Shown piece after piece: positions 1 through 64,000 of a stretch of 64,000 nucleotides of DNA. Both the position numbers and the translations under genes were made by a program. The notes under the pieces are model-generated. The model had not been told where the DNA came from and did no database searches. It worked only from the letters and a program-made list of their open reading frames with translations. Numbering within the stretch: position 1 is the stretch's first letter; each line of letters opens with the position of its first letter. This DNA comes from Arthrobacter gallicola (GTDB lineage Bacteria > Actinomycetota > Actinomycetes > Actinomycetales > Micrococcaceae), in the NCBI RefSeq assembly GCF_014836775.1, contig NZ_JACSQD010000008.1, forward strand, positions 124,001 through 188,000, read 5' to 3'.

Positions 1-189
1 GGAGAAGCTCCCGGGGTTCGTCAGCCCGTTATCAATAAGCACGCGCCAGGTTCTGGCGGCGATGTCCTGCTGGATGCGCTTGCCGAACAGCAGACTCGCC
101 AGGAACCAGCGGTACAGCTGATCGGGATCTCCACTGCCAAGGTCGATGCCAAGATCCCCGGGGGACAATTTGGGTTCGTTTGCCGCCAT
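1..189 (-). CDS. Probable HhH/endonuclease III-like protein, N-terminal part (runs off window)
   Basis: The reverse strand is open from an ATG at 189 to the window edge, giving 63 residues without a stop, starting MAANEPKLSPGDLGIDLGSG. The segment LYRWFLASLLFGKRIQQDIA followed by a helix ending in an Asn-Gly turn resembles the N-terminus of actinobacterial proteins annotated as DNA methylase or helix-hairpin-helix endonuclease III-like. That resemblance is from memory, not from a search. Most of the gene lies outside the window, so no catalytic residue can be checked. No strong ribosome binding site precedes the ATG. Codon use is typical of neighbouring genes. Confidence 0.5.
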   Translation of the reverse strand, partial: MAANEPKLSPGDLGIDLGSGDPDQLYRWFLASLLFGKRIQQDIAARTWRVLIDNGLTNPGSFS

Positions 190-249
190 ACAAGCCAACG
201 TACGCCCGCCGAAAGCGCTTCGGAAGGTACCCAGGCCTGCAGAAGAAAA

Positions 250-277
250 CTGCCGGCAGAGAGGAAACTGCCGGCAG
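250..277. repeat. Two copies of the palindrome CTGCCGGCAG
   Basis: The 10-bp palindrome CTGCCGGCAG occurs at 250-259 and again at 268-277, each preceded by GAAA or AAAA, with an 18-bp period. It lies upstream of the HhH-like gene start (189) and downstream of the first csp gene. It could be a regulator site or just hairpin-forming sequence; nothing decides between these. Confidence 0.4.
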
Positions 278-340
278 GGGGCGCAGGCTCACCAGCCATC
301 GGACCGGACAGCCGTACACGCACAGACAACTGGTTAAACC

Positions 341-374
341 ACAGGTGCAGGACGGTAAGCCGTCCTGCACCTGT
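341..374 (-). terminator. Hairpin terminator of the first csp gene
   Basis: Perfect 15-bp inverted repeat (341-355 with 360-374) around the loop TAAG, 37 bases past the csp stop codon in the direction of transcription. Only a short T-rich stretch follows. The core GCAGGACGG / CCGTCCTGC is shared with the hairpin after the second csp gene, which suggests the terminator was duplicated with its gene. Confidence 0.7.
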
Positions 375-410
375 GTCCAGCTGGCCCGTGAATGGGGCCG
401 GAAGCCTTGG

Positions 411-614
411 TTAGACAGGCTGGATGTTTACCGCCTGGGGGCCCTTGGGTCCCTGTTCGGTATCGAAGCTAACCTTCTGGTTCTCTTCGAGGGAGCGGTA
501 GCCGCTCGCGTTGATAGCGGAGTAGTGGGCGAAAACATCGGCGCTGCCGTCGTCGGGCTCGATGAAGCCAAAGCCCTTTTCAGCGTTAAACCATTTCACG
601 GTGCCAGTTGCCAT
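411..614 (-). CDS. csp: Cold-shock domain protein (copy 1)
   Basis: A 67-residue single cold-shock domain protein, the normal length of the CspA family. Such proteins bind single-stranded RNA/DNA and act as RNA chaperones or antiterminators in the cytoplasm. RNP1 (KGFGFI, residues 13-18) and RNP2 (VFAHY, 27-31) are intact. A second copy at 2777-2980 differs at only six positions. The ATG at 614 follows an AAGGA site nine bases upstream. The gene has its own sigma70-like promoter, a roughly 145-nt structured leader and a hairpin terminator, so it is monocistronic. The cold-shock or growth-phase role is family knowledge; the sequence cannot say which condition induces it. Confidence 0.95.
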
Positions 615-795
615 TTTTAATCATCCTTCTGAGGCGAAACAACCCCGACCGTCGGGGAGCTTCCAGTTGCTGTGCCGTTTACGGCCTTCTACAAAAAAAG
701 CGGCGTTGCCCTGGATCTGGGTTTCGGCCGCTTGGATACAAAATGCTCAACACAACAACTGCGGCTAGTATACACAGCGGCCGGGGAAGCGTCAC
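615..795 (-). promoter_or_regulatory. Promoter and structured 5' leader of csp copy 1
   Basis: Reading the minus strand, a -10 TATACT lies at 772-767 with a possible -35 GTGACG at 795-790 (17-bp spacer). The predicted leader of about 145 nt holds three ordered hairpins. First is AAGCGGC (733-727) pairing with GCCGCTT (704-698), followed by a run of T, which looks like an attenuator or terminator. Second is a small GCCGT/ACGGC hairpin. Third is a CCCCGA/TCGGGG hairpin (657-643) just upstream of the ribosome binding site. The same order and the same first stem recur upstream of csp copy 2. Confidence 0.65.
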
Positions 796-824
796 GGGTC
801 TTTTGACTCCCCTAGGCTGGAAAG

Positions 825-2639
825 ATGGACTCCCCGATCGAGCACTATCTGCAGCGCATCCACGCCGAGATTTCCGACCTAAAGGACGGGAAACCCTACA
901 GCTCCATCCCGGCCATGGCGAACGTTGACCCCAACCGCTTTGGCATTGTCCTCGCCACCGCTGACGGCTACGTCTACGAGGTGGGTGACACCCGGGAGGA
1001 ATTCAGCATCCAGTCAATTTCCAAACCGTTCACCTACGGACTGGCGCTGGCTGACCGCGGGATGGACGACGTCGATGCGAAGGTCGACGTCGAGCCCTCC
1101 GGCGATTCCTTCAATGAAATCTCCCTCGCCGAAGGAACCGGCCGGCCGGCCAACGCGATGATCAACGCGGGAGCCCTCACTGCCACCTCGCTGGTCCGCG
1201 GTTCCGGCGGCAACTCCCGTTTCAAACGGATCCTCAACACCTACTCGGCGTTCGCGGGCCGCCAGCTTTCCGTCAGCGAACGCATTTACCAGTCCGAGCT
1301 GAAGTACGGCCACCGCAACCATGCCCTGGCCTACCTGCTGCGCAGCTTCGACATCATCGAATCCGACCCGACGCCGGTGATCGAGGACTACTTCCGGCAG
1401 TGCTCCGTGATGGTGACGGCCCTGGACCTGGCCATGATGGCCGCCACGCTGGCCAACAGCGGCCGGAATCCCCTGAGCAACGAACAGGTGCTGGATATCG
1501 CCCCGGTGGAACGGGTCCTCTCCGTCATGGCGACCTGCGGCATGTATGACGACGCCGGCGCCTGGATGAGCAGTGTCGGGATGCCCGCCAAGTCCGGTGT
1601 AGGCGGGGGAACCATCGCCGTGCTGCCCGGACAGATTGGGCTGGCCGTCTACTCTCCGCCGCTGGATGCCCACGGCAGCAGCGTCCGCGGAGTCGCAGTC
1701 AGCCAGCGGCTCTCCCATGACCTCGAACTGCACTTTGTCCGCGCCGGGCGGACCGGACGTTCGGCACTCCGGGCCGCGTATGACATTGGGACCACGCCGT
1801 CGGGCATCCGCCGGAGCGAGGACGCCGCAGCGCTGCTGCGGGCCAACGCCCACCGCGCCCGTGTCCTGGAGCTCAACGGTGATCTGCTCTTTGCCGGAGC
1901 AGAAGCCATGGTGCGGGAACTTTCTTCCCTCCAGGACGACGTTGAGCTGGTGGTCCTGGATCTGCGCAGCGTGGACGAGGTCTCCGGCGTGGCGCTGCGG
2001 ATGTTCGCCGAGGCGGCACAGATGCTGACCGATTCCGGCAGGGCGCTGGCCATGGTGGATACGGTCGGTGACGTGGCGGCCGACCTCACCCGGAACGGGC
2101 ACCCGGTCCTCGCCTTTGGAACGCGGTCCGCCGCAGTGGAATGGTGCGAGGATGAGCTGCTGAGACGATACGGCGCGGACCTAATCCAGCCGGAGCGGAT
2201 TCTCCCGGCGGACTCCCCCGCCCTGGCCCCGCTGGGCCAGGAGGCCGCCGAGGACCTGGCCGGCCGGATGGAGGAACTCTCCTACGCCGACGGCGACGTC
2301 ATCCGCCGCATCGGCCAGCGGTTCAGCGGCGTGTACTTTATCAGCTCCGGATACGTGCAGACCCTGATGCCGGGGCCTGACGGGCAACGCGTGAAACTGA
2401 ACCGGCTGGGTGCCGGCATGACATTCGGCGAGATGGCGCTCGGCGACGACAAGCGCCAGGAAACCACGGTCAAGGCCGACGGCGAGGTCCAGGTATGGCG
2501 GCTTCCGGCTGAGGAGATCGCCCGGATGGAAGCCGACGAACCGAGGCTGGCCATGGCGTTCTGGCGTGCCCTGACCCAGGATGCCTACACCCGGGTGGAG
2601 CAGTATCTGCGCGAAACGGCTGTACGGGTCCAGGACTAG
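825..2639 (+). CDS. glsA: Glutaminase with C-terminal STAS and cyclic-nucleotide-binding domains
   Basis: A 604-residue protein, about twice the length of a simple glutaminase. Residues 1-310 are a serine-dependent beta-lactamase-like glutaminase that hydrolyses L-glutamine to glutamate and ammonia. The catalytic SISK motif is at 64-67 and KSGVGGG is near 255. Residues about 335-450 form a STAS-like domain (VLELNGDLLFAGAEAMVREL, LRSVDEVSGVALRMF). Residues about 470-590 form a cNMP-binding fold with the cassette-like FGEMALGDDKRQETTV near 535. The fused domains suggest activity or partner binding controlled by a nucleotide or anti-sigma-type signal, which is inference. The ATG at 825 follows GGAAAG. 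The gene lies between the two csp genes, opposite to them, and ends in a very strong hairpin. Confidence 0.93.
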   Translation: MDSPIEHYLQRIHAEISDLKDGKPYSSIPAMANVDPNRFGIVLATADGYVYEVGDTREEFSIQSISKPFTYGLALADRGMDDVDAKVDVEPSGDSFNEISLAEGTGRPANAMINAGALTATSLVRGSGGNSRFKRILNTYSAFAGRQLSVSERIYQSELKYGHRNHALAYLLRSFDIIESDPTPVIEDYFRQCSVMVTALDLAMMAATLANSGRNPLSNEQVLDIAPVERVLSVMATCGMYDDAGAWMSSVGMPAKSGVGGGTIAVLPGQIGLAVYSPPLDAHGSSVRGVAVSQRLSHDLELHFVRAGRTGRSALRAAYDIGTTPSGIRRSEDAAALLRANAHRARVLELNGDLLFAGAEAMVRELSSLQDDVELVVLDLRSVDEVSGVALRMFAEAAQMLTDSGRALAMVDTVGDVAADLTRNGHPVLAFGTRSAAVEWCEDELLRRYGADLIQPERILPADSPALAPLGQEAAEDLAGRMEELSYADGDVIRRIGQRFSGVYFISSGYVQTLMPGPDGQRVKLNRLGAGMTFGEMALGDDKRQETTVKADGEVQVWRLPAEEIARMEADEPRLAMAFWRALTQDAYTRVEQYLRETAVRVQD

Positions 2640-2640
2640 C

Positions 2641-2688
2641 TCCGGCTCCCTCTTCCTCCCCCTCATCGGGGAGGAAGAGGGAGCCGGG
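2641..2688 (+). terminator. Strong hairpin terminator after glutaminase
   Basis: A perfect 18-bp inverted repeat (2644-2661 with 2668-2685) around the six-base loop CTCATC, extendable by two or three pairs. It begins five bases after the glutaminase stop. No T-run follows directly; the next hairpin at 2700-2735 supplies one. Confidence 0.8.
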
Positions 2689-2699
2689 AGAGCTTAAAC

Positions 2700-2738
2700 A
2701 AGAAGAGCAGGACGGTTGCCCGTCCTGCTCTTCTTTTT
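2700..2738. terminator. Bidirectional hairpin between glutaminase and csp copy 2
   Basis: A perfect 16-bp stem (2700-2715 with 2720-2735) around loop TTGC, followed on the plus strand by TTT. On the minus strand it lies 39 bases past the csp copy 2 stop. It probably terminates both convergent genes. It shares the core GCAGGACGG / CCGTCCTGC with the csp copy 1 terminator. Confidence 0.8.
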
Positions 2739-2776
2739 AGATACCTGCCTTTACGGCGGTGTCTAGGCTTCTGAAA

Positions 2777-2980
2777 TTAGAGGCCCTGAATGTTCGTGGC
2801 CTGCGGACCCTTGGGGCCTTGCTCGGTGTCGAAGGAGACCTTCTGGTTCTCTTCGAGGGACTTGTAGCCGCTGGAGTTGATAGCGGAGTAGTGAGCGAAG
2901 ACGTCGGCGCTGCCGTCGTCCGGCTCAATGAAGCCGAAGCCCTTTTCGGAGTTGAACCACTTCACGGTACCTGTAGCCAT
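2777..2980 (-). CDS. csp: Cold-shock domain protein (copy 2)
   Basis: A 67-residue single cold-shock domain protein with RNP1 KGFGFI (13-18) and RNP2 VFAHY (27-31). It is 61/67 identical to copy 1 at 411-614; the changes are conservative (A11S, A36S, R40K) or at the C-terminus. It has the same orientation, a leader with matching hairpins and a terminator with a shared core, so the whole transcription unit was duplicated. The divergence is enough that both copies are probably kept for use. Role as in copy 1: RNA chaperone by family membership. Confidence 0.95.
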
Positions 2981-3161
2981 TTTTAATACTTCTTTCTGCT
3001 CGAAACCGTTCCCGACTTTCGGGGGGTTTCAGTCGCGGTGTCCGTTTTTACCGCTTCTACAGAAAAAGCGGCTAGCCCGTCTGGGTTTCGCCGCTTGAAA
3101 TACAAAACGCGCAACACAACAACTGAAAAAGACTATACACGACTCCCGCCGGGTGTGCTAA
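2981..3161 (-). promoter_or_regulatory. Promoter and structured 5' leader of csp copy 2
   Basis: On the minus strand a -10 TATAGT is at 3137-3132 with a weak TTAGCA -35 (3161-3156, 18-bp spacer). The leader repeats the copy 1 architecture. The segment near the predicted start, GTTGTTGTGTTG, is identical. AAGCGGC (3096-3090) pairs with GCCGCTT (3072-3066) followed by a T-rich run. The last hairpin CCCGA/TCGGG (3023-3011) sits before the ribosome site. Stems are kept while loops and spacers differ from copy 1, which points to selection on RNA structure. Confidence 0.65.
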
Positions 3162-3210
3162 TCCCGGTTTCCCTACCCGCCCTGCCCGCGTCCATGTGGG
3201 CGTCCCGGTG

Positions 3211-3756
3211 CTACTCCGGCTGCAGCAGTTCAGCCGGGATCTTCGCCCGGTCACGGACCCGTCGCAGGAGGACCCTGTCGATCGGAAGCCCCCGGCGGAG
3301 CACACTGACATCCCCGGTTGGTTCCAGGATGACGAGAGCGACTTCGGAGAAGTTCCTGATCCCGGCCTGCCGGAGCTTGAAGTACAGCTCGTCTTCCTGG
3401 ATCCGTGCCTGCCGCAGTCCGCGGGCCAGGATCTGGTCCCCGGCCATCAGCAGGATCGGCCGGCTGCTTAGATACGATCCGCGCTTGGTCCGCCGCAGGT
3501 AGGCCTCCAGCCGCAGCATTCCGAACATGGTTGCCAGCCCGATGATGCCTGCCGTCAGCGTGGGCGTGTACCCGAGCACCACCCGCCCCAGGACCGCTCC
3601 CAGGGCAATGACTATCGCCTTGTCCATTGTCGACCAGCTGGCCAGCGCACGCTGCCCGAAGCCCCGGACCAACAGGAAAAAGGCGAGATAGATACCCAAG
3701 GCCGACAGAACGACCCAGAGCGCTTCAAGAGGCGAAATTCCAAGGCTGTGCCACAC
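3211..3756 (-). CDS. DUF421 (YetF-type) membrane protein
   Basis: A 181-residue protein. The first 85 or so residues contain three hydrophobic helices (LEALWVVLSALGIYLAFFLL, a second around AIVIALGAVLGRVVLG, a third around LTAGIIGLATMFGML). The soluble C-terminal half has the typical pattern of YetF proteins: PILLMAGDQILARGLRQARI, ELYFKLRQAGI, then a strand-rich segment ending LRRGLPI. The family is membrane-bound and its biochemical role is unknown. It appears to be a single-gene unit between csp copy 2 and the thioesterase, reading the same way as both. Confidence 0.85.
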   Translation of the reverse strand: MWHSLGISPLEALWVVLSALGIYLAFFLLVRGFGQRALASWSTMDKAIVIALGAVLGRVVLGYTPTLTAGIIGLATMFGMLRLEAYLRRTKRGSYLSSRPILLMAGDQILARGLRQARIQEDELYFKLRQAGIRNFSEVALVILEPTGDVSVLRRGLPIDRVLLRRVRDRAKIPAELLQPE

Positions 3757-3862
3757 GGCGGATCTCCTATCGGGTGCACCTGTCCCCCGTCAGCTCAGGT
3801 TAGCCCCATGCCCCGGCCCGGGGCACCGCCTTTCCTTCCGGGATCCCCGCCCGGTTGCCCGC

Positions 3863-4333
3863 TTAAGCGAAAACCGAGTCCCCGGCCCAGGGACGGACCA
3901 GCTCGCGCTGTTCCTCGCTGACCCGCAGCAGGCGTCCGGAGACACCGTCCACGAAGGCCAGCGTTGTTTCCGCCTTGACACACGGCACACCCGTTACGGG
4001 ATCGGACACCAGGTAGGAGATACCCAGGCTCGCACCCTTAATGGAGCTGATCCAGATGTCCACATCGGCAGGGATGTTGCGGTACTCCAGCGGGGCCAGG
4101 TACTTCACCCGGTGCTCAGAAACGAGGGACTGCGCGTTGGCCGGGACAGCGTTGAACAGTGCGATCGGCGGCTCTGCGCCCGGCGCACCGGTCCCGCCGG
4201 GCGGACCGAAGGCCAGAATGCGGGCTTCTTCCAGCATGCGCAGGACTTCCACGTTATTGATGTGCCCGTAGGCGTCCATGTCCGACCACCGCATGGGCAC
4301 GTGCACACGGATGGCCTGGGAAGAGTTCGTCAT
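3863..4333 (-). CDS. Hotdog-fold acyl-CoA thioesterase (4HBT / YbgC-FadM type)
   Basis: A 156-residue hotdog thioesterase starting MTNSSQAIRVHVPMRWSDMD. The motif SDMDAYGHINNVEVLRMLEE matches the catalytic D-x-D-x-x-G-H-x-N-N signature of 4-hydroxybenzoyl-CoA-like thioesterases. The enzyme would hydrolyse acyl-CoA thioesters in the cytoplasm; the acyl group cannot be told from sequence. The frame stays open 28 codons further upstream, but that extension is GC-rich, proline/arginine-biased and overlaps a hairpin. The ATG at 4333 is therefore preferred and fits the family length. Confidence 0.88.
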   Translation of the reverse strand: MTNSSQAIRVHVPMRWSDMDAYGHINNVEVLRMLEEARILAFGPPGGTGAPGAEPPIALFNAVPANAQSLVSEHRVKYLAPLEYRNIPADVDIWISSIKGASLGISYLVSDPVTGVPCVKAETTLAFVDGVSGRLLRVSEEQRELVRPWAGDSVFA

Positions 4334-4381
4334 GAATCTGATTTTGGCACAGGGCCCGCGGCCAGTCCGACGGCGTTGCGG

Positions 4382-4411
4382 GCCCCGCCGGGGTGGGCAC
4401 CCCGGCGGGGC
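4382..4411 (-). terminator. GC-rich hairpin downstream of the LLM oxidoreductase
   Basis: Near-perfect 14-base arms (4382-4395 and 4398-4411) in the 138-bp gap between the LLM gene stop and the thioesterase start. The tiny central gap means the real loop opens a few pairs. More GC-rich palindromic sequence follows to 4465. There is no T-run, so it could be a Rho-assisted end or merely a stable hairpin. Confidence 0.5.
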
Positions 4412-4471
4412 GGGCACCTGGGCGGGCGCCGGTTACGCCCGCCCGGGCGCCGCGGGCACCCAGGGCGCTGC

Positions 4472-5458
4472 CTACGCCTGGGCGGGCTGCATGATGTCCG
4501 CCAGGAGCGTGAAGGAACGCAGCCGCTGCTCCAGGGGAGCGTGCGTCGCGACGATCAGCTCGTCAGCCTGGGCATGCTCGCCGAACCAGTCCAGGTAGTC
4601 CCGGACCTGGGCTGTGGTTCCGACGCCGGAATAGTGGCCCATCATCTTGATGTGCTGGCCGGCGGGCGATTCGAGCACGAGGTCCGCTTCTTCGTCCGTG
4701 TACGTCCGGTCCTTGCCCAGCAGCTGCGTGACCCGGCGGCGCTGGGACTGCGCAAAGATGGCCTCAGCTTCTTCGGTGGTATCCGCAGCGAGCACGTTAA
4801 CGCCCGCGATGACGTACGGCTCTGCCAGCTGTGCCGAGGGCTGGAATTCGCGCCGGTACAGGGCGACAGCATCCTGCAGTGCCTGCGGCGCGAAGTGTGA
4901 GGCAAAGGAGTACGGCAGGCCCAGTGCGGCGGCCAGGCGCGCACCAAACAGGGAAGAACCCAGAATGTAGAGCGGCACGTTGGTCCCCTTGCCGGGGATC
5001 GCGTCGATGCCCGGAATCAGGCTGTTCCCGGTGAGGTAGCCCTGAAGCTCCTGGACATCGCGCGGGAAGCTGTCAGCGGACATCGGATCCCGCCGCAGGG
5101 CGCGCATGGTCTTCTGGTCGCTGCCCGGCGCCCGGCCCAGACCGAGGTCGATGCGTCCGGGATACAGGGATTCCAGGGTGCCGAACTGCTCCGCGATGGT
5201 CAGCGGGGCGTGGTTGGGCAGCATGATGCCGCCGGCGCCGAGCCGAATGGAGGAGGTGTTGGCCCCGATGTAGGAGATGAGCACGCTGGTGGCCGAGGAC
5301 GCGATGGTCGGCATGTTGTGGTGCTCGGCGTACCAAATCCGGCGGTAGCCCAGCTTTTCCGCGTGCTGGGCGAGGGCAAGGCTGTCCCGGAAGGATTCCG
5401 AAGCGGTCCCGCCCTCTTCAATGGAAGCGAAGTCGAGGATGGAGAGCGGATACGGCAT
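4472..5458 (-). CDS. LLM-class flavin-dependent oxidoreductase
   Basis: A 328-residue luciferase-like (alkanal monooxygenase-like) flavoprotein. Family hallmarks are [20 protein letters not shown] near residue 40, the barrel strand [20 protein letters not shown], and [20 protein letters not shown] around 100-120. It belongs with the YhbW/YvbT-type single-component members, usually FMN-linked oxidoreductases whose substrates are unknown. The ATG at 5458 gives the standard N-terminus [10 protein letters not shown]. It may be read with the SRPBCC gene upstream on the same strand, but the 163-bp gap suggests its own promoter. Confidence 0.9.
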
Positions 5459-5621
5459 GGAATGCTGGCCTTTCGTTGTGCGGTTGATTCTGCCCGTCCC
5501 CGCGGGAGGTTGAGTCCTGCGGCCGGTCCGCTGGAACAGCGTTAGGTGTCCGAACGGGCTTAGGGTTCAACCGCGGGAGGCCCCCGCTTATTTCAACCGC
5601 AGTGTGAATCCGGGCACCAGG

Positions 5622-6104
5622 TCATTTCTGACGCCCCAGAAAGTTCGAGAGCCGGTGGAAGGACTGGCTCCAACCTGCCTCGTGGCCGTCCCGGTCCTCA
5701 GTTCCACGGAACGGGCCCTGCCGAAAGGTCATCTGCGTTCCGCCGTTGTGCGGTTCCAGGTCCACCGTAATCAGCGTGAGGTTGCTGGCTGGAGTTCCGT
5801 CAGGTTCTTCCCACTGCTGCGTCATCGAAAGATGGTCCGGCGGGTCGAGCCTCTCGAGCGTGCCGCCCCACCAGCGTTCGTCCCCCGTGATGGTGTTGAC
5901 CATGCAGGCCTTGTATTTACCGCCCTCCCGGTCATCCACACTGACCCGGTCGGCAGGAACGATATACCCCTCCGGCCCCCACCAGCCGGTGGCATGCGCC
6001 AGGTCCGTCCAGGCGTTGTAGACCGCTGCGGGTTTGGCCTGAAAGCTCCGCACCATCTCCAGATAGATTGCCCGGCCGGAACCGGATGCTGCTGGCTGTG
6101 CCAT
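5622..6104 (-). CDS. SRPBCC / AHSA1-like domain protein
   Basis: A 160-residue protein of the START-like SRPBCC superfamily, AHSA1 subgroup. It shows VRSFQAKPAAVYNAWTDLAH at the N-terminus, GWWGPEGYIVPADRVSVD, and the C-terminal GWSQSFHRLSNFL helix that closes the cavity. Members bind hydrophobic ligands or act as small-molecule-responsive proteins; no specific role is known here. The frame is open far upstream through the opposite-strand DUF72 gene, but MAQPAASGSG at 6104 is the first start that gives a normal domain length. Confidence 0.85.
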   Translation of the reverse strand: MAQPAASGSGRAIYLEMVRSFQAKPAAVYNAWTDLAHATGWWGPEGYIVPADRVSVDDREGGKYKACMVNTITGDERWWGGTLERLDPPDHLSMTQQWEEPDGTPASNLTLITVDLEPHNGGTQMTFRQGPFRGTEDRDGHEAGWSQSFHRLSNFLGRQK

Positions 6105-6215
6105 GGCGTGCCCTTCCTCGAGGAACAGCAGTGGTCCCTTTAAGTGTGCGTCCGCACGCAGCGGCAGGCACGGCGCTCCCCCGGTTTTCCCGCCCGCAGG
6201 CGTACCTTGGCTCGA

Positions 6216-6944
6216 GTGAGCAGACTTCGCATTGGAACCTCCGGCTGGTCCTATCCCCATTGGCGGGACCAGTTCTATCCGCCCGGCGTTCCGGCTGCCA
6301 ACTGGCTGGAGTACTACTCGAACCGTTTCGACACCGTGGAGTTCAACGGCAGCTTCTACCGCTGGCCACGGGAAGAGGCGTTCGCGCGGTACCGGGACCG
6401 GCTGCCTGCCGGTTTCGAGTTCTCCGTCAAGGCGCCCCGCGGTCTGACACATGCACGGAAACTGCGTGATCCGGGCGTCTGGATCGAACGGATCACCCGC
6501 TGCTGGCAGGAGCTGGGAAGCCGGGCGGGCGTGCTGCTCCTGCAGCTTCCGCCGGATCTGGGGCGCGACGACGGCAGGCTCACCGCGGTGCTTTCCGCGC
6601 TGCCCCCGGGCATCCGGGTCTCCGTCGAGTTCCGGCATGCCAGCTGGAACGTCCCGGAGGTCTTTGAGCTGCTGGCGGATCACAATGCTGCCTACTGCGT
6701 GATGAGCGGAGCGCAGCTGCCCTGCCTTCTCGAAGCCACCGCGGACTTCGTTTACGTCCGCCTACACGGTCCGGATCACAACGTCCTGTACGCCGGTTCG
6801 TATTCCGAGGCGGACCTGCGCTGGTGGGCGGACCGCATCCGGGAATGGCAGGATTCCGGACGGGATGTCTATGCGTACTTCAATAACGACGGCGGAGGCG
6901 CCGCGGTGCACAACGCGCGGCGCCTCCGGGAACTGCTGTGGTGA
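6216..6944 (+). CDS. DUF72 (YecE-like) TIM-barrel protein
   Basis: A 242-residue DUF72 protein starting at the GTG at 6216 (VSRLRIGTSGWSYPHWRDQF). The signature GTSGWSY-x-x-W, then YYSNRFDTVEFNGSFYRWP and LPPGIRVSVEFRHASW are typical, and YVRLHGPDHNVLYAGSYSEA is the conserved C-terminal block. An ATG 24 codons upstream would add an arginine-rich leader not seen in the family. The function of DUF72 is unproven. It ends 18 bp before the convergent potC stop. Confidence 0.9.
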   Translation: MSRLRIGTSGWSYPHWRDQFYPPGVPAANWLEYYSNRFDTVEFNGSFYRWPREEAFARYRDRLPAGFEFSVKAPRGLTHARKLRDPGVWIERITRCWQELGSRAGVLLLQLPPDLGRDDGRLTAVLSALPPGIRVSVEFRHASWNVPEVFELLADHNAAYCVMSGAQLPCLLEATADFVYVRLHGPDHNVLYAGSYSEADLRWWADRIREWQDSGRDVYAYFNNDGGGAAVHNARRLRELLW

Positions 6945-6962
6945 CCGCAGGGTGTCTGCGGA

Positions 6963-7760
6963 TCAGCGGGCAGCAAGCATTTTCGCCCGCCGGTGTGAGA
7001 GGACCTGGCCGCCAATGACCACCAGCAGCGCGAGGATGAACATTGCCGAGCCAATCACGTTGGCCTGTGCCGGGATCCCGCGGGTAGCTGCCACGTAGAT
7101 GAACTTCGGGAACGTGTCCACGTTGCCCGAGTTGAAGTTCGTGATGATGAAATCGTCAAAACTCATCGCGAAGGCGAGCAGTGCAGCCGCGACGATGCCG
7201 GGCAGCAGCAGCGGGAAGGTGACCCGCCAGAATGCCTGCGCCGGCGAGGCGTACAGGTCTCCGGCAGCTTCCTCGAGTTTCGGATCCAGACTGGCGACCC
7301 GGGCCTTGACCGTTACCACGACAAAGGAAATGCAGAACATCGTGTGGGCAATGATCACCGTGCCCATTCCCAGCTCGGCTCCAACGTTCAGGAACTGGGC
7401 CAGCAGGGACGCGCCCAGCACCACCTCAGGGGTGGCCAGCGGCAGGAAGATCAGCATGTTCGCCGTCGCGTTGAACCTGAAGCGGTACCGGACCAGTCCA
7501 ATGGCGATCGCCGTACCGAGGGTGGTGGCCAGGACCGTGGCGGTGAACCCGATCTGCAGGCTGTTGCCCAGAGCCTGGCAGACGTCCGGCGCCCCGCAGG
7601 GGTTTTTCCAGTTCTCCAGCGTGAAGCCGCGCCAGGTGAGGTTGGTGCGGCCGGCGTCGTTAAAGGAGAAGGCGAACACGTAGGCAATGGGAACCAGGAG
7701 GAAAAGGAAGGCCAGCCCTCCGAATACCGGCACCAGCCAGCGGCCTATTGTCTGTTTCAT
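6963..7760 (-). CDS. potC: ABC transporter permease, spermidine/putrescine type (PotC-like)
   Basis: A 265-residue inner-membrane permease with six or so hydrophobic helices and the cytoplasmic EAA loop (LEEAAGDLYASPAQAFWRVT) that contacts the ATPase. It is the last gene of the potD-potA-potB-potC order on the minus strand. Family members import polyamines or related cations from the binding protein into the cytoplasm. The context of aminotransferase and aminoaldehyde dehydrogenase genes next door supports polyamine uptake, but the substrate is inferred. It begins 30 bp after potB ends. Confidence 0.9.
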   Translation of the reverse strand: MKQTIGRWLVPVFGGLAFLFLLVPIAYVFAFSFNDAGRTNLTWRGFTLENWKNPCGAPDVCQALGNSLQIGFTATVLATTLGTAIAIGLVRYRFRFNATANMLIFLPLATPEVVLGASLLAQFLNVGAELGMGTVIIAHTMFCISFVVVTVKARVASLDPKLEEAAGDLYASPAQAFWRVTFPLLLPGIVAAALLAFAMSFDDFIITNFNSGNVDTFPKFIYVAATRGIPAQANVIGSAMFILALLVVIGGQVLSHRRAKMLAAR

Positions 7761-7790
7761 CGGCTAGCCTGTTTCGTCATCATGAATCCC

Positions 7791-8729
7791 TTACATCAGT
7801 TCTTTGGTGCCGAAACGCCGGACGTACAGGATCACCAGGAACAGGATCGCCAGCATCAGCAGGAAGGACAGCGCGGAGGCACCGGGATAGTCCACAACCC
7901 GGAAGAACCGGGAATCGATCACCTGGCCGATCATGGTGGTGTTTTGGTTGTTGCCCAGCAGTGCAGCATTGACGTAGTCGCCGGTGGCCGGGATGAAGGT
8001 CAGCAGAGTTCCGGCCATAACCCCGGGCAGGGAGAGCGGGAAGGTGATCTTGCGGAAGGTGGTGAATCCGTTCGCATACAGGTCGCCGCCGGCCTCGATC
8101 AGCCGGGTGTCCAGCCGCTCCAGATTGGCGTAGATCGGCAGGGTCATAAACGGCAGGAAGTTGTACGTCAGCCCGCAGATCACGGCAAACGCGGTGGCGG
8201 TCAGGCGTCCGTCCGGCGGCAGGAGGGCCAGTGACCGGAGCACTGAGACCACGGGTCCTTCATCGGCCAGGATCTGCTTCCAGGCCTGGGTGCGCAGGAT
8301 GAAGCTGGTGAAGAACGGGGCGATGATCAGCACCAGCAGGATGCCTTTGAGCAGCTTCCGGTGGCGCAGCCGGACAGCTACCAGGTACGCCATCGGGTAG
8401 CCGATGATCAGGGCGGCGACCGTCGCAATCAGGGCGAACCCGAAGGAGCGCAGGATCGCCGGCCAGTAGTCCTGCAGGACCACCAGATAGTTGCCGAATT
8501 CCAGCGCCGGAACAAACTGGCCGACGTCGGCCCCTTCCGGCTTAATGTAGAGGGATGTTGCCAGCAGGGAGACAACCGGCAGCGCGAAGAACAGAAGCAG
8601 GAAAATGAAGCCGGGAAGGATCAGCAGGTAGCCAACCCGGCCGCGCCGTTTGCTGGCCTCTTCTTCGGCGCTGCTGAGACCGGTGCTGGGACCGGGACCG
8701 GTGGCTTCTCCGGTGGCCAGCAGCGCCAT
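7791..8729 (-). CDS. potB: ABC transporter permease, spermidine/putrescine type (PotB-like)
   Basis: A 312-residue permease. It has a hydrophilic N-terminal tail of about 30 residues, a first transmembrane helix (VGYLLILPGFIFLLLFFALP), then the binding-protein-dependent transport domain with an EAA loop (LIEAGGDLYANGFTTFRKIT). It pairs with PotC as a heterodimeric channel. Its start codon overlaps the potA stop by one base, showing translational coupling. Substrate inference as for potC. Confidence 0.9.
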   Translation of the reverse strand: MALLATGEATGPGPSTGLSSAEEEASKRRGRVGYLLILPGFIFLLLFFALPVVSLLATSLYIKPEGADVGQFVPALEFGNYLVVLQDYWPAILRSFGFALIATVAALIIGYPMAYLVAVRLRHRKLLKGILLVLIIAPFFTSFILRTQAWKQILADEGPVVSVLRSLALLPPDGRLTATAFAVICGLTYNFLPFMTLPIYANLERLDTRLIEAGGDLYANGFTTFRKITFPLSLPGVMAGTLLTFIPATGDYVNAALLGNNQNTTMIGQVIDSRFFRVVDYPGASALSFLLMLAILFLVILYVRRFGTKELM

Positions 8730-9883
8730 CAGAGACCGTCCTCTCCGGCCCCGGCCTGCCGGTCTTCGCTTCCGCTGAGGCCGAAGGCGTGCGCGGGGTC
8801 CCAGGCCAGGCGGACCCGGTCCCCGTCGGCAAACAGGGCACCGCCGTGGTTCTGCGTGAACACGCCCACTGTGCCGACTCCTTCGGCGTCGACCAGGTAC
8901 TCCGTACTGGCTCCGGTGAACGATGCATCCAGCACCACACCACGGATGGAATCCTGCGCGGCCGAGGCCAGATCCGGTTCCATCCGCAGTTTCTCCGGCC
9001 GGATCCCCACCAGGATCCGGCCGGTGTGGTCCGTGGCCCGGTCCTTCTGCAGCGTCAGCGCGTTGCCCGCCACCTCCAGCTGCAGGGTATCCCCCGCCAC
9101 TGCGGTCACCGTGGCCGGCATCAGGTTGGACTTGCCCAGGAAGTTCGCGACGAATGCCGTGCGCGGAAGGTCATACAGTTCCTGCGGCGGGCCCATCTGC
9201 TCTACGCGGCCATGGTTCATCACGGCCACGGTGTCGGCCATGGTCAGGGCTTCCTCCTGGTCATGGGTGACGTGCACAAAAGTCAGCCCCACCTCGGTCT
9301 GGATCTTCTTCAGCTCCACCTGCATCTGGCGGCGCAGTTTCATGTCCAGGGCTCCCAGCGGTTCATCCAGGAGCAGGACAGCCGGCTGGTTCACCACGGC
9401 GCGGGCCAGGGCCACACGCTGCTGCTGCCCGCCGGAGAGCTGGGCCGGGCGGCGCGCAGCCAGATGACTGAGCTCCACCAGGTCCAGGGCGGCTTTGGCC
9501 TGGGCCTCGGCGTCCCGGACCTTGCGGCGCTTGAGCCCAAAGGCCACGTTGTCCAGCACGCTCATGTGCGGGAAGAGGGCGTAGTTCTGGAAGACCGTGT
9601 TCACCGGACGCTGGTAGGAACTGGCGCCGGTAATGTCCTTGCCGCCGAGGCTGATGCTGCCGGCAGTTGGCTGTTCCAGCCCGGCGATCATCCGCAGCGT
9701 CGTCGTTTTGCCGCAGCCGGAGGGACCCAGCAGTGCGAAGAAGGAGCCGGAAGGAATCACCAGGTCGAGGTTGTCGACGGCGGTGAAATCGCTGAAGCGT
9801 TTCGTGATCCCGGACAGGACCAGATCCGCCCCGGTGCCGCCCGCAGCCGCTCCGGGGTCCCGGGAAAGTTCCGTGGTGCTCAT
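8729..9883 (-). CDS. potA: ABC transporter ATP-binding protein, polyamine type (PotA-like)
   Basis: A 384-residue ATPase with Walker A GPSGCGKTT (53-61), signature LSGGQQQR, and Walker B LLLDEPLGALD. A C-terminal TOBE-like region follows, as in PotA and other MalK/PotA-type subunits. The ATG at 9883 (MSTTELSRDPG) is four bases after the potD stop and is preferred over an ATG 18 codons upstream that would overlap potD. It energises the PotBC channel from the cytoplasmic face. Confidence 0.93.
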   Translation of the reverse strand: MSTTELSRDPGAAAGGTGADLVLSGITKRFSDFTAVDNLDLVIPSGSFFALLGPSGCGKTTTLRMIAGLEQPTAGSISLGGKDITGASSYQRPVNTVFQNYALFPHMSVLDNVAFGLKRRKVRDAEAQAKAALDLVELSHLAARRPAQLSGGQQQRVALARAVVNQPAVLLLDEPLGALDMKLRRQMQVELKKIQTEVGLTFVHVTHDQEEALTMADTVAVMNHGRVEQMGPPQELYDLPRTAFVANFLGKSNLMPATVTAVAGDTLQLEVAGNALTLQKDRATDHTGRILVGIRPEKLRMEPDLASAAQDSIRGVVLDASFTGASTEYLVDAEGVGTVGVFTQNHGGALFADGDRVRLAWDPAHAFGLSGSEDRQAGAGEDGL

Positions 9884-9887
9884 GGTG

Positions 9888-11099
9888 CTAGTTTCCGATC
9901 GCGGTCTGGAAGCGGCCGCTGTAGTCAGTCTCTTCATCAGGGGTCAGCGTGCGCAGGACGTGGGTGTTGGCAAGGAAGTCGTCCGTGGGGAAGATCAGCG
10001 GATTCTCAACCAGTTCCGGGTTGATGTCCTGCATGGCTTCCCGGGCACCTTCCACCGGGCAGATGAAGTTGACGTACGCCGCCACCGTGGCGGCATTAAC
10101 CGGGTCAAAGTAGTAGTCCATCAGCTTCTCAGCGTTGGCCTTGTGGGTCGCGCCGATCGGCACCAGCAGGTTGTCGGACCACAGTGTTCCGCCGGCCTCG
10201 GGGATGGCGAACTCCCATTTATCGCCTTCTTCGAAGTTCAGCTGGGTGATGTCGCCGGACCAGCCGATCACGGCCAGGGCATCCCCGGAGATGAGGTCTT
10301 CCTTGTAGGAGTTGCCTTTTACCTGGCGGATCTGCCCGTCTGAGATCTGCTTGGACAGGACGTCCAGGGCATTATCGAATTCCTGGTCTCCCCAGTCACC
10401 GGTGATGTCCACACCGTTGTCCATCATCAGCAGGCCCATGGTGTCCCGCATCTCGTCCAGGACTTCCACCCGCCCCTTGAGCTCCGGATTCCACAGGTCG
10501 GAAACGCTCTTCAGCCCCTGCGGGAAGGCCTCCTTGTTCCAGGCGATTCCGGCGAAACCGGACTGCCAGGTCAGGGAGTGCCTGCGTCCCGGATCGAAGT
10601 CCACGTCCTGGAGGGTGGGGAGCAGGTTCTTGGAGTTGGGGATGTTCGCGAGGTCGAGTTCCTGGGTATACCCGAGACGGATCAGCCGCGCAGCCATCCA
10701 ATCTGTCAGGGTCACAATGTCCTGGCCGATGTCCTGGCCGGCTGCCAGCTGTCCCTGGACCTTGCCGAAGTACGTGTCATTACCGTCCACGTCCTCGGAG
10801 TAGTTTGCCTTGATTCCGGTTGCTGCGGAAAAAGCTTCCAGCGAAGGATATTTCTGGGTGGAGTCGTCATAGTCAAGGTACAGAGTCCAGTTGGCCCAGC
10901 TCACGGTCTTGTCGGAATCGGAAACATCCGCCGCAGGACTGGGTTTCGAGGACGAGCCCCCGGTCCCTCCCCCGGTTCCACAGGCGGCAAGCATGCCCGC
11001 AACTGACAGGCCGCCCGCACCCAGCAGCAGCTTGCGGCGGGAAAGCTGGGAGTTGATGATGCTCCTGAGCATCGGATCGGTCACCGGGCGCTTCGACAT
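9888..11099 (-). CDS. potD: Polyamine-type ABC solute-binding lipoprotein (PotD-like), Tat-type signal
   Basis: A 403-residue extracytoplasmic binding protein. The signal region has a twin arginine (SRRKLLLGAGG, R21-R22) and a lipobox LAAC ending at Cys40, so it is probably exported folded and lipid-anchored. The mature part begins with VSWANWTLYLDYDDSTQKYP and has the PotD/PotF-like fold elements (YSEDVDGNDTYFGKVQGQL, WSGDITQLN). An AAGGAG site lies six bases upstream of ATG 11099. First gene of potDABC. Ligand (putrescine, spermidine or another amine) is not provable from sequence. Confidence 0.92.
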   Translation of the reverse strand: MSKRPVTDPMLRSIINSQLSRRKLLLGAGGLSVAGMLAACGTGGGTGGSSSKPSPAADVSDSDKTVSWANWTLYLDYDDSTQKYPSLEAFSAATGIKANYSEDVDGNDTYFGKVQGQLAAGQDIGQDIVTLTDWMAARLIRLGYTQELDLANIPNSKNLLPTLQDVDFDPGRRHSLTWQSGFAGIAWNKEAFPQGLKSVSDLWNPELKGRVEVLDEMRDTMGLLMMDNGVDITGDWGDQEFDNALDVLSKQISDGQIRQVKGNSYKEDLISGDALAVIGWSGDITQLNFEEGDKWEFAIPEAGGTLWSDNLLVPIGATHKANAEKLMDYYFDPVNAATVAAYVNFICPVEGAREAMQDINPELVENPLIFPTDDFLANTHVLRTLTPDEETDYSGRFQTAIGN

Positions 11100-11148
11100 G
11101 GGAACTCCTTGCTGGCACAACTGCACTGCGGACGGGTGTTGATGATCG

Positions 11149-11178
11149 ATAGTGCCAGACCGATTTCCGCACATACAA
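11149..11178 (-). promoter_or_regulatory. Possible potDABC promoter
   Basis: On the minus strand TTGTAT (11178-11173) and CACTAT (11154-11149) are separated by 18 bp, placing a start about 45 bp before the potD ATG. The match is moderate. The surrounding AT-rich stretch 11180-11290 is the divergent control region shared with the Lrp-type regulator gene. Confidence 0.3.
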
Positions 11179-11345
11179 GGTTTTCGTTGTAAAAGTTGTG
11201 TTACGCCGCGGTTTCCAAATTAAAGGTGCTCACAAATGATGCTTTCAGTTTTGAAAAGCCTTGATTTCGAACGAAATAAAAGATTCAATTGCTATCACTC
11301 GCACGCCGCGGGCCCCTGAATCCGCACCTGGAGGTGAAGCAGGCC

Positions 11346-11810
11346 ATGGAATCCGCAGCCGGAAACCACTCCGTCGACGACATCTCCAAAGCGATCATCG
11401 AGCAGCTGCAGGAGGACGGACGGCGGTCCTACGCCGCCATCGGCAAAGCCGTCGGCCTGTCCGAAGCCGCTGTAAGGCAGCGGGTCCAAAAGCTGACGGA
11501 CAGCGGCGTGATGCAGATTGTGGCCGTGACGGATCCGCTTCAACTGGGATTCGCCCGGCAGGCGATGCTGGGCATCAAGGTCCACGAAGACGTCCTGGCG
11601 GTGGCCAGCCGGATTACCGCCATCGACCAGGTGGACTACTGCGTCGTCACGGCGGGCTCATTCGACCTGCTGGCCGAAGTGGTGTGCGAAAACGATCAGG
11701 ACCTGCTGCTGCTGGTCAACCGGTTCCGCAGCATTCCAGGCGTTTCCAGCACCGAAACCTTTATGTATCTTTCCCTGCGCAAGCAGGCCTACAACTGGGG
11801 CACCAGATGA
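11346..11810 (+). CDS. Lrp/AsnC family transcriptional regulator
   Basis: A 154-residue regulator with an N-terminal winged HTH (RSYAAIGKAVGLSEAAVRQR) and a C-terminal RAM ligand-binding domain (VDYCVVTAGSFDLLAEVVCE). The ATG at 11346 follows GGAGGTG ten bases upstream; an earlier ATG at 11289 would add an atypical leader. Its stop overlaps the next aminotransferase start (ATGA), so the two are translationally coupled. It is divergent from potDABC. It is a good candidate for sensing an amine or amino acid and controlling both sides. Confidence 0.9.
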   Translation: MESAAGNHSVDDISKAIIEQLQEDGRRSYAAIGKAVGLSEAAVRQRVQKLTDSGVMQIVAVTDPLQLGFARQAMLGIKVHEDVLAVASRITAIDQVDYCVVTAGSFDLLAEVVCENDQDLLLLVNRFRSIPGVSSTETFMYLSLRKQAYNWGTR

Positions 11811-13216
11811 CCGAAACAACTGTTCAGCCTTCCACCTCGTCAACCACTCCGCTGGGAACAGACCGCCAGCAGGCAGCCCGCGACCACCTGTGGATGCACA
11901 TGGCCCGCCATTCGGGCCCGGTATCCGGCGGCAACGTTCCCATCATCACGCGCGGCAAGGGACATCTGATCTACGATGACCGCGGCCACGAACTCATTGA
12001 CGGCCTGGCCGGACTGTTCACCGTCCAGGTGGGCCACGGCCGGGAAGAGCTGGCCGAGGCGGCGGCCCGGCAGTCCCGCGAACTGAGCTTTATGCCGCTG
12101 TGGTCCTACGCCCACCCGCCGGCGATCGACCTCGCCGAGCGGCTGGCCGCCGGGGCTCCCGGCGACCTGAACCGGGTCTTCTTCACCACCGGCGGAGGTG
12201 ACGCCGTCGAGTCCGCCTGGAAGCTGGCCAAACAGTTCTTCAAGCTCACCGGAAAACCCACAAAACACAAGGTGATCTCCCGCGCGGTCGCCTACCACGG
12301 CACGCCGCAGGGCGCCCTCTCCATCACCGGCATCCCGGACATGAAAGCCCCCTTCGAACCGCTGGTCCCCGGGGCGTTCCGCGTACCGAACACCAACCAG
12401 TACCGCGCGCCCGCCGGACTGGAGGATCCGGAGGCCTTCGGCCGCTGGGCCGCGGACCGCATTGGCGAAGCCATTGAATTCGAAGGACCGGACACCGTTG
12501 CCGCCGTCTTCCTGGAGCCGGTGCAGAACTCCGGCGGCTGCTTCCCCCCGCCCCCGGGCTACTTTCAGCGGGTCCGTGAAATCTGCGACCAGTACGACGT
12601 CCTGCTGGTCTCGGACGAGACCATCTGCGCGTTCGGCCGGATCGGTTCCATGTTCGCCTCCACCGACTTCGACTACGTCCCGGACATCATTACCTGCGCC
12701 AAGGGCATCACCAGCGGCTATGCCCCGCTCGGTGCGATGATCGCCTCGGACCGCCTGTTCGAGCCGTTCGCCAAGGGAGACACCACCTTCTATCACGGCT
12801 ACACCTTCGGCGGGCACCCGGTGTCCGCCGCCGTCGCGATGGCCAACCTGGACCTCTTCGACACCGAGGACCTAAACAACCGGGTGAAAACCAATGCCCC
12901 GGCCTTCCGCGCCACCCTGGAGAAACTGAAGGACCTGCCGATCGTCGGCGACGTGCGCGGCGAGGGTTACTTCTACGGGATCGAGCTGGTGAAGGACAAA
13001 GCGACCAAGGAGACCTTCTCCGACGAGGAATCCGAGCGGCTGCTGCGCGGCTACATTTCAACCGCCCTGTACGACGCCGGCCTCTACTGCCGTGCCGACG
13101 ACCGCGGGGATCCGGTGATTCAGCTCGCGCCGCCGCTGACCATCGGCCAGCCGGAGTTCGACCAGATCGAATCGATCCTGCGTTCAGTCCTCACAGAAGG
13201 CCTGAACCACCTCTGA
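11807..13216 (+). CDS. Class III omega-aminotransferase (putrescine- or beta-alanine-pyruvate type)
   Basis: A 469-residue PLP enzyme. The Schiff-base lysine is K299 in ITCAKGITSGYAPLGAM; the cofactor loop FFTTGGGDAVESAWKLA and the acidic SDETICAFGRIG are intact. Such enzymes move an omega-amino group from putrescine, spermidine products, GABA or beta-alanine to pyruvate or 2-oxoglutarate. Its start overlaps the Lrp gene stop, and the FAD oxidoreductase follows one base after its stop. An in-frame opening reaches back to 11261 but runs through the Lrp gene in another frame, so ATG 11807 is the real start. Confidence 0.9.
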   Translation: MTETTVQPSTSSTTPLGTDRQQAARDHLWMHMARHSGPVSGGNVPIITRGKGHLIYDDRGHELIDGLAGLFTVQVGHGREELAEAAARQSRELSFMPLWSYAHPPAIDLAERLAAGAPGDLNRVFFTTGGGDAVESAWKLAKQFFKLTGKPTKHKVISRAVAYHGTPQGALSITGIPDMKAPFEPLVPGAFRVPNTNQYRAPAGLEDPEAFGRWAADRIGEAIEFEGPDTVAAVFLEPVQNSGGCFPPPPGYFQRVREICDQYDVLLVSDETICAFGRIGSMFASTDFDYVPDIITCAKGITSGYAPLGAMIASDRLFEPFAKGDTTFYHGYTFGGHPVSAAVAMANLDLFDTEDLNNRVKTNAPAFRATLEKLKDLPIVGDVRGEGYFYGIELVKDKATKETFSDEESERLLRGYISTALYDAGLYCRADDRGDPVIQLAPPLTIGQPEFDQIESILRSVLTEGLNHL

Positions 13217-13217
13217 T

Positions 13218-14603
13218 ATGGCGCTCTCCACAGCTCCCGCGAACGGCAACGTCTCCTTCTGGTTTGCCGAAACCGGCCTTCCCGATCCCCGTCCCGGCCT
13301 GGACGGGGATCTGGAGGCGGATGTCGCCGTCGTCGGCGCCGGTTACACGGGACTGTGGAGCGCCTATTACCTGAAACAGGCTCGCCCGGACCTGGCCGTG
13401 GTGGTTCTGGAGTCCCGGTTCGCGGGGTTTGGCGCCTCCGGCCGCAACGGCGGCTGGCTGACCAACTCCATCACCGGCGGGCGCGGACAGTACGTCAAAA
13501 CCCATGGCCGCGCCGTCGTCGGGCGGTTTCAGGAGCTGCTGAACGACACGGTGGACGAGGTCATCCGGGTGGCAGCGGCTGAGGGAATCGACGCCGGAAT
13601 CGCCAAGGGCGGGGAACTCAACGTAGCCCGCAACCGGGCCCAGCTCGGCCGGCTGCAGGCCTTAGCCGAGGCGGAAGCCCAGTGGCCCGAGGCAGGCACG
13701 CGTCTGCTCGACGCCGGTGAAACCGCCGAGCGGCTGAGGGTTTCCGGCGCTCTGGGCAGCATCTACCATCCGCACTGCGCGCGCATTCATCCGGCGCGCC
13801 TGGTCCGGGGCCTGGCCGGCGCCGTCGAAGCCCTGGGCGTGCCGGTCTTCGAAGACACCCCCGTCAGCGAAATCCTTCCCGGTAGAGCCGTGACCCCGCG
13901 GGGAACCGTCCGCGCGAAGTACATTCTGCGCGCCACTGAGGGTTTCACTGCCAACCTGCGCGGCCACCACCGGGAATGGCTGCCGATGAATTCCTCCATG
14001 ATCGCCACCGAGCCACTGCCGGACAGTGTCTGGGATGAGATCGGGTGGACGTCCATGGACACTGTGGGCGACATGGCGCATGCGTACATGTACGCCCAGC
14101 GCACCGCCGATGGCCGGATCGCCTTGGGCGGACGCGGTGTGCCCTACCGATACGGTTCGCGCACCGATACCGACGGCGCAACCCAGCCGGAGACCATTGC
14201 CAAGCTCACGGCCCTGCTGCGGGACATGTTCCCGGCGGCCGCCGACGCCCGGATCGACCATGCCTGGGCCGGTGTGCTCGGTGTCCCCCGCGACTGGAAA
14301 GCCACCGTGGGACTGGACCCGGAGACCGGGCTGGGCTGGGCCGGCGGCTATGTCGGCACCGGCGTCGCGGCCACCAATCTCGCAGCCCGCACCCTGCGGG
14401 ACCTGATCCTGGAACCGGAGAGCGAGCTGACCCGGATGCCGTGGGTCAACCGGAAGGTCCGGCGGTGGGAACCGGAGCCGCTGCGCTGGCTCGGGGTGAA
14501 GTCCATGTACGCGGCGTATTACGCGGCCGACCGTGCCGAAAACCGCGGCCGGGCGACGACGTCGCCCATCGCCAAGGCCGCGGACCTGATCTCCGGACGG
14601 TAG
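13218..14603 (+). CDS. FAD-dependent amine oxidoreductase (DAO family, PuuB/BauB-like)
   Basis: A 461-residue flavoprotein with a dinucleotide-binding motif DVAVVGAGYTGLWSAYYL near residue 35 and the FAD-contact SGRNGGWLTN near 75. A C-terminal GLGWAGGYVGTGVAATNLA block is typical of DAO-type oxidases. Relatives oxidise gamma-glutamylputrescine (PuuB), or sit in beta-alanine clusters (BauB). It begins one base after the aminotransferase stop, so it is in the same operon. No gamma-glutamylputrescine synthetase (PuuA) is visible in the window, so a PuuB role is uncertain. Confidence 0.88.
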   Translation: MALSTAPANGNVSFWFAETGLPDPRPGLDGDLEADVAVVGAGYTGLWSAYYLKQARPDLAVVVLESRFAGFGASGRNGGWLTNSITGGRGQYVKTHGRAVVGRFQELLNDTVDEVIRVAAAEGIDAGIAKGGELNVARNRAQLGRLQALAEAEAQWPEAGTRLLDAGETAERLRVSGALGSIYHPHCARIHPARLVRGLAGAVEALGVPVFEDTPVSEILPGRAVTPRGTVRAKYILRATEGFTANLRGHHREWLPMNSSMIATEPLPDSVWDEIGWTSMDTVGDMAHAYMYAQRTADGRIALGGRGVPYRYGSRTDTDGATQPETIAKLTALLRDMFPAAADARIDHAWAGVLGVPRDWKATVGLDPETGLGWAGGYVGTGVAATNLAARTLRDLILEPESELTRMPWVNRKVRRWEPEPLRWLGVKSMYAAYYAADRAENRGRATTSPIAKAADLISGR

Positions 14604-14607
14604 CTGA

Positions 14608-16236
14608 CTACCCCGCGGCTGGAAGCGACTGCAGCTGGCGGAGCAGCACGGCCACGTGCAGCGAAGTCCGGGATTCCGGATCGTTCAGGGATACCCCCAA
14701 CTTCGCTTCCAGCTTTTCCAGCCGGGCGTAGAGCGTAGGGCGGCTGAGGTAGCCGCTGCGGGCCAGCTCCGTTTTGTTGCCGCCGCACTCGAGGAACCGC
14801 TGCAGCAGCGCCAGGTCCTCCTCCGCACCTTCGCCCAGGATTCCGCCGAGCTCCGCAGCAGCGAAGGACACCGCACGGGCGTCCTCGCGAAGCAGAGCCA
14901 GCAGGCCGCGCAGCCGGACATCGGTGGAGCGGAAGTACCGTTTCCCGCTGCCGGGCATGGTGCCGGCGGTCTGCGCCACGTGGGCCGCTTCATCCAATCC
15001 GGCAGCCGCATCAGCGAGCGCGGACCGGGCGCGGCCTACTCCCGCCGTCCACCGCAGCGGTTCGACGGCGGCAGCAGAGCGCTCAGCCAGCTCGCCGCAG
15101 AAGCGTTCCAGCACACTGCCCTCCAGCATCCGGGCAGGCAGCGCCAGCAGTACCGCCACCTGTCCGGTCTGCAGGGCTGCTGCCAGGGCGGCATTCCGGG
15201 TGGAGGCCAGCACACCGTCGAGCAGTTCCAGCATTGCCCGTTCCTTGCGCTGCATCGACATCGGATCCTTGCCGGTGCCGGCATCCAGGTGCAGGACCAG
15301 CGGCAGATAGGCCGGTGAAGGAGGAAGCCCCAGCGCAGCCGCACGGGTCATCACTTCATCCTCCTCCAGCCCCCGGGGCGAGCGCAGTTCATGGATCAGC
15401 CCCGCTTTGGCCTGCTGGGCCAGGCCGGCCTGGTCGCGCTCGGCGAGCCGGTTGATGGACAGTGCCTGGCCTGCGCGTTCGAGCACCATGGAGGCCTCGG
15501 CCGCGGCTTCCGGGGAGTCCGAGGCCTGGGGAACCACCAGCCTTCCCCAGTGCTGGCTGCCCAGGCCCACCGGGGTCTGCAGCCAGTCCCCGGCCCCCGT
15601 CCGGGCCGTTTCACCGCTGCGGTGCACGGCGCGGGAGCGGCCCTGCCAGTCCTGCAGGAGTTCCTGCGGCGGAACATCTCCGGGGGCGAACGCGACCACC
15701 AGGTGGGAGCTGTCCTCCAGCACCACCGGGGACCCGAGCAGTTGCCCGGCGCGGTCAACGATCTCCTGCACTCCGGCGCTTTGCAGGCTGAGCATCGTAA
15801 ACACCTCGTGGACTTCCCGGGCCTTCTCCACCTGTTCCAGCTGCCGCGCGACGATGCGCCGGTGCACCACTTCGGTGACTTCCACGAACCGGATCCTGCG
15901 GTGAAGCCGGACCACGGGGAGGTCCGTATCCGCCGCGGCTGCAGTCAGTGCTGCCGCGTCCGCGGGGCGGCCGGCCAGGATTTCCACGATCACCCCCGCC
16001 GCTCCTGCTGCCCGCAGCCCGGCCAGATAGTCATGCGCTTCCGCCGCCGAACTTCCAAACGCCAGCCCAGTGGTCAGAACCAGTTCTCCACCCTCGAGCA
16101 GGTCCGCCAGGCTCGGCAGCTCGGCAACGTGCACCCAGCGCACGGGGGTACCTAGGAAGTCTCCTCCAGACAGCACCTCCGGAGCTCCGGCACGCACGAC
16201 GTCGAGCTCCAGCACGTCCTCCAAAGTCAGGCTCAT
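14608..16236 (-). CDS. PucR-family transcriptional regulator
   Basis: A 542-residue regulator. The N-terminal PucR domain starts MSLTLEDVLELDVV and contains GELVLTTGLAF; the centre is GGDEF-like/GAF-like; the C-terminal HTH_30 domain reads GYLSRPTLYARLEKLEAKLG. These proteins activate purine, amine or amino-acid catabolic genes. It lies convergent with the FAD oxidoreductase (4-bp gap) and divergent from the semialdehyde dehydrogenase gene at 16385. It is the likely regulator of the 16.4-23.1 kb operon. Confidence 0.9.
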   Translation of the reverse strand: MSLTLEDVLELDVVRAGAPEVLSGGDFLGTPVRWVHVAELPSLADLLEGGELVLTTGLAFGSSAAEAHDYLAGLRAAGAAGVIVEILAGRPADAAALTAAAADTDLPVVRLHRRIRFVEVTEVVHRRIVARQLEQVEKAREVHEVFTMLSLQSAGVQEIVDRAGQLLGSPVVLEDSSHLVVAFAPGDVPPQELLQDWQGRSRAVHRSGETARTGAGDWLQTPVGLGSQHWGRLVVPQASDSPEAAAEASMVLERAGQALSINRLAERDQAGLAQQAKAGLIHELRSPRGLEEDEVMTRAAALGLPPSPAYLPLVLHLDAGTGKDPMSMQRKERAMLELLDGVLASTRNAALAAALQTGQVAVLLALPARMLEGSVLERFCGELAERSAAAVEPLRWTAGVGRARSALADAAAGLDEAAHVAQTAGTMPGSGKRYFRSTDVRLRGLLALLREDARAVSFAAAELGGILGEGAEEDLALLQRFLECGGNKTELARSGYLSRPTLYARLEKLEAKLGVSLNDPESRTSLHVAVLLRQLQSLPAAG

Positions 16237-16384
16237 GCCGCGAGTCTAGGCGCCCTTCCCCTACCCATCCTTACAAATCGTAAAGATTCGCCAATATTTC
16301 GTGACAGATCGGCAATATGCCTTGGGTCACACCCTTGGGCAGGATGGAGCCAGACCCGCGAAACCCCACACCTTAGGAGCCCCC

Positions 16385-17875
<1,491 letters not shown>

Positions 17876-17896
17876 GACACGAAGGAGTATCCCCAC

Positions 17897-19270
17897 ATGA
17901 GCACCGCTACCGAATCGGCTGTTACGGAAGACGAACTGGCCGCCGGGCGCCGGGCCTACGACCTGGACCGCAGGCACGTTTTCCACTCCTGGTCAGCACA
18001 GAAGCAGATCAAACCCATGACGGTCACCAAGGCCGAGGGATCCTACGTCTGGGACGGAGACGGCAACCGGCTGCTGGACTTCTCCTCCCAGCTGGTCAAC
18101 ACGAACATCGGCCACCAGCATCCCAAGGTGGTTGCGGCGATCCAGGAGCAGGCCGGAAAGCTGTGCACCATTGCTCCGCAGTATGTGAATGACGCCCGTT
18201 CGGAGGCGGCCCGGCTGGTCTCCGAGCTGACGCCTGGGAACCTGGACACCGTCTTCTTCACCAACGGCGGCGCCGACGCAATTGAGCACGCCATCCGGAT
18301 GGCACGCCTGCACACCGGACGGTACAAGGTCCTCTCGGCCTACCGTTCCTACCACGGCGGCACTGCCCTGGCCATTAACGTCACCGGGGATCCCCGCCGC
18401 CTGGCCAATGATTACGGCAACGCCGGCACCGTGCACTTCCACGCGCCGTTCCTGTACCGCACCCAGTTCCACTCCACCACGGAGGACGAGGAGTGCCAGC
18501 GGGCGCTGGAGCACCTCGAGCAGCTGATCCTGCTTGACGGCCCCGCCGCGTTTGCCGCCGTCGTGCTGGAATCCATTCCCGGTACCGCCGGGATCATGGT
18601 TCCGCCTCCCGGCTACCTGGCCGGCGTCCGGGAGCTGACCCGTAAATACGGCATCATGTTCATCGCCGACGAGGTCATGGCCGGTTTCGGGCGGTCCGGC
18701 AAGTGGTTCGCGATCGAGCACGCCGAGGGGGTTGAACCCGATCTGATCACCTTCGCCAAGGGCGTCAACTCGGGCTATGTGCCGCTGGGCGGAGTCGCGA
18801 TCTCGGACGAGATCGCTGCAACCTTTGCCGACACCGCCTACCCCGGCGGCCTGACCTACTCCGGGCATCCGCTGGCCTGCGCCGCTGCGGTGGCAACCAT
18901 CGGCGCCATGCGTGATGAGGGCATGGTGGAAAACGCTGCCCGTCTGGGGTCAGACGTTTTTGGCCCGGGACTTGCCGAACTGGCGGAGCGGCACCCGAGC
19001 GTCGGCGAGATCCGCGGGACCGGTGCGTTCTGGGCCATCGAGCTGGTAAAGAACCGGGACACACGGGAACCGCTGGCACCCTACGGCGGTTCCAGCCCGG
19101 CCATGAATGAGCTGATTGCGGCCTGCAAGGAACGCGGCCTGCTGCCGTTCGCGAATTTCAACCGCATCCACGTCGTCCCGCCGCTGAACGTCAGCGAAGA
19201 GGAAGCGCGGACCGGGCTTGGCATCCTGGACGAGGTCCTGGACATCGCCGACAGCCACACCGCGGAGTAG
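17897..19270 (+). CDS. Class III aminotransferase (beta-alanine/GABA-pyruvate type)
   Basis: A 457-residue PLP aminotransferase with Schiff-base lysine K288 in ITFAKGVNSGYVPLGG, the phosphate loop FFTNGGADAIEHAIRMAR, and IADEVMAGFGRSGKW. It begins 21 bp after mmsA with GAAGGAG upstream. Together with the malonate-semialdehyde dehydrogenase it would turn beta-alanine into malonate semialdehyde and then acetyl-CoA, a pairing known from bau-type clusters. Substrate preference is inferred from context. Confidence 0.9.
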   Translation: MSTATESAVTEDELAAGRRAYDLDRRHVFHSWSAQKQIKPMTVTKAEGSYVWDGDGNRLLDFSSQLVNTNIGHQHPKVVAAIQEQAGKLCTIAPQYVNDARSEAARLVSELTPGNLDTVFFTNGGADAIEHAIRMARLHTGRYKVLSAYRSYHGGTALAINVTGDPRRLANDYGNAGTVHFHAPFLYRTQFHSTTEDEECQRALEHLEQLILLDGPAAFAAVVLESIPGTAGIMVPPPGYLAGVRELTRKYGIMFIADEVMAGFGRSGKWFAIEHAEGVEPDLITFAKGVNSGYVPLGGVAISDEIAATFADTAYPGGLTYSGHPLACAAAVATIGAMRDEGMVENAARLGSDVFGPGLAELAERHPSVGEIRGTGAFWAIELVKNRDTREPLAPYGGSSPAMNELIAACKERGLLPFANFNRIHVVPPLNVSEEEARTGLGILDEVLDIADSHTAE

Positions 19271-19365
19271 CCCAAGGGCCGGACGAAGCCTTGAATGCAG
19301 CCGCCGTGTCCCGGGAACCACCCCGGGACACGGCTCAACCGGTACAAACCAGAGGAAAGGTGCCC

Positions 19366-21102
19366 ATGCCACACGCCGAATGGGTCTTCCACTCCGGGGC
19401 CGTCTTCGACGGCCGTCGGCTGGTCCGCGGGGCCAGCGCCGTGGCGGTCTCTGACGGGCGGGTCTTGGCGGTCGGGAGCGATGCCGACCTCAGGGCCCTT
19501 GCCGGTCCCTCCACCCAGACCTTCGACCTGGCCGGCCGGCTCATCTCCCCCGGCTTTACCGATGCCCACGTCCACGCGGCCTACGCCGGTGTGGAGCGCC
19601 TGGGCTGCGACTTGGCGGAAGTCAGCGGGGCCCAGGCCTGCCTGGACCGGATTGCCGAATACGCGGCACTCCCGGCGCCTGCACACGACGACGCCGGGTG
19701 GCTCACCGGAGGCGGCTGGTACAAAGGCGACTTCCCCGGCGGTTACCCCAGCCGCGCCGTCCTGGACGCCGTCGTCCCGCACCGCCCCGCCTACCTGCTC
19801 AACCGCGACCATCACAGCGCCTGGGTCAACTCGCGTGCCCTCGAACTGGCCGGAATCAACGCCTCCACACCTGATCCGGCAGACGGCCGCATTGAACGTG
19901 ATGCCGACTGCCAACCCAGCGGGATCCTGCACGAAGGGGCCATGGACCTCATTGCCCGTCTGCTGCCCCCGGTCACGGACGGGCTGCTTGAAACCGGCAT
20001 CCTGCTGGCCCAGGAACACCTGTTTTCCGTCGGGGTCATCGGCTGGCAGGAGGCCATCCTCGGCAGCTACGGTGGTTACCCGGACGTTTCCGCCGCCTAC
20101 CGTTCCCTGAGCAGCTCCGGAAAACTGAAGGCCCGGGCAACCGGAGCGCTGTGGGTTCCCCGGGATACCACGGTTGACTCGGTTCCGGCCCTGGTCGAAT
20201 CCTTCCGGACCCGCCGGGCGGAGAACGCTGCCGCCGGCTTCAGTACGCGCAGCGCCAAAATCATGGTCGACGGCGTGCCGGAGAACCTGACCGCAGCCAT
20301 GCTGGATCCCTACCTGAAACCATGTGCCTGCGCCGGGCCCGATTCTGCCGGCGGACGCGGGCTGCTCTACCTCTCCCCCGAGGTGCTGCACACCGCTGCA
20401 ACGGCACTGGACGCCGCCGGATTCGACCTGCATCTGCATGTGATCGGCGACCGGGCTGTCCGCACCGGCCTCGACGCCATCGCCGCGGCACGGGCAGCCA
20501 ACCGGGGATCCACCGGCGGGCATCCTGCGGATCCACGCCACCATATGGCGCACCTGCAGATCATCCATCCCGCCGACGTCGGCCGCTTCGCAGCCCTGAA
20601 CGTCACCGTGAACGCGCAGGCGCTCTGGGCCTGCAATGATGACCAGATGCGGGACCTGACCGTGCCGCTGCTCGGTGCCGAACGGGCGGCCTGGCAGTAC
20701 CCGTTCGCTGATCTGGAAGCGTCCGGGGCAACCCTGGCCATGGGTTCGGACTGGCCGGTATCCAGCCCCGATCCCTGGCAGGCCATCCATGTGGCGGTCA
20801 ACCGGACTCATCCGGACCATCCCGGTGCGGCGGCGCTGCAGCCGGAACAGGCGCTGACCCTGCAAAGTGCCCTGGCCGCCTACACCGGCGGCTCGGCCTG
20901 GCTGAACCGCGCACCAGGGGGCACCTTGGTCTCCGGCGCGCCGGCGGATCTGGCCGTGCATTCGGCCAACCCGTTCGAAGTTCCCCCTCCGGAGTTGTCC
21001 GCTGTCGGCGTGGACCTGGCCATGGTGGCCGGGGAACCCGTTTATGTCCGGGACGCCGCTGCCGGCGGGACTGCCTCCCGGCGGCAAAGGACCAGTGCAT
21101 GA
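19366..21102 (+). CDS. Amidohydrolase (YtcJ/Amidohydro_3 type)
   Basis: A 578-residue metal-dependent amidohydrolase. Metal-site motifs are GFTDAHVHAAYAGVERLGC near residue 65, the carboxylate region LLNRDHHSAWVNSRALELAG, LHLHVIGDRAVRTGLDAI near 365, MAHLQIIHPADV, and MGSDWPVSSPDPWQAIHVAV. The last is the hallmark of the YtcJ group, whose natural substrates are mostly unknown. Start ATG 19366 follows GAGGAAAGG. Its stop overlaps the cupin gene start, so the two are coupled. Its place in an amine-degradation operon suggests hydrolysis of an amide or formyl derivative, which is inference. Confidence 0.88.
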   Translation: MPHAEWVFHSGAVFDGRRLVRGASAVAVSDGRVLAVGSDADLRALAGPSTQTFDLAGRLISPGFTDAHVHAAYAGVERLGCDLAEVSGAQACLDRIAEYAALPAPAHDDAGWLTGGGWYKGDFPGGYPSRAVLDAVVPHRPAYLLNRDHHSAWVNSRALELAGINASTPDPADGRIERDADCQPSGILHEGAMDLIARLLPPVTDGLLETGILLAQEHLFSVGVIGWQEAILGSYGGYPDVSAAYRSLSSSGKLKARATGALWVPRDTTVDSVPALVESFRTRRAENAAAGFSTRSAKIMVDGVPENLTAAMLDPYLKPCACAGPDSAGGRGLLYLSPEVLHTAATALDAAGFDLHLHVIGDRAVRTGLDAIAAARAANRGSTGGHPADPRHHMAHLQIIHPADVGRFAALNVTVNAQALWACNDDQMRDLTVPLLGAERAAWQYPFADLEASGATLAMGSDWPVSSPDPWQAIHVAVNRTHPDHPGAAALQPEQALTLQSALAAYTGGSAWLNRAPGGTLVSGAPADLAVHSANPFEVPPPELSAVGVDLAMVAGEPVYVRDAAAGGTASRRQRTSA

Positions 21103-21590
21103 TGCCGGTGTTGGTGCCGGTGCCGCGCCAAACCCCGCCCGACCCTCAACCCGAACGGATCCAGTTTCACATGGTTAACGCCGTCCCTGCCCCCACACCT
21201 TCTGCTCCACCGCTGATGCCCGCGGGCGCCGGGCTGCCCGCCGGAGTCCCGCTCCAGCCGGACGGCCTCGTGCTGGAGCACGAGCCGGTGACCGGCTCCG
21301 CCGTCGCTTCGGGGACACCGGCCACCGGGCTCTGTGAACTCGGCCGATTCGGCGGTCTGGAACTCGGCGTATGGGAGATGACCGAGGGCGGGATGTATGA
21401 CACCGAAGCCGAAGAGGTCTTCCTGGTGCTCTCCGGCTCCGCCACCGTGGAGTTCCTCGACGAAGACGGGACCGTTACCTCCGTCCATGACCTCGTTCCG
21501 CACACCCTGATGCGGTTCGCCGCCGGAACCCCAACCCGCTGGACAGTAACCAGCCCTCTGCGGAAGGTCTATCTGGCCCTGCCGGCCTAG
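21099..21590 (+). CDS. Cupin-domain protein
   Basis: A 163-residue protein. Residues about 60-163 form a small cupin barrel (LGVWEMTEGGMYDTEAEEVF, LVLSGSATVEFLDEDG) of the DUF861/ethanolamine-utilisation-like kind, with a reduced metal set (no clear His-x-His). The start at 21099 overlaps the amidohydrolase stop (ATGA). A second in-frame ATG at 21171 (MVNAVPAPTP) would shorten a proline-rich leader and is also possible. Such proteins often accompany aminotransferase / DAO genes without a known reaction. Confidence 0.8.
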   Translation: MMPVLVPVPRQTPPDPQPERIQFHMVNAVPAPTPSAPPLMPAGAGLPAGVPLQPDGLVLEHEPVTGSAVASGTPATGLCELGRFGGLELGVWEMTEGGMYDTEAEEVFLVLSGSATVEFLDEDGTVTSVHDLVPHTLMRFAAGTPTRWTVTSPLRKVYLALPA

Positions 21591-21640
21591 GACCGTTTCC
21601 GCCCGCCCGCCAAACCCAACAATCCACGGAGCAGCACATC

Positions 21641-23134
21641 ATGCAGCAGTTCACCGAAGGCCATCAGTTCATCAACGGCCGCTACCGGCAAGGCCGCGGC
21701 GAAGAGGCTCAACGCGTCAACCCGGCCACCGGCTCGGCCGCGGAGACCCTGCGGTACGCAGACGGCTCGGACGTCAACGACGCCGTTGACGCCGCCAAAC
21801 GCGCGTACGCCGGCTGGTCCAAGCGCACTCCGGGCGAACGTGCCGAGGCGCTGCTGGCCCTCGCCGCTGAACTTGATGCCCGGGCCGGCCTGCTGGCTGA
21901 CCTGGAAACCGCCCAGACCGGCAAGTCCATCCGGATGTCCACGGAATTCGACGTGCCCGGAACCGTGGACAACGTCTCCTTCTTCGCCGGAGCCGCCCGC
22001 CAGCTGCACGGCCTGGCTGCCGGTGAATACGGGGCGGGCGGAACCTCCATGGTCCGGCGGGAACCGATCGGCGTCATCGGCTCGATTTCCCCGTGGAACT
22101 ATCCGCTGCAGATGGCGGGCTGGAAGATCCTCCCCGCCATTGCCGCCGGCAACACGATTGTGCTCAAACCCAGCGAACTCACCCCCGGGACCTCCCTGAT
22201 CTTCGCCGAAGCCGCCGCCGCGGCCGGCATTCCTGACGGCGTGATCAACATTGTCACCGGTTCCGGCCCCGTGGCCGGTGAGGCCCTGGTGACCCACCGG
22301 GATGTGGCCATGACCTCCTTCACCGGTTCCACCGCCGTCGGCCGCCACATTATGGCCATGGCAGCCCGCACGGCGAAGCGGGTGCATCTGGAACTGGGCG
22401 GCAAAGCCCCGTTTGTGGTTTTCGACGACGCCGACCTTGAGGCCGCCGCGCACGGCGCCGTCGCCGGGTCCATCATTAACGGCGGGCAGGACTGCACCGC
22501 TGCGACCCGGGCGTACATCCAGGCACCGCTGTTCGAGCAGTTCACTGCGCGCGTCGCGGAACTGATGGACGCCGTCGTCGTCGGTGACCCAACCGATCCG
22601 GACACTGATCTTGGCTCCCTGATCAGCCATGGGCACCGGGACAAAGTTGCCGGCTTCGTGGACCGGGCCCGGGACGCCGGTGCGAAGGTCCTGGCCGGCG
22701 GCGCGGCACCCGGCGGTGCGCTGGCAGCCGGTGCGTTCTACCGGCCCACACTGGTGACGGGCGCCGCCCAGGACTCCGAAATTGTGCAGGACGAGATCTT
22801 CGGTCCGGTACTCACCGCGCTGCCCTTCGACTCGGACGGCGAAGGCATCGCCCTGGCCAATGACACCCCCTACGGACTGGCTGCCTCCGCCTGGACCCGG
22901 GATCTCTCCCGTTCCCTGCGCGCCAGCGAGGAAATTGCCGCCGGCTGCGTCTGGGTGAACGATCACATTCCGATCGTGTCCGAAATGCCTCACGGCGGGT
23001 ACAAGGCCTCCGGCTTCGGCAAGGACATGTCCATGTACTCGTTCGAGGAGTACACCAATGTCAAGCACGTCATGATGAGCCGCGACCCCGCCGTCCATAA
23101 GGAATGGCAGGACACCGTGTTCCGGGCCCGCTAA
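21641..23134 (+). CDS. Aminoaldehyde/betaine-aldehyde-type dehydrogenase (gamma-aminobutyraldehyde dehydrogenase-like)
   Basis: A 497-residue NAD aldehyde dehydrogenase. The catalytic Cys285 is in NGGQDCTAATRAY, the general-base glutamate is in LELGGKAPFVVFDDADL, and ISPWNYPLQMAGWKI is typical of the PatD/BetB group. It would oxidise 4-aminobutanal or 3-aminopropanal made by the aminotransferase or oxidase into GABA or beta-alanine. Last gene of the amine operon, 50 bp after the cupin gene, with the ldh gene convergent behind it. Confidence 0.88.
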   Translation: MQQFTEGHQFINGRYRQGRGEEAQRVNPATGSAAETLRYADGSDVNDAVDAAKRAYAGWSKRTPGERAEALLALAAELDARAGLLADLETAQTGKSIRMSTEFDVPGTVDNVSFFAGAARQLHGLAAGEYGAGGTSMVRREPIGVIGSISPWNYPLQMAGWKILPAIAAGNTIVLKPSELTPGTSLIFAEAAAAAGIPDGVINIVTGSGPVAGEALVTHRDVAMTSFTGSTAVGRHIMAMAARTAKRVHLELGGKAPFVVFDDADLEAAAHGAVAGSIINGGQDCTAATRAYIQAPLFEQFTARVAELMDAVVVGDPTDPDTDLGSLISHGHRDKVAGFVDRARDAGAKVLAGGAAPGGALAAGAFYRPTLVTGAAQDSEIVQDEIFGPVLTALPFDSDGEGIALANDTPYGLAASAWTRDLSRSLRASEEIAAGCVWVNDHIPIVSEMPHGGYKASGFGKDMSMYSFEEYTNVKHVMMSRDPAVHKEWQDTVFRAR

Positions 23135-23174
23135 GCCGGTTCAGCACCGGGGGCAGCCGGACCCCGGAAACCGA

Positions 23175-24140
23175 TCAGCCGATACCGAGGTTCTGCATGG
23201 TGTTGCGCAGCGTTTCGGCGGAGTTCTGCAGAGCCTGCTGCTCGCCGTCGTCGAGCGGCATTTCCAGCATCTTGTAGACGCCGCCGGAGCCAACGATGCT
23301 GGGCAGTGAGAGCGCCACCCCGGAGATGCCGTGCTCGCCCCGCAGAAGCGCTGACACGGGAAGGACAGCGTTCTGGGCTTGGAACACGGCCTCCACAATG
23401 CGTACTCCGGCGAGCCCGATTGCATAGTTCGTGGCACCCTTGCCTGCGATCACCTTGTAAGCCGCGTTGACGACGTCGTCGGTGATCGCGGCCAGCAATT
23501 CATCGGTGAAGACCTGCCGCCCGCTGATCTGCCACTCGCGGATGGGTACCGGTCCGATGGTTGCACTGGACCAGACCGGAAATTCGCTGTCCCCGTGTTC
23601 ACCGATGATTGTTGCGTGCACGCTGGACATCAGGACGTGTGCGGATTGGGCCACCAGCAGCCTCAGGCGGGAGGTGTCCAGTACGGTTCCGGAGGAGAAG
23701 ATCCGGTTTGAGGGTAATCCGGTGATTTTCTGGGCGGCCACTGTCAGAACATCGCAGGGGTTTGTTACCAGGATGTAGACAGCTTCGGGCGCCTGTTCCA
23801 TGAGGGCAGGCATCAGCGATTCCAGGATCCGGACGTTGGCCGCTGCCAGGTCCAGCCGCGTTTGGCCGGGTTTCTGGCGTGCTCCGGCAGTGATGACGAT
23901 GACGTCCGCCCCGGCCAGCGCGTCGATGTTGCCGCCGCCGGTGACGGTATTGGCGCCCGTGAACTGGGTGCCGTGTGAAAGGTCCAGCACTTCGGCTTCC
24001 GCCCGGGCGCTGTCGATGTCGTAAATGGCAACTTGCCGTGCCGCATCCCGGATCAGAGCTGCGTATGCCAGGGCTGTTCCCACACTTCCGGCTCCGACGA
24101 TTCCGAGTTTGGTGACTGGTCTGGTGGTGATGTTGGCCAT
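23175..24140 (-). CDS. ldh: NAD-dependent L-lactate dehydrogenase
   Basis: A 321-residue L-lactate dehydrogenase: pyruvate + NADH to L-lactate + NAD+. The Rossmann motif is KLGIVGAGSVGTALAYAAL (from residue 13), NAD-specific Asp follows at YDID, the loop has ARQKPGQTRLDL with the substrate arginines, and the catalytic His is in IIGEHGDSEFPVWSS. The ATG at 24140 gives the normal N-terminus. A possible -10 TATAGT lies at 24188-24183 on the minus strand. It is convergent with the amine operon and is the first of several lactate genes in the window. Confidence 0.93.
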   Translation of the reverse strand: MANITTRPVTKLGIVGAGSVGTALAYAALIRDAARQVAIYDIDSARAEAEVLDLSHGTQFTGANTVTGGGNIDALAGADVIVITAGARQKPGQTRLDLAAANVRILESLMPALMEQAPEAVYILVTNPCDVLTVAAQKITGLPSNRIFSSGTVLDTSRLRLLVAQSAHVLMSSVHATIIGEHGDSEFPVWSSATIGPVPIREWQISGRQVFTDELLAAITDDVVNAAYKVIAGKGATNYAIGLAGVRIVEAVFQAQNAVLPVSALLRGEHGISGVALSLPSIVGSGGVYKMLEMPLDDGEQQALQNSAETLRNTMQNLGIG

Positions 24141-24333
24141 GACTTTGAGCCTCACTCATCTTTGGAGGGTTCCCCTAAAGGCACTATAGGGCGGGCCCGG
24201 CGGCGAGGGAACGGGTCAGGGGCGGCTGTCAGCTTCAGGGTGACCATCCCGCTGACCCCAAGCGCAGGTTCCCTCCCCACCGCCGGCGAGCCTCAGCTAC
24301 ATTGAGCCACCATGCCGACGGAGGGAAGCAACC

Positions 24334-25023
24334 ATGCGACGCCTCAATGCAGTGCCCACGGAGCGACTTCATCTTTGGCTGATGCTGGCGTCGACCTTCT
24401 CCACCGGGGTGATCGATGCCCTGGGATATCTGGGGCTCGATCAGGTGTTTACCGGAAACATGACCGGCAATGTGCTGCTCCTAGGGATGGCCTTTGCCGG
24501 CGGCGCAGACCTTCCGACCCTCCGGCCTGCCCTGGCCCTGGTGTGCTTTATGCTCGGCGCAGCGGTGGCCGGACGGGTGCTGCGGCGGGGGCCCGGTGGT
24601 TGGTCCCGGGAGGTTTCCGTCTGCCTGGCAGTGGTTGCAGGCTGGATTGCCCTGCTGGCCGTGTTTACGGCGGTGGTTGATGTGCAGGCTGACGAGGTTC
24701 TTGGCAGTGTCACGACGTCGTCCATGGCTGCCGCGATGGGGATCCAGGCCGCGGCGGCACGGCACCTCAAGGTCGCCGAGATTTCCACCGTGGTCGTAAC
24801 CTCCACGATCACCGGGCTGGCCTCAGACTCCCGTTTGGCCGGTGGAGACAGTCATTTTTGGGCCCGGCGGGTTTTGGCTGTCTCGCTCATTCTGGTTGGT
24901 GCCGTAGCCGGGGCTGCTCTTCTGAATGTGGGGTTGTGGCTGGGTTTTTCGGTTTCTGCGCTGATCTCCACGATGGTGGCAGTTGTGGGGTCGGTTCGGC
25001 ATCATCGGGAACGCCGTTCCTGA
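24334..25023 (+). CDS. DUF1275 (YoaK-like) membrane protein
   Basis: A 229-residue integral membrane protein with about six hydrophobic helices. Family hallmarks are STGVIDALGYLGLDQVFTGN, followed by MTGNVLLLGMAFAGGADL, and the later SSMAAAMGIQAAAARHL. No enzymatic motif is present, and the family has no established function. It is divergent from ldh across a 193-bp gap. The ATG at 24334 follows GGAGGGAAGC. Confidence 0.88.
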   Translation: MRRLNAVPTERLHLWLMLASTFSTGVIDALGYLGLDQVFTGNMTGNVLLLGMAFAGGADLPTLRPALALVCFMLGAAVAGRVLRRGPGGWSREVSVCLAVVAGWIALLAVFTAVVDVQADEVLGSVTTSSMAAAMGIQAAAARHLKVAEISTVVVTSTITGLASDSRLAGGDSHFWARRVLAVSLILVGAVAGAALLNVGLWLGFSVSALISTMVAVVGSVRHHRERRS

Positions 25024-25161
25024 TCAGTCACCGGTGCACTGCGGCCCCTGGCCCAGGCACCGAAAAGACGAGTATCGCTGGCTGAGAGACCAGTAATTGA
25101 ACGGGCCAAAAAGCGCCGTTTTGGGCCTTGGAATGTCGGTGGCAGCTGAAAGTGTTGGGGT

Positions 25162-27132
25162 ATGAACAGCTCGTCAAGCACACCGTTTTCCCAGCCTGCG
25201 GGGGCGGCAAACGATCGTGTCCCAGGGGCTCCGGACAGTTCCGGGGATGCCGCAGTCTTTTGTGCCGATCCGCAGGCAGCTTTCGCCGTGGCGGGGGTTC
25301 CGGAGGGGTTCGCCGGACGGCTGTCGCTGCGATCGGTGGAGCTGCTGGGGTTCACAGAAACAGTTGATGCCCTGGAGCGGTTCGGGGTGTTGATTTGTTG
25401 GGCACAGGCTCAGCAGGCCCGGGTGGCAGCCCGGTTGGAGGAACTCTTCGCCCGCGACATCGCCCGGGCTGCCGGCAGGGAAGATCCCTCTTTGGCACTC
25501 TCTCTCGCGGCGGCGGAGGCCGGCGCCGTGTTGAATCTTCCGCATATGACTGCAATGCGTCTGGTCAGCGAGTCGTCCCGGTTGAACCGGGAGCACCCCC
25601 AAACTTTGGCCCGCTTGGCTGAGGGCCGGATCGGGTACCAGCACGCGCGAATCATCCTGGACGAGACCCAGCATCTGCCCGACATCCCAGCTCAGGATCC
25701 TGGTTTGGAAACAGATCCGGGCCCGGGCCCGGGCCCGGGCACAGGCACCGACGCTGGCGGCGGCGCTGGCGCTGGTGGCGACCATGCTCCAAGCGATACC
25801 GGCTTTCCCACCGATACCGGCTCAGGTACCGAGGGGAATAATCAGGCCTCCTTGCTGGACCGCAACCTGCAGTGCCCGGACCCAGGAGAGTCCGGCGGGC
25901 GGACAGAGGCGAACCCAGTGGTCTCGGAACCTGAGCGGCTGGGTCTCCGGCAGCGTTTTGAGGCAGACCTGCTCAGCTCTGCGGAAGGCCGCACCGCGGC
26001 AGGTTTCGGGAAGAAAGCCCGCAGGTTGAGGGAGTCCCGGTTCCCTCAGACCATTCCGGCTAGGCACCGGGATGCAGTGGACAGGAGACGGGTCTGCTTC
26101 GAGGCTCTGCCGGACGGAATGTCCTGTTTGACCGCGTTCCTGGCCGCGGAGAAGGGCCAGGCCATTTATACAGCGCTGTCCGGGGCCGCCCGGGCCGGCA
26201 AATCTGCTGGGGATCCGCGGAGCGTTGACCAGTTGCGTGCCGACACTTTGGCCGCGGTATTGCTCGAGGGCGAGTCAAGAGCCGGTGCAGCGTCACCGCC
26301 CCACCGCAGTAAAACTGGTGCTCCGGCCACTGTTGTGCCCACCCCAGATACCCCGGCAGCAGAGGAGAATCCGGGTACCGAAAATCAACCGGATGACAGC
26401 GCACAACGGGGCGGGCGTTTAACTTCGCCCGGCAGCCTGGCGCCCGGGCAGCCGTTCCGAGCGGGACCGGGTGGCAAATCGGCTGATCGCCGACGGTCAC
26501 ATCCGCGGCCCCCATCCCGGACACGGGTAAGGACGGAGGTGATGGTGCTGATCAACGCTGACACTCTCGCCGGTCTGGACCAGACCCCGGCCGAGTTGAA
26601 CGGGTACGGTCCCATCAGCGCCGAAGCCGCCCGGACCATGATCCTTGCGGCACTGAACTGGACACCGCTTCTGCAGGATGCTGCCTCCGGGGAAATCCTG
26701 GCTGTCGGACGGCGGCGGCGAATCCCAGCCGGGCTCAAACGCTGGCTGCAAGCCCGGGACGGGACCTGCCGATTCCCTGGCTGCGCCGTAAACGTCACCC
26801 GTTCAGAGATCGACCACACCACTCCCTGGGCGCGCGGCGGTCCTACCGAACACTCGAACCTGGAACATCTCTGCCCTAAACATCACCGTTTCAAAACCCT
26901 GGGCTATTGGAAAGCCCGCCAGCCCGCACCCGGTGCCCTCGGCTGGACCTCACCGACCGGACGAACCTACACCACCCAACCCGCACTGGAGTTCGGTGGT
27001 GGTGCGGCCGGTCCCGGACTCCCACCGACGCCGGCCGGGCCCTTACCCGATCCCTCTCCGCAGCAGACCAACGCTCTCTGGGCCGATTGGCATTCCAGAA
27101 CAGAGACGTCCCCGGACCCTCCTCCCTTCTGA
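25162..27132 (+). CDS. DUF222 / HNH endonuclease-domain protein
   Basis: A 656-residue protein of the actinobacterial 13E12-type family. A long DUF222 region (about 50-480) contains LAEGRIGYQHARIILDET and RHRDAVDRRRVCFEALPDGM. The C-terminal HNH-type domain reads RDGTCRFPGCAVNVTRSEID, then HTTPWARGGPTEHSNLEHLC and PKHH, with paired cysteines and histidines for zinc. Two disordered inserts are rich in Gly/Pro/Thr/Asp, including (PG)n coded by repeated GGGCCC around 25722-25740. Multi-copy in Arthrobacter-type genomes; cellular role unknown. Confidence 0.88.
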   Translation: MNSSSSTPFSQPAGAANDRVPGAPDSSGDAAVFCADPQAAFAVAGVPEGFAGRLSLRSVELLGFTETVDALERFGVLICWAQAQQARVAARLEELFARDIARAAGREDPSLALSLAAAEAGAVLNLPHMTAMRLVSESSRLNREHPQTLARLAEGRIGYQHARIILDETQHLPDIPAQDPGLETDPGPGPGPGTGTDAGGGAGAGGDHAPSDTGFPTDTGSGTEGNNQASLLDRNLQCPDPGESGGRTEANPVVSEPERLGLRQRFEADLLSSAEGRTAAGFGKKARRLRESRFPQTIPARHRDAVDRRRVCFEALPDGMSCLTAFLAAEKGQAIYTALSGAARAGKSAGDPRSVDQLRADTLAAVLLEGESRAGAASPPHRSKTGAPATVVPTPDTPAAEENPGTENQPDDSAQRGGRLTSPGSLAPGQPFRAGPGGKSADRRRSHPRPPSRTRVRTEVMVLINADTLAGLDQTPAELNGYGPISAEAARTMILAALNWTPLLQDAASGEILAVGRRRRIPAGLKRWLQARDGTCRFPGCAVNVTRSEIDHTTPWARGGPTEHSNLEHLCPKHHRFKTLGYWKARQPAPGALGWTSPTGRTYTTQPALEFGGGAAGPGLPPTPAGPLPDPSPQQTNALWADWHSRTETSPDPPPF

Positions 27133-27322
27133 ACCCGTCCCCCGTTCTGAACTTGTGCCCGTCTGAGCTAGGGCCAGGTCTCGAAGAACAAACGAACGGA
27201 TCCATCGGCCGGCCCAAACTTCGTTCTCCGGCTAATCCCAAACACCGTTCTCCTAGTAATTAGGACCACCAAGGCGCTGATAATCAGGACACGGATAAAC
27301 AGGACATGGATAGAGTGGTCGC

Positions 27323-27862
27323 ATGCTGGAGCAGAATGCCAGAGACTGGTCACCCGTCAGCACGGAACGTCTGCTGCTGCGCCGGCCGCAGGCCAGCGAC
27401 GAAAGCGCAGCAATTGACCTCCACACCGATCCGCGGACCAACATTCACCACCCCGCGCCGTCGACCATCACCCGGGCTTCCTCCGCACGAACCTTCCACG
27501 AGATCCGTCAGCACTGGTACCGCCACGGCTTCGGGGTCTGGGCCGTCGTCGATCCGGGCGCTCCCCACACCCTCATCGGTTTCACGGGAGTCTCCCACCG
27601 GATCATCCGCGGCAGGCCCGCCCTGAACCTGTACTACCGCTATTCCCCCGAGTACTGGGGCCAAGGGCTCGCCACAGAAGGCGCACTGGAAGCCGTACGC
27701 CTCTCCGAAGAGCTTCTCCCCGGGCTACCCGTCGTCGCCTACACTTCGGTGGACAACATTGGCTCCCAGCGGACCGCGCTGGCAGCAGGGCTGGAGCGCC
27801 GGACCGACCTCGACGTCGACCGCGGCACCTACATGGACATCTACCTGGCCAAAGGCTGGTAA
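27323..27862 (+). CDS. GNAT-family N-acetyltransferase (RimJ/RimL type)
   Basis: A 179-residue acetyltransferase of the Acetyltransf_3 group. It starts with the typical TERLLLRRPQASDESAAIDL, has the strand FGVWAVVDPGAPHTLIGFTG, and the acetyl-CoA loop region YSPEYWGQGLATEGALEAVR. It would use acetyl-CoA to modify an amino group on a protein or small molecule; the substrate is unknown. It stands alone between the DUF222 gene and the first lactate permease. Confidence 0.88.
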   Translation: MLEQNARDWSPVSTERLLLRRPQASDESAAIDLHTDPRTNIHHPAPSTITRASSARTFHEIRQHWYRHGFGVWAVVDPGAPHTLIGFTGVSHRIIRGRPALNLYYRYSPEYWGQGLATEGALEAVRLSEELLPGLPVVAYTSVDNIGSQRTALAAGLERRTDLDVDRGTYMDIYLAKGW

Positions 27863-28143
27863 GCCCGCCGGGCCGGAAGCCGCAGGCAGGCTCAACCCGC
27901 CCGGCAGCGCACGGACCACCCCAGCCGCCCCGGCAGCTGCCTCACCCAGGACTCAAAATTCCGGCCCTCCCCCACCCGCAAATTCCGCGCAGGGATCCAC
28001 CACGCGGTCCGGCTGGGCCTACCCTGTAAATACTGCAAGGAACTCTTTTCCCACCCATTCCCATGGCCTGGCACCGTTCCGCCGAAACCGGTCATCCGTT
28101 GACCTCGGCGCCGCCGGCAGCTGGACCCGGCATGGAGGGTCAT

Positions 28144-30087
28144 ATGGAAAGCTTCACCCCAACAACAGACCCGGTCGGCGGGAGCATAGCCCTCTCCGCA
28201 CTTCTCGCCCTCGTTCCGCTGCTGGTCTTCTTCCTGCTGCTGGCCTTCGCGAAAACCAAGGCTTACATAGCCGGAGCGTGTGCGTTGGCGGCAGCACTCG
28301 TCATCGCGGTCCTCGGCTTTGGCATGCCTGTCGGGCTGGCATTCCTTTCAGCGACCCAGGGTGCGGCCTTTGGCCTGTTCCCGGTCGTCTGGATTATTGT
28401 GATGGCCGTCTGGCTGTACCAGGTCACCGTGCGCAGCGGACGCTTCGAGGATCTTCGCCGCGTCTTCGATACGGTCGGCGGCGGCGACATCCGCGTCCAG
28501 GCTCTGCTGGTGGCCTTCTGCTTCGGCGGACTGCTCGAAGCCCTCGCCGGATTCGGTGCTCCGGTCGCGATCACAGTCACCATGCTCCTGGCCATTGGCA
28601 TCGCACCCATCCGGGCAGCGACTGCCGTGCTGATCGCCAACACCGCGCCGGTAGCATTCGGTGCCCTGGCCATCCCCATTACGACGGCGGCAAATCTCAC
28701 CAGCTACACGGGCGACGAGATAGGCGCCGTCGTCGGGCGGCAGACCCCGCTGCTGGCCTTCCTGGTCCCGCTGATCCTGCTCTTCATCCTCGACGGCAGG
28801 CGCGGGCTGCGGGAATGCTGGCCGGTGGCGCTGTTCACCGGCGTCGTCTTCTCGATCTTCCAATTCCTGTGCTCAAACTACTTCTCCTACGAACTCACCG
28901 ACATTGTTGCCTCCCTCGTGGCGATGGCAGCTGCCGTGGCATTCCTGCGGTTCTGGCAGCCGCGCGGCGGTCAACAGGCCTCCGACCGGATGCACGGCGA
29001 GCTGGAAACAGCCCGGGCCGGTGGCTGGACGCCGGCCGGTACCAAGGGAAGTGGTGCGTCAGGGCACGACGGCGGCACGGCAGCGCGCGGCGGTTCCGGG
29101 CACACCGGCGATTCCGGACAGTCCGGCGCTTCAGGACCATCCGGTGATTCAGGACAGACCGGCAGGTCCGGCAGGTCCGCGGGGCCGCCTGAGTACGTCG
29201 GGGGTCAGCGCGGGGCGCACGCTCCCGGATACGCTGCTGACCACGGCGCCGGGAAAAACGCCGGTACCGACGGACGGGACGGCCAATCCGCGGACCGGCT
29301 CACGGCGTCGCGCGGGTGGATGGCACTGTTCCCGTATGTCCTGGTGATTGTAATCTTTGGTATCGCCAATCTCTGGACCCTCGGCGTGGATATCCCGGCG
29401 GCCCTCGCCAGGACCACCATCGAGATCCCCTGGCCGTGGCTCCATGAGGCACTTCTGGATCCGAACGGCCAGACGCAGTCCTCCACCGTCTACAGCTTCG
29501 ACTGGCTGGCCAGCCCCGGAACCCTGCTCCTGATCAGCGGGCTGATCGTGGCGCTGGTGTACTCCCGCTTTGATGACCGTGGCCGGTATCCCCTGACCAT
29601 GGGCGGTGCCATGCAGGAAATGTGGCTCACTGCCAAGCGGATGAAGTCCGCCGCGCTGACGATCCTGGGGGTCCTGGCACTGGCCTACGTGATGAATTTT
29701 TCCGGACAGACCATCTCGATCGGAACGTGGCTGGCGGCAACGGGCGCGTTCTTCGCGTTCCTCTCCCCGGTGCTCGGCTGGATCGGGACGGCGGTGACGG
29801 GATCCGACACCTCTGCCAACGCTCTGTTCGCAAAACTGCAGGAGACCGCCGGCCAGGCCGCCGGCCTGGATCCCAAGCTGATGGTTGCCGCGAACACCGG
29901 CGGCGGCGTGATGGGCAAGCTGATCTCGCCGCAGAACCTGGCAATCGCCGCCGCCGCCGTGAATATGAGCGGGCAGGAGTCGGTCCTGTTCCGGAAGGTC
30001 TTTGGCTGGAGCGTAGCCCTGCTGCTGGCCCTGTGTGTGATTGTCTTCCTGCAGTCCACACCAGTACTGAGCTGGATGATCCCGTAG
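28144..30087 (+). CDS. lctP: L-lactate permease (LctP family), copy 1, with Gly-rich loop insert
   Basis: A 647-residue LctP-type lactate/glycolate permease, multi-spanning inner-membrane proton symporter. Conserved blocks include FEDLRRVFDTVGGGDIRVQA, FCFGGLLEALAGFGAPVAI, AVTGSDTSANALFAKLQETA and GGGVMGKLISPQNLAIAAAA. Start ATG 28144 follows GGAGGG; an ATG 27 codons earlier would add a polar leader. Compared with copy 2 (38602-40326), it has about 70 extra residues in the central cytoplasmic loop, including nine Gly-X-X triplets. The 281-bp gap upstream holds no gene and no clear TGGTC-type operator. Confidence 0.92.
   Translation: MESFTPTTDPVGGSIALSALLALVPLLVFFLLLAFAKTKAYIAGACALAAALVIAVLGFGMPVGLAFLSATQGAAFGLFPVVWIIVMAVWLYQVTVRSGRFEDLRRVFDTVGGGDIRVQALLVAFCFGGLLEALAGFGAPVAITVTMLLAIGIAPIRAATAVLIANTAPVAFGALAIPITTAANLTSYTGDEIGAVVGRQTPLLAFLVPLILLFILDGRRGLRECWPVALFTGVVFSIFQFLCSNYFSYELTDIVASLVAMAAAVAFLRFWQPRGGQQASDRMHGELETARAGGWTPAGTKGSGASGHDGGTAARGGSGHTGDSGQSGASGPSGDSGQTGRSGRSAGPPEYVGGQRGAHAPGYAADHGAGKNAGTDGRDGQSADRLTASRGWMALFPYVLVIVIFGIANLWTLGVDIPAALARTTIEIPWPWLHEALLDPNGQTQSSTVYSFDWLASPGTLLLISGLIVALVYSRFDDRGRYPLTMGGAMQEMWLTAKRMKSAALTILGVLALAYVMNFSGQTISIGTWLAATGAFFAFLSPVLGWIGTAVTGSDTSANALFAKLQETAGQAAGLDPKLMVAANTGGGVMGKLISPQNLAIAAAAVNMSGQESVLFRKVFGWSVALLLALCVIVFLQSTPVLSWMIP
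29098..29178 (+). repeat. Nine consecutive Gly-X-X codon triplets (collagen-like tract) in lctP copy 1
   Basis: Codons 319-345 of the permease read GHT GDS GQS GAS GPS GDS GQT GRS GRS. They lie in the large hydrophilic loop between the two permease halves, inside a longer Gly/Ser/Asp-rich stretch (about 29000-29300). The paralogous permease has a short ordinary linker here. Confidence 0.85.
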
Positions 30088-30118
30088 CCGGGGACAGGAT
30101 CAGCCAGCATCCGGTTCA

Positions 30119-30934
30119 TCAGTAGCTGGCGCGTTCGTCCTCGGCATCAGTGGTCTGCGGCAGGTACCTGGCAGCGAGCGCCTCGGACGCACGTGCCAGC
30201 AGGGCGACGTCGGCCCCCACCAGGATGAAATCCACCCCGGCATCAAGGTAACGCCGGGCGGTGGCCTCGGCGAACGCGTTGACCCCCACGGGAACACCAA
30301 GCTCCTTGGCGGTGCGGATGCACTGCTCAACGGCAGCCACCACCTCGGGGTGTTCCTGCTGCCCGAGATAACCCATCGACGCCGCCAGGTCCGACGGACC
30401 CACAAAGATCCCGTCCACACCGTCCGTTGCGGCGATCTCCGCCACGTTGGCCACCGCCTGTGCGGTCTCCACCTGGACCAGCAGGGTCACTGTTTCATCG
30501 GCCCGGCCCAGATAGTTCTCGATCCGGTTCCACCGTGAGGCACGCGCCAGCGCACTGCCCACGCCGCGGACGCCATGCGGCGGGTAACGGACGGCGGCGA
30601 CGGCGGCGGCCGCCTGTTCCGCCGTATCCACCATGGGCACCAGCAGGTTCTGCACGCCGAGGTCCAGGTACTGCTTGATCAGCACCGTGTCGTTGATCGG
30701 CAGCCGCACCACCGGCTGAATCGGATACCCAGCCGCAACCTGCAGCTGCACGCTGATGGACTCCAAGCTGTTGATGCTGTGTTCGCCGTCGATCAGCAGC
30801 CAGTCCAGACCGGATCCGGCGCAGATCTCGGTCACCAGCGGATTGCCGGTGCACGCCCACATGCCCACCCGGGCACGTCCGCCGGGCACCAGATCGGCTT
30901 TGAACGAAGTTGCGGGGTCTACTCGAAACGGCAT
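30119..30934 (-). CDS. hpaI: HpcH/HpaI-family aldolase
   Basis: A 271-residue class II pyruvate aldolase. Signature segments are RARVGMWACTGNPLVTEICA, LDWLLIDGEHSINSLESI with the metal-binding and substrate residues, VETAQAVANVAEIAA and GVDGIFVGPSDLAASMGYLG. HpaI cleaves 4-hydroxy-2-oxoheptanedioate to pyruvate and succinate semialdehyde; relatives act on other 2-oxo-3-deoxy acids. The ATG at 30934 (MPFRVDPATS) overlaps the upstream hydratase gene by 16 bp, so the two are coupled. Convergent with lctP copy 1. Confidence 0.9.
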   Translation of the reverse strand: MPFRVDPATSFKADLVPGGRARVGMWACTGNPLVTEICAGSGLDWLLIDGEHSINSLESISVQLQVAAGYPIQPVVRLPINDTVLIKQYLDLGVQNLLVPMVDTAEQAAAAVAAVRYPPHGVRGVGSALARASRWNRIENYLGRADETVTLLVQVETAQAVANVAEIAATDGVDGIFVGPSDLAASMGYLGQQEHPEVVAAVEQCIRTAKELGVPVGVNAFAEATARRYLDAGVDFILVGADVALLARASEALAARYLPQTTDAEDERASY

Positions 30935-31704
30935 GTCACTGATCCCAGCTGTCCGTAGTCTGCATGGACGGTGTCTCCCTTGTGCACCCACATGGGACGG
31001 GTGAAGGATCCCGCGAGGATGATCTCTCCGGCGCCCAGCGTGGTTCCGTGGGCGGCAAGCTTGTTGGCCAGCCAGTACACCCCGGCGGCCGGATGGTTCA
31101 GGACACCGGCAGCCACACCGGTTTCTTCGATGGTCTGGTTTTTGTACAGCAGGGCAGCGACCCAGCGCAGGTCGACGTCGGACACCTTGACCGGCCGTCC
31201 GCCCACCACCATGGCGCCCATCGCCGCGTTGTCGGAGATGGTGTCCACGATGGTGCGGCCTTCCATCTCGATGCGGGAGTCCAGGATTTCCAGCGCGGGA
31301 ACGACGTAGTCGGTGGCGTCCAGGACGTCGAAGATGCTGCAGTTCGGACCGGAGAGCGGCTTGCCCAGCACAAAGGCCAGCTCCACTTCAATCCGCGGAT
31401 GGGTATAGGCGTCCCACTGGACGGTGCAGCCGTTCTCCAGCACCATGTTGTCGAAAATGACGCCGTAGTCCGGTTCGGTGATTCCGGTGGCGGCCTGCAT
31501 GGCCTTGGACGTCAGGCCGATCTTGCGGCCGACCAGCTTCCGCCCGCTCTCCTGCATCCGCTGGCTCCAGAGATTCTGCACGGCGTAGGAGTCCTCCACC
31601 GTCATCTCCGGATACCGGGACGTCAGGCGCTGAACCGGAATGCGGTTGGCGCCGGCGGCCACCAGCTCATCGGCGATCTTCTCAATGGTTTGCTGCTCGA
31701 GCAC
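30919..31704 (-). CDS. hpaH: 2-oxo-hept-4-ene-1,7-dioate / 2-keto-4-pentenoate hydratase
   Basis: A 261-residue hydratase of the HpaH/MhpD/XylJ group, which adds water to the 2-hydroxydienoate product of aromatic meta-cleavage and hands it to an aldolase. Diagnostic segments are RKLVGRKIGLTSKAMQAATG, EVELAFVLGKPLSGPNCSIF with the metal-binding glutamates, and WLANKLAAHGTTLGAGEIIL. It overlaps hpaI by 16 bp. No ring-cleavage dioxygenase, semialdehyde dehydrogenase or isomerase of the pathway is visible nearby, so whether the pair serves homoprotocatechuate or another ring compound is open. Confidence 0.9.
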   Translation of the reverse strand: MLEQQTIEKIADELVAAGANRIPVQRLTSRYPEMTVEDSYAVQNLWSQRMQESGRKLVGRKIGLTSKAMQAATGITEPDYGVIFDNMVLENGCTVQWDAYTHPRIEVELAFVLGKPLSGPNCSIFDVLDATDYVVPALEILDSRIEMEGRTIVDTISDNAAMGAMVVGGRPVKVSDVDLRWVAALLYKNQTIEETGVAAGVLNHPAAGVYWLANKLAAHGTTLGAGEIILAGSFTRPMWVHKGDTVHADYGQLGSVTCRFE

Positions 31705-31846
31705 GTACCTGCACCACTTTCCGGGGGAATGCTGTCCGCTCCATTACGGCTGAACAGGATTGTATATGATTCAGGACACATTTCGTCGGCGACGGAGGGC
31801 TTCGGATTCGTGGACACCTCCGGCGTGGCTGGCTAGGGTGGCAGGC

Positions 31847-32698
31847 ATGAGTCCACGCGCGCCCTCAGAAGGCAGTCTGCTGTCCGGTTTCTCCCTGGAA
31901 ATGACCGGCAAGGACGTCGAGGCCCTGCGCAGCGCGCAGGATGTGCTGCCGGCCGGCACCAGAGTGAACGTGACCTTCCTGGGCAACGAAGACCTGCCGA
32001 TGCGCCTGGCGGCCGCGGCAGCCGTGAAATCCGCCGGGCTGGTCCCGGTGCCGCATATTTCCGCCCGCAGGCTCGAATCCTCCGCCGAACTGGAAAAGTT
32101 CCTCGGCGCCCTGGCCGATGCCGATGCGGTGGAGAACCTGTTCGTGGTGGGAGGCGACCCTGCGGAACCGATGGGGCCGTACGAAGACTCGCTCGCCGTC
32201 GTCCGTTCCGGGCTGCCCGCAGCGTACGGTGCCCGGCACATCAGCATCGCAGGTTACCCGGAGGGGCATCCGGATATCAGCGGGGAAGCCTTGTGGACTG
32301 CCCTGCTGGCCAAGGCCGATGCCCTCCGGGAGCAGGGTCTGGAAGCCTCCATCATTACCCAGTTCGGATTCGATACGGCCCCGGTCCTGGCCTGGCTGGA
32401 AGAGCTGCGCGGCCGCGGCGTCAGCATCCCGGTCCGGATCGGCGTTCCGGGCCCCGCAGGCATCAAACGGCTGCTCGGCTACGCACGGCGGTTCGGCGTG
32501 GGGACCTCGGCCGGGATCGCACAGAAATACGGGTTCTCGCTGACCAACCTGCTGGGCACCGCCGGCCCGGACCGCTTCCTCCGCGACCTGGCCGCAGCCC
32601 ACGATCCCGCCCGGCACGGCACCGTCCAGCTGCACTTCTACACCTTCGGCGGCCTGCGGGCCACGGCAGAATGGGTCCGGGACTTCCAGGAGCACTAG
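31847..32698 (+). CDS. Methylenetetrahydrofolate reductase-like protein (MetF superfamily)
   Basis: A 283-residue flavin-type MTHFR barrel starting MSPRAPSEGSLLSGFSLEMT. It keeps VTFLGNEDLPMRLAAAAAVK, ENLFVVGGDPAEPMGPYEDS and ASIITQFGFDTAPVLAWLEE, and differs from housekeeping MetF in its N-terminus. The enzyme interconverts methyl- and methylene-tetrahydrofolate. A LigM-like THF O-demethylase gene lies 1.27 kb downstream; in known lignin degraders a MetF pairs with LigM to recycle methyl-THF. That pathway role is inferred from neighbourhood. The upstream in-frame opening to 31760 lacks homology. Confidence 0.82.
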   Translation: MSPRAPSEGSLLSGFSLEMTGKDVEALRSAQDVLPAGTRVNVTFLGNEDLPMRLAAAAAVKSAGLVPVPHISARRLESSAELEKFLGALADADAVENLFVVGGDPAEPMGPYEDSLAVVRSGLPAAYGARHISIAGYPEGHPDISGEALWTALLAKADALREQGLEASIITQFGFDTAPVLAWLEELRGRGVSIPVRIGVPGPAGIKRLLGYARRFGVGTSAGIAQKYGFSLTNLLGTAGPDRFLRDLAAAHDPARHGTVQLHFYTFGGLRATAEWVRDFQEH

Positions 32699-32795
32699 TC
32701 ACCCGAAAATCCCGGACCCACCCCGGCTTTACTCTGCTCTGCAAACCCGCTGCGAACCACCTGCAAACCTCGCCTGCGGGTCCGCACGAACCCGG

Positions 32796-33779
32796 CTAGT
32801 AGGACGGAAGCAGCGTCTCCATGTCCGGAATCTCCTCGACCAGTCCGCGGTCCAGTGAGATGCGGGCAACCTCCTCGATGGAGGCGCTGTTCACCTCGGT
32901 GCTGTACCGGGGCAGGGTCAGCTGCTCGATCACCTCAGGCTTGAGCGAGGTGTAGCTGGGCAGGATCGCACGGACCTTGTCCGGGTTCGCCTCTGCAAAC
33001 TCCTGTGAAGCCTTGAGTGCACGGACAAACTTCTCCACGGTTTCCGGATTTTCCTGGATGTACTCGTCTGAAGCGAAATAGACGGCCACCGTCAGGTCAT
33101 CCACCGGCTCGGCGTAATTGGAGAACACCGGAACGGCGCCGTCGGCCTTGGCAATGGTCACAAAGGGTTCGACGGCGGCGATCGCGTCCACGGTTCCGGC
33201 AGCAAGCTGCCCGGACAGTTCGGGGAACGGTATCTCCACGAACTCGATGCTCTCGTAATCCCCTCCCGCCTGCTTCACGGCCTCAGAGATGGTGGAGTCG
33301 GAAATATTGTTCAGCGTGTTCACGCCGACCTTTTTGCCTTCAAGATCCTTGGTGGTCTCAATACCGCTGTCCGGCTTGGTCATCACGGCGGCAAAGTCCG
33401 CATCAGGGTCGCCGGTGGAGCTGCCCCCGGGAGCCACCATCTGCACCGGCAAGCCCTTCGAACGTCCCACGATCATGGAGGTGATGTTGGAGAAGCCAAA
33501 ATCCATCTGCCCCGAAGTCACCGCCGGAACGATGGCCGCTCCGCCCTGAGCCAGGGTGAGGGTGACGTCCAGGCCTTCCGCCTCAAAGAGGCCTTCCTGA
33601 ACCCCGAGATAAATAGGCGCCACGTCCACGATAGGAATAACCCCCACCTCAATGGCCGTGAGCCCTTCGGCTGCGGGAGACCCGCTGCTGGTTTCGTCAG
33701 TGGAGGACAGCGACCCCGATCCGCACGCCGTCAGGCCAAGCAGCGCCACCGTTGCCGCTGCTGCAACCAGTTTCCTCAT
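32796..33779 (-). CDS. ABC solute-binding lipoprotein (NMT1/SsuA, NitT/TauT type), orphan
   Basis: A 327-residue extracytoplasmic binding protein. It has a short signal peptide with lipobox LTAC (Cys19), then a Ser/Thr/Gly linker and the NMT1-like fold (VGVIPIVDVAPIYLGVQEGL, FEAEGLDVTLTLAQGGAAIV, MDFGFSNITSMIVGRSKGLP). Start ATG 33779 follows GAGGAGA. No permease or ATPase gene is adjacent, so it must share a distant importer or act as a sensor. Divergent from the LigM-like gene, with inverted repeats between. A methoxylated aromatic acid is a reasonable guess for ligand but is not shown. Confidence 0.88.
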   Translation of the reverse strand: MRKLVAAAATVALLGLTACGSGSLSSTDETSSGSPAAEGLTAIEVGVIPIVDVAPIYLGVQEGLFEAEGLDVTLTLAQGGAAIVPAVTSGQMDFGFSNITSMIVGRSKGLPVQMVAPGGSSTGDPDADFAAVMTKPDSGIETTKDLEGKKVGVNTLNNISDSTISEAVKQAGGDYESIEFVEIPFPELSGQLAAGTVDAIAAVEPFVTIAKADGAVPVFSNYAEPVDDLTVAVYFASDEYIQENPETVEKFVRALKASQEFAEANPDKVRAILPSYTSLKPEVIEQLTLPRYSTEVNSASIEEVARISLDRGLVEEIPDMETLLPSY

Positions 33780-33838
33780 GGATGTCTCCTCGTTTGTCGC
33801 GGACCGAGCCGCGGGGCAGTTTGTGATACAAGCCACAC

Positions 33839-35382
<1,544 letters not shown>

Positions 35383-35402
35383 GCCCCGGGTGGTTCACCC
35401 GC

Positions 35403-35464
35403 GGCCAGCTCCGGCCAGCTCCGGCTAGCTCCGGCTAGCTCCGGCTAGCTCCGGCTAGCTCCGG
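35403..35464. repeat. Tandem 10-bp repeat CCGGCTAGCT / CCGGCCAGCT
   Basis: About six tandem copies of a decamer between the convergent ligM and lutC genes: two CCGGCCAGCT-type copies followed by four CCGGCTAGCT copies. The last copy supplies the lutC stop codon. Each unit contains CTAG and AGCT, so the array is self-complementary and can fold. Confidence 0.9.
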
Positions 35465-36090
35465 ACGATAATCACGTCCAGCGTGCGCGGACCGTGCACA
35501 CCCTCGACGCGCTCGAGTTCGATGTCGCTGGTGGCACTCGGACCGCTGATCCAGGTCAGCGGCCGGGTGCCGTCCAGCCGGCGGAGGGCCTCCGGCAGGA
35601 TGGTGGTGATGTCCGCGGCACGGACCACGCAGATGTGATGGTCGGGGACCAGGGAGATCGCCCGGCGGCCCTGGTTGGAACTGCCGTCCAGCATGATCGT
35701 GCCGGTTTCGGCGACCGAGACGGCACTGCCGGTGACGACGGCGGCTGTTGCGTCGAGTTCGGCAACGCTGAGCGGCGCACCGGTCGAGTCGGTCCGGCGG
35801 CGGCCGGGTGCAGCGGCGTCGGCGGCTTTCAGCCAGGCGTCGTCGATCCCTTCGGGCACCACGTAGCTGGCCGCGCCGTCGAGCAGTTCCGCGATGCGGG
35901 GCGCGATGCCGTCATCGTCCAGGACCGTGACGCCGGCCTTGTAGTCTTCCAGCCGGTCCACCAGCATGGCGATCCGCTCAGCTTCAGGGACCTCCGTGGT
36001 GCTGCGGTATTCCCGCGGAACCTCCGGGACCGCCGGTGAGTCGCGCAGCGCGTCCCGCAGCCTGCCGAGGATCTCTTCGCGTGCGCTCAT
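35455..36090 (-). CDS. lutC: LutC-family lactate utilisation protein (DUF162)
   Basis: A 211-residue LutC/YkgG protein starting MSAREEILGRLRDALRDSPA. The family core is AAVVTGSAVSVAETGTIMLD, GRRAISLVPDHHICVVRAAD and SDIELERVEGVHGPRTLDVI. It is the third subunit of the LutABC complex that oxidises lactate to pyruvate. The start overlaps the lutB stop (ATGA), so it is last in a coupled lutA-lutB-lutC operon. Its stop lies inside the decamer repeat array. Confidence 0.93.
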   Translation of the reverse strand: MSAREEILGRLRDALRDSPAVPEVPREYRSTTEVPEAERIAMLVDRLEDYKAGVTVLDDDGIAPRIAELLDGAASYVVPEGIDDAWLKAADAAAPGRRRTDSTGAPLSVAELDATAAVVTGSAVSVAETGTIMLDGSSNQGRRAISLVPDHHICVVRAADITTILPEALRRLDGTRPLTWISGPSATSDIELERVEGVHGPRTLDVIIVRS

Positions 36091-37607
36091 GCCTTCGTCT
36101 CCCCCTGCTTTGCCGCGTCGCCCGGCTGTTCCGGTGCTGTGTGTTCCTTGGCCCACCAGTCCCGGAAGGACTGCGCGGGAGGGGCCGGGATGTCCCGGCT
36201 CTGGGTCCAGCCCGCGGCAATGCCGGGCAGCTTGGTAATTTTCTTCTTCCGTCCGGCGGCAAGCCGGCCGAGCGGAAGACCCTTCTCCAGCAGGCCCAGG
36301 TTCCGGCCGCGGGAGAACGCCCAGGAGGCGCCCTTCATGATCAAATCCATCTGGGTGGGCAGCTTTTTGGTGCCGCGCTTGGAATCCACGTCCTCGGCGC
36401 GCAGGTGCACCAGGATCTCCGGGATGTTGATCTTCACCGGGCAGGCGTCGTAGCAGGCACCGCACAGCGAGGAGGCGTACGGGAGCGAACTGTTTTCCTC
36501 CGACTTGATGCCGGTCATCATCGGCGAGAGGATCGCGCCGATCGGTCCCGGGTAGGTGGAGCCGTAGGCATGGCCGCCGGTCCGCTCGTAGACCGGGCAC
36601 ACGTTCATGCAGGCGCTGCAGCGGATGCAGTGCAGGGCCGAGCGCCCCATCTCATCCGCCAGTGCGGCGCTGCGGCCGTTGTCCACCAGCACGAGGTGCA
36701 CCTTCTGGGGTCCGTCGCCTTCGGTGACACCGGTCCACAGCGAGGTGTAGGGGTTCATCCGCTCGCCGGTGGAGGAACGCGGGAGCAGCTGCATAAAGAC
36801 TTCAAGGTCCTGCCAGGTCGGCAGCAGCTTCTCCACACCCATCACGGTGATCAGTGTTTCCGGCAGGGTCAGGCACATACGGCCGTTGCCTTCGGATTCG
36901 ACGACGGCGAGGGTGCCGGCGTCGGCGATCGCGAAGTTTGCGCCGGAGACGGCCACCTTCGCGGAAAGGAATTTGCGGCGCAGGTGTGCGCGGGCAGCCT
37001 CGGCCAGCTTGGCCGGGTCGTCGGTGAGCTCCGGGTCCACGCCCGGCATTTCGCGCAGGAAGATGTCCCGGACCTGGGTGCGGTTCTTGTGGATGGCCGG
37101 CACCAGGATGTGGCTGGGTTTGTCATGGTCCAGCTGCACGATCAGCTCGGCGAGGTCGGTCTCGAAAGCGGCGATGCCCTGCTCTTCGAGGTATTCGTTC
37201 AGACCGATCTCCTGGGTGGCCATGGACTTGACCTTGACCACCTCGTCCACGCCTTCAGCACGGATCAGGTCACGGACGATTTCATTGGCTTCGTCTGCGT
37301 CGCGGGCCCAGTGGATGATCCCGCCGCGGGCGGTGAAGTTGGCTTCGAACTGCTCCAGCAGTTCGGGCAGCCGGGCCATCACGGATTCCTTGATTGCGCT
37401 GCCGGCGTTGCGCAGCTCCTCCCAGTCCGGGAGTTCGCCCACTACCTTGAGCCGCTTGTCGCGGATGGTGTGGGTGGCGTGCCCCAGGTTGGCCCGGAGC
37501 TGGGCGTTGCCCAGCTCCCGGTGTGCCGCGGCTGGGAAGGATTCGACGGCGTTGAGGTTTCCGCGTCCGTAGACCGGAAGGGTGGGCATTCCCAGGTAGG
37601 TGCTCAT
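36087..37607 (-). CDS. lutB: LutB iron-sulfur lactate utilisation protein
   Basis: A 506-residue LutB/YkgF protein. The N-terminal two-thirds is the LUD domain (VVKVKSMATQEIGLNEYLEE, GTLAVVESEGNGRMCLTLPE). Two ferredoxin clusters follow: CIRCSACMNVCPVY (from about residue 327) and CGACYDACPVKINIPEIL. It is the electron-transfer subunit of LutABC. Four-base overlaps join it to both lutA and lutC. A variable Lys/Arg-rich tail ends the protein. Confidence 0.95.
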   Translation of the reverse strand: MSTYLGMPTLPVYGRGNLNAVESFPAAAHRELGNAQLRANLGHATHTIRDKRLKVVGELPDWEELRNAGSAIKESVMARLPELLEQFEANFTARGGIIHWARDADEANEIVRDLIRAEGVDEVVKVKSMATQEIGLNEYLEEQGIAAFETDLAELIVQLDHDKPSHILVPAIHKNRTQVRDIFLREMPGVDPELTDDPAKLAEAARAHLRRKFLSAKVAVSGANFAIADAGTLAVVESEGNGRMCLTLPETLITVMGVEKLLPTWQDLEVFMQLLPRSSTGERMNPYTSLWTGVTEGDGPQKVHLVLVDNGRSAALADEMGRSALHCIRCSACMNVCPVYERTGGHAYGSTYPGPIGAILSPMMTGIKSEENSSLPYASSLCGACYDACPVKINIPEILVHLRAEDVDSKRGTKKLPTQMDLIMKGASWAFSRGRNLGLLEKGLPLGRLAAGRKKKITKLPGIAAGWTQSRDIPAPPAQSFRDWWAKEHTAPEQPGDAAKQGETKA

Positions 37608-38404
37608 CGTCCGGCCTTTCCGCTGACGAGGATCTCTCCAGTGACAGAGACCGGGTTTTCCTTGGTGCTGGCCAGGATCTCAGCGAAGTGCAGGGTGGTG
37701 GCGCTGGCGCCTTCGCGGGAGAGCCCGCCGCCGATGTGCATCAGGCAGGAGGCGTCTCCGCCGGAGCAGAGTGAGGCACCGGTGGAGGTGACGTTGGCGG
37801 TTTTGTCCGCCAGCATGGCGGAGGAAACATCCGCGTTCTTCATGGAGAAGGTTCCGCCAAAGCCGCAGCACTGGTCGGCTTCCGGCAGGTCAGCCATTTC
37901 GATCCCGCCCACGGAGGAAAGCAGGTTCAGCTGGCGGTCACCGAGGCGCAGCAGGCGCATGCCGTGACAGCTGGGATGGTAGGTGACCTTGTGCGGGAAC
38001 CAGGAACCCAGCTGCTCGGCGGCGTTGGTGATGCCCAGGACATCGGTTAGAAGTTCGGACAGTTCGTAGGTCTTGGCGCCGACGGCTTCCGCCGCGGCCT
38101 CCAGCTGGGTGTCGCCGCAGGACCGGGCGATCATCGGGTGCTGGTGCTTGACCGAGCCGACGCAGGAACCCGAGGGCGCGACGGCGACGTCGTAGCCCGC
38201 GGGGTCGAACGCCTCAACGTGGTTGCGGACCACGGGGACGGCCTCGGGGAAGTACCCCGAGTTCACGTGCATCTGGCCGCAGCAGGTCTGGCCGGACGGG
38301 AACACGACCTCGTGTCCCAGCCGTTCCAGGATCGCTACCGTGGCACGGGCTGTCCGTGGATACATCGCATCCACGATGCAGGTGGCAAATAGTGCAATTC
38401 TCAT
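37604..38404 (-). CDS. lutA: LutA Fe-S (CCG-domain) lactate utilisation protein
   Basis: A 266-residue LutA/YkgE protein with two CCG-type cysteine motifs: one in FPSGQTCCGQMHVNSG and YHPSCHGMRLLRLGD, the other in ADQCCGFGGTFSMKNADVSS. Related to GlpC and heterodisulfide reductase subunits, it carries the catalytic or electron-accepting centre of LutABC. First gene of the operon; ATG 38404. Operators of the TGGTC-TGACCA type lie upstream and are shared with the divergent permease. Confidence 0.95.
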   Translation of the reverse strand: MRIALFATCIVDAMYPRTARATVAILERLGHEVVFPSGQTCCGQMHVNSGYFPEAVPVVRNHVEAFDPAGYDVAVAPSGSCVGSVKHQHPMIARSCGDTQLEAAAEAVGAKTYELSELLTDVLGITNAAEQLGSWFPHKVTYHPSCHGMRLLRLGDRQLNLLSSVGGIEMADLPEADQCCGFGGTFSMKNADVSSAMLADKTANVTSTGASLCSGGDASCLMHIGGGLSREGASATTLHFAEILASTKENPVSVTGEILVSGKAGR

Positions 38405-38439
38405 GGCTGCCTCTCAGCGGGATGTCCCCGGGGCCGGTG

Positions 38440-38450
38440 TGGTCTGACCA
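38440..38450. promoter_or_regulatory. LldR-type operator 1 (TGGTCTGACCA)
   Basis: Perfect 5+1+5 inverted repeat TGGTCTGACCA, 36 bp upstream of the lutA ATG. This matches the operator core known for FCD-type GntR lactate regulators (LldR/LutR). Confidence 0.75.
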
Positions 38451-38537
38451 TACTAGGCACGTTATGAGCAACACACCAAGGGGGCCCGCGGCTGGTGGCC
38501 ATGATCACACGCTTGTCAACGGTGCGCTAGACTTCCA

Positions 38538-38562
38538 TGGCCTGACCATTGTGGTCTGACCA
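38538..38562. promoter_or_regulatory. Paired LldR-type operators (TGGCCTGACCA and TGGTCTGACCA)
   Basis: Two copies 14 bp apart (38538-38548 and 38552-38562), 40-64 bp before the lactate permease start. With the copy at 38440 they bracket the 197-bp divergent promoter region of lutABC and lctP copy 2. The regulator is probably the GntR protein encoded at 40575. Confidence 0.75.
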
Positions 38563-38601
38563 ACTCCCCCCGCCAGTTCTTCTCTTTTCCGGAGGTCCCC
38601 C

Positions 38602-40326
38602 GTGGATCACTTCACCGCCAGCACCGATCCGGTGTCCGGCAGCGTTGCCGCGTCAGCCATAGTGGCTCTCGTTCCCCTGCTCACGTTCTTTATCCTCTTG
38701 GCGTTCGTGAAGGTGAAGGCCCACGTTGCCGGCGCACTTTCCCTGGTAGTTGCCATCGCCGTCGCCATCTTTGCGTTCAAGATGCCGGCCGGCCTGGCCC
38801 TGCTCTCCGCTTCCCAGGGTGCCGTTTTCGGCGCGTTCCCGGTTGTCTGGATTGTGATCATGGCCATCTGGCTGTACCAGATCACGGTGGTCAGCGGCCG
38901 GTTCGAGGACCTTCGCCGCGTCTTCGATGTCATTGGCGGCGGGGACGTCCGCATCCAGGCGATCCTCGTGGCGTTCTGCTTCGGCGGTCTGCTCGAAGCC
39001 CTCGCCGGGTTCGGCGCCCCCGTGGCCATCACCGCCACCATGCTCGTTGCCCTGGGCTTGAAGCCCCTGAAGGCAGCAGCAGCCGTACTGGTGGCAAACA
39101 CCGCGCCGGTCGCCTTCGGCGCCATGGCCATCCCGATCACCACGGCTGCCAACCTTACCGGCCTCGACGCCGATCACATCGGTGCGGTCGTGGGGCGACA
39201 GGCACCCGTGCTGGCCATCATTGTGCCGCTGATCCTGGTCTTCATCCTCGACGGGTTCCGTGGCGTCAAGGACACCTGGCCTGCAGCTTTGGTTACCGGT
39301 GCCGCGTTCTCCATTGCCCAGGTGCTGTGCTCCACGTTCTTCTCCTACGAGCTCACGGACATTGTTGCCGCGCTGGCCGGCCTGGGTGCAGCCGTCGTCT
39401 TCCTGCGCTTCTGGCAGCCCCGCGGCCTCGACGCCGCGCGCGAACGGATGGGCCTCACCGCCCTTGTTGCCGCCGGCGCTAGCCGCCCGGGCACCGGCAG
39501 CGGTTCGACCGCCACCGCGGTCCGCGACGAGGACTCCCTGACCCCCTCACGCACCTGGCTGGCCCTGTTCCCGTACTTCCTGGTCATTGCGATCTTCGGC
39601 ATCGCCAAGCTTTGGAAGCTCGGGGTGGACATCCCCGCCTTCCTGGCGTCGACCGACATCCAGGTTCCGTGGCCGATTCTGCACGAGGCCCTGGTGGACG
39701 GGGCCGGAAACCCGGTGTCCTCCACCATCTACACGTTCAACTGGCTCTCCACCCCGGGCACGCTGCTGCTGATCACGGGCCTGATCGTTTCCGTTGTCTA
39801 CTCCCGGTTCGACGACGGCGGCCGTTACCGGATGAGCGTCGGCAACGGTGTGGCGGAGATCGGCCGCACGGTCTGGAACATGCGCTGGGCCGCCCTGACC
39901 ATCCTCTCGGTCCTGTCCCTGGCCTACGTTATGAACTTCTCCGGCCAGACCGTATCCATCGGCACCTGGCTGGCGGGAGCCGGCGGCTTCTTCGCCTTCC
40001 TGTCCCCCGTCCTCGGCTGGATCGGCACCGCCGTGACCGGCTCTGACACCTCCGCCAACGCCCTGTTCGCCCGCCTGCAGCAAACCGCGGGGCTTGAAGC
40101 CGGCATCGACCCGAACCTCCTGGTGGCCGCCAACACCACCGGCGGCGTCGTTGGCAAGCTCATCAGCCCGCAGAACCTGGCCATTGCGGTGACCGCCGTG
40201 AAGCTGGACGGGCAGGAATCCGTACTGCTGCGCAAGGTGGTTGGCTGGAGCGCTGGCCTGCTGCTGGTCCTCTGCACACTGGTCTACCTGCAGTCGACTC
40301 CGATCCTGGGCTGGATGCTTCCGTAG
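38602..40326 (+). CDS. lctP: L-lactate permease (LctP family), copy 2
   Basis: A 574-residue LctP permease, full-length for the family, with the same conserved blocks as copy 1 (FEDLRRVFDVIGGGDVRIQA, GLLEALAGFGAPVAITATML, VVGKLISPQNLAIAVTAVKL). GTG start at 38602 follows GGAGG at 38591. The central loop is short. Divergent from lutABC and sharing its operators, so it imports the lactate that LutABC oxidises. Ends in a strong terminator at 40365-40421. Confidence 0.95.
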   Translation: MDHFTASTDPVSGSVAASAIVALVPLLTFFILLAFVKVKAHVAGALSLVVAIAVAIFAFKMPAGLALLSASQGAVFGAFPVVWIVIMAIWLYQITVVSGRFEDLRRVFDVIGGGDVRIQAILVAFCFGGLLEALAGFGAPVAITATMLVALGLKPLKAAAAVLVANTAPVAFGAMAIPITTAANLTGLDADHIGAVVGRQAPVLAIIVPLILVFILDGFRGVKDTWPAALVTGAAFSIAQVLCSTFFSYELTDIVAALAGLGAAVVFLRFWQPRGLDAARERMGLTALVAAGASRPGTGSGSTATAVRDEDSLTPSRTWLALFPYFLVIAIFGIAKLWKLGVDIPAFLASTDIQVPWPILHEALVDGAGNPVSSTIYTFNWLSTPGTLLLITGLIVSVVYSRFDDGGRYRMSVGNGVAEIGRTVWNMRWAALTILSVLSLAYVMNFSGQTVSIGTWLAGAGGFFAFLSPVLGWIGTAVTGSDTSANALFARLQQTAGLEAGIDPNLLVAANTTGGVVGKLISPQNLAIAVTAVKLDGQESVLLRKVVGWSAGLLLVLCTLVYLQSTPILGWMLP

Positions 40327-40364
40327 TAACCGGCCCCGCTTCCCCCGGCGCTGCGGCGCTGGCC

Positions 40365-40421
40365 GGAGTGGCGGAGCGTGTATTCCTTGGGGGGAATACA
40401 CGCTCTGCCACTCCTTTTTTT
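40365..40421 (+). terminator. Rho-independent terminator of lctP copy 2
   Basis: A 22-base arm (40365-40386) pairs with 40393-40414 with only one or two mismatches around the loop TTGGGG, followed by seven T (40415-40421). It lies 38 bp past the permease stop. Confidence 0.93.
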
Positions 40422-40460
40422 GCATGGCCCCTGTGGTGGAGCGGGGGCTGTGTTGAGCCG

Positions 40461-40472
40461 TGGTTTGAACCA
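40461..40472. promoter_or_regulatory. Possible autoregulatory operator TGGTTTGAACCA upstream of the GntR gene
   Basis: The inverted repeat TGGTT-TG-AACCA lies about 100 bp before the GntR start. It keeps the outer TGG/CCA of the lactate operators but has a different centre. It could be a weaker autoregulatory site or unrelated. Confidence 0.35.
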
Positions 40473-40574
40473 TGATTGAACCGTGGAACGGGTCTGGTTC
40501 CGGTTGTGACGGTGTTCAGAACCCTTTGTTGCGGACGCCGGGGAATCCCGGGCCTGCCGTGTAAGGATGTTGCA

Positions 40575-41345
40575 GTGACTCATACGGATTCCGCTCCCCT
40601 TCCGCCGCGCCGCAGCTATGACCTGCTGCTGGAGAACATCGAAGCGGGCCTGCGGAACGGCGAGATCAAGCTGGGCGACCAGCTCCCCGGCGAACGCACC
40701 CTGGCGGAAACCTACGGCATCTCCCGCGCCTCCGTCCGGGAAGGCATCCGGATCCTGGATGCCTTGGGAGTTCTGCGTTCGTCCTCCGGTTCCGGCCCGA
40801 AGTCCGGCGCCATTATCGTCTCCGAGCCATCCGCCGGGCTGTCCTCGGCGCTGCGCCTGCACATGGCCAGCAACCGGCTCCCGGTGGCGGACATCGTGCA
40901 GACCCGTGTGCTGCTGGAAACCTGGGCGGCCGAAGCGGCGGCGAACGCGCCGCGCACCGAAGAAACCGCTGCGGCCTTGGAGCGGGCCCGCGGCCTGTTG
41001 GAAGCCATGGACCGCCCTGACCTGGAGCGGGATGCTTTTCACACCCTTGATGCCCAGTTCCATGTGGAGCTCAGCTCGCTGGCCGGCAATGCCGTGATCG
41101 AGACCATGATGGCCTCGCTCAGCGGTGCCATCCGCGGCTACGTCAAGGAGGCCATGGACAACTTCGAAGACTGGCCTGGCATCCTGGCTGTGCTGCGGGA
41201 GCAGCATCACGGGATTTACGACGCCGTCGCCGCTGCGGATGGTTCCCTGGCCGCCCGGCTGCTCCGCGGCCACATCGAATGGTTTTATGCCCAGATCCCG
41301 GCGCACCGGCCTGCGCAGTCCCCGGCCGCGCCCTCCCAGCCCTAA
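40575..41345 (+). CDS. lldR: FCD-domain GntR regulator, probable lactate-responsive LldR
   Basis: A 256-residue FadR/FCD-type GntR protein. The winged HTH reads TLAETYGISRASVREGIRIL; the FCD ligand domain has the metal-site region TLDAQFHVELSSLAGNAVIE and the terminal H near HIEWFYAQ. GTG start 40575 follows AAGGA; an upstream in-frame ATG at 40476 would add a cysteine-rich leader. Its position after the lactate permease and the TGGTCTGACCA sites in this region make it the likely lactate-released repressor. A metal-site His/Asp set supports alpha-hydroxy acid sensing; direct evidence is lacking. Confidence 0.88.
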   Translation: MTHTDSAPLPPRRSYDLLLENIEAGLRNGEIKLGDQLPGERTLAETYGISRASVREGIRILDALGVLRSSSGSGPKSGAIIVSEPSAGLSSALRLHMASNRLPVADIVQTRVLLETWAAEAAANAPRTEETAAALERARGLLEAMDRPDLERDAFHTLDAQFHVELSSLAGNAVIETMMASLSGAIRGYVKEAMDNFEDWPGILAVLREQHHGIYDAVAAADGSLAARLLRGHIEWFYAQIPAHRPAQSPAAPSQP

Positions 41346-41476
41346 GGCCTGCCGGTGCTGCCAGCACTCCCAGCGCTCCCAGTGCTGCCCACCGGAGGGG
41401 TGACGCTGCGCTCCCCCGGCAACCACGGGGGAAAACCCCATGGTCACCGGGGCTGTGCACGGAGAAAGATGTAATC

Positions 41477-42922
41477 ATGACACCCACCCGCGCCTCCGAT
41501 CCCGACACCACACCCGGCCTGGTCGAGGCAGACTCCACCCCGGCACAGCACAGCCGGCACCCCCGGCACGTTCCGCATTCTGAACGCAGCCCCCATTCTG
41601 AACGCACCCCGCACCTGCAAAGCACCCGTGTTTCCCGCCCCGGCACAGGGCGCCCGGCGTTCTTCCGCAGCAGCACCTGGCGGGCCTTCGGCTACCACTG
41701 GGTGACGCTGCTGCTGGCTCCGTTTGGCCTGGCCTATGCCGTGACCACCGTGTCCCTCGGCGCTTCGCTGCTGGTGACCTTCGTGGGACTGATCGTTATG
41801 GCGGCCCTGGTCGCCGGGGCACGGTCCTGGGGTACCCTCCACCGTTCCCTGGCCGCCGGACTGCTGGACCGGGAGATTCCGGCGCCGGTCCGCTTTGCTC
41901 CCCGGCCGGGGTTCTTCGGCTTCCTCCGCTCCGGACTGGCCGACGGCGCCGGCTGGCGCGCCCTGAGCCACATGGCCGTCAGCTTTGTGACGTCAGTACT
42001 GTCAGCGTGCCTGAGCATCACCTTCCTGGCGGCCGGCCTGGGCTGCATGACGCACTGGTACTGGTACCAGTGGCTTCCGCCCCAGGAAGCCGGTGACGGC
42101 ACCTGGCACCGCGGCAGCATGATTGCCCCGGATGTCTACGTCGAGGGGTTCTGGTGGCAGGCCGCCTACGTTGGAGTCGGCCTCCTCCTGACGTTCCTTA
42201 TCTGGCCGTCCCTCAACAACGGCCTGGCACGGCTGCAGGCCAGCCTCGCTGCGGGGCTGCTGGGACCCACCGCCGCCCAGGACCGGGTCCGCGAGCTGGA
42301 GGCGAGCCGAAGCAGCTCCGTCGCCGGTGCCGATGCCCGGCTGGCGCAGATCGAGCGTGACCTGCACGACGGAACCCAAGCCCAGCTCGTGGCCATCGCC
42401 ATGAAACTCGGGGATGCCAAGGACCGGATCGCAGGCACCGAGGCACCCGCTGAACTGCAGCATCTTCTGGACACCGCGCACGGCACGGCGAAGGATGCCC
42501 TGGAAGACCTGCGCGGCATAGCCCGCGGCATCCGTCCGGCGGTCCTGAACGACGGACTGGACACCGCCCTGGAATCGCTCGCCGCTACCGCACCCCTGCC
42601 GGTGTACCTGTCCTACCGGCTGCCGGTCCGCCCCTCCCCCGCAGTGGAAGCCATCGCCTACTACTGCGCTGCGGAGCTGGTGACCAACGCGGTCAAGCAC
42701 TCCGGCGGTTCGCGGATCAGTGTCCTGGTTCTTCAGGAGGACTCCGGCCTGACGCTGAGCGTCAAGGACGAGGGCGCAGGCGGCGCAGGCTCCGGCACAG
42801 AGAGCGCCGGGACCGGGCTGGCCGGGCTTGCCGAACGGGTCCGGACCGTGGACGGAACGCTCCGGATCTCCTCCCCGGACGGAGGCCCGACGGTTGTCAC
42901 CGTCCGCCTCCCGCTGTCCTGA
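41477..42922 (+). CDS. Sensor histidine kinase (HisKA_3 / LiaS-NarX type)
   Basis: A 481-residue membrane kinase. After a polar N-terminus come about four hydrophobic segments of a putative-sensor domain (WVTLLLAPFGLAYAVTTVSL; LGASLLVTFVGLIVMAALVA; AYVGVGLLLTFLIW). The HisKA_3 motif is DLHDGTQAQLVAIAMKLG with phospho-accepting His297, and the HATPase has ELVTNAVKHSGGS and a GTGLAGLAERV lid. ATG 41477 follows GGAGAAAG. It is paired with the response regulator 92 bp downstream. Signal unknown; it sits inside the lactate gene block. Confidence 0.9.
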   Translation: MTPTRASDPDTTPGLVEADSTPAQHSRHPRHVPHSERSPHSERTPHLQSTRVSRPGTGRPAFFRSSTWRAFGYHWVTLLLAPFGLAYAVTTVSLGASLLVTFVGLIVMAALVAGARSWGTLHRSLAAGLLDREIPAPVRFAPRPGFFGFLRSGLADGAGWRALSHMAVSFVTSVLSACLSITFLAAGLGCMTHWYWYQWLPPQEAGDGTWHRGSMIAPDVYVEGFWWQAAYVGVGLLLTFLIWPSLNNGLARLQASLAAGLLGPTAAQDRVRELEASRSSSVAGADARLAQIERDLHDGTQAQLVAIAMKLGDAKDRIAGTEAPAELQHLLDTAHGTAKDALEDLRGIARGIRPAVLNDGLDTALESLAATAPLPVYLSYRLPVRPSPAVEAIAYYCAAELVTNAVKHSGGSRISVLVLQEDSGLTLSVKDEGAGGAGSGTESAGTGLAGLAERVRTVDGTLRISSPDGGPTVVTVRLPLS

Positions 42923-43014
42923 CCAGTTCCCCCAGCACGCCCGCTTCCTCAGCTGACGGGTTCCCCCACCACTCGGGTTTCCCCCGAAACGCGCCGGTAG
43001 GGCAAGCTGCTGGC

Positions 43015-43704
43015 ATGAGGATTGTCATCGCAGAAGACTCCGCCCTGCTCCGGGCCGGGCTGGTGGAACTGCTGAACGGCCGGGGACACCAGGTGCTCGC
43101 GGCCGTTGGCGACGCGGAGGAACTGTTCGCCGCGCTGGAAACCTCGCTTCCCGACGTCGTGATCCTGGATAACCGCATGCCGCCCAGCCACACCCATGAA
43201 GGGATCCGCGCCGCCCTGCAGCTGCGGGAAACCCGCCCGGAGATCGGCGTAATGCTGCTCTCGCAGTATGTGGAGACGCGTTACGCCGCGCAGCTTTTCG
43301 CCGGGCAGCCCAGTGGAACCGGCTACCTGCTCAAAGACCGGGTGGCCGACGTCGCCGATTTCCTTCACGCCCTGGAACGCATCCGCGCTGGCGGGACGGT
43401 GCTCGACCCCGAGGTTGTCCGGCAGCTGATGGGCGCCGGACGCCACACGGGCCTGGAATCCTTGACCCCGCGGGAGCGGGAGGTTCTGGAGCTTATGGCC
43501 CAGGGACGGACAAACGCCGGTATTTGTGCTGAACTGTTCCTCTCCGCCGGAGCAGTGGAGAAAAACATCACCTCAATATTCGGCAAGCTGAACCTCCATC
43601 CAGCGGCCGGGGACCACCGGCGGGTCCTCGCCGTACTGCAGTATCTGCAGGCCGCCCGCCCTGTGTGGCCTGACCATTTCGCGGAGGGCGGGTCCCGGGC
43701 CTAG
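43015..43704 (+). CDS. NarL/LuxR-type response regulator
   Basis: A 229-residue response regulator. The receiver domain has acidic residues near 7-8, the phosphorylated Asp52 in VVILDNRMPPS, and the conserved Lys in GYLLKDRVAD. The LuxR HTH is LTPREREVLELMAQGRTNAG and the following ELFLSAGAVEKNITSIFGKL. It is the partner of the kinase at 41477. Its last 13 codons contain the lactate-type operator TGGCCTGACCA, so the 3' end also serves as the control region of the D-lactate dehydrogenase gene. Confidence 0.92.
   Translation: MRIVIAEDSALLRAGLVELLNGRGHQVLAAVGDAEELFAALETSLPDVVILDNRMPPSHTHEGIRAALQLRETRPEIGVMLLSQYVETRYAAQLFAGQPSGTGYLLKDRVADVADFLHALERIRAGGTVLDPEVVRQLMGAGRHTGLESLTPREREVLELMAQGRTNAGICAELFLSAGAVEKNITSIFGKLNLHPAAGDHRRVLAVLQYLQAARPVWPDHFAEGGSRA
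43666..43676. promoter_or_regulatory. LldR-type operator TGGCCTGACCA before dld
   Basis: The same 11-base sequence as the site at 38538. It lies 76-86 bp before the dld start at 43752 and inside the 3' end of the response regulator gene. This ties the D-lactate dehydrogenase to the lutABC/lctP regulon. Confidence 0.6.
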
Positions 43705-43751
43705 ATTTGTACCGGGACCAAAGCCCCGTCGATGTCTCGGATCAGGATCGT

Positions 43752-46568
43752 ATGTCAGTCACAGCAGAGTCTTCCGCCCCAGCAATCAGTGCCCTCCGCA
43801 GTTCGGGAATCAGCACCCGGGAAATCGACCGCCGCAAAATGGCGCACGATGCTTCCCACTACCTGCTGCTCCCCCAGGCCGTGGCGACACCCGCCAACAC
43901 TGCAGAGGTGGCTGACCTGCTGCGCCGCAGCCGGGAGCTCGGCATCCCCGCGACCTTCCGATCCGGCGGGACATCCCTCTCCGGCCAGGCCCTGAGTGAC
44001 AGTCTGCTCATCGACACCCGGCACCATTTCCGGGACATCGAGGTGCTCGACGGCGGTGCCCGGGTGCGCGTGGCACCCGGCGCCACGGTGCGCTCGGTCA
44101 ATTCCCGGCTCGCCGCCTTCGGCCGTAAACTCGGGCCCGATCCGGCGAGCGAGATCGCCTGCACGATTGGCGGCGTGGTCGCCAACAATTCCTCCGGGAT
44201 GGCGTGCGGCACCGAGTTCAACACCTACCGGACGCTGGAGTCCATGGTGCTGGTCCTGGCCGGCGGAACCGTGCTGGACACCGCGGCACCGGACGCCGAG
44301 CAGCAGCTGCGCACCCTGGAACCGGAACTGTTCGAAGGGCTGCTGCGCCTGCGCGGGAGGATCGTTGCCAACCCGCACTCCGTCGCCACGATCACCCGGC
44401 TGTTCTCCATGAAAAACACCATGGGCTACGGGCTGAACTCGTTCCTGGACTTCGAGAGCCCGGTGGACATCCTGGCCCACCTGATGATCGGCAGCGAGGG
44501 CACCCTGGGGTTCGTGGCCGAAGCGACGTTCCGGACCATTCCGGCGCTGCCGAAGGTCGCGACCGGCCTGATGTTCTTCGACACGCTCGACGCCGCGGCC
44601 ACCGCACTGCCCGAGCTGACCGCCACCGGGCTGGCCACCATCGAGCTGATGGACGCCACCTCCCTGCGGGTAGCGCAGCTTGCCGCCGATGCACCCCTGG
44701 AACTGCGGAACCTGGACGTCCAGGCCCACGCCGCCCTGCTCGTGGAACACCAGGCCGCCACGGCCGAGGAGCTGACGGCCAAGCGCGAAGAATCCCGTCC
44801 GCTGTTCGATTCCCTGCAGCTTGCCGCTCCGTTTGCCATGACGTCCAAGTCCGCGGACCGGGCTGCAATGTGGCACCTGCGCAAGGGCCTCTACACCACG
44901 GTCGCCGGCGCCCGCCCCTCAGGCACCAACGCCCTGCTGGAAGACATCGTGGTGCCCGTCCCGTCATTGGCCCGCACCTGCGGCGAACTGGCGAAGCTCT
45001 TCACGCAGCACCATTACCGGGACTCGGTCATCTTTGGGCATGCCAAGGACGGCAACGTCCACTTCATGCTCAACGAGAACTTCTCCGACCCGGCCGAGCT
45101 GGCCCGCTATGAGGCGTTCACCGAGGAGATGGTGGACCTGGTCCTGGCCGAAGGCGGCTCCCTCAAGGCCGAGCACGGCACCGGACGCATCATGGCCCCC
45201 TATGTCCGCCGCCAGTACGGCGATGAACTGTACGCGGTCATGTGCGAGGTCAAGGCACTGATCGACCCGCAAAACCTGCTCAATCCCGGCGTCCTCATCA
45301 ACGACGATCCCCGGTCCTACATCGAGAATCTGAAGGTCGCACCCACCGTCGAGGAGGAAGTGGACCGCTGCGTCGAATGTGGATACTGCGAGCCGGTCTG
45401 CCCCAGCAAGGACCTGACCACCACACCGCGCCAGCGGATTGTGCTCCGCCGGGAAATCGCGGATGCCGAGGCCCGCGGGGACACTGCCCTGGCTGCGGAG
45501 CTGCGCAAGGACTATGACTACGACGGCGTGCAGACCTGCGCCGCGGACGGCATGTGCGTGACTGCCTGCCCGGTTTTGATCAACACCGGGGACCTGGTCC
45601 GCCGGCTCCGTGCCGAAAACGCCAACCCCGTGGCCGGCACCGGCTGGAAAACCGCCGCCGGACACTGGGGAACCGTAACCACCCTGGGCGGGAAGGCTTT
45701 GAGCGTCGCCAAAGCAGTGCCCGCGCCGCTGCCCAAGCTGGCTACCGCCGTCGGGCGTGCCGTGCTGGGAGCGGACAACGTTCAGTCCTATGACACCGTG
45801 CTCCCGGCCGGCGGCACCCGCCGGACCCCGCATGAGGACGCCGATCCCGTGGCGGTGTTCTTCCCGGCCTGCATCGGCACCATGTTCGGTCCCGCGGAGG
45901 GCGGGGAAGGTGCCAGCGCCGCGTTCCTGGAACTTTGCGGGCGTGCCGGCGTCGGCGTGCGGGTGCCCAGCGGAATTGGGGACCTGTGCTGCGGAACACC
46001 GTGGAAGTCCAAGGGCTTCACCTCCGGGTACCAGGCCATGAGCGAGAAGGTGCTGGCCAATTTGTGGGCAGCCACCAACGGCGGGGAGCTTCCCGTGGTG
46101 TGTGACGCGGCGTCCTGCACCGAAGGCCTCGAGACCATGAAGCGGCTGGCCGGGGAAAGCACGGTCTACCCCGGACTCCGGTTCGTGGATTCGGTGGACT
46201 TCGTCAGTGAAACGGTGCTCCCCCGGCTGGAGATCACCGCGCAGCTCGGTTCGCTGGCTCTGCACCCCACGTGCTCCTCCACTCAGCTCGGTGCGAACGA
46301 CGCCCTGCACAGGATCGCTGCGGCTGTCAGCACCGAGGTCTTCGTGCCGCCGAGCTGGGGCTGCTGCGCGTTCGCTGGAGACCGCGGCCTGCTGCACCCT
46401 GAACTCACCGCTTCGGCCACGGACCGGCAGGCGGCAGAGATCAATGCCCGCTCGTTCGACGGCTACGCTTCCGTGAACCGCACCTGCGAGATCGGCATGA
46501 GCAAAGCCACCGGCCAGTCTTACCGGCACATCCTGGAGTACCTGGCCGAGGCCACGCGTCAGCCGTAA
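43752..46568 (+). CDS. dld: FAD-linked D-lactate dehydrogenase with Fe-S and CCG domains
   Basis: A 938-residue fusion. The N-terminal FAD-binding PCMH domain has ATFRSGGTSLSGQALSDSLL and ASEIACTIGGVVANNSSGMA, followed by the FAD-oxidase C domain (FGHAKDGNVHFMLNENFSDP). Two 4Fe-4S motifs follow near 537 (CVECGYCEPVCPS) and 595 (CAADGMCVTACPV). A CCG-type C-terminal region has DLCCGTPWKSKGF and SWGCCAFAGDRGLLHPELTA. This architecture oxidises D-lactate or glycolate and passes electrons to the respiratory chain. ATG 43752 follows AGGA; a TTG at 43707 is a poorer alternative. Confidence 0.92.
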   Translation: MSVTAESSAPAISALRSSGISTREIDRRKMAHDASHYLLLPQAVATPANTAEVADLLRRSRELGIPATFRSGGTSLSGQALSDSLLIDTRHHFRDIEVLDGGARVRVAPGATVRSVNSRLAAFGRKLGPDPASEIACTIGGVVANNSSGMACGTEFNTYRTLESMVLVLAGGTVLDTAAPDAEQQLRTLEPELFEGLLRLRGRIVANPHSVATITRLFSMKNTMGYGLNSFLDFESPVDILAHLMIGSEGTLGFVAEATFRTIPALPKVATGLMFFDTLDAAATALPELTATGLATIELMDATSLRVAQLAADAPLELRNLDVQAHAALLVEHQAATAEELTAKREESRPLFDSLQLAAPFAMTSKSADRAAMWHLRKGLYTTVAGARPSGTNALLEDIVVPVPSLARTCGELAKLFTQHHYRDSVIFGHAKDGNVHFMLNENFSDPAELARYEAFTEEMVDLVLAEGGSLKAEHGTGRIMAPYVRRQYGDELYAVMCEVKALIDPQNLLNPGVLINDDPRSYIENLKVAPTVEEEVDRCVECGYCEPVCPSKDLTTTPRQRIVLRREIADAEARGDTALAAELRKDYDYDGVQTCAADGMCVTACPVLINTGDLVRRLRAENANPVAGTGWKTAAGHWGTVTTLGGKALSVAKAVPAPLPKLATAVGRAVLGADNVQSYDTVLPAGGTRRTPHEDADPVAVFFPACIGTMFGPAEGGEGASAAFLELCGRAGVGVRVPSGIGDLCCGTPWKSKGFTSGYQAMSEKVLANLWAATNGGELPVVCDAASCTEGLETMKRLAGESTVYPGLRFVDSVDFVSETVLPRLEITAQLGSLALHPTCSSTQLGANDALHRIAAAVSTEVFVPPSWGCCAFAGDRGLLHPELTASATDRQAAEINARSFDGYASVNRTCEIGMSKATGQSYRHILEYLAEATRQP

Positions 46569-46595
46569 CCTCCCGTGCTGATCCGGCCCCGGGGG

Positions 46596-46629
46596 TGGTC
46601 TGGCGCTACCGTTGAATAGCGGCTGACCA
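46596..46629. terminator. Imperfect hairpin after dld
   Basis: TGGTCTGGCGCT (46596-46607) and AGCGGCTGACCA (46618-46629) pair at 10 of 12 positions around a 10-base loop. It may be the dld terminator. Its ends also carry TGGTC / TGACCA half-sites, so a regulatory site is an alternative. Confidence 0.4.
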
Positions 46630-46687
46630 GTGTCTGACCGGGCGTCTGACCGGGCGCGGGATGGGCAGCGGGAGAGGACTTTCGGGA

Positions 46688-47845
46688 ATGCGGAACACCG
46701 GTACCGTCGCAGGGGACGTATCGCTCAGGCTTCAATGGGATGAGCTGCTGGATTCCGTCTGGCAGAGGCGGGCTGAACTGGCCACCGAACATTTTCACCG
46801 CTTTCAGGGCGGAACCTCCACCAGCGCGCACCGCGTTGAGTCCGGTGAGATCCTGGCGTTCACCCGGGAGGCGTTCGAAATGCTGCTGCTCCAGCTAAGG
46901 GGCAAGGAACTTCCGGAGCACCTGGCCAAGATTCCGCGAAACCTGGGGATGCGCCGTGCCCGCCAGCATGTTGACCTGGATGAGCTTTTGCAGGCCGTCC
47001 GCCTGAACTTCAGCGTGTTGTGGGACGCGCTTCGCAACTCTGCTGATGACGACTGCCTGCGCGCGCTGGTGCACCACCTCAGCGACGTCAACGCCGCCGT
47101 GGAACGGTACGTTCTCGACGTCCAGTTTGCGTACCTGCAGGAGCGGTCGAGAATGAGCCATTCCAGCCGGCTCAAGACCACGCACAGTGTCTCGCGCCTG
47201 TTCACCGGAGACCTGGCCCAGCCCGGAGCGCTGCCGGAGATTGCCGCGTCCCTGGGTGTCCCGGAGGATGCAGTTTTCGAGCTGGTGGCTGCGGTGGGCG
47301 AGCGGATTCCGGCTCTGCGCAATTTCCTCGAGGAACGGCGCGAAGATGAAATCTATTTCGACTACGAATCCGACGGCATTCTCCTCGCATTCCGCCGGCA
47401 ATTCGCCGAGGGCAATCCGCACGGATTCCCCGGCCTTCAAGGCGGATATCTGGGGCATGTTCAGGGCCTGGCCGAAATACCCCGCGCGTTGAACGCCGCC
47501 GCGCTGCTGGCACGGGCTGCTGCGGATCAAACCGGCCTGCTGGATTTGGACCACGGGTGGCCGGTGCTGGCCTCCGCTTATCTCGATGCGAACATCCCCG
47601 ATTTCCGCGCCCGGATACTGGGCGGTTTGGGCGCACTGCCCCCGAACGAACGGGACCGCATGATGGAGACCGTTCATGCCTATCTGGAGACGGGCTCCCT
47701 CAAGACGTCCGCGGACCGCCTGTACTGCCACCGCAACACCGTGATCAATCGGCTGGCGGGGTTCAAGGCCGCTACCGGTTATGACGTCCGGGTGCCCCAG
47801 GAAGCGGCTTTGGTCCTGGTCGCAGCCCGCTGCCCGGGAGCCTGA
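46688..47845 (+). CDS. PucR/CdaR-like helix-turn-helix regulator
   Basis: A 385-residue regulator with an N-terminal RsbRD-like region (WQRRAELATEHFHRFQGG) and a central GGDEF-like region. The C-terminal HTH_30 is LETGSLKTSADRLYCHRNTV then INRLAGFKAATGYD. The ATG at 46688 is preferred; one at 46661 is nine codons upstream. It is followed by an alcohol dehydrogenase and an aldehyde dehydrogenase on the same strand, which it probably controls; the inducer, perhaps an alcohol or diol, is unknown. Confidence 0.85.
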   Translation: MRNTGTVAGDVSLRLQWDELLDSVWQRRAELATEHFHRFQGGTSTSAHRVESGEILAFTREAFEMLLLQLRGKELPEHLAKIPRNLGMRRARQHVDLDELLQAVRLNFSVLWDALRNSADDDCLRALVHHLSDVNAAVERYVLDVQFAYLQERSRMSHSSRLKTTHSVSRLFTGDLAQPGALPEIAASLGVPEDAVFELVAAVGERIPALRNFLEERREDEIYFDYESDGILLAFRRQFAEGNPHGFPGLQGGYLGHVQGLAEIPRALNAAALLARAAADQTGLLDLDHGWPVLASAYLDANIPDFRARILGGLGALPPNERDRMMETVHAYLETGSLKTSADRLYCHRNTVINRLAGFKAATGYDVRVPQEAALVLVAARCPGA

Positions 47846-47988
47846 CCTGTCCTGGCGCATGACCTGCCCTGGAGCCTCCCCGGCCTGGATATCCCGGCCG
47901 GTGAACAATCCCCTCTTCCGCGGTTCAAGGAATGTGCAAACGCCCATTTCCGGGCTTCTTTTCCGCTGGGATATGTCCATTGAACAGG

Positions 47989-48013
47989 ACGTTTAGCTAT
48001 CCGTAACGTTTAG
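47989..48013. repeat. Direct repeat ACGTTTAG x2 upstream of adh
   Basis: ACGTTTAG at 47989-47996 and 48006-48013, a 17-bp period, 54-78 bp before the alcohol dehydrogenase start. Could be a regulator site for the PucR-like protein encoded upstream. Confidence 0.35.
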
Positions 48014-48066
48014 GGCACCCTGCAGCAGGTTCCGTGCAGGGAGACTTTATGGAAGGAAACATTTTC

Positions 48067-49194
48067 ATGACGGATATCCGGACTGAATCGACATCAGTCA
48101 CCTCACGCGCGCTGCTTTTTGATGGGGTGGACACCAAGCCCTACGTGAAAGAACTCTCCGTCCGGGCTCCCGGCGCCGGCGAGGTGCTGGTGAAGATGAC
48201 CGCTACCGGCGTATGCCACTCCGACCTGCATGTCATCAACGGGGACTGGCCGTACCCGTACCGGCTGATGCTCGGACATGAGGGTGCCGGCATCGTCGAA
48301 TCCGTCGGAGCGGATGTCAGCGACCTGGCCCCCGGTGACCAGGTTGTGCTTTCCTGGTTTGCTCCCTGCATGAACTGTCCCTCCTGCCACGAAGGTAAAT
48401 CCTGGCTCTGCCAGGGCAGCGGTGCCTTCGTCGATGGCCTTCCCGACGGCACCACACCGCTGGCGGCCGACGACGGTAAAGAGGTGCGTCCTTATCTGGG
48501 CGTCGGGGCGTTTTCCGAGTACACCCTCGTCCCCCGCCCGGCCGCGGTCAAGATTCCCAATGCCGTACCGCCGGAGGTCGCTGCGTTGATCGGCTGCTCC
48601 ATCGCCACCGGTGTCGGCGCTGTCGGAAACACGGCGGATGTCCGGGCCGGGCAGACTGCTGTGGTGGTGGGCTGCGGCGGAGTCGGTCAGGCACTGATCA
48701 TGGGGCTCAAGCTTGTAGGTGCGCGGCAAATCATCGCCGTCGATCTTTCCGATGACCGTTTGGACATTGCCCGCGGTTTCGGCGCCACCGATGTCTTGAA
48801 GGGTGATGACCCCGATCTGGCGAAGAAGATCAAGGACCTCTCCGGTGGCGGCACCGATTTTGCCTTTGACGCCATCGGGTTGACCAGCACCTCGGCGGCT
48901 TTGACCGGGTACCTCAAGCAGGGCGGTGCTGCCGTTTATGTCGGCATGCCGCCGCGCGATGCTGAGGCCACCATCCGGCCGTGGGAAATCATTGTCACCG
49001 GCCAGAGGATCCTTGGCTGCAACTACGGCTCCACCCGCCCGGCCGTTGACTTCCCCAAGATCGCGGAACTCTACCTCGCCGGTCTGCTGCCGCTGGATGA
49101 GATGGTCGGCGAACGCATCGGCCTGGATGCGGCTGCCGAGGCGATCGAGGACCTCAAGTCCTCCATCGGGCGCCGCAAAATCGTCGTCTACTAG
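48067..49194 (+). CDS. Zinc-dependent alcohol dehydrogenase (class III / mycothiol-type)
   Basis: A 375-residue medium-chain zinc alcohol dehydrogenase. Catalytic zinc ligands are in GVCHSDLHV, GHEGAGIVESVG and LIGCSIATGVGAV; the structural zinc cysteines are CMNCPSCHEGKSWLC. The NAD Rossmann motif is VVVGCGGVGQALI. Related enzymes oxidise formaldehyde-thiol adducts, benzyl or aliphatic alcohols. ATG 48067 follows GGAAGGAAAC. It is followed by an aldehyde dehydrogenase 78 bp downstream, a pair that would take an alcohol to an acid. A paralogue is at 61126. Confidence 0.9.
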   Translation: MTDIRTESTSVTSRALLFDGVDTKPYVKELSVRAPGAGEVLVKMTATGVCHSDLHVINGDWPYPYRLMLGHEGAGIVESVGADVSDLAPGDQVVLSWFAPCMNCPSCHEGKSWLCQGSGAFVDGLPDGTTPLAADDGKEVRPYLGVGAFSEYTLVPRPAAVKIPNAVPPEVAALIGCSIATGVGAVGNTADVRAGQTAVVVGCGGVGQALIMGLKLVGARQIIAVDLSDDRLDIARGFGATDVLKGDDPDLAKKIKDLSGGGTDFAFDAIGLTSTSAALTGYLKQGGAAVYVGMPPRDAEATIRPWEIIVTGQRILGCNYGSTRPAVDFPKIAELYLAGLLPLDEMVGERIGLDAAAEAIEDLKSSIGRRKIVVY

Positions 49195-49272
49195 ACCGCT
49201 TTCCGCCGCGGGGTCCGTGCACGGCTTGTCCCGTGCACGGACTTCCCCAGGTTCTCAGAAGGAGACCCATTC

Positions 49273-50646
49273 ATGAGCGTTTACGCCGTCACCAACCCCG
49301 CCACCGGGGAAACCCTGGCCACCTACCCCACCGCCACAGACACCGAAGTCCGGGACGGCATCGCCCGCGCCGACGCCGCTTTCACCAAGTGGAGCCGGAC
49401 CGCCGTGGAACAGCGGTCCGCCCTGCTGAACCGCGTAGCGGACCTCTACGAGGAGCGCCGGAACGAACTCGCCGCCATCATCACCCGGGAAATGGGCAAG
49501 CCCATCTTCCAGGCCGGCATCGAAGTGGACATCGCCGCGTCCATCTACCGCTACTACGCAGAACACGGGCCCGCCTTCCTGGCAGACGAGAGGCTGGACG
49601 TGGCCGCCGGCGGCACCGCCGTCGTCCGCAAACAAGGCCTGGGTGTCCTCCTGGGCATCATGCCCTGGAACTACCCCTGCTATCAGGTGGCCCGCTTCGC
49701 CGCACCGAACCTGATGAACGGCAACACCATCCTGCTCAAGCACGCCCCGCAGTGCCCCGAATCCGCGCTGGCCATGGAAGCCATCTTCGCCGACGCCGGC
49801 GCACCCGACGGCGCCTACGTGAACCTGTTTGCCACAAATGAACAGATCAGCGACGTGATCGCTGACCCCCGGGTGCACGGCGTTTCCCTCACCGGATCCG
49901 AACGCGCCGGTTCCGCCGTGGCGGAGACCGCCGGCCGGCACCTGAAGAAGGTGGTCCTGGAACTGGGCGGATCCGATCCGTTCATCCTCCTGGACACCGA
50001 GGACATGGATGAGGCGGTGGGCCGGGCCGTCTTCGGCCGCATGGTCAACGGCGGGCAGGCCTGCAACGCCTCCAAACGCTTCATTGTCCTGGCGGACATT
50101 TATGACGAGTTCGTGGAAAAGTTCACGGCCGCCATGGCCGGGATCGTGCCCGCGGATCCGACCGATGGAACAACCTTCCTGGGCCCGCTGTCCTCGCAGG
50201 CCGCTGCCGACGGACTGGAGCGCCAGGTTCAAAGCGCTGCCGCCGCCGGAGCGGTCGTCCGCACCGGCGGGACCAAGACCGCTAGGGACTCCGCCTATTT
50301 CCTGCCCACCGTGCTCACCGATGTGACCCCGGAGATGGAGGTCTTCCGGCAGGAACTCTTCGGTCCGGTCGCCATGGTCTTCAAAGCACGGGACACGGAG
50401 GAAGCAGTAGCCCTGGCAAACGGCACACCCTTCGGACTGGGTGCCTCCATCCACACCGCCAACCAGGAGCTCGCCCTGCAGCTGGCAGAGGAGATTGACG
50501 CCGGCATGGTCTTCATCAACGAAGCCGGCGGCACCTCAGCGGAGCTGCCGTTCGGCGGGATCAAACGCTCCGGCATCGGCCGGGAACTCGGCAAATACGG
50601 CATGGACGAGTTCGTGAACCGAAAGCTCATCCGCATCAAGAAGTAA
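49273..50646 (+). CDS. NAD(P) aldehyde dehydrogenase (succinate-semialdehyde dehydrogenase-like)
   Basis: A 457-residue aldehyde dehydrogenase of the short SSADH-like type. Catalytic Cys264 is in NGGQACNASKRFIV, the general base is in LELGGSDPFILLDTEDMDEA, and MPWNYPCYQVARFAAPN is the N-terminal cofactor block. ATG 49273 follows GAAGGAGA. Partner of the alcohol dehydrogenase upstream; the substrate aldehyde is not determined. A strong hairpin follows at 50695. Confidence 0.9.
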   Translation: MSVYAVTNPATGETLATYPTATDTEVRDGIARADAAFTKWSRTAVEQRSALLNRVADLYEERRNELAAIITREMGKPIFQAGIEVDIAASIYRYYAEHGPAFLADERLDVAAGGTAVVRKQGLGVLLGIMPWNYPCYQVARFAAPNLMNGNTILLKHAPQCPESALAMEAIFADAGAPDGAYVNLFATNEQISDVIADPRVHGVSLTGSERAGSAVAETAGRHLKKVVLELGGSDPFILLDTEDMDEAVGRAVFGRMVNGGQACNASKRFIVLADIYDEFVEKFTAAMAGIVPADPTDGTTFLGPLSSQAAADGLERQVQSAAAAGAVVRTGGTKTARDSAYFLPTVLTDVTPEMEVFRQELFGPVAMVFKARDTEEAVALANGTPFGLGASIHTANQELALQLAEEIDAGMVFINEAGGTSAELPFGGIKRSGIGRELGKYGMDEFVNRKLIRIKK

Positions 50647-50694
50647 CCCGATTGGAAGCAGCTGGATGAGGCAGCCGCGTCCACTCACAACGGG

Positions 50695-50726
50695 GGCGCC
50701 CGTCCCGGATTTCCGGGACGGGCGCC
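50695..50726 (+). terminator. Hairpin terminator after the aldehyde dehydrogenase
   Basis: A perfect 14-bp stem (50695-50708 with 50713-50726) around loop ATTT, 48 bp past the stop codon. No long T-run follows. Confidence 0.75.
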
Positions 50727-50749
50727 GGCCTTCTGTCTGTGAGCATTCG

Positions 50750-51109
50750 CCGGGTGCCATTCCGGTGCTGGGTGTGGCAACCGGGCCCTCCCCTTTCTCC
50801 CTGTACCGGGCGCTGGCCCGACGCCGGGACGAACTGCCGCCGCTGCGCATCTTCGCCCTGGACGAGTACCTGGGCCTGCCGGCCGGACATCCGGAAAGCT
50901 ATGCGGAAGTGGTCCGCCGCGAAATCGTTGAACCCCTGGGCCTCGATGCCGAACAGGCCGCAGTGCCGGATGGTTCGGCCGCTGATCCGGAGCGCGCTGC
51001 CGCTGACTACGAGGCCGCCATAGCAGCCGCCCGCGGAGTAGACGTGCAGATCCTGGGAATCGGGAACAACGGGCACCTTGCCTTCAACGAGGCGCCGGAC
51101 TCTCCCCGG
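50750..51109 (+). pseudogene. nagB: Truncated glucosamine-6-phosphate deaminase (nagB) remnant
   Basis: About 120 codons clearly match the middle of NagB: VLGVATGPSPFSLYRALARR, LRIFALDEYLGLPAGHPESY, VVRREIVEPLGLDAE and VQILGIGNNGHLAFNEAPDS. The first 30 or so residues and the C-terminal half are missing. The frame then runs on as antisense of the MFS gene, which is not coding. The left break lies just after the terminator hairpin and the right break just before the MFS stop. No nagA or other amino-sugar gene is nearby, so this is a leftover of a rearrangement. Confidence 0.8.
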
Positions 51110-51115
51110 ACCTGC

Positions 51116-52573
51116 TCAACGGCCCCGCGGTGGCTGGAGCCGTCCGGTAGCGGCCAGCGCCGCCAGCGCCAGCGCCAAGGCACCGCAGAACACCGCCGTG
51201 AACGCCTGAACGTGGGATACCGCCAACAGGGCAGAGAATCCGATGCCGCTGACGGCCAGCCAGAGCGACTGCACCAGGTTGTCGTTAATCTGCAGTGCCG
51301 AGGAGTTGGCGCCCTCCTCACCGGCGCGGGAAAAGTCCAGCAGCAGCACCGAGAGCGTGGAAAACCCCATTCCGATGCCCAGCCCGGCAACCGCCCAGCC
51401 GGCCACCACAATGCTGACGTGCAGCTGGGGGTAAACGGAGGCGAGAACAGGCGCCACCCCAATCGCCAGCAGCAGCGCACCGAGCCGGGCCCGCAGCACC
51501 TTGCTCCGGAGCGCCGGGAGGTTGGCGGCCAGCCAGGACCCGGCAAACCAGCTCAGCGCGGAAACGCTCAGCAGCGCCCCGGCCTGGGTCGGGCTGAAGC
51601 CGCGCTGCTCCACCAAAGCCAGCGGAAGGTATGTTTCGGCCCCGACAAAAGCTGCGCCCACAAATCCGCGGGAAGCAATCACCGCGGGAAGCCCGCGCCG
51701 CACGGTCCAGGTGCCGTGCGGCAGCAGCTGGGGCCCGCCAATCAGCACGGTCGCAGCGGAAACGCCGGCCAGCAGCAGGATCCAGCCTGCCGTCCCCGTC
51801 CCGTCAGTACCGAGGCTGCCGATGCTGCCCAGGCCCAGGATCCCGCCGGCCGCGGCAAGGGACCAGAGGAGTTTGGCAGTGCTTACCCGCCAGCTCCCGC
51901 TCGAGCCGATCCGGCGCAGCACCGGCTCAAGTGCCGCATACGCCAGCACGGCAAGGACGGGTGCCAGGCCAAACACCCAGCGCCAGCCCAGGGCATCATT
52001 TATCAGCCCCGCCAGCACCGGTCCGATGATCCCGGGCAGAACCCAGCCGCTCGTCAGGATGGTGAAGGCCTGCGGCCGCAGCACGGCCGGATAAGCCCGG
52101 GCTACCACCACGTACATTGCCACCCCGGCCAGTCCCGCACCGAACCCCTGCAGTCCGCGGCCCAGCAGCAGCATTCCCATCGTTGGCGCAAGGGCAGCGA
52201 CGACCAGCCCCGCCGCGAACAGCAGCACACCGAGACGGAGCGCCGGCGCCGGACCGCGCGCGTCGCTCCAGCCGCCGCCCAGCCCGATGGACACCACCGA
52301 CAACGCCATGGGGGCGCCAAACGCCAGCGCGTAGATGGACAGGCCGTCCAGGTCCCGGGCCACCACCGGCATCACGGTGGCCACCGCCAGGGCCTCGAAC
52401 GCGAATAGGAAAGCCAGCGAAAACAGTCCCGCCGACGTCGTCCGGTAGGCCCGTGAGAACACCCCGGGGGCGGTTGGGCCGGCAGCCGCGGATGCCGGGT
52501 TAGCCGATGGCTGCGCCTCCGGCGGCAGGGCGGATGTCCGCGGGGGTTTCGAGGTGTTGGTTGGCTCGGGCAC
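51116..52573 (-). CDS. MFS transporter, drug-efflux type
   Basis: A 485-residue major facilitator with a polar, proline-rich N-terminus of about 40 residues and then roughly 14 hydrophobic helices. The motif-A-like loop is GGGWSDARGPAPALRLG; helix 4-5 region reads GRGLQGFGAGLAGVAMYVVV. It probably exports a drug or oxidant-type compound across the inner membrane. It is divergent from soxR across a 151-bp gap that contains a SoxR box, so induction by redox-cycling compounds is likely. Its C-terminus ends next to the nagB remnant. Confidence 0.88.
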   Translation of the reverse strand: MPEPTNTSKPPRTSALPPEAQPSANPASAAAGPTAPGVFSRAYRTTSAGLFSLAFLFAFEALAVATVMPVVARDLDGLSIYALAFGAPMALSVVSIGLGGGWSDARGPAPALRLGVLLFAAGLVVAALAPTMGMLLLGRGLQGFGAGLAGVAMYVVVARAYPAVLRPQAFTILTSGWVLPGIIGPVLAGLINDALGWRWVFGLAPVLAVLAYAALEPVLRRIGSSGSWRVSTAKLLWSLAAAGGILGLGSIGSLGTDGTGTAGWILLLAGVSAATVLIGGPQLLPHGTWTVRRGLPAVIASRGFVGAAFVGAETYLPLALVEQRGFSPTQAGALLSVSALSWFAGSWLAANLPALRSKVLRARLGALLLAIGVAPVLASVYPQLHVSIVVAGWAVAGLGIGMGFSTLSVLLLDFSRAGEEGANSSALQINDNLVQSLWLAVSGIGFSALLAVSHVQAFTAVFCGALALALAALAATGRLQPPRGR

Positions 52574-52682
52574 GGAGCTCCTTCAGTGCGGGGTGATTCA
52601 GCGAGGAATGTTGCAGTGTGGGGTTCGCCCAACGCGGCGAACGGTGACATACGCCGGTACGGACAACAACTCCACCCAACAA

Positions 52683-52700
52683 CCTCAAGTAGGCTCGAGG
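52683..52700. promoter_or_regulatory. SoxR box between MFS gene and soxR
   Basis: CCTCAAGTAGGCTCGAGG is an 18-bp near-palindrome that differs slightly from the classic SoxR site CCTCAAGTTAACTTGAGG. On the minus strand TTGACC (52704-52699) overlaps its edge, and a weak TTGGGT -10 follows after a 19-bp spacer, the long spacing typical of SoxR-activated promoters. That favours activation of the MFS gene. Confidence 0.7.
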
Positions 52701-52724
52701 TCAACCCGATGAGAGGCGGACCAC

Positions 52725-53252
52725 ATGGCCGAGCCTGCAGAGATATCCCGGCGTGGCGGATCCGTTCCTCCGTCGGCACAGGACCTCACTCCGGGACAAC
52801 TCTCTGCACGCAGCGGCGTGGCTGTTTCCGCCCTCCATTATTACGAGGCCGAAGGTCTCATCAGCAGCCGGCGCACCGCCGGAAACCAACGCCGCTACGC
52901 GCGCCATACACTGCGCCGGGTCGCCTTCATCAGAGTCTCTTCCCAACTCGGCATCCCGCTGCGGGATATCCGGGCGGCACTGGACACACTCCCACCGGAT
53001 CGTGCACCCACCCGAAGTGACTGGGCCCTGCTTTCCGCCGGCTGGCGCCAGGTCCTTGAAGACCGGATCGACGGCATGCTGCGGCTGCGCGACCAGTTGG
53101 ACGGCTGCATAGGCTGTGGGTGCCTGTCCCTCACATCCTGTTCGTTGTACAACTCCCAGGATGTGCTGGCGGCTGAGGGAACCGGACCGCGGCTGCTGCT
53201 TTCACGGGAGCGCGCACCGGAGCAGCCGCGGCAGGTGGACGCGTCCGATTGA
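52725..53252 (+). CDS. soxR: SoxR, redox-sensing MerR-family activator
   Basis: A 175-residue SoxR. The MerR HTH is [20 protein letters not shown], the dimerisation helix follows, and the 2Fe-2S cysteines are C128, C131, C133 and C139 in [12 protein letters not shown], the same spacing as in E. coli SoxR. It senses redox-cycling compounds by oxidation of the cluster and untwists the target promoter. ATG 52725 follows GAGGCGG. The SoxR box lies 25-42 bp upstream and faces the MFS gene. Confidence 0.93.
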
Positions 53253-53286
53253 GTTGCCGGAGCCGGGAAGCGCGCTGGACCGGCAG

Positions 53287-53661
53287 TTAGCTCTCCGTGA
53301 CTGCGGGGAGCTCCTGCAGCGACCATTGATTCCCGTCCGGATCGCTGAAGTACACGAACGTACCCCAGTCCAGCGGCGTGACTTCACTGGTTTCCACCCC
53401 TGCGTTCAGCAGATGCTGCCGGGCCCCAGCAGCATTCGGCACCACGATCTGGATGCGCTGGCTGCCCGGAACCATGTCTGTGGTGCCCTCCCCGATCACC
53501 ACGGAGCAGGCGGACCCCGGCGGCGTCAGTTGGACGAAGCGCAGGTCCTCATTCACCCGCTGGTCAAAGTCGTCAGCGAAGCCCACCTGGTTCACATAGA
53601 AGTTCTTGGCGGCGTCTACGTCGGACACCGGCACGGGGACAAGTTCGATTTTCCAGTCCAT
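53287..53661 (-). CDS. VOC / glyoxalase-fold protein
   Basis: A 124-residue vicinal-oxygen-chelate protein. The first module is [20 protein letters not shown]; the second has [20 protein letters not shown] and the terminal [17 protein letters not shown] with the metal-type glutamate. Members are glyoxalases, dioxygenases or antibiotic-binding proteins; no specific reaction can be assigned. ATG 53661 gives the standard start [10 protein letters not shown]; the open frame above it is GC-rich and unrelated. Convergent with soxR. Confidence 0.87.
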
Positions 53662-53784
53662 GCCAGCGATCGTAGGCCCGGTGGGGGCAGGCACCAAGGG
53701 GCCAGCGGTCAGGATCGGTCCGCAAAGCAAGGATTCGCGGATCCGGTTAGGAATAAGCCTGCTGATCATTTGGTTGCGCCGAGT

Positions 53785-54669
53785 ATGACTGAGCAGACTG
53801 AACCCGCCGAACTGACCGACCAGCCACTGCCCGCCACCCTCGACCTCAAGGACCTCGGCACCGTCCGCAGGCTCGGTTTCGGGGCCATGCGCATTGTCGG
53901 CCCCGGAGTATGGGGTGAGCCGGAAAGCCGCGGCACCGCCGTCGAAGTGGTCCGCCGCGCCGTCGAACTGGGCGTTGATTTCATTGACACTGCTGATTCG
54001 TACGGCCCGAACATCAGCGAAGAGATCATTGCCGAAGCTCTCTACCCCTATCCCGACGGCGTGCGGATCGCCACCAAGGCCGGTTTTGTGCGCACCGGAC
54101 CGGACGAATGGACTCCTCTGGGCCGTCCCGAGTACCTCCGCCAGCAGGCCGAGCTGAGCCTGCGCAAACTCAAGGTGGATTCACTGGACCTGTTCCAGCT
54201 GCACCGCATTGATCCCACTGTCGACGCCGAGGAACAGTTCGCGGTGCTGCGGGACCTCCAGCAGGAAGGCAAGGTCAAGGCCCTGGGCCTGTCCCAGGTC
54301 AGCGTAGAACAGCTGAAGACGGCGGAAAAGTACTTCACCGTTTCCACCGTGCAGAACCGCTACAACCTCACTGACCGCTCCTCCGAGGACGTCCTGGACT
54401 ACGCGACGGCCAACGGCATCGGCTTCATCCCCTGGGCGCCGATTTCGGCCGGTGAACTGGCCCAGCCCGGCGGTGTCCTGGACACCGCCGCGAAGAAGCT
54501 CGGTGCCACCACGTCCCAGGTGGCACTGGCGTGGCTGCTGCGACGCTCCCCGGTGATGATGCCGATCCCCGGGACCGGTTCCGTGGCCCACCTCGAAGAA
54601 AACCTCAGGGCCGCGGACCTGGTCCTTGATGCTGCCACCTACGCGGAGATCGACGCCGCCGCCGGTTAG
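53785..54669 (+). CDS. Aldo/keto reductase
   Basis: A 294-residue AKR barrel. The catalytic Tyr is in [20 protein letters not shown], Lys is in [11 protein letters not shown], and His is in [11 protein letters not shown]. The NADPH site is near [19 protein letters not shown]. It reduces aldehydes or ketones; the closest groups have broad or unknown substrates. ATG 53785 has a weak ribosome site. It is followed 57 bp later by a DJ-1/PfpI-type gene, and the two may share an aldehyde-detoxification transcript. Confidence 0.9.
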
Positions 54670-54726
54670 GATTTCTGCCCGGCAATTCCTCAGACTCCCC
54701 ACCACTGATCCCCCGAAAGGATACCC

Positions 54727-55428
54727 ATGAACAACATCCTGATGATTGTTTCCGCTGCCAACTCCCTGACCATGAAGGACGGCTCCGAACACCCCACCGG
54801 GTTCTGGGCCGAAGAGCTGGTGGAAGCCCACCGCACCCTGCTCGAAGCCGGACACCGGATCACCTTCGCAACACCCGGAGCCAAGGCCCCTACAGTCGAC
54901 GAGATCAGCTTGACCCCCGAGCAGGCCGGCGGGGAAGAAAAGGCTGAACGGCTGCGGGCCTACCTGGAAGAGCTGCGTCCGGAACTGGATTCGCCGATGT
55001 CACTGGCCGATGTGGTTCCGCTGGAGTACGACGCCGTCGTGATCCCGGGCGGGCACGGCCCCATGGCGGACCTGACAACAGACTGGGACATGGGCCGGAT
55101 CCTCATTGCAGCCAACGACGCCGGCCTGGTGATCGCACCGTTCTGCCACGGCCCGGCCGCACTGCTGAGCGCTGAAACGCCGGACGCCGGGTTCGCGTTC
55201 TCCGCGCGGCGGCTGACTGTGTTCACCAACTCGGAGGAACTCGGCGGCGGCACCGGCGAAAACACCCCCTGGTTCGTGGCTGATGCGCTGCGGGACAAAG
55301 GCGCCATCGTCGAAGCCGGACCCGACTGGGAGAGCTTCGTGGTCACGGACGGCAACCTCATCACCGGCCAGAACCCGCAGTCCAGCGTGGACGTCGCCCG
55401 GCAGGTCGCAGCCTCACTTCAGGGCTAG
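54727..55428 (+). CDS. DJ-1/PfpI-family protein (class I glutamine amidotransferase-like)
   Basis: A 233-residue protein starting MNNILMIVSAANSLTMKDGS. The nucleophile elbow is APFCHGPAALL with Cys140, after PGGHGPMADLTTDWDMGRIL. The long form with an insert after residue 60 resembles HchA/Hsp31-like glyoxalase III or deglycase members. AAAGGATAC precedes the ATG. With the AKR gene it suggests handling of reactive carbonyls; the actual substrate is not shown. Confidence 0.88.
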   Translation: MNNILMIVSAANSLTMKDGSEHPTGFWAEELVEAHRTLLEAGHRITFATPGAKAPTVDEISLTPEQAGGEEKAERLRAYLEELRPELDSPMSLADVVPLEYDAVVIPGGHGPMADLTTDWDMGRILIAANDAGLVIAPFCHGPAALLSAETPDAGFAFSARRLTVFTNSEELGGGTGENTPWFVADALRDKGAIVEAGPDWESFVVTDGNLITGQNPQSSVDVARQVAASLQG

Positions 55429-55509
55429 CGGCTGGCCCGCCGCTGCCGGATTCTGCACACGGCTTCATCTGTCTCAGTGCGGACCGCGGCGGGCTGGCAG
55501 ACTGGGATC

Positions 55510-56364
55510 ATGACTGTCCTGATTGCCGGCTGCGGCGACCTCGGTACGGAAGCCGGCCTGCGGTTCGCCGCGGCCGGTTTTTCCGTGCTGGGCTGGCGCC
55601 GCTCCCCGGAGAAGATTCCCGCGCCCATCCAGGCCCAGGCCGCGGACCTGCGCGGTGAGCTGCCCCGCATTCCCGGGGACACCGACGTCGTCGTCATTGC
55701 TGTGGCCGCCAGCGAACGCACCGAAGCGGCCTACCGGGCGGCGTATGTGGACGGCACAGCGAATGTGCTGAACGCTTTGGAGCGCGACGGCGGGCGGCCG
55801 CGGCGGATTCTGTTCGTCTCCTCGACCGCGGTGTACGGGGACGCCGGCGGCGGCTGGCTGGATGAGGACTCCCCCACCGACCCGGCGTCGGTCACCGGGG
55901 CGGTGATCCGTGAAGCGGAGGAGCTGCTGCACTCGCGCCGGCCGGACGCGATCGTGCTCCGGCTTGCCGGGATTTACGGGCCAGGCCGGACCCGGCTGAT
56001 CGACCAGGTGCGGGCCGGAATTTCCAACCCTGGACCCGGGCAGCTGACCAACCGGATTCACCGTGATGACGCCGCCGCGGCGATCGTGCACCTAACAACG
56101 GCGGTTGCCGATCCGGCGCCGCTGTACCTTGGCGTGGATGACGAGCCCGTGGAGCTGGCGCAAGTGCTGGAATTCCTGTCCGGAGAGCTGGGAGTTCCGC
56201 TGGACCCTGCGCCCGCGGACCAGGGGCAGCGCCGAGCCAGCCGCGGCGGAAACCGGCGGCTTTCCAATGCCCGGCTGCATGGCACGGGCTTCGACTTCAG
56301 CTACCCCACGTTCCGTGAGGGATACCGCGCCGTGCTGGCCGGCGACGGCGTCCGGCACGCGTAG
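55510..56364 (+). CDS. NAD(P)-binding SDR epimerase-like protein (YeeZ type)
   Basis: A 284-residue extended SDR. The nucleotide motif is VLIAGCGDLGTEAGLRFAAA, then SSTAVYGDAGGGWLDEDSPT with the active-site Tyr region, LRLAGIYGPGR and NRIHRDDAAAAIVHL. These YeeZ-like proteins are of unknown function. Start ATG 55510; an upstream ATG at 55477 adds eleven residues. The last ten codons overlap the first copy of a repeat that recurs 365 bp downstream, so the 3' end seems to have been duplicated into the intergenic array. Confidence 0.88.
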   Translation: MTVLIAGCGDLGTEAGLRFAAAGFSVLGWRRSPEKIPAPIQAQAADLRGELPRIPGDTDVVVIAVAASERTEAAYRAAYVDGTANVLNALERDGGRPRRILFVSSTAVYGDAGGGWLDEDSPTDPASVTGAVIREAEELLHSRRPDAIVLRLAGIYGPGRTRLIDQVRAGISNPGPGQLTNRIHRDDAAAAIVHLTTAVADPAPLYLGVDDEPVELAQVLEFLSGELGVPLDPAPADQGQRRASRGGNRRLSNARLHGTGFDFSYPTFREGYRAVLAGDGVRHA

Positions 56365-56775
56365 GCCGGGCTGCCGGCGGGCGGGTAGGCCTGAACCGAC
56401 GGTCAGTGCCGGCGGGCGCGTAGGCCGGGCTGCCGGCGAGCGGGCGCAGGCCGGGCTGCCGGCGGGCGGGCGCAGGCCGGGTGGCAGAGCCGGCGCGGCG
56501 GGCGTGAGCCGACGACGTCCGACGTCCGTAGGCCGGCGCGGCGGGCGCGAGCCGACGACGTCCGGCGTCCGTAGGCCGGGCTGCCGGCGGGCGCGTAGGC
56601 CGGGCTGCCGGCGGGCGCGTAGGCCGGGCTGCCGGCGGGCGGGCGCAGGCCGGGTGGCAGAGCCGGCGCGGCGGGCGCGAGCCGACGACGTCCGGCGTCC
56701 GTAGGCCGGGCCAGAGCCGGCACGCGTAGGCCGGGCTGCCGGCGGACGCGTAGGCCTGAACCGACGGTCAGTGCC
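56352..56775. repeat. GC-rich nested tandem repeat array
   Basis: About 420 bp. A 59-bp block at 56352-56410, including the SDR stop codon, is repeated with few changes at 56717-56775, 365 bp away. Between them, short units of about 24 bp based on GTAGGCCGGGCTGCCGGCGG recur, and a longer unit with GAGCCGACGACGTCCG recurs three times (near 56506, 56549, 56679). No start, ribosome site or conserved protein is seen in any frame. Confidence 0.85.
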
Positions 56776-56832
56776 CTCGGGCCCCAGCTTCGAGTGGGCC
56801 GGCGGGCTTCGGTGAGGCACAGAGTGCCTCCA

Positions 56833-57084
56833 CTTTGGGACTTCCCTGCCGGTTTGGGACTTCCCCGCCGCGGCGCCGCGCAGGAAAGTCCCAAACTGGC
56901 GGGAATGTCCCGAACCGGAGGGATCCGGCACCGGCTCAAGTCCCAAACCGGCGGGAATGTCCCGAACCGGAGGGATCCGGCGCCGGCTCAAGTCCCAAAC
57001 CGGCTGGAATGTCCCAAACCGGAGGGATCCGGCACCGACTCAAGTCCCAAACCGGCTGGAATGTCCCAAACCGGAGGGGTAGCC
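56833..57084. repeat. 52-bp tandem repeat with CCCAAACCGG motifs and long inverted repeat
   Basis: From 56889 a 52-bp unit is repeated nearly four times (starts about 56889, 56941, 56993, 57045), each with two copies of a TCCCAAACCGG or TCCCGAACCGG element and GGAGGGATCCGGC. Immediately upstream, 56833-56866 reads the same elements in the opposite sense (TTTGGGACTTCCCTGCCGG), so the left end can form a hairpin with arms of about 35 bases. Non-coding. Confidence 0.8.
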
Positions 57085-57093
57085 GCAGTAGGA

Positions 57094-57290
57094 TCAGCTG
57101 GCAGCGGCACGGGCGTCAGCCATGAACCGGCGGGTGTAGGAGGCCTGTGAGTCTTCGGTGCCGGCGGTGGCCTCCTCCCTTGCCGGTCCGAGAATATGGC
57201 CGAAGTGGGTGAAGATCGTGTCCCGCGGATAAACAGCTGGACATCAAGGTCCTGCACCCAGCTGCCAGTCTGCCGCCCTTGCACAGGGCC
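57094..57290 (-). pseudogene. Degraded gene fragment of unknown family
   Basis: In one minus frame 57234-57094 reads VYPRDTIFTHFGHILGPARE and on to a stop, with a composition like a real C-terminus. The preceding bases (about 57290-57235) look protein-like only in another frame (GSWVQDLDVQLF). This suggests a frameshifted remnant cut by the repeat arrays. I do not recognise the family. Confidence 0.3.
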
Positions 57291-57311
57291 ACGACGGGCA
57301 GATTCGGCGAA

Positions 57312-57767
57312 CTAGCTGAACTGGACGGGCGGGCCGAGGTACAGCAGCACCGAGAAAACGGCCACGATGGCGATAAGCACGCCCACCACAGAGATCACCG
57401 GCCGACGGAGAATGAAGGCCTGGACCTGCTCCACGAAACCGGAAGGCTGGTCGCCTCCGGGAGCCAGCCGCCACCCGCCGCCGAGCTTGCCCTTCTTGTC
57501 CATGGACTTCTCAAAGGGGATGGTGGCGTAGGGGATGACGGCGGTGGCGAGGCCGAGCACGATCGTGCTGAACTTCCACTTTTGGTTGACGCCGACAAAC
57601 ACGGTGCTGGCCGCGTAGGAGAGGAAGATGAAGCCGTGCGTGCCACCGGCCGGTCCCATCAGGGCATCCTGCCCGAAGCCATACTTCATCACCATCGCTG
57701 CGATCAGCAGGGTCCAGGTCACGGCCTCCGCGAAGGCCAGGGCACGGAACAGGGTACGGGGTTGCAT
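57312..57767 (-). CDS. DUF3817 membrane protein
   Basis: A 151-residue membrane protein with the DUF3817 pattern: FRALAFAEAVTWTLLIAAMV, MGPAGGTHGFIFLSYAASTV, FSTIVLGLATAVIPYATIPF. A C-terminal helix follows (PVISVVGVLIAIVAVFSVLL). Four hydrophobic segments in all. Family function unknown; common in Actinobacteria. It stands alone between two intergenic repeat arrays. Confidence 0.87.
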   Translation of the reverse strand: MQPRTLFRALAFAEAVTWTLLIAAMVMKYGFGQDALMGPAGGTHGFIFLSYAASTVFVGVNQKWKFSTIVLGLATAVIPYATIPFEKSMDKKGKLGGGWRLAPGGDQPSGFVEQVQAFILRRPVISVVGVLIAIVAVFSVLLYLGPPVQFS

Positions 57768-58531
57768 GGGGGTGGGTAACCTTCCCTAGGGGGTTTGCCA
57801 ACAGTATGTCAGCATGGCCCGCGGGTACTCAACTCGGAGCCTTCCTGCCCGGACCGGCCCAGCTAACGGTTACCGGCGTCCGGGAGCCCCGGGTGGCCGG
57901 GTTGTACGCGCTGCTTCGGAACCAACAGCTGTCTCCGAGCTGGGCCACCCACGCTTCCCACTCTCTGTGACGAAAGTGCACTTCTGGGACCCCACCGGCC
58001 CCACCCGTCACGAAGGCTGGGAATCCCGGCAGCTCTCGCTTCTTCCGTCGTCCCCTCCCAGATTCACTCCGTTTTGGGCTAAATCGACCGCTTTGGGATT
58101 TCCCTGCCATTGCGCAGCGGAGGGATTTCCCGAAACGGCGGGGTTCTCCCCAAACGGAGGGAAACTGTGTAACGAACCGGGGGGTTTTTCCCAATCCGGA
58201 GGGGAACAGGACACGAACCGGCGGGTTTTTCCCAAACCGGACCCACAAGCTCTCCCCACGTCCGTCTGCTTCTTACGCCGGGCTCCGCCGGCGCTACGAG
58301 TGCTCAAGGCGCCCCGGTCCGACCCAGGCCCAGTCTGGCCCCGGCTCAGCTCCGACGCCGCGCCCCTTCCGGCCCCGGCTCACCCCCGTGCGCCTCCGGC
58401 CCCGGCCTCCGCGACCCTTCCGGCTTCCGGCTCAGCGCCTCCGGCCCCGCGCCGCTCCCCGCCTCGGGCCCCGGCCCCCGCGGGCCTGGCCCGGCCCCGG
58501 CCCCCGCGACGAGCCCGGCCCCGCCCGGAAA
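57768..58531. other. Gene-free stretch of about 760 bp
   Basis: No convincing gene. A 253-codon open frame (57814-58575, plus) has no ribosome site or recognisable domain, and its last part is proline/alanine-rich because of GC-rich low-complexity sequence (58350-58520). It also runs into the nitrilase 3' end. The stretch contains the repeat array at 58089-58240. Confidence 0.7.
58089..58240. repeat. Second array of the CCCAAACCGG repeat family
   Basis: Begins CTTTGGGATTTCCCTGCC, nearly the same as the start of the array at 56832, and continues with two copies of a unit of about 45 bp containing ACGAACCGG then GGGTTTTTCCCAA and CCGGAGGG. The two arrays flank the DUF3817 gene. Confidence 0.7.
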
Positions 58532-59329
58532 CTACCGATAGAGCTCCGGCCGGACATCGTGCTCGTAGGTGTTGATCTTCCGCGCGCGCCGCACTTCGGC
58601 TGCCTCGACCTCGGCGAACAGGAGCTCCTCGTCCGCGCCCGCAGCGGCCAGCAGGGTGCCATACGGCGAAGCAATCACGCTGGCACCGGTGAAGTCAGGG
58701 GCCGTGTGATTGGCATAGGCAATGTAGACGCCGTTCTCCAGTGCGCGGGCCGGAACCAGCAGGGTGGAGATCCGCTCGGCGTTGTAGGTGAGCAGGGGCT
58801 GCGGCCCGCCGACGTCGCCGGTGGCCGGCACCGCGGTGGGAATACAGAGCAGGTCCGCACCTGCCCGCGCGGCGGAACGGGCATATTCCGGAAACTCGAT
58901 GTCGTAACAGATTCCCAGCGCGATCCGCAGGCCCTGGAACTCCGCCACCTGCGGCACACCATCGCCCGGGGAAAAGGACCCGCGTTCTTCGTCCCCGAAC
59001 AGGTGGGCCTTGCGGTAGCGCAGCAGTTCCTCGCCCGAGCCATCGAACAGTGAGGCAGAAATGTACCCGGTGCCGGCGTCGTCCTCCACGGTCGAAGCGA
59101 CGACGCCGATTCCTGCCTCGCGCGCGGTCCGCGCCAGCTCCGCGCGGATTGCGGCGCCGTCGGAGTTGCGGACCCGTGCCGGGGCGTAGCCGGTGGCGAA
59201 CAGTTCCGGCGTCAGGATCAGGTGCGCGCCGGCGTCGGCCGCCTGCAGCGTAAAGCGCCGCAGAAGCGCCAGGTTCGTCTCCGGGTTATTCAACTCCGCG
59301 CCTGCCTGCAGCACTGCTATCCGAACCAT
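58532..59329 (-). CDS. Carbon-nitrogen hydrolase (nitrilase superfamily)
   Basis: A 265-residue nitrilase-fold amidase with the Glu-Lys-Cys triad E42 (LTPELF), K107 (RYRKAHLF) and C141 (LGICYDIEFPEYAR). It hydrolyses a carboxamide or carbamoyl bond, releasing ammonia; length and motifs fit the aliphatic amidase or omega-amidase-like branches rather than true nitrilases. It is divergent from the NCS1 permease operon across a 145-bp region holding a palindromic operator, so joint control is likely. Confidence 0.9.
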   Translation of the reverse strand: MVRIAVLQAGAELNNPETNLALLRRFTLQAADAGAHLILTPELFATGYAPARVRNSDGAAIRAELARTAREAGIGVVASTVEDDAGTGYISASLFDGSGEELLRYRKAHLFGDEERGSFSPGDGVPQVAEFQGLRIALGICYDIEFPEYARSAARAGADLLCIPTAVPATGDVGGPQPLLTYNAERISTLLVPARALENGVYIAYANHTAPDFTGASVIASPYGTLLAAAGADEELLFAEVEAAEVRRARKINTYEHDVRPELYR

Positions 59330-59428
59330 TTTGCACTCCTGCCGGGCTGATCTGCCGCTACGTCATGTGGTGGTCACAATCACAAAAACCGTTGACTCTT
59401 TCCATCATAGGCATAAGCATGATGCTCA

Positions 59429-59447
59429 AACCGAATGTCATTCGGTT
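59429..59447. promoter_or_regulatory. Perfect 19-bp palindrome, probable TetR operator
   Basis: AACCGAATGTCATTCGGTT is a perfect 9+1+9 inverted repeat in the nitrilase / permease divergent region, 28 bp before the small ORF start. Size and symmetry fit a TetR dimer site; the operon's own TetR gene (62260) is the natural candidate. Confidence 0.7.
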
Positions 59448-59474
59448 AGCGGTTTCTGAGATCTGAGGAGATGT

Positions 59475-59645
59475 GTGGACCCGACAACGACGCGCGGTGA
59501 CGAGCTGGCCGACCGCCTGCGGCAAATAGCTGAAGACGAACACCAGGACCCGTCCCGGCGGGCACTGACCGGCCGTGAACTTGCCGCCTACGTGGGCACC
59601 GCCGTCGTGCTCTGCCTTATTGGACTGCTGGTGATGTCGCTGTGA
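59475..59645 (+). CDS. Small single-span membrane protein (56 aa) coupled to the NCS1 permease
   Basis: A GTG at 59475 follows GAGGAG (59465-59470) and opens a 56-codon frame. The first 33 residues are charged (DELADRLRQIAEDEHQDPSR) and the last 20 are one hydrophobic helix (YVGTAVVLCLIGLLVMSL). Its TGA overlaps the GTG start of the permease (GTGA). The ribosome site, coupling and soluble-plus-membrane layout argue that it is real. I know no family for it; an accessory subunit or regulator of the permease is inferred. Confidence 0.7.
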   Translation: MDPTTTRGDELADRLRQIAEDEHQDPSRRALTGRELAAYVGTAVVLCLIGLLVMSL

Positions 59646-61129
59646 GCGGCAAACGCACAGCGGAAACCTCCGACCGCAGCGCCTCCCTTGGGTCTTTCCC
59701 CCTCCTCAAGGGCGAGCGCATCTGGAGCGGTGCCGAGTTCACCTGGGTGAACGTGTCCCTGGCCATTGCCACATGGGCGTTCCTGGTCGGCGGATCCACG
59801 GCCCTGCTGGTTGGTTTCCAGCAGGGCCTGGCGGCGATGGTCATCGGCAACGCGATCGGCCTGTCCTTTATGGTGCTGGCCTCCGTGGTGTCGAGCCAGC
59901 GCCACGGCGGTGAGCAGTACACCATGCTGCGGCCGGTGTTCGGTCTGGTTGGCGTGGGCATCCTGGTGTTCACCGTCATTCTGGTGACCGAGATGGGCTG
60001 GTCCTCGCTGCTGTCCATCATGGTCGGCCGCGCGGTCACGCAGGTCTCCAACGAAGCGTTCGGCACCGACTTCGGCCCGGAGTCGGTGATGGTCACCGTG
60101 GTGGCGCTGCTGGCGATCGCCGCCGCCTGGTGGATTCTCTCCCGCGGTCCGGTCATGATCGGCCGGTTCAACAAGTTCATCGCCCCCGGCCTGGTGGTCA
60201 TCACGGCGGGCCTGATGGTCTTCCTGATCCTGAACACCTCCTGGGACGCACTGCTGACCGCCTCACCGCTGGCCCCCTTCGAGGACGACCGGCTGAACTT
60301 TATGCTGGCCGTGGAGTTCAACGCCGGCGTGGGGGTTTCCTGGTACCCGGTCATGGGCTCCCTGGCCCGGCTGACCAAGTCGCCCAAGGCCGCCCTGTGG
60401 CCGGCGTTCGGCGGCCTGTTCGTTGCCACGATCATTGCCCAGGTTGTGGGCATGGGCGCGGCCCTGACTCTCGGCGACTCGGATCCCACCGTGTGGATGC
60501 TGCCCTTCGGCGGGCCCATCCTGGGGGCGGCAATCCTGCTGTTCATCGCGTTCGCTAACATCACCAGCATCTCCTCGATCGTCTATTCGACCGTGCTGGC
60601 ACTCCGCCAGGCCAGCGGCAACCTGCTGGCCAAAGCCCCGTGGCCGCTGCTCTGCGCCGCTTTCTTTGTCCTGCCGGCCATCCTGGCGTTCTTCCCCGGC
60701 TTTATGTACGACCAGTTCATGGTGTTCGTGACCATCAGCGGCGCGTTCCTGTCCGCCATGTGCGGGGCGATCATTGCGGACTACTTCATCCTGCGCCGGC
60801 AGCACCTCAACCTGCCGGACATCTTCAAACCCGGCGCCGCGAGCCGCTACCACTTCTCCGCCGGGGTGAACTGGGCCGGCCTCGCAGCCGTCGCAGTCGG
60901 TGCCGCCTTCTACCTCAGCATCTACAACCCGGTCACGCTGGAAACCCTCCCGGTCTTCAGCTACACCACCGCGTCCCTGCCGGCAGCGCTGCTAGCCGGC
61001 GCCGTCTACTACCTGCTCGCGTCGCTGGTCTATAAGTGGCGCAATCTGGGCGGGTTCCGGGACGCCCCGGAGACATCTGTCTCCACAGCCACCACCGCAG
61101 CACAAACCGCAGTAAAGGATCCAGCATGA
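59642..61129 (+). CDS. NCS1-family nucleobase/cation permease (CodB-like)
   Basis: A 495-residue permease with about 12 hydrophobic helices. The NCS1 N-terminal block is GERIWSGAEFTWVNVSLAIA, with SSQRHGGEQYTMLRPVFGLV and later FNAGVGVSWYPVMGSLARL. The family imports cytosine, purines, hydantoins, thiamine or related compounds by H+ or Na+ symport. The GTG start overlaps the small ORF stop and its own stop overlaps the alcohol dehydrogenase ATG, so all three are translated as one block. The substrate is unknown. Confidence 0.88.
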   Translation: MSGKRTAETSDRSASLGSFPLLKGERIWSGAEFTWVNVSLAIATWAFLVGGSTALLVGFQQGLAAMVIGNAIGLSFMVLASVVSSQRHGGEQYTMLRPVFGLVGVGILVFTVILVTEMGWSSLLSIMVGRAVTQVSNEAFGTDFGPESVMVTVVALLAIAAAWWILSRGPVMIGRFNKFIAPGLVVITAGLMVFLILNTSWDALLTASPLAPFEDDRLNFMLAVEFNAGVGVSWYPVMGSLARLTKSPKAALWPAFGGLFVATIIAQVVGMGAALTLGDSDPTVWMLPFGGPILGAAILLFIAFANITSISSIVYSTVLALRQASGNLLAKAPWPLLCAAFFVLPAILAFFPGFMYDQFMVFVTISGAFLSAMCGAIIADYFILRRQHLNLPDIFKPGAASRYHFSAGVNWAGLAAVAVGAAFYLSIYNPVTLETLPVFSYTTASLPAALLAGAVYYLLASLVYKWRNLGGFRDAPETSVSTATTAAQTAVKDPA

Positions 61130-62235
61130 ACCCCGCACTCCGCACCGCCCGCGCCGCCATCCACGACGGCACCTCCACGGGCCTGGACATCCGCACCATC
61201 GAGGTTGCCCCGCCCGGCCCGGGCACGGTCCTGGTACGCCTGGGTGCCTCCGGGGTCTGCGGCTCCGACCGCCACGTGCTCGACGGCGATTGGCAGCTGC
61301 CCTCTCCCACCGTGATGGGCCATGAGGGTGCCGGCACGGTGGAAGCCATCGGTGAGGGCGTCGAGGACGTTGCCGTGGGCGACCACGTGATCCTGTCCTG
61401 GTTCTACCCGTGCCGGCGCTGCACCGCCTGCCTTTCCGGCCGTTCCTTCGTCTGCACCGGCAGCCGCTCCGAGGAATGCCTGCTGCCGGACGGCAGCACC
61501 GCGCTGAGCGAGGACGGCGTGCAGCTGTTCCCGTACCTCTCCGTCGGCTCGATGAGCGAATACACCGTGGTGCCCGAATCCGCCGCGATCAAGGTTCCCG
61601 CGGAGGTACCGTTCGACGTCGCCAGCCTGATCGGCTGTTCCATCGCCACGGGCTATGGCTCGGTAGTGAACGACGCCGGTGTCCAGGCGGGCCAGTCCGC
61701 CGTCGTGGTGGGTACCGGAGGTGTGGGCCTGTCCATCATCATGGCACTCAACCTGGTGGGCGCGAACCCGATCATCGCCGTAGACCTGAGCGAAGAGAAA
61801 CTTGCCACCGCGCGCGGCTTCGGTGCCACTCACACACTGCAGCCGGGCGGGGATCTCGCTGCCCGGGTCCAGGAGATCACCGGCACCGGCGCGGACTTCG
61901 CGTTTGAAGCAATCGGCCGGGTGGAGACCATCGAATCCCTTCCCGGGCTGATCACCGCCGGCGGCAAGGCCGTGCTGGTGGGCCTGCCCCCGCAGGACGC
62001 TCCGGTAGCCATTGATGCGCTGGAGCTGGCTGAGTCCGGCAAATCCCTGATCGGTTCGAACTACGGTTCCACCGTGCCGGGCCGGGATTTCCCGCGCCTG
62101 GCCGAGCTGTACCTGGCCGGGAAGCTTCCCGTGGACAAGCTGATCTCTGACAGGATTACTCTGGACGACGTCAATGAGGCGTTCGACGCCATGCGCCGCG
62201 GAGAGCGTGCCCGTAGCGTCATCGTGTTCGACTAG
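61126..62235 (+). CDS. Zinc-dependent alcohol dehydrogenase
   Basis: A 369-residue medium-chain zinc dehydrogenase. Catalytic-zinc motifs are GVCGSDRHVLDGDW, MGHEGAGTVEAIG and LIGCSIATGYGSV; structural cysteines are CRRCTACLSGRSFVC; the NAD motif is VVVGTGGVGLSII. Its ATG overlaps the permease stop (ATGA). It is a paralogue of the enzyme at 48067 (compare GSNYGSTVPGRDFPRLAELY with GCNYGSTRPAVDFPKIAELY). In this operon it probably oxidises an alcohol or aldehyde derived from the imported compound. Confidence 0.9.
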   Translation: MNPALRTARAAIHDGTSTGLDIRTIEVAPPGPGTVLVRLGASGVCGSDRHVLDGDWQLPSPTVMGHEGAGTVEAIGEGVEDVAVGDHVILSWFYPCRRCTACLSGRSFVCTGSRSEECLLPDGSTALSEDGVQLFPYLSVGSMSEYTVVPESAAIKVPAEVPFDVASLIGCSIATGYGSVVNDAGVQAGQSAVVVGTGGVGLSIIMALNLVGANPIIAVDLSEEKLATARGFGATHTLQPGGDLAARVQEITGTGADFAFEAIGRVETIESLPGLITAGGKAVLVGLPPQDAPVAIDALELAESGKSLIGSNYGSTVPGRDFPRLAELYLAGKLPVDKLISDRITLDDVNEAFDAMRRGERARSVIVFD

Positions 62236-62259
62236 ATACCGGCAACCCGGAGGAGAGAC

Positions 62260-62922
62260 ATGGCCAGGCCCCGCACCCCGCTGCTCTCCTCGGAAAAAAT
62301 CCACGGCGCCGCCCTGGACCTTGTCGACGAGCTGGGGGACTTCACCATCCCCCAGCTCGCCCACCGCCTGGGAGTGAGCCCTTCCTCGCTCTACCACCAC
62401 GTGCAGGGGCGGCCGCAGATCATCAACGGCATGCGCTCCATCATCGGCGCCCAGGCTCTGGCGGCCCCGGATTTCCCGCCCTCCCCCGCCCCGTGGGAGG
62501 AGCAGGCAGCGGCGTGGACCCGGAACTACCGCCGGGTGCTGAGCGAACACGCCAAGGCCGTTCCCCTGCTGGTTGGCGAGGAGGTCACCGACGCTCCCAC
62601 GCTGGAGGTCTACGAACGGCTGGCCTCGGTGCTCGCGGATGCGGGTTTCGACGATGCGCAGGTGGTCCTGGGCATCTCGCTGCTGGACGTCCTGTGCCTC
62701 GGTTCCTCCGTGGACACCGCCGGACCCGCTGTTGCCTGGCGCACTGCGCCTGACACCCAGCCAGTACTGCACCGGTCGCTGGACGGCTGCGGCGACGCAC
62801 TGGCTGCCCGGTCAGATGCAGCCTTCGAGGCCGGCCTTTCCGCGGCCCTGGCGTACCTGGCTGCGCTGCCGCGCGGGAATATTGGGGCTGCTGGTGCGGG
62901 TGTTGCGGAGGAGCCCGCTTAG
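62260..62922 (+). CDS. TetR/AcrR-family regulator
   Basis: A 220-residue TetR-type repressor. The HTH is FTIPQLAHRLGVSPSSLYHH; the C-terminal part (about 80-205) resembles the TetR_C-type ligand domain. ATG 62260 follows GGAGGAGAG. It is the last gene of the operon, 24 bp after the dehydrogenase. It probably controls the divergent nitrilase and permease promoters through the palindrome at 59429. Confidence 0.9.
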   Translation: MARPRTPLLSSEKIHGAALDLVDELGDFTIPQLAHRLGVSPSSLYHHVQGRPQIINGMRSIIGAQALAAPDFPPSPAPWEEQAAAWTRNYRRVLSEHAKAVPLLVGEEVTDAPTLEVYERLASVLADAGFDDAQVVLGISLLDVLCLGSSVDTAGPAVAWRTAPDTQPVLHRSLDGCGDALAARSDAAFEAGLSAALAYLAALPRGNIGAAGAGVAEEPA

Positions 62923-63024
62923 AGCTCCCGCCGGAGAATCCAATGTGCAGCTTTGGCGACCTGGCCGCCGTGCAACCCGCCATATCTGCGCTTTGAGTGC
63001 GCTGGCGGATGCCTCCCCGCCCGG

Positions 63025-63948
63025 CTAGCCCGACGACGGAACCGCAGGATAGGTCATCGGCTCCGTGATCCAGTCCAGGTCAGCCCACCGGTCGATGCGC
63101 TGGACGATCTCGAAGCTGCTCCGGCACATCTCGACGACAGCCTGCTCCGGGTCCGGTGCGGCGAAGGCGTCTTCCAGGGTCAGAATGAACTCGTTCAGCT
63201 GCGGCTGAAACACGGCGGCCTCCGGCTTCAGCATGGTCGCATAGCTGTCGATGGCGGCCATAAAGGGGTACGGCATACCGTAGAACGCCGGCTTGGTCAT
63301 GTTCACGTCCCCTGGCCAGAACCCGTATTCCACGAACTTCTCGTCGAAACAGTTCACCCCAATCTGGTCCGTTCCGCCGTAGGGCGCAGCCTGGCCGGCG
63401 AAGACGGTCCCGGAGAGGTCCATGGTGCCGAACCAGTACTGCGGGGTGAACACCTTGCCGCGGAACGGGGCCAGGAAACGGGTCAGGCTGCGGTAGGCGA
63501 AGTGCAGGTTATCCAGGTAAACCGCCACAGCCTGGCGGTCCCAGGAATGGTGCCTGGTGTCCTGTTCAAATGGTGTCTGGACGTGGAACTCCTGAGGTGT
63601 GGTGTTGATCCGGGTGGGCTCGCCGATGTATTCCAGCGCTCCCATCAGCTGGGCATAAAAATCCGCCACACTGAGGCCGTCCTCAACGGGAATCCGGGAC
63701 TTCCTGCCGTTGGTGTCCTGCACATCCACATGATGCTGGCGCAGGTTGAAATAGATTTCGAAGCTGCCCCCGTTGCCGGGGATGATCCCGGTGCCGATGC
63801 CGTCGATACTCAGCGGCATCCGGATATGCCCCCAGCCGGGCCGCTTCTCGCTGCGCTCAATCTTCACTTTGCCCGCCATCTGCAGGAAAAGGTGCAGGGT
63901 GTCAGCGGTGTCCTGCCATTCGGTGTAGTCCAGAATCCGTTTTTCCAT
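63025..63948 (-). CDS. DUF5996 family protein
   Basis: A 307-residue protein with the DUF5996 pattern: WQDTADTLHLFLQMAGKVKI at the N-terminus, GHIRMPLSIDGIGTGIIPGN, SVADFYAQLMGALEYIG, and FEQDTRHHSWDRQAVAVYLD. A C-terminal half with WPGDVNMTKPAFYGMPYPFM follows. No signal peptide or membrane span. The family has no known function. ATG 63948 is the first start; the gene is convergent with the TetR gene. Confidence 0.85.
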   Translation of the reverse strand: MEKRILDYTEWQDTADTLHLFLQMAGKVKIERSEKRPGWGHIRMPLSIDGIGTGIIPGNGGSFEIYFNLRQHHVDVQDTNGRKSRIPVEDGLSVADFYAQLMGALEYIGEPTRINTTPQEFHVQTPFEQDTRHHSWDRQAVAVYLDNLHFAYRSLTRFLAPFRGKVFTPQYWFGTMDLSGTVFAGQAAPYGGTDQIGVNCFDEKFVEYGFWPGDVNMTKPAFYGMPYPFMAAIDSYATMLKPEAAVFQPQLNEFILTLEDAFAAPDPEQAVVEMCRSSFEIVQRIDRWADLDWITEPMTYPAVPSSG

Positions 63949-64000
63949 GGATACCGCCTCTGATGAGTGGCTGCTGGGGAAGTGGCTGCTGCGGGGAAAC

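Follow-up and report, generated by a model that had tools for sequence, protein, structure and literature searches.

Two cold-shock genes, csp1 and csp2, lie on the minus strand near the start of the window, the 64,000-nucleotide stretch of DNA analysed here, and both are preceded by long leaders of similar design. The locus raises the question of whether these leaders represent a functional RNA element and, if so, whether such an element would act on transcription, on translation or as a static structure.

Two csp genes with a common leader layout

The proteins Csp1 and Csp2 are 94% identical across 65 residues; the positions of the genes and their leader parts are collected in Table 1. The host is a soil actinobacterium. 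An unrelated glutaminase gene on the plus strand (825–2639) is also located inside the span 411–3161, which corrects the preliminary description. Two sigma-70-like promoters were found in positions 1–4000, as compared to 0.7 expected from shuffled sequences, each of them directly upstream of one csp leader. The 5' segment that is identical in the two leaders starts 6–7 nt past the end of the -10 box, which is the predicted position of the transcription start.

The order of elements is common to both leaders and consists of a 14-nt 5' box, stem P1, U-rich RNA, a conserved middle segment, hairpin P3 and the ribosome site. This agrees with the preliminary description, which had claimed leaders of about 145 nt with shared elements, including an AAGCGGC/GCCGCTT stem followed by T-rich sequence. 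The first 14 nucleotides (CAGTTGTTGTGTTG) are identical in the csp1 and csp2 leaders, and these are the only two occurrences in the whole genome. In the last hairpin, csp1 has CCCCGA-CGG-TCGGGG where csp2 has CCCGA-AAG-TCGGG, confirming that the loop differs while the stem is kept. Compared with dinucleotide shuffles, the folding of the csp1 leader gave a z score of −3.06 (3 of 200 shuffles as good) and that of the csp2 leader −2.47 (2 of 200).

Table 1. Positions of the csp genes, their putative promoters and the parts of their leaders in the window.
Feature	Position	Strand	Description
csp1 ORF	411–614	minus	67 aa, cold-shock domain; Pfam CSD match
csp1 Shine-Dalgarno region	624–631	minus	CAGAAGGA
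csp1 hairpin P3	636–663	minus	
csp1 middle segment	664–677	minus	CGGCACAGCAACTG, predicted partner of 5' box (open state)
csp1 U-rich segment	692–699	minus	TTTTTTTG, terminator-like tail and anti-SD; predicted duplex, tail criterion
csp1 stem P1	698–733	minus	AAGCGGC...GCCGCTT
csp1 5' box	748–761	minus	CAGTTGTTGTGTTG, complementary to csp1 middle segment
csp1 leader RNA	615–761	minus	147 nt; covariance model R1 match, 98.6 bits
csp1 promoter	767–795	minus	sigma-70-like, GTGACG-17-TATACT; match to consensus alone
csp2 ORF	2777–2980	minus	67 aa, cold-shock domain; Pfam CSD match
csp2 Shine-Dalgarno region	2990–2998	minus	CAGAAAGAA
csp2 hairpin P3	3002–3030	minus	
csp2 middle segment	3030–3043	minus	GGACACCGCGACTG
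csp2 U-rich segment	3060–3067	minus	TTTTTCTG, terminator-like tail and anti-SD; predicted duplex, tail criterion
csp2 stem P1	3066–3096	minus	AAGCGGC/GCCGCTT
csp2 5' box	3112–3125	minus	CAGTTGTTGTGTTG
csp2 leader RNA	2981–3125	minus	145 nt; R1 match, 132.3 bits over 2982–3125
csp2 promoter	3132–3161	minus	sigma-70-like, TTAGCA-18-TATAGT; match to consensus alone

Distribution and comparative analysis of the helices

Similar leaders were found upstream of cold-shock genes in many relatives. The covariance model built here matched 46 of 120 genomes of the family Micrococcaceae. Of the distinct R1 leaders, all 75 whose downstream DNA could be read were followed by a csp ORF, many of these loci having been preselected by csp similarity; of the 34 distinct R2 matches, 33 were. 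The 75 leaders formed 32 clusters at 0.78 identity; leader L186 (1501–1641), with masked downstream DNA, was excluded from the cluster counts, and the two weakest model matches (G056:C4 and G066:C2) lay outside the matches examined. The range of R1 does not extend to Streptomyces, f22 or the three remaining csp genes in this genome, the 33 loci searched having given two weak matches (13.5 and 13 bits). Rfam 15 gave no gathering-level match anywhere in the whole window. The cspA thermoregulator model, RF01766, gave scores of 64.5 and 39.9 bits at the two loci, which is under the curated 78-bit cut-off for membership, and over half of each sub-threshold match (2701–3073 and 413–704) is ORF.

The preliminary description had regarded the leaders as a real RNA element with covarying stems, and had proposed a covariance model and a covariation analysis across the Micrococcaceae. 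Both the model matches and the compensatory changes in P1 and P3 bear this out. In alignment A4, for which 76 distinct leaders were fitted to the model and which, like other fitted alignments, tends to favour it, 81.6% of the cells pair and 23 of 27 pairs have changed on both sides, a result reached by none of 500 shuffles. Compensatory double changes occurred repeatedly on the tree, with 11 events in P1, 10 in the outer and 5 in the inner part of P3, as compared to a 99th percentile of 3–4 for random column pairs. When partners were permuted within the helix, the means were 3.3, 2.7 and 1.0, and the maxima 13, 8 and 5, respectively. The unfitted MAFFT alignment yielded few events (2, 2 and 3 in the same order). 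In a G-test/APC ranking of this raw alignment the top pair belonged to P1 (37:80), followed mostly by pairs of columns that are not base pairs. Helix P2 (GCGG:CCGC) was own-specific in one test (p = 0.015) and was rejected as a conserved structure, its covariation being no better than that of shuffles.

Helix P4, in which the U-rich segment acts as an anti-SD by pairing with the Shine-Dalgarno (SD) region, was analysed by swap tests; the permutation p-values are optimistic because the leaders are related. Among 32 Micrococcaceae clusters, the own anti-SD:SD duplex was stronger on average (p = 0.0055, one of ten pairings, uncorrected), exceeding the mean of the others in 18 of 32. The same was observed for 17 leaders outside the family (p = 0.0006; own stronger in 9 of 17) and for a slightly different set, chosen by eye and including one leader from the family (p = 0.0008). 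As the own partner was ahead in no more than roughly half of the leaders, only part of them carries the signal. In 12 clusters without an R2 training member, the own duplex reached −17.8 kcal/mol as compared to −13.7 kcal/mol for swapped ones (11 of 12, p = 0.0002), the model used for finding them containing P4. On the tree, P4 showed 5 compensatory events, with 0–1 in slid controls and a mean of 0.8 (maximum 5) for permuted partners; on the unfitted alignment there was one event, under the random 99th percentile of 4. As no single P4 register could be obtained for the mixed-family alignment A5, A6 was used instead. In alignment A7, 17 of 21 pairs changed on both sides, which none of 500 shuffles reached. 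Relative to shuffled leaders, accessibility of the SD was reduced (Wilcoxon p = 0.018), with lower values for 20 of the 32 clusters and no reduction for the other 12; accessibility of the start codon showed no overall reduction relative to shuffles (p = 0.32, 32 clusters). An upstream segment considered as partner of the anti-SD was rejected (p = 0.25). The swap tests support anti-SD:SD pairing in the Micrococcaceae and in other Micrococcales, and P1, P3 and the own-specific anti-SD/SD complementarity all appear to be supported by comparison.

The pairing of the 5' box with the middle segment was own-specific within the Micrococcaceae (p = 0.009) but not beyond them (p = 0.38, or 0.45 in a slightly different set), and the tree showed only 2 compensatory events for it. 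Comparison thus seems to provide weaker support for this open alternative than for the anti-SD:SD pairing. The box and the start-codon region are complementary in many leaders, but with neither covariation nor own-specificity (p = 0.9955); this helix was rejected as a conserved structure and is retained in the closed fold as a prediction only.

Predicted folds and rival explanations

On balance, we lean towards the reading that the leader is a cis-acting element of the csp mRNA that controls translation via two mutually exclusive folds, that is, a translational cold-shock leader switch. In the open fold, the 5' box would pair with the middle segment, P1 would be formed and the SD region would be free. 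In the closed fold, the U-rich segment after P1 would pair with the SD region to form helix P4, with P3 lying inside it, and the start-codon region would be paired with the 5' box. During transcription, the open fold could come first and be replaced after the first codons have been made. With regard to temperature response and Csp feedback, we infer that slow refolding in the cold would leave the mRNA in its open state, allowing Csp to be produced, and that this protein, as an RNA chaperone, would in turn accelerate closure.

Bistability and the difference between the paralogues are seen only in the folding predictions. Leaders of the csp2 type were predicted to be open up to transcription of the start codon and closed afterwards, and a flip at the start codon was obtained in 13 of 32 clusters as compared to 39 of 480 shuffles. 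In csp1-type leaders, the SD was predicted to be open at every length tested, and it stayed open in 6 of 6 genomes of the same genus. In all six, the predicted probability that the SD is unpaired at 10 and 30 °C was 0.01–0.16 for csp2 and 0.67–0.78 for csp1. The calculated dG(open)−dG(closed) of the window leaders from 5 to 37 °C was +3.5 to +4.2 kcal/mol for csp2 and −3.7 to −2.3 kcal/mol for csp1, in a comparison that excluded L183 (misregistered) and four leaders with fewer than 4 core pairs. The start codon was predicted to be mostly paired in the csp1-type leaders of G080 and G117 (unpaired 0.10–0.25), so "open" refers there to the SD only. By these predictions, csp1 would be set towards the open and csp2 towards the closed fold, and the duplicated pair would constitute a natural experiment, with nearly the same protein, the same leader layout and default states of the ribosome site that are predicted to be opposite.

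A static leader without regulated switching, in which P1 and P3 would serve mRNA stability or ribosome docking and the long-range complementarities would be incidental or do no more than adjust basal translation, would be consistent with the concentration of compensatory events in P1 and P3, with the predicted open SD of csp1-type leaders and with the lack of a temperature response in equilibrium folding. The predicted SD accessibility was nearly flat between 5 and 42 °C in both window leaders, a result by which a simple melting thermometer was rejected. We nevertheless consider a static leader distinctly unlikely, since the own-specific anti-SD:SD pairing within and beyond the family and the enrichment of the fold flip over shuffles both argue against it.

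The preliminary description had also noted that the first stem resembles a terminator, suggesting attenuation or antitermination. P1 and the U tract would then form an intrinsic terminator that stops some transcripts, and cold or Csp binding would lead to read-through. The resemblance holds for both window leaders, in which the hairpin and U-tail criterion selects P1 in csp1 (−14.1 kcal/mol) and csp2 (−15.8 kcal/mol), and such hairpins were found in 14 of the 32 cluster representatives of the Micrococcaceae versus 10 of 96 Markov-shuffled sequences; for other Micrococcales, the corresponding counts were 9 of 27 and 5 of 81. It does not extend to the orthologous leaders in general: the frequency in the clusters is above that of shuffles yet not general, only 16 of the 32 clusters have a U run of at least 4, and the Streptomycetaceae (11 of 22 versus 24 of 66 shuffled) are not clearly higher. 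P1 is also absent from a hairpin scan of the window limited to loops of 3–8. In some leaders, an alternative local hairpin between the 3' arm of P1 and a downstream AAGCGG can be recognised by eye, but it lacks own-specific complementarity (p = 0.97) and was rejected as a conserved antiterminator. Attenuation is possible, though doubtful, and could coexist with a translational switch because one U-rich segment serves both. The own anti-SD:SD complementarity is better kept than the U tract, which points to translation.

The translational switch can be extended to a broader scenario, which we regard as speculative and unlikely. The csp leaders of the Micrococcales would form a family that senses cold by the speed of refolding, not by stability. 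The open fold would come first on the growing transcript, and the emerging first codons would trigger closure, removing both SD and start codon. One duplicate would have lost SD closure and provide a constant supply, and the other would be the cold- or Csp-controlled copy.

Comparison with known csp leaders

In the parts of the literature available to us, the csp leader switches described are from Proteobacteria and Firmicutes. If the translational switch is true, the leaders in the window would add a described actinobacterial csp leader, without an Rfam 15 match at curated cut-offs and with clear parts for mutation. The cspB and cspC thermoswitches of Staphylococcus aureus (Catalan-Moreno 2021) reportedly use alternative folds that either block or expose the csp ribosome site.

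Some known leaders were compared by description. In Bacillus subtilis, suppressor point mutations lie in or very near one of the cspB/cspC cold-shock boxes (PMC8307031); these are likewise conserved segments in csp 5' UTRs, although they are a Firmicutes element, unlike the actinobacterial leaders in the window. For Corynebacterium glutamicum cg0215 (cspA), the excerpts describe a long leader determined by RNA-seq (186,328–186,508) and a weak RF01766 match of 60.19 bits, the basis of its RNA thermometer label, and contain neither an alignment nor covariation (PMC3890552, PMC4046766). What it shares with the window leaders is an actinobacterial csp gene, a long leader and a weak match to RF01766.

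The Listeria monocytogenes cspA thermosensor is a 101-nt 5' UTR in which the rearrangement follows temperature, as observed in vivo and in vitro (PMC8079631). It is also a csp leader with the SD paired in one conformation and free in the other, the latter having a hairpin in the distal 5' UTR (PMC8079631). The Listeria leader is described as responding to temperature itself, whereas equilibrium folding predicts no response for the window leaders. The E. coli cspA leader (RF01766) is similarly long and structured and has two exclusive folds, one exposing the initiation region more than the other (PMC9450479), although the window leaders score below the cut-off of its model. The switch proposed for the window leaders may thus be read as analogous to the Listeria and E. 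coli cspA switches.

The csp genes and their leaders

A plus-strand glutaminase gene lies between the two paralogous cold-shock genes, csp1 and csp2, whose proteins are 94% identical. The csp leaders run from a common 5' box, CAGTTGTTGTGTTG, through stem P1, a U-rich segment (anti-SD), a middle segment and hairpin P3 to the Shine-Dalgarno (SD) sequence. Only two sigma-70-like promoters were found in 1-4000. Because both end 6-7 nt ahead of the first base of the box, the box is probably the mRNA 5' end, as predicted from sequence. A TANNNT hexamer ends 5-10 nt 5' of the box in 68 of 72 distinct csp leaders, as compared to 2 with shuffled upstream letters; these leaders were collected by the box pattern and include Streptomyces leaders with AGTTGCAGTTT.

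Positions of csp features in the window, and of CSD matches within long frames of other genomes
Feature	Position	Strand	Remark
csp1 ORF	411-614	-	
csp1 leader	615-761	-	
csp2 ORF	2777-2980	-	
csp2 leader	2981-3125	-	
Gene between csp1 and csp2	825-2639	+	604-aa protein
Long near-perfect hairpin	341-377		by eye
Long near-perfect hairpin	2640-2690		by eye; sub-threshold Rfam miRNA matches
Long near-perfect hairpin	2697-2738		by eye
CSD match in long frame	G160:C1:3132562-3133476		
CSD match in long frame	G293:C14:33295-34227		
CSD match in long frame	G253:C12:226171-227100		
CSD match in long frame	G214:C15:51737-52723		
CSD match in long frame	G125:C9:111781-112620		

In the protein encoded between csp1 and csp2, a glutaminase domain is fused to STAS and cyclic-nucleotide-binding domains. 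The hairpins 3' of both csp genes have a common core, CAGGACGG...CCGTCCTG; they are possible terminators.

Csp upstream regions were gathered from named contigs and family genomes, and 36 aligned leaders (alignment A3) gave the covariance model R1, which scored 132.3 bits at csp2 and 98.6 bits at csp1. The genome has five CSD genes; the exact box occurs on csp1 and csp2 only, and R1 had no match at the loci of the other three. Matches were obtained in 46/120 family genomes (14/32 genera) and 21/248 order genomes. Ten of the R1-positive order genomes lie outside the family; nine of their matches, including that in G315, are directly upstream of csp, and the match in G184 has no csp gene directly downstream. 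Among 82 aligned matches (76 distinct), a csp ORF starts after all 75 with readable downstream DNA, a count that is partly circular since many loci were picked by csp similarity. The leaders had no Rfam match at curated cut-offs; scores of the cspA thermoregulator RF01766 were sub-threshold, with alignments mostly through the ORF.

Several other csp loci were observed. Leader copies occur in twos, ~480-670 bases apart on one strand, in three genomes (G098:C43, G115:C2 and G056:C15), which suggests tandem csp genes with one leader each. Several CSD matches in other Micrococcales families fall inside single open frames of ~360-820 aa, possibly multi-CSD proteins. GTCTTTG or GTCTTG occurs near the 5' end of L001, the leader of another csp gene of this genome, and of several of the leaders L253-L319; it resembles the binding motif of B. 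subtilis CspB, a hint of possible Csp autoregulation. A GTTG box preceded by a -10-like element likewise opens the Streptomyces csp leaders L044-L073, and a stem with a U tail is present in about half of them. On six Streptomycetaceae loci, R1 gave no csp-leader match.

Conservation of the leader helices

The preliminary description read the conserved stems as suggesting a real RNA element and proposed a covariation analysis of csp upstream regions across the family. That analysis supports this reading for P1 and P3, which are well supported as conserved helices by compensatory changes on a tree. In the alignment A4, fitted to P1, P3 and P4, 81.6% of cells were paired, as compared to 72.0% when shuffled and at most 56.6% with slid partners, and 23/27 pairs changed on both sides. 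Slid-partner controls on the tree reached at most 3 events.

Compensatory events per helix on the fitted (A4) and unfitted (A2) alignments, with A4 controls: random column pairs and 300 permutations of partners within the helix
Helix	A4	Random 99th percentile	Permuted mean	Permuted maximum	A2
P1	11	4	3.3	13	2
P1 inner	6	3	2.7	6	
P3 outer	10	3	2.7	8	2 (slid up to 3)
P3 inner	5	3	1.0	5	3
P4 (anti-SD:SD)	5	3	0.8	5	1
box:mid	2	6	0.7	4	1
box:start					0

Events were few on the unfitted MAFFT alignment A2, where only P3 inner exceeded its random 99th percentile. P4 pairing on A2 reached 83.2% of cells versus 79.9% shuffled, with 0/500 shuffles as high, and box:mid reached 78.2% versus 75.9%. As conserved helices, P4 is moderately and box:mid weakly supported by the sequence comparison. 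Pairing of box:start was no higher than in shuffles (79.5% versus 79.8%), which, with the lack of events, leaves this helix unsupported.

Predicted pairing of the U-rich segment

Across the 32 family clusters, in a swap test covering ten pairings, the leaders' own anti-SD:SD duplex was on average stronger (-8.04) than swapped duplexes (-6.99; p=0.0055), with the own duplex ahead in 18/32. Outside the family, in leaders picked by eye and quite unlike family leaders, the values were -16.64 and -14.56 (p=0.0006; 9/17 leaders), and four other pairings gave p 0.30-0.48. A similar set including one family leader gave p=0.0008.

A second model, R2, was trained on 15 leaders from outside the family. 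Counting weak matches, it was found in 47/248 order genomes (30/85 genera), and in only 8/246 class genomes. A csp gene lies downstream of 33/34 distinct matches (E up to 0.0001, fetched loci), in which 17/21 pairs changed on both sides. R2 also matched exactly at the csp2 leader of G032, from the window's genus (E=0.0049); family matches of similar strength (G009:C12, G057:C3) lie away from recognised leaders, and the window's own leaders are absent from the R2 matches listed. In 12 R2 clusters without a training member, only partly independent since R2 includes P4, the own duplex was stronger in 11 (p=0.0002); stricter clustering gave 6/6 (p=0.007).

Complementarity to the SD is one constraint on the U-rich segment. 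The segment also follows P1 and resembles a terminator tail, and the first stem had been described as terminator-like. A hairpin with a U tail was commoner than chance in Micrococcales, in 14/32 Micrococcaceae cluster representatives versus 10/96 Markov-shuffled sequences and in 9/27 versus 5/81 for other Micrococcales, but at 14/32 clusters it is not general. The Streptomycetaceae values were 11/22 versus 24/66. Attenuation at P1 may coexist with a translational switch, which is our best reading of the csp leaders.

Predicted folds and known systems

In such a translational switch, the nascent leader would take the open fold (box:mid) first, and would then be closed by P4 and box:start pairing; cold would slow closure and Csp would speed it. 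In folding predictions, the csp2 leader without its ORF had an open minimum-energy fold and a closed centroid, and adding the ORF start made P4 and box:start prevail. When five csp2-like leaders were folded by length, box:mid led until about the start codon and had almost vanished once 12 nt of the ORF were included. Among the 32 cluster representatives, box:mid exceeded 0.4 in 21 before the SD was transcribed and in 6 after the start, where P4 exceeded 0.4 in 15. In 13/32 representatives, as compared to 39/480 shuffled leaders, the box was predicted to change partners, leaving an upstream one for one in the start region.

The SD of csp1-type leaders is predicted to stay open. In 6/6 same-genus genomes, which are related and two of which have one csp2 leader sequence in common, csp2 was predicted closed and csp1 open at both 10 and 30 C; the csp1 start codon was mostly paired in two of them. 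Equilibrium folding displayed no temperature effect. Across the 32 clusters, predicted accessibility of the SD, positioned by best motif match, was below that of shuffles (p=0.018; lower in 20/32), and that of the start codon was not (p=0.32).

The literature searched, with most subscription journals outside its scope, gave no structural account of an actinobacterial csp leader switch, and the csp terms sought were absent from the main text of a Streptomyces ncRNA survey (PMC3765725). Among the described csp leaders consulted, the closest analogue is the Listeria cspA thermosensor (PMC8079631); the others are those of E. coli cspA (PMC9450479) and C. glutamicum cg0215 (PMC3890552, PMC4046766), and the cold-shock boxes of B. 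subtilis (PMC8307031).
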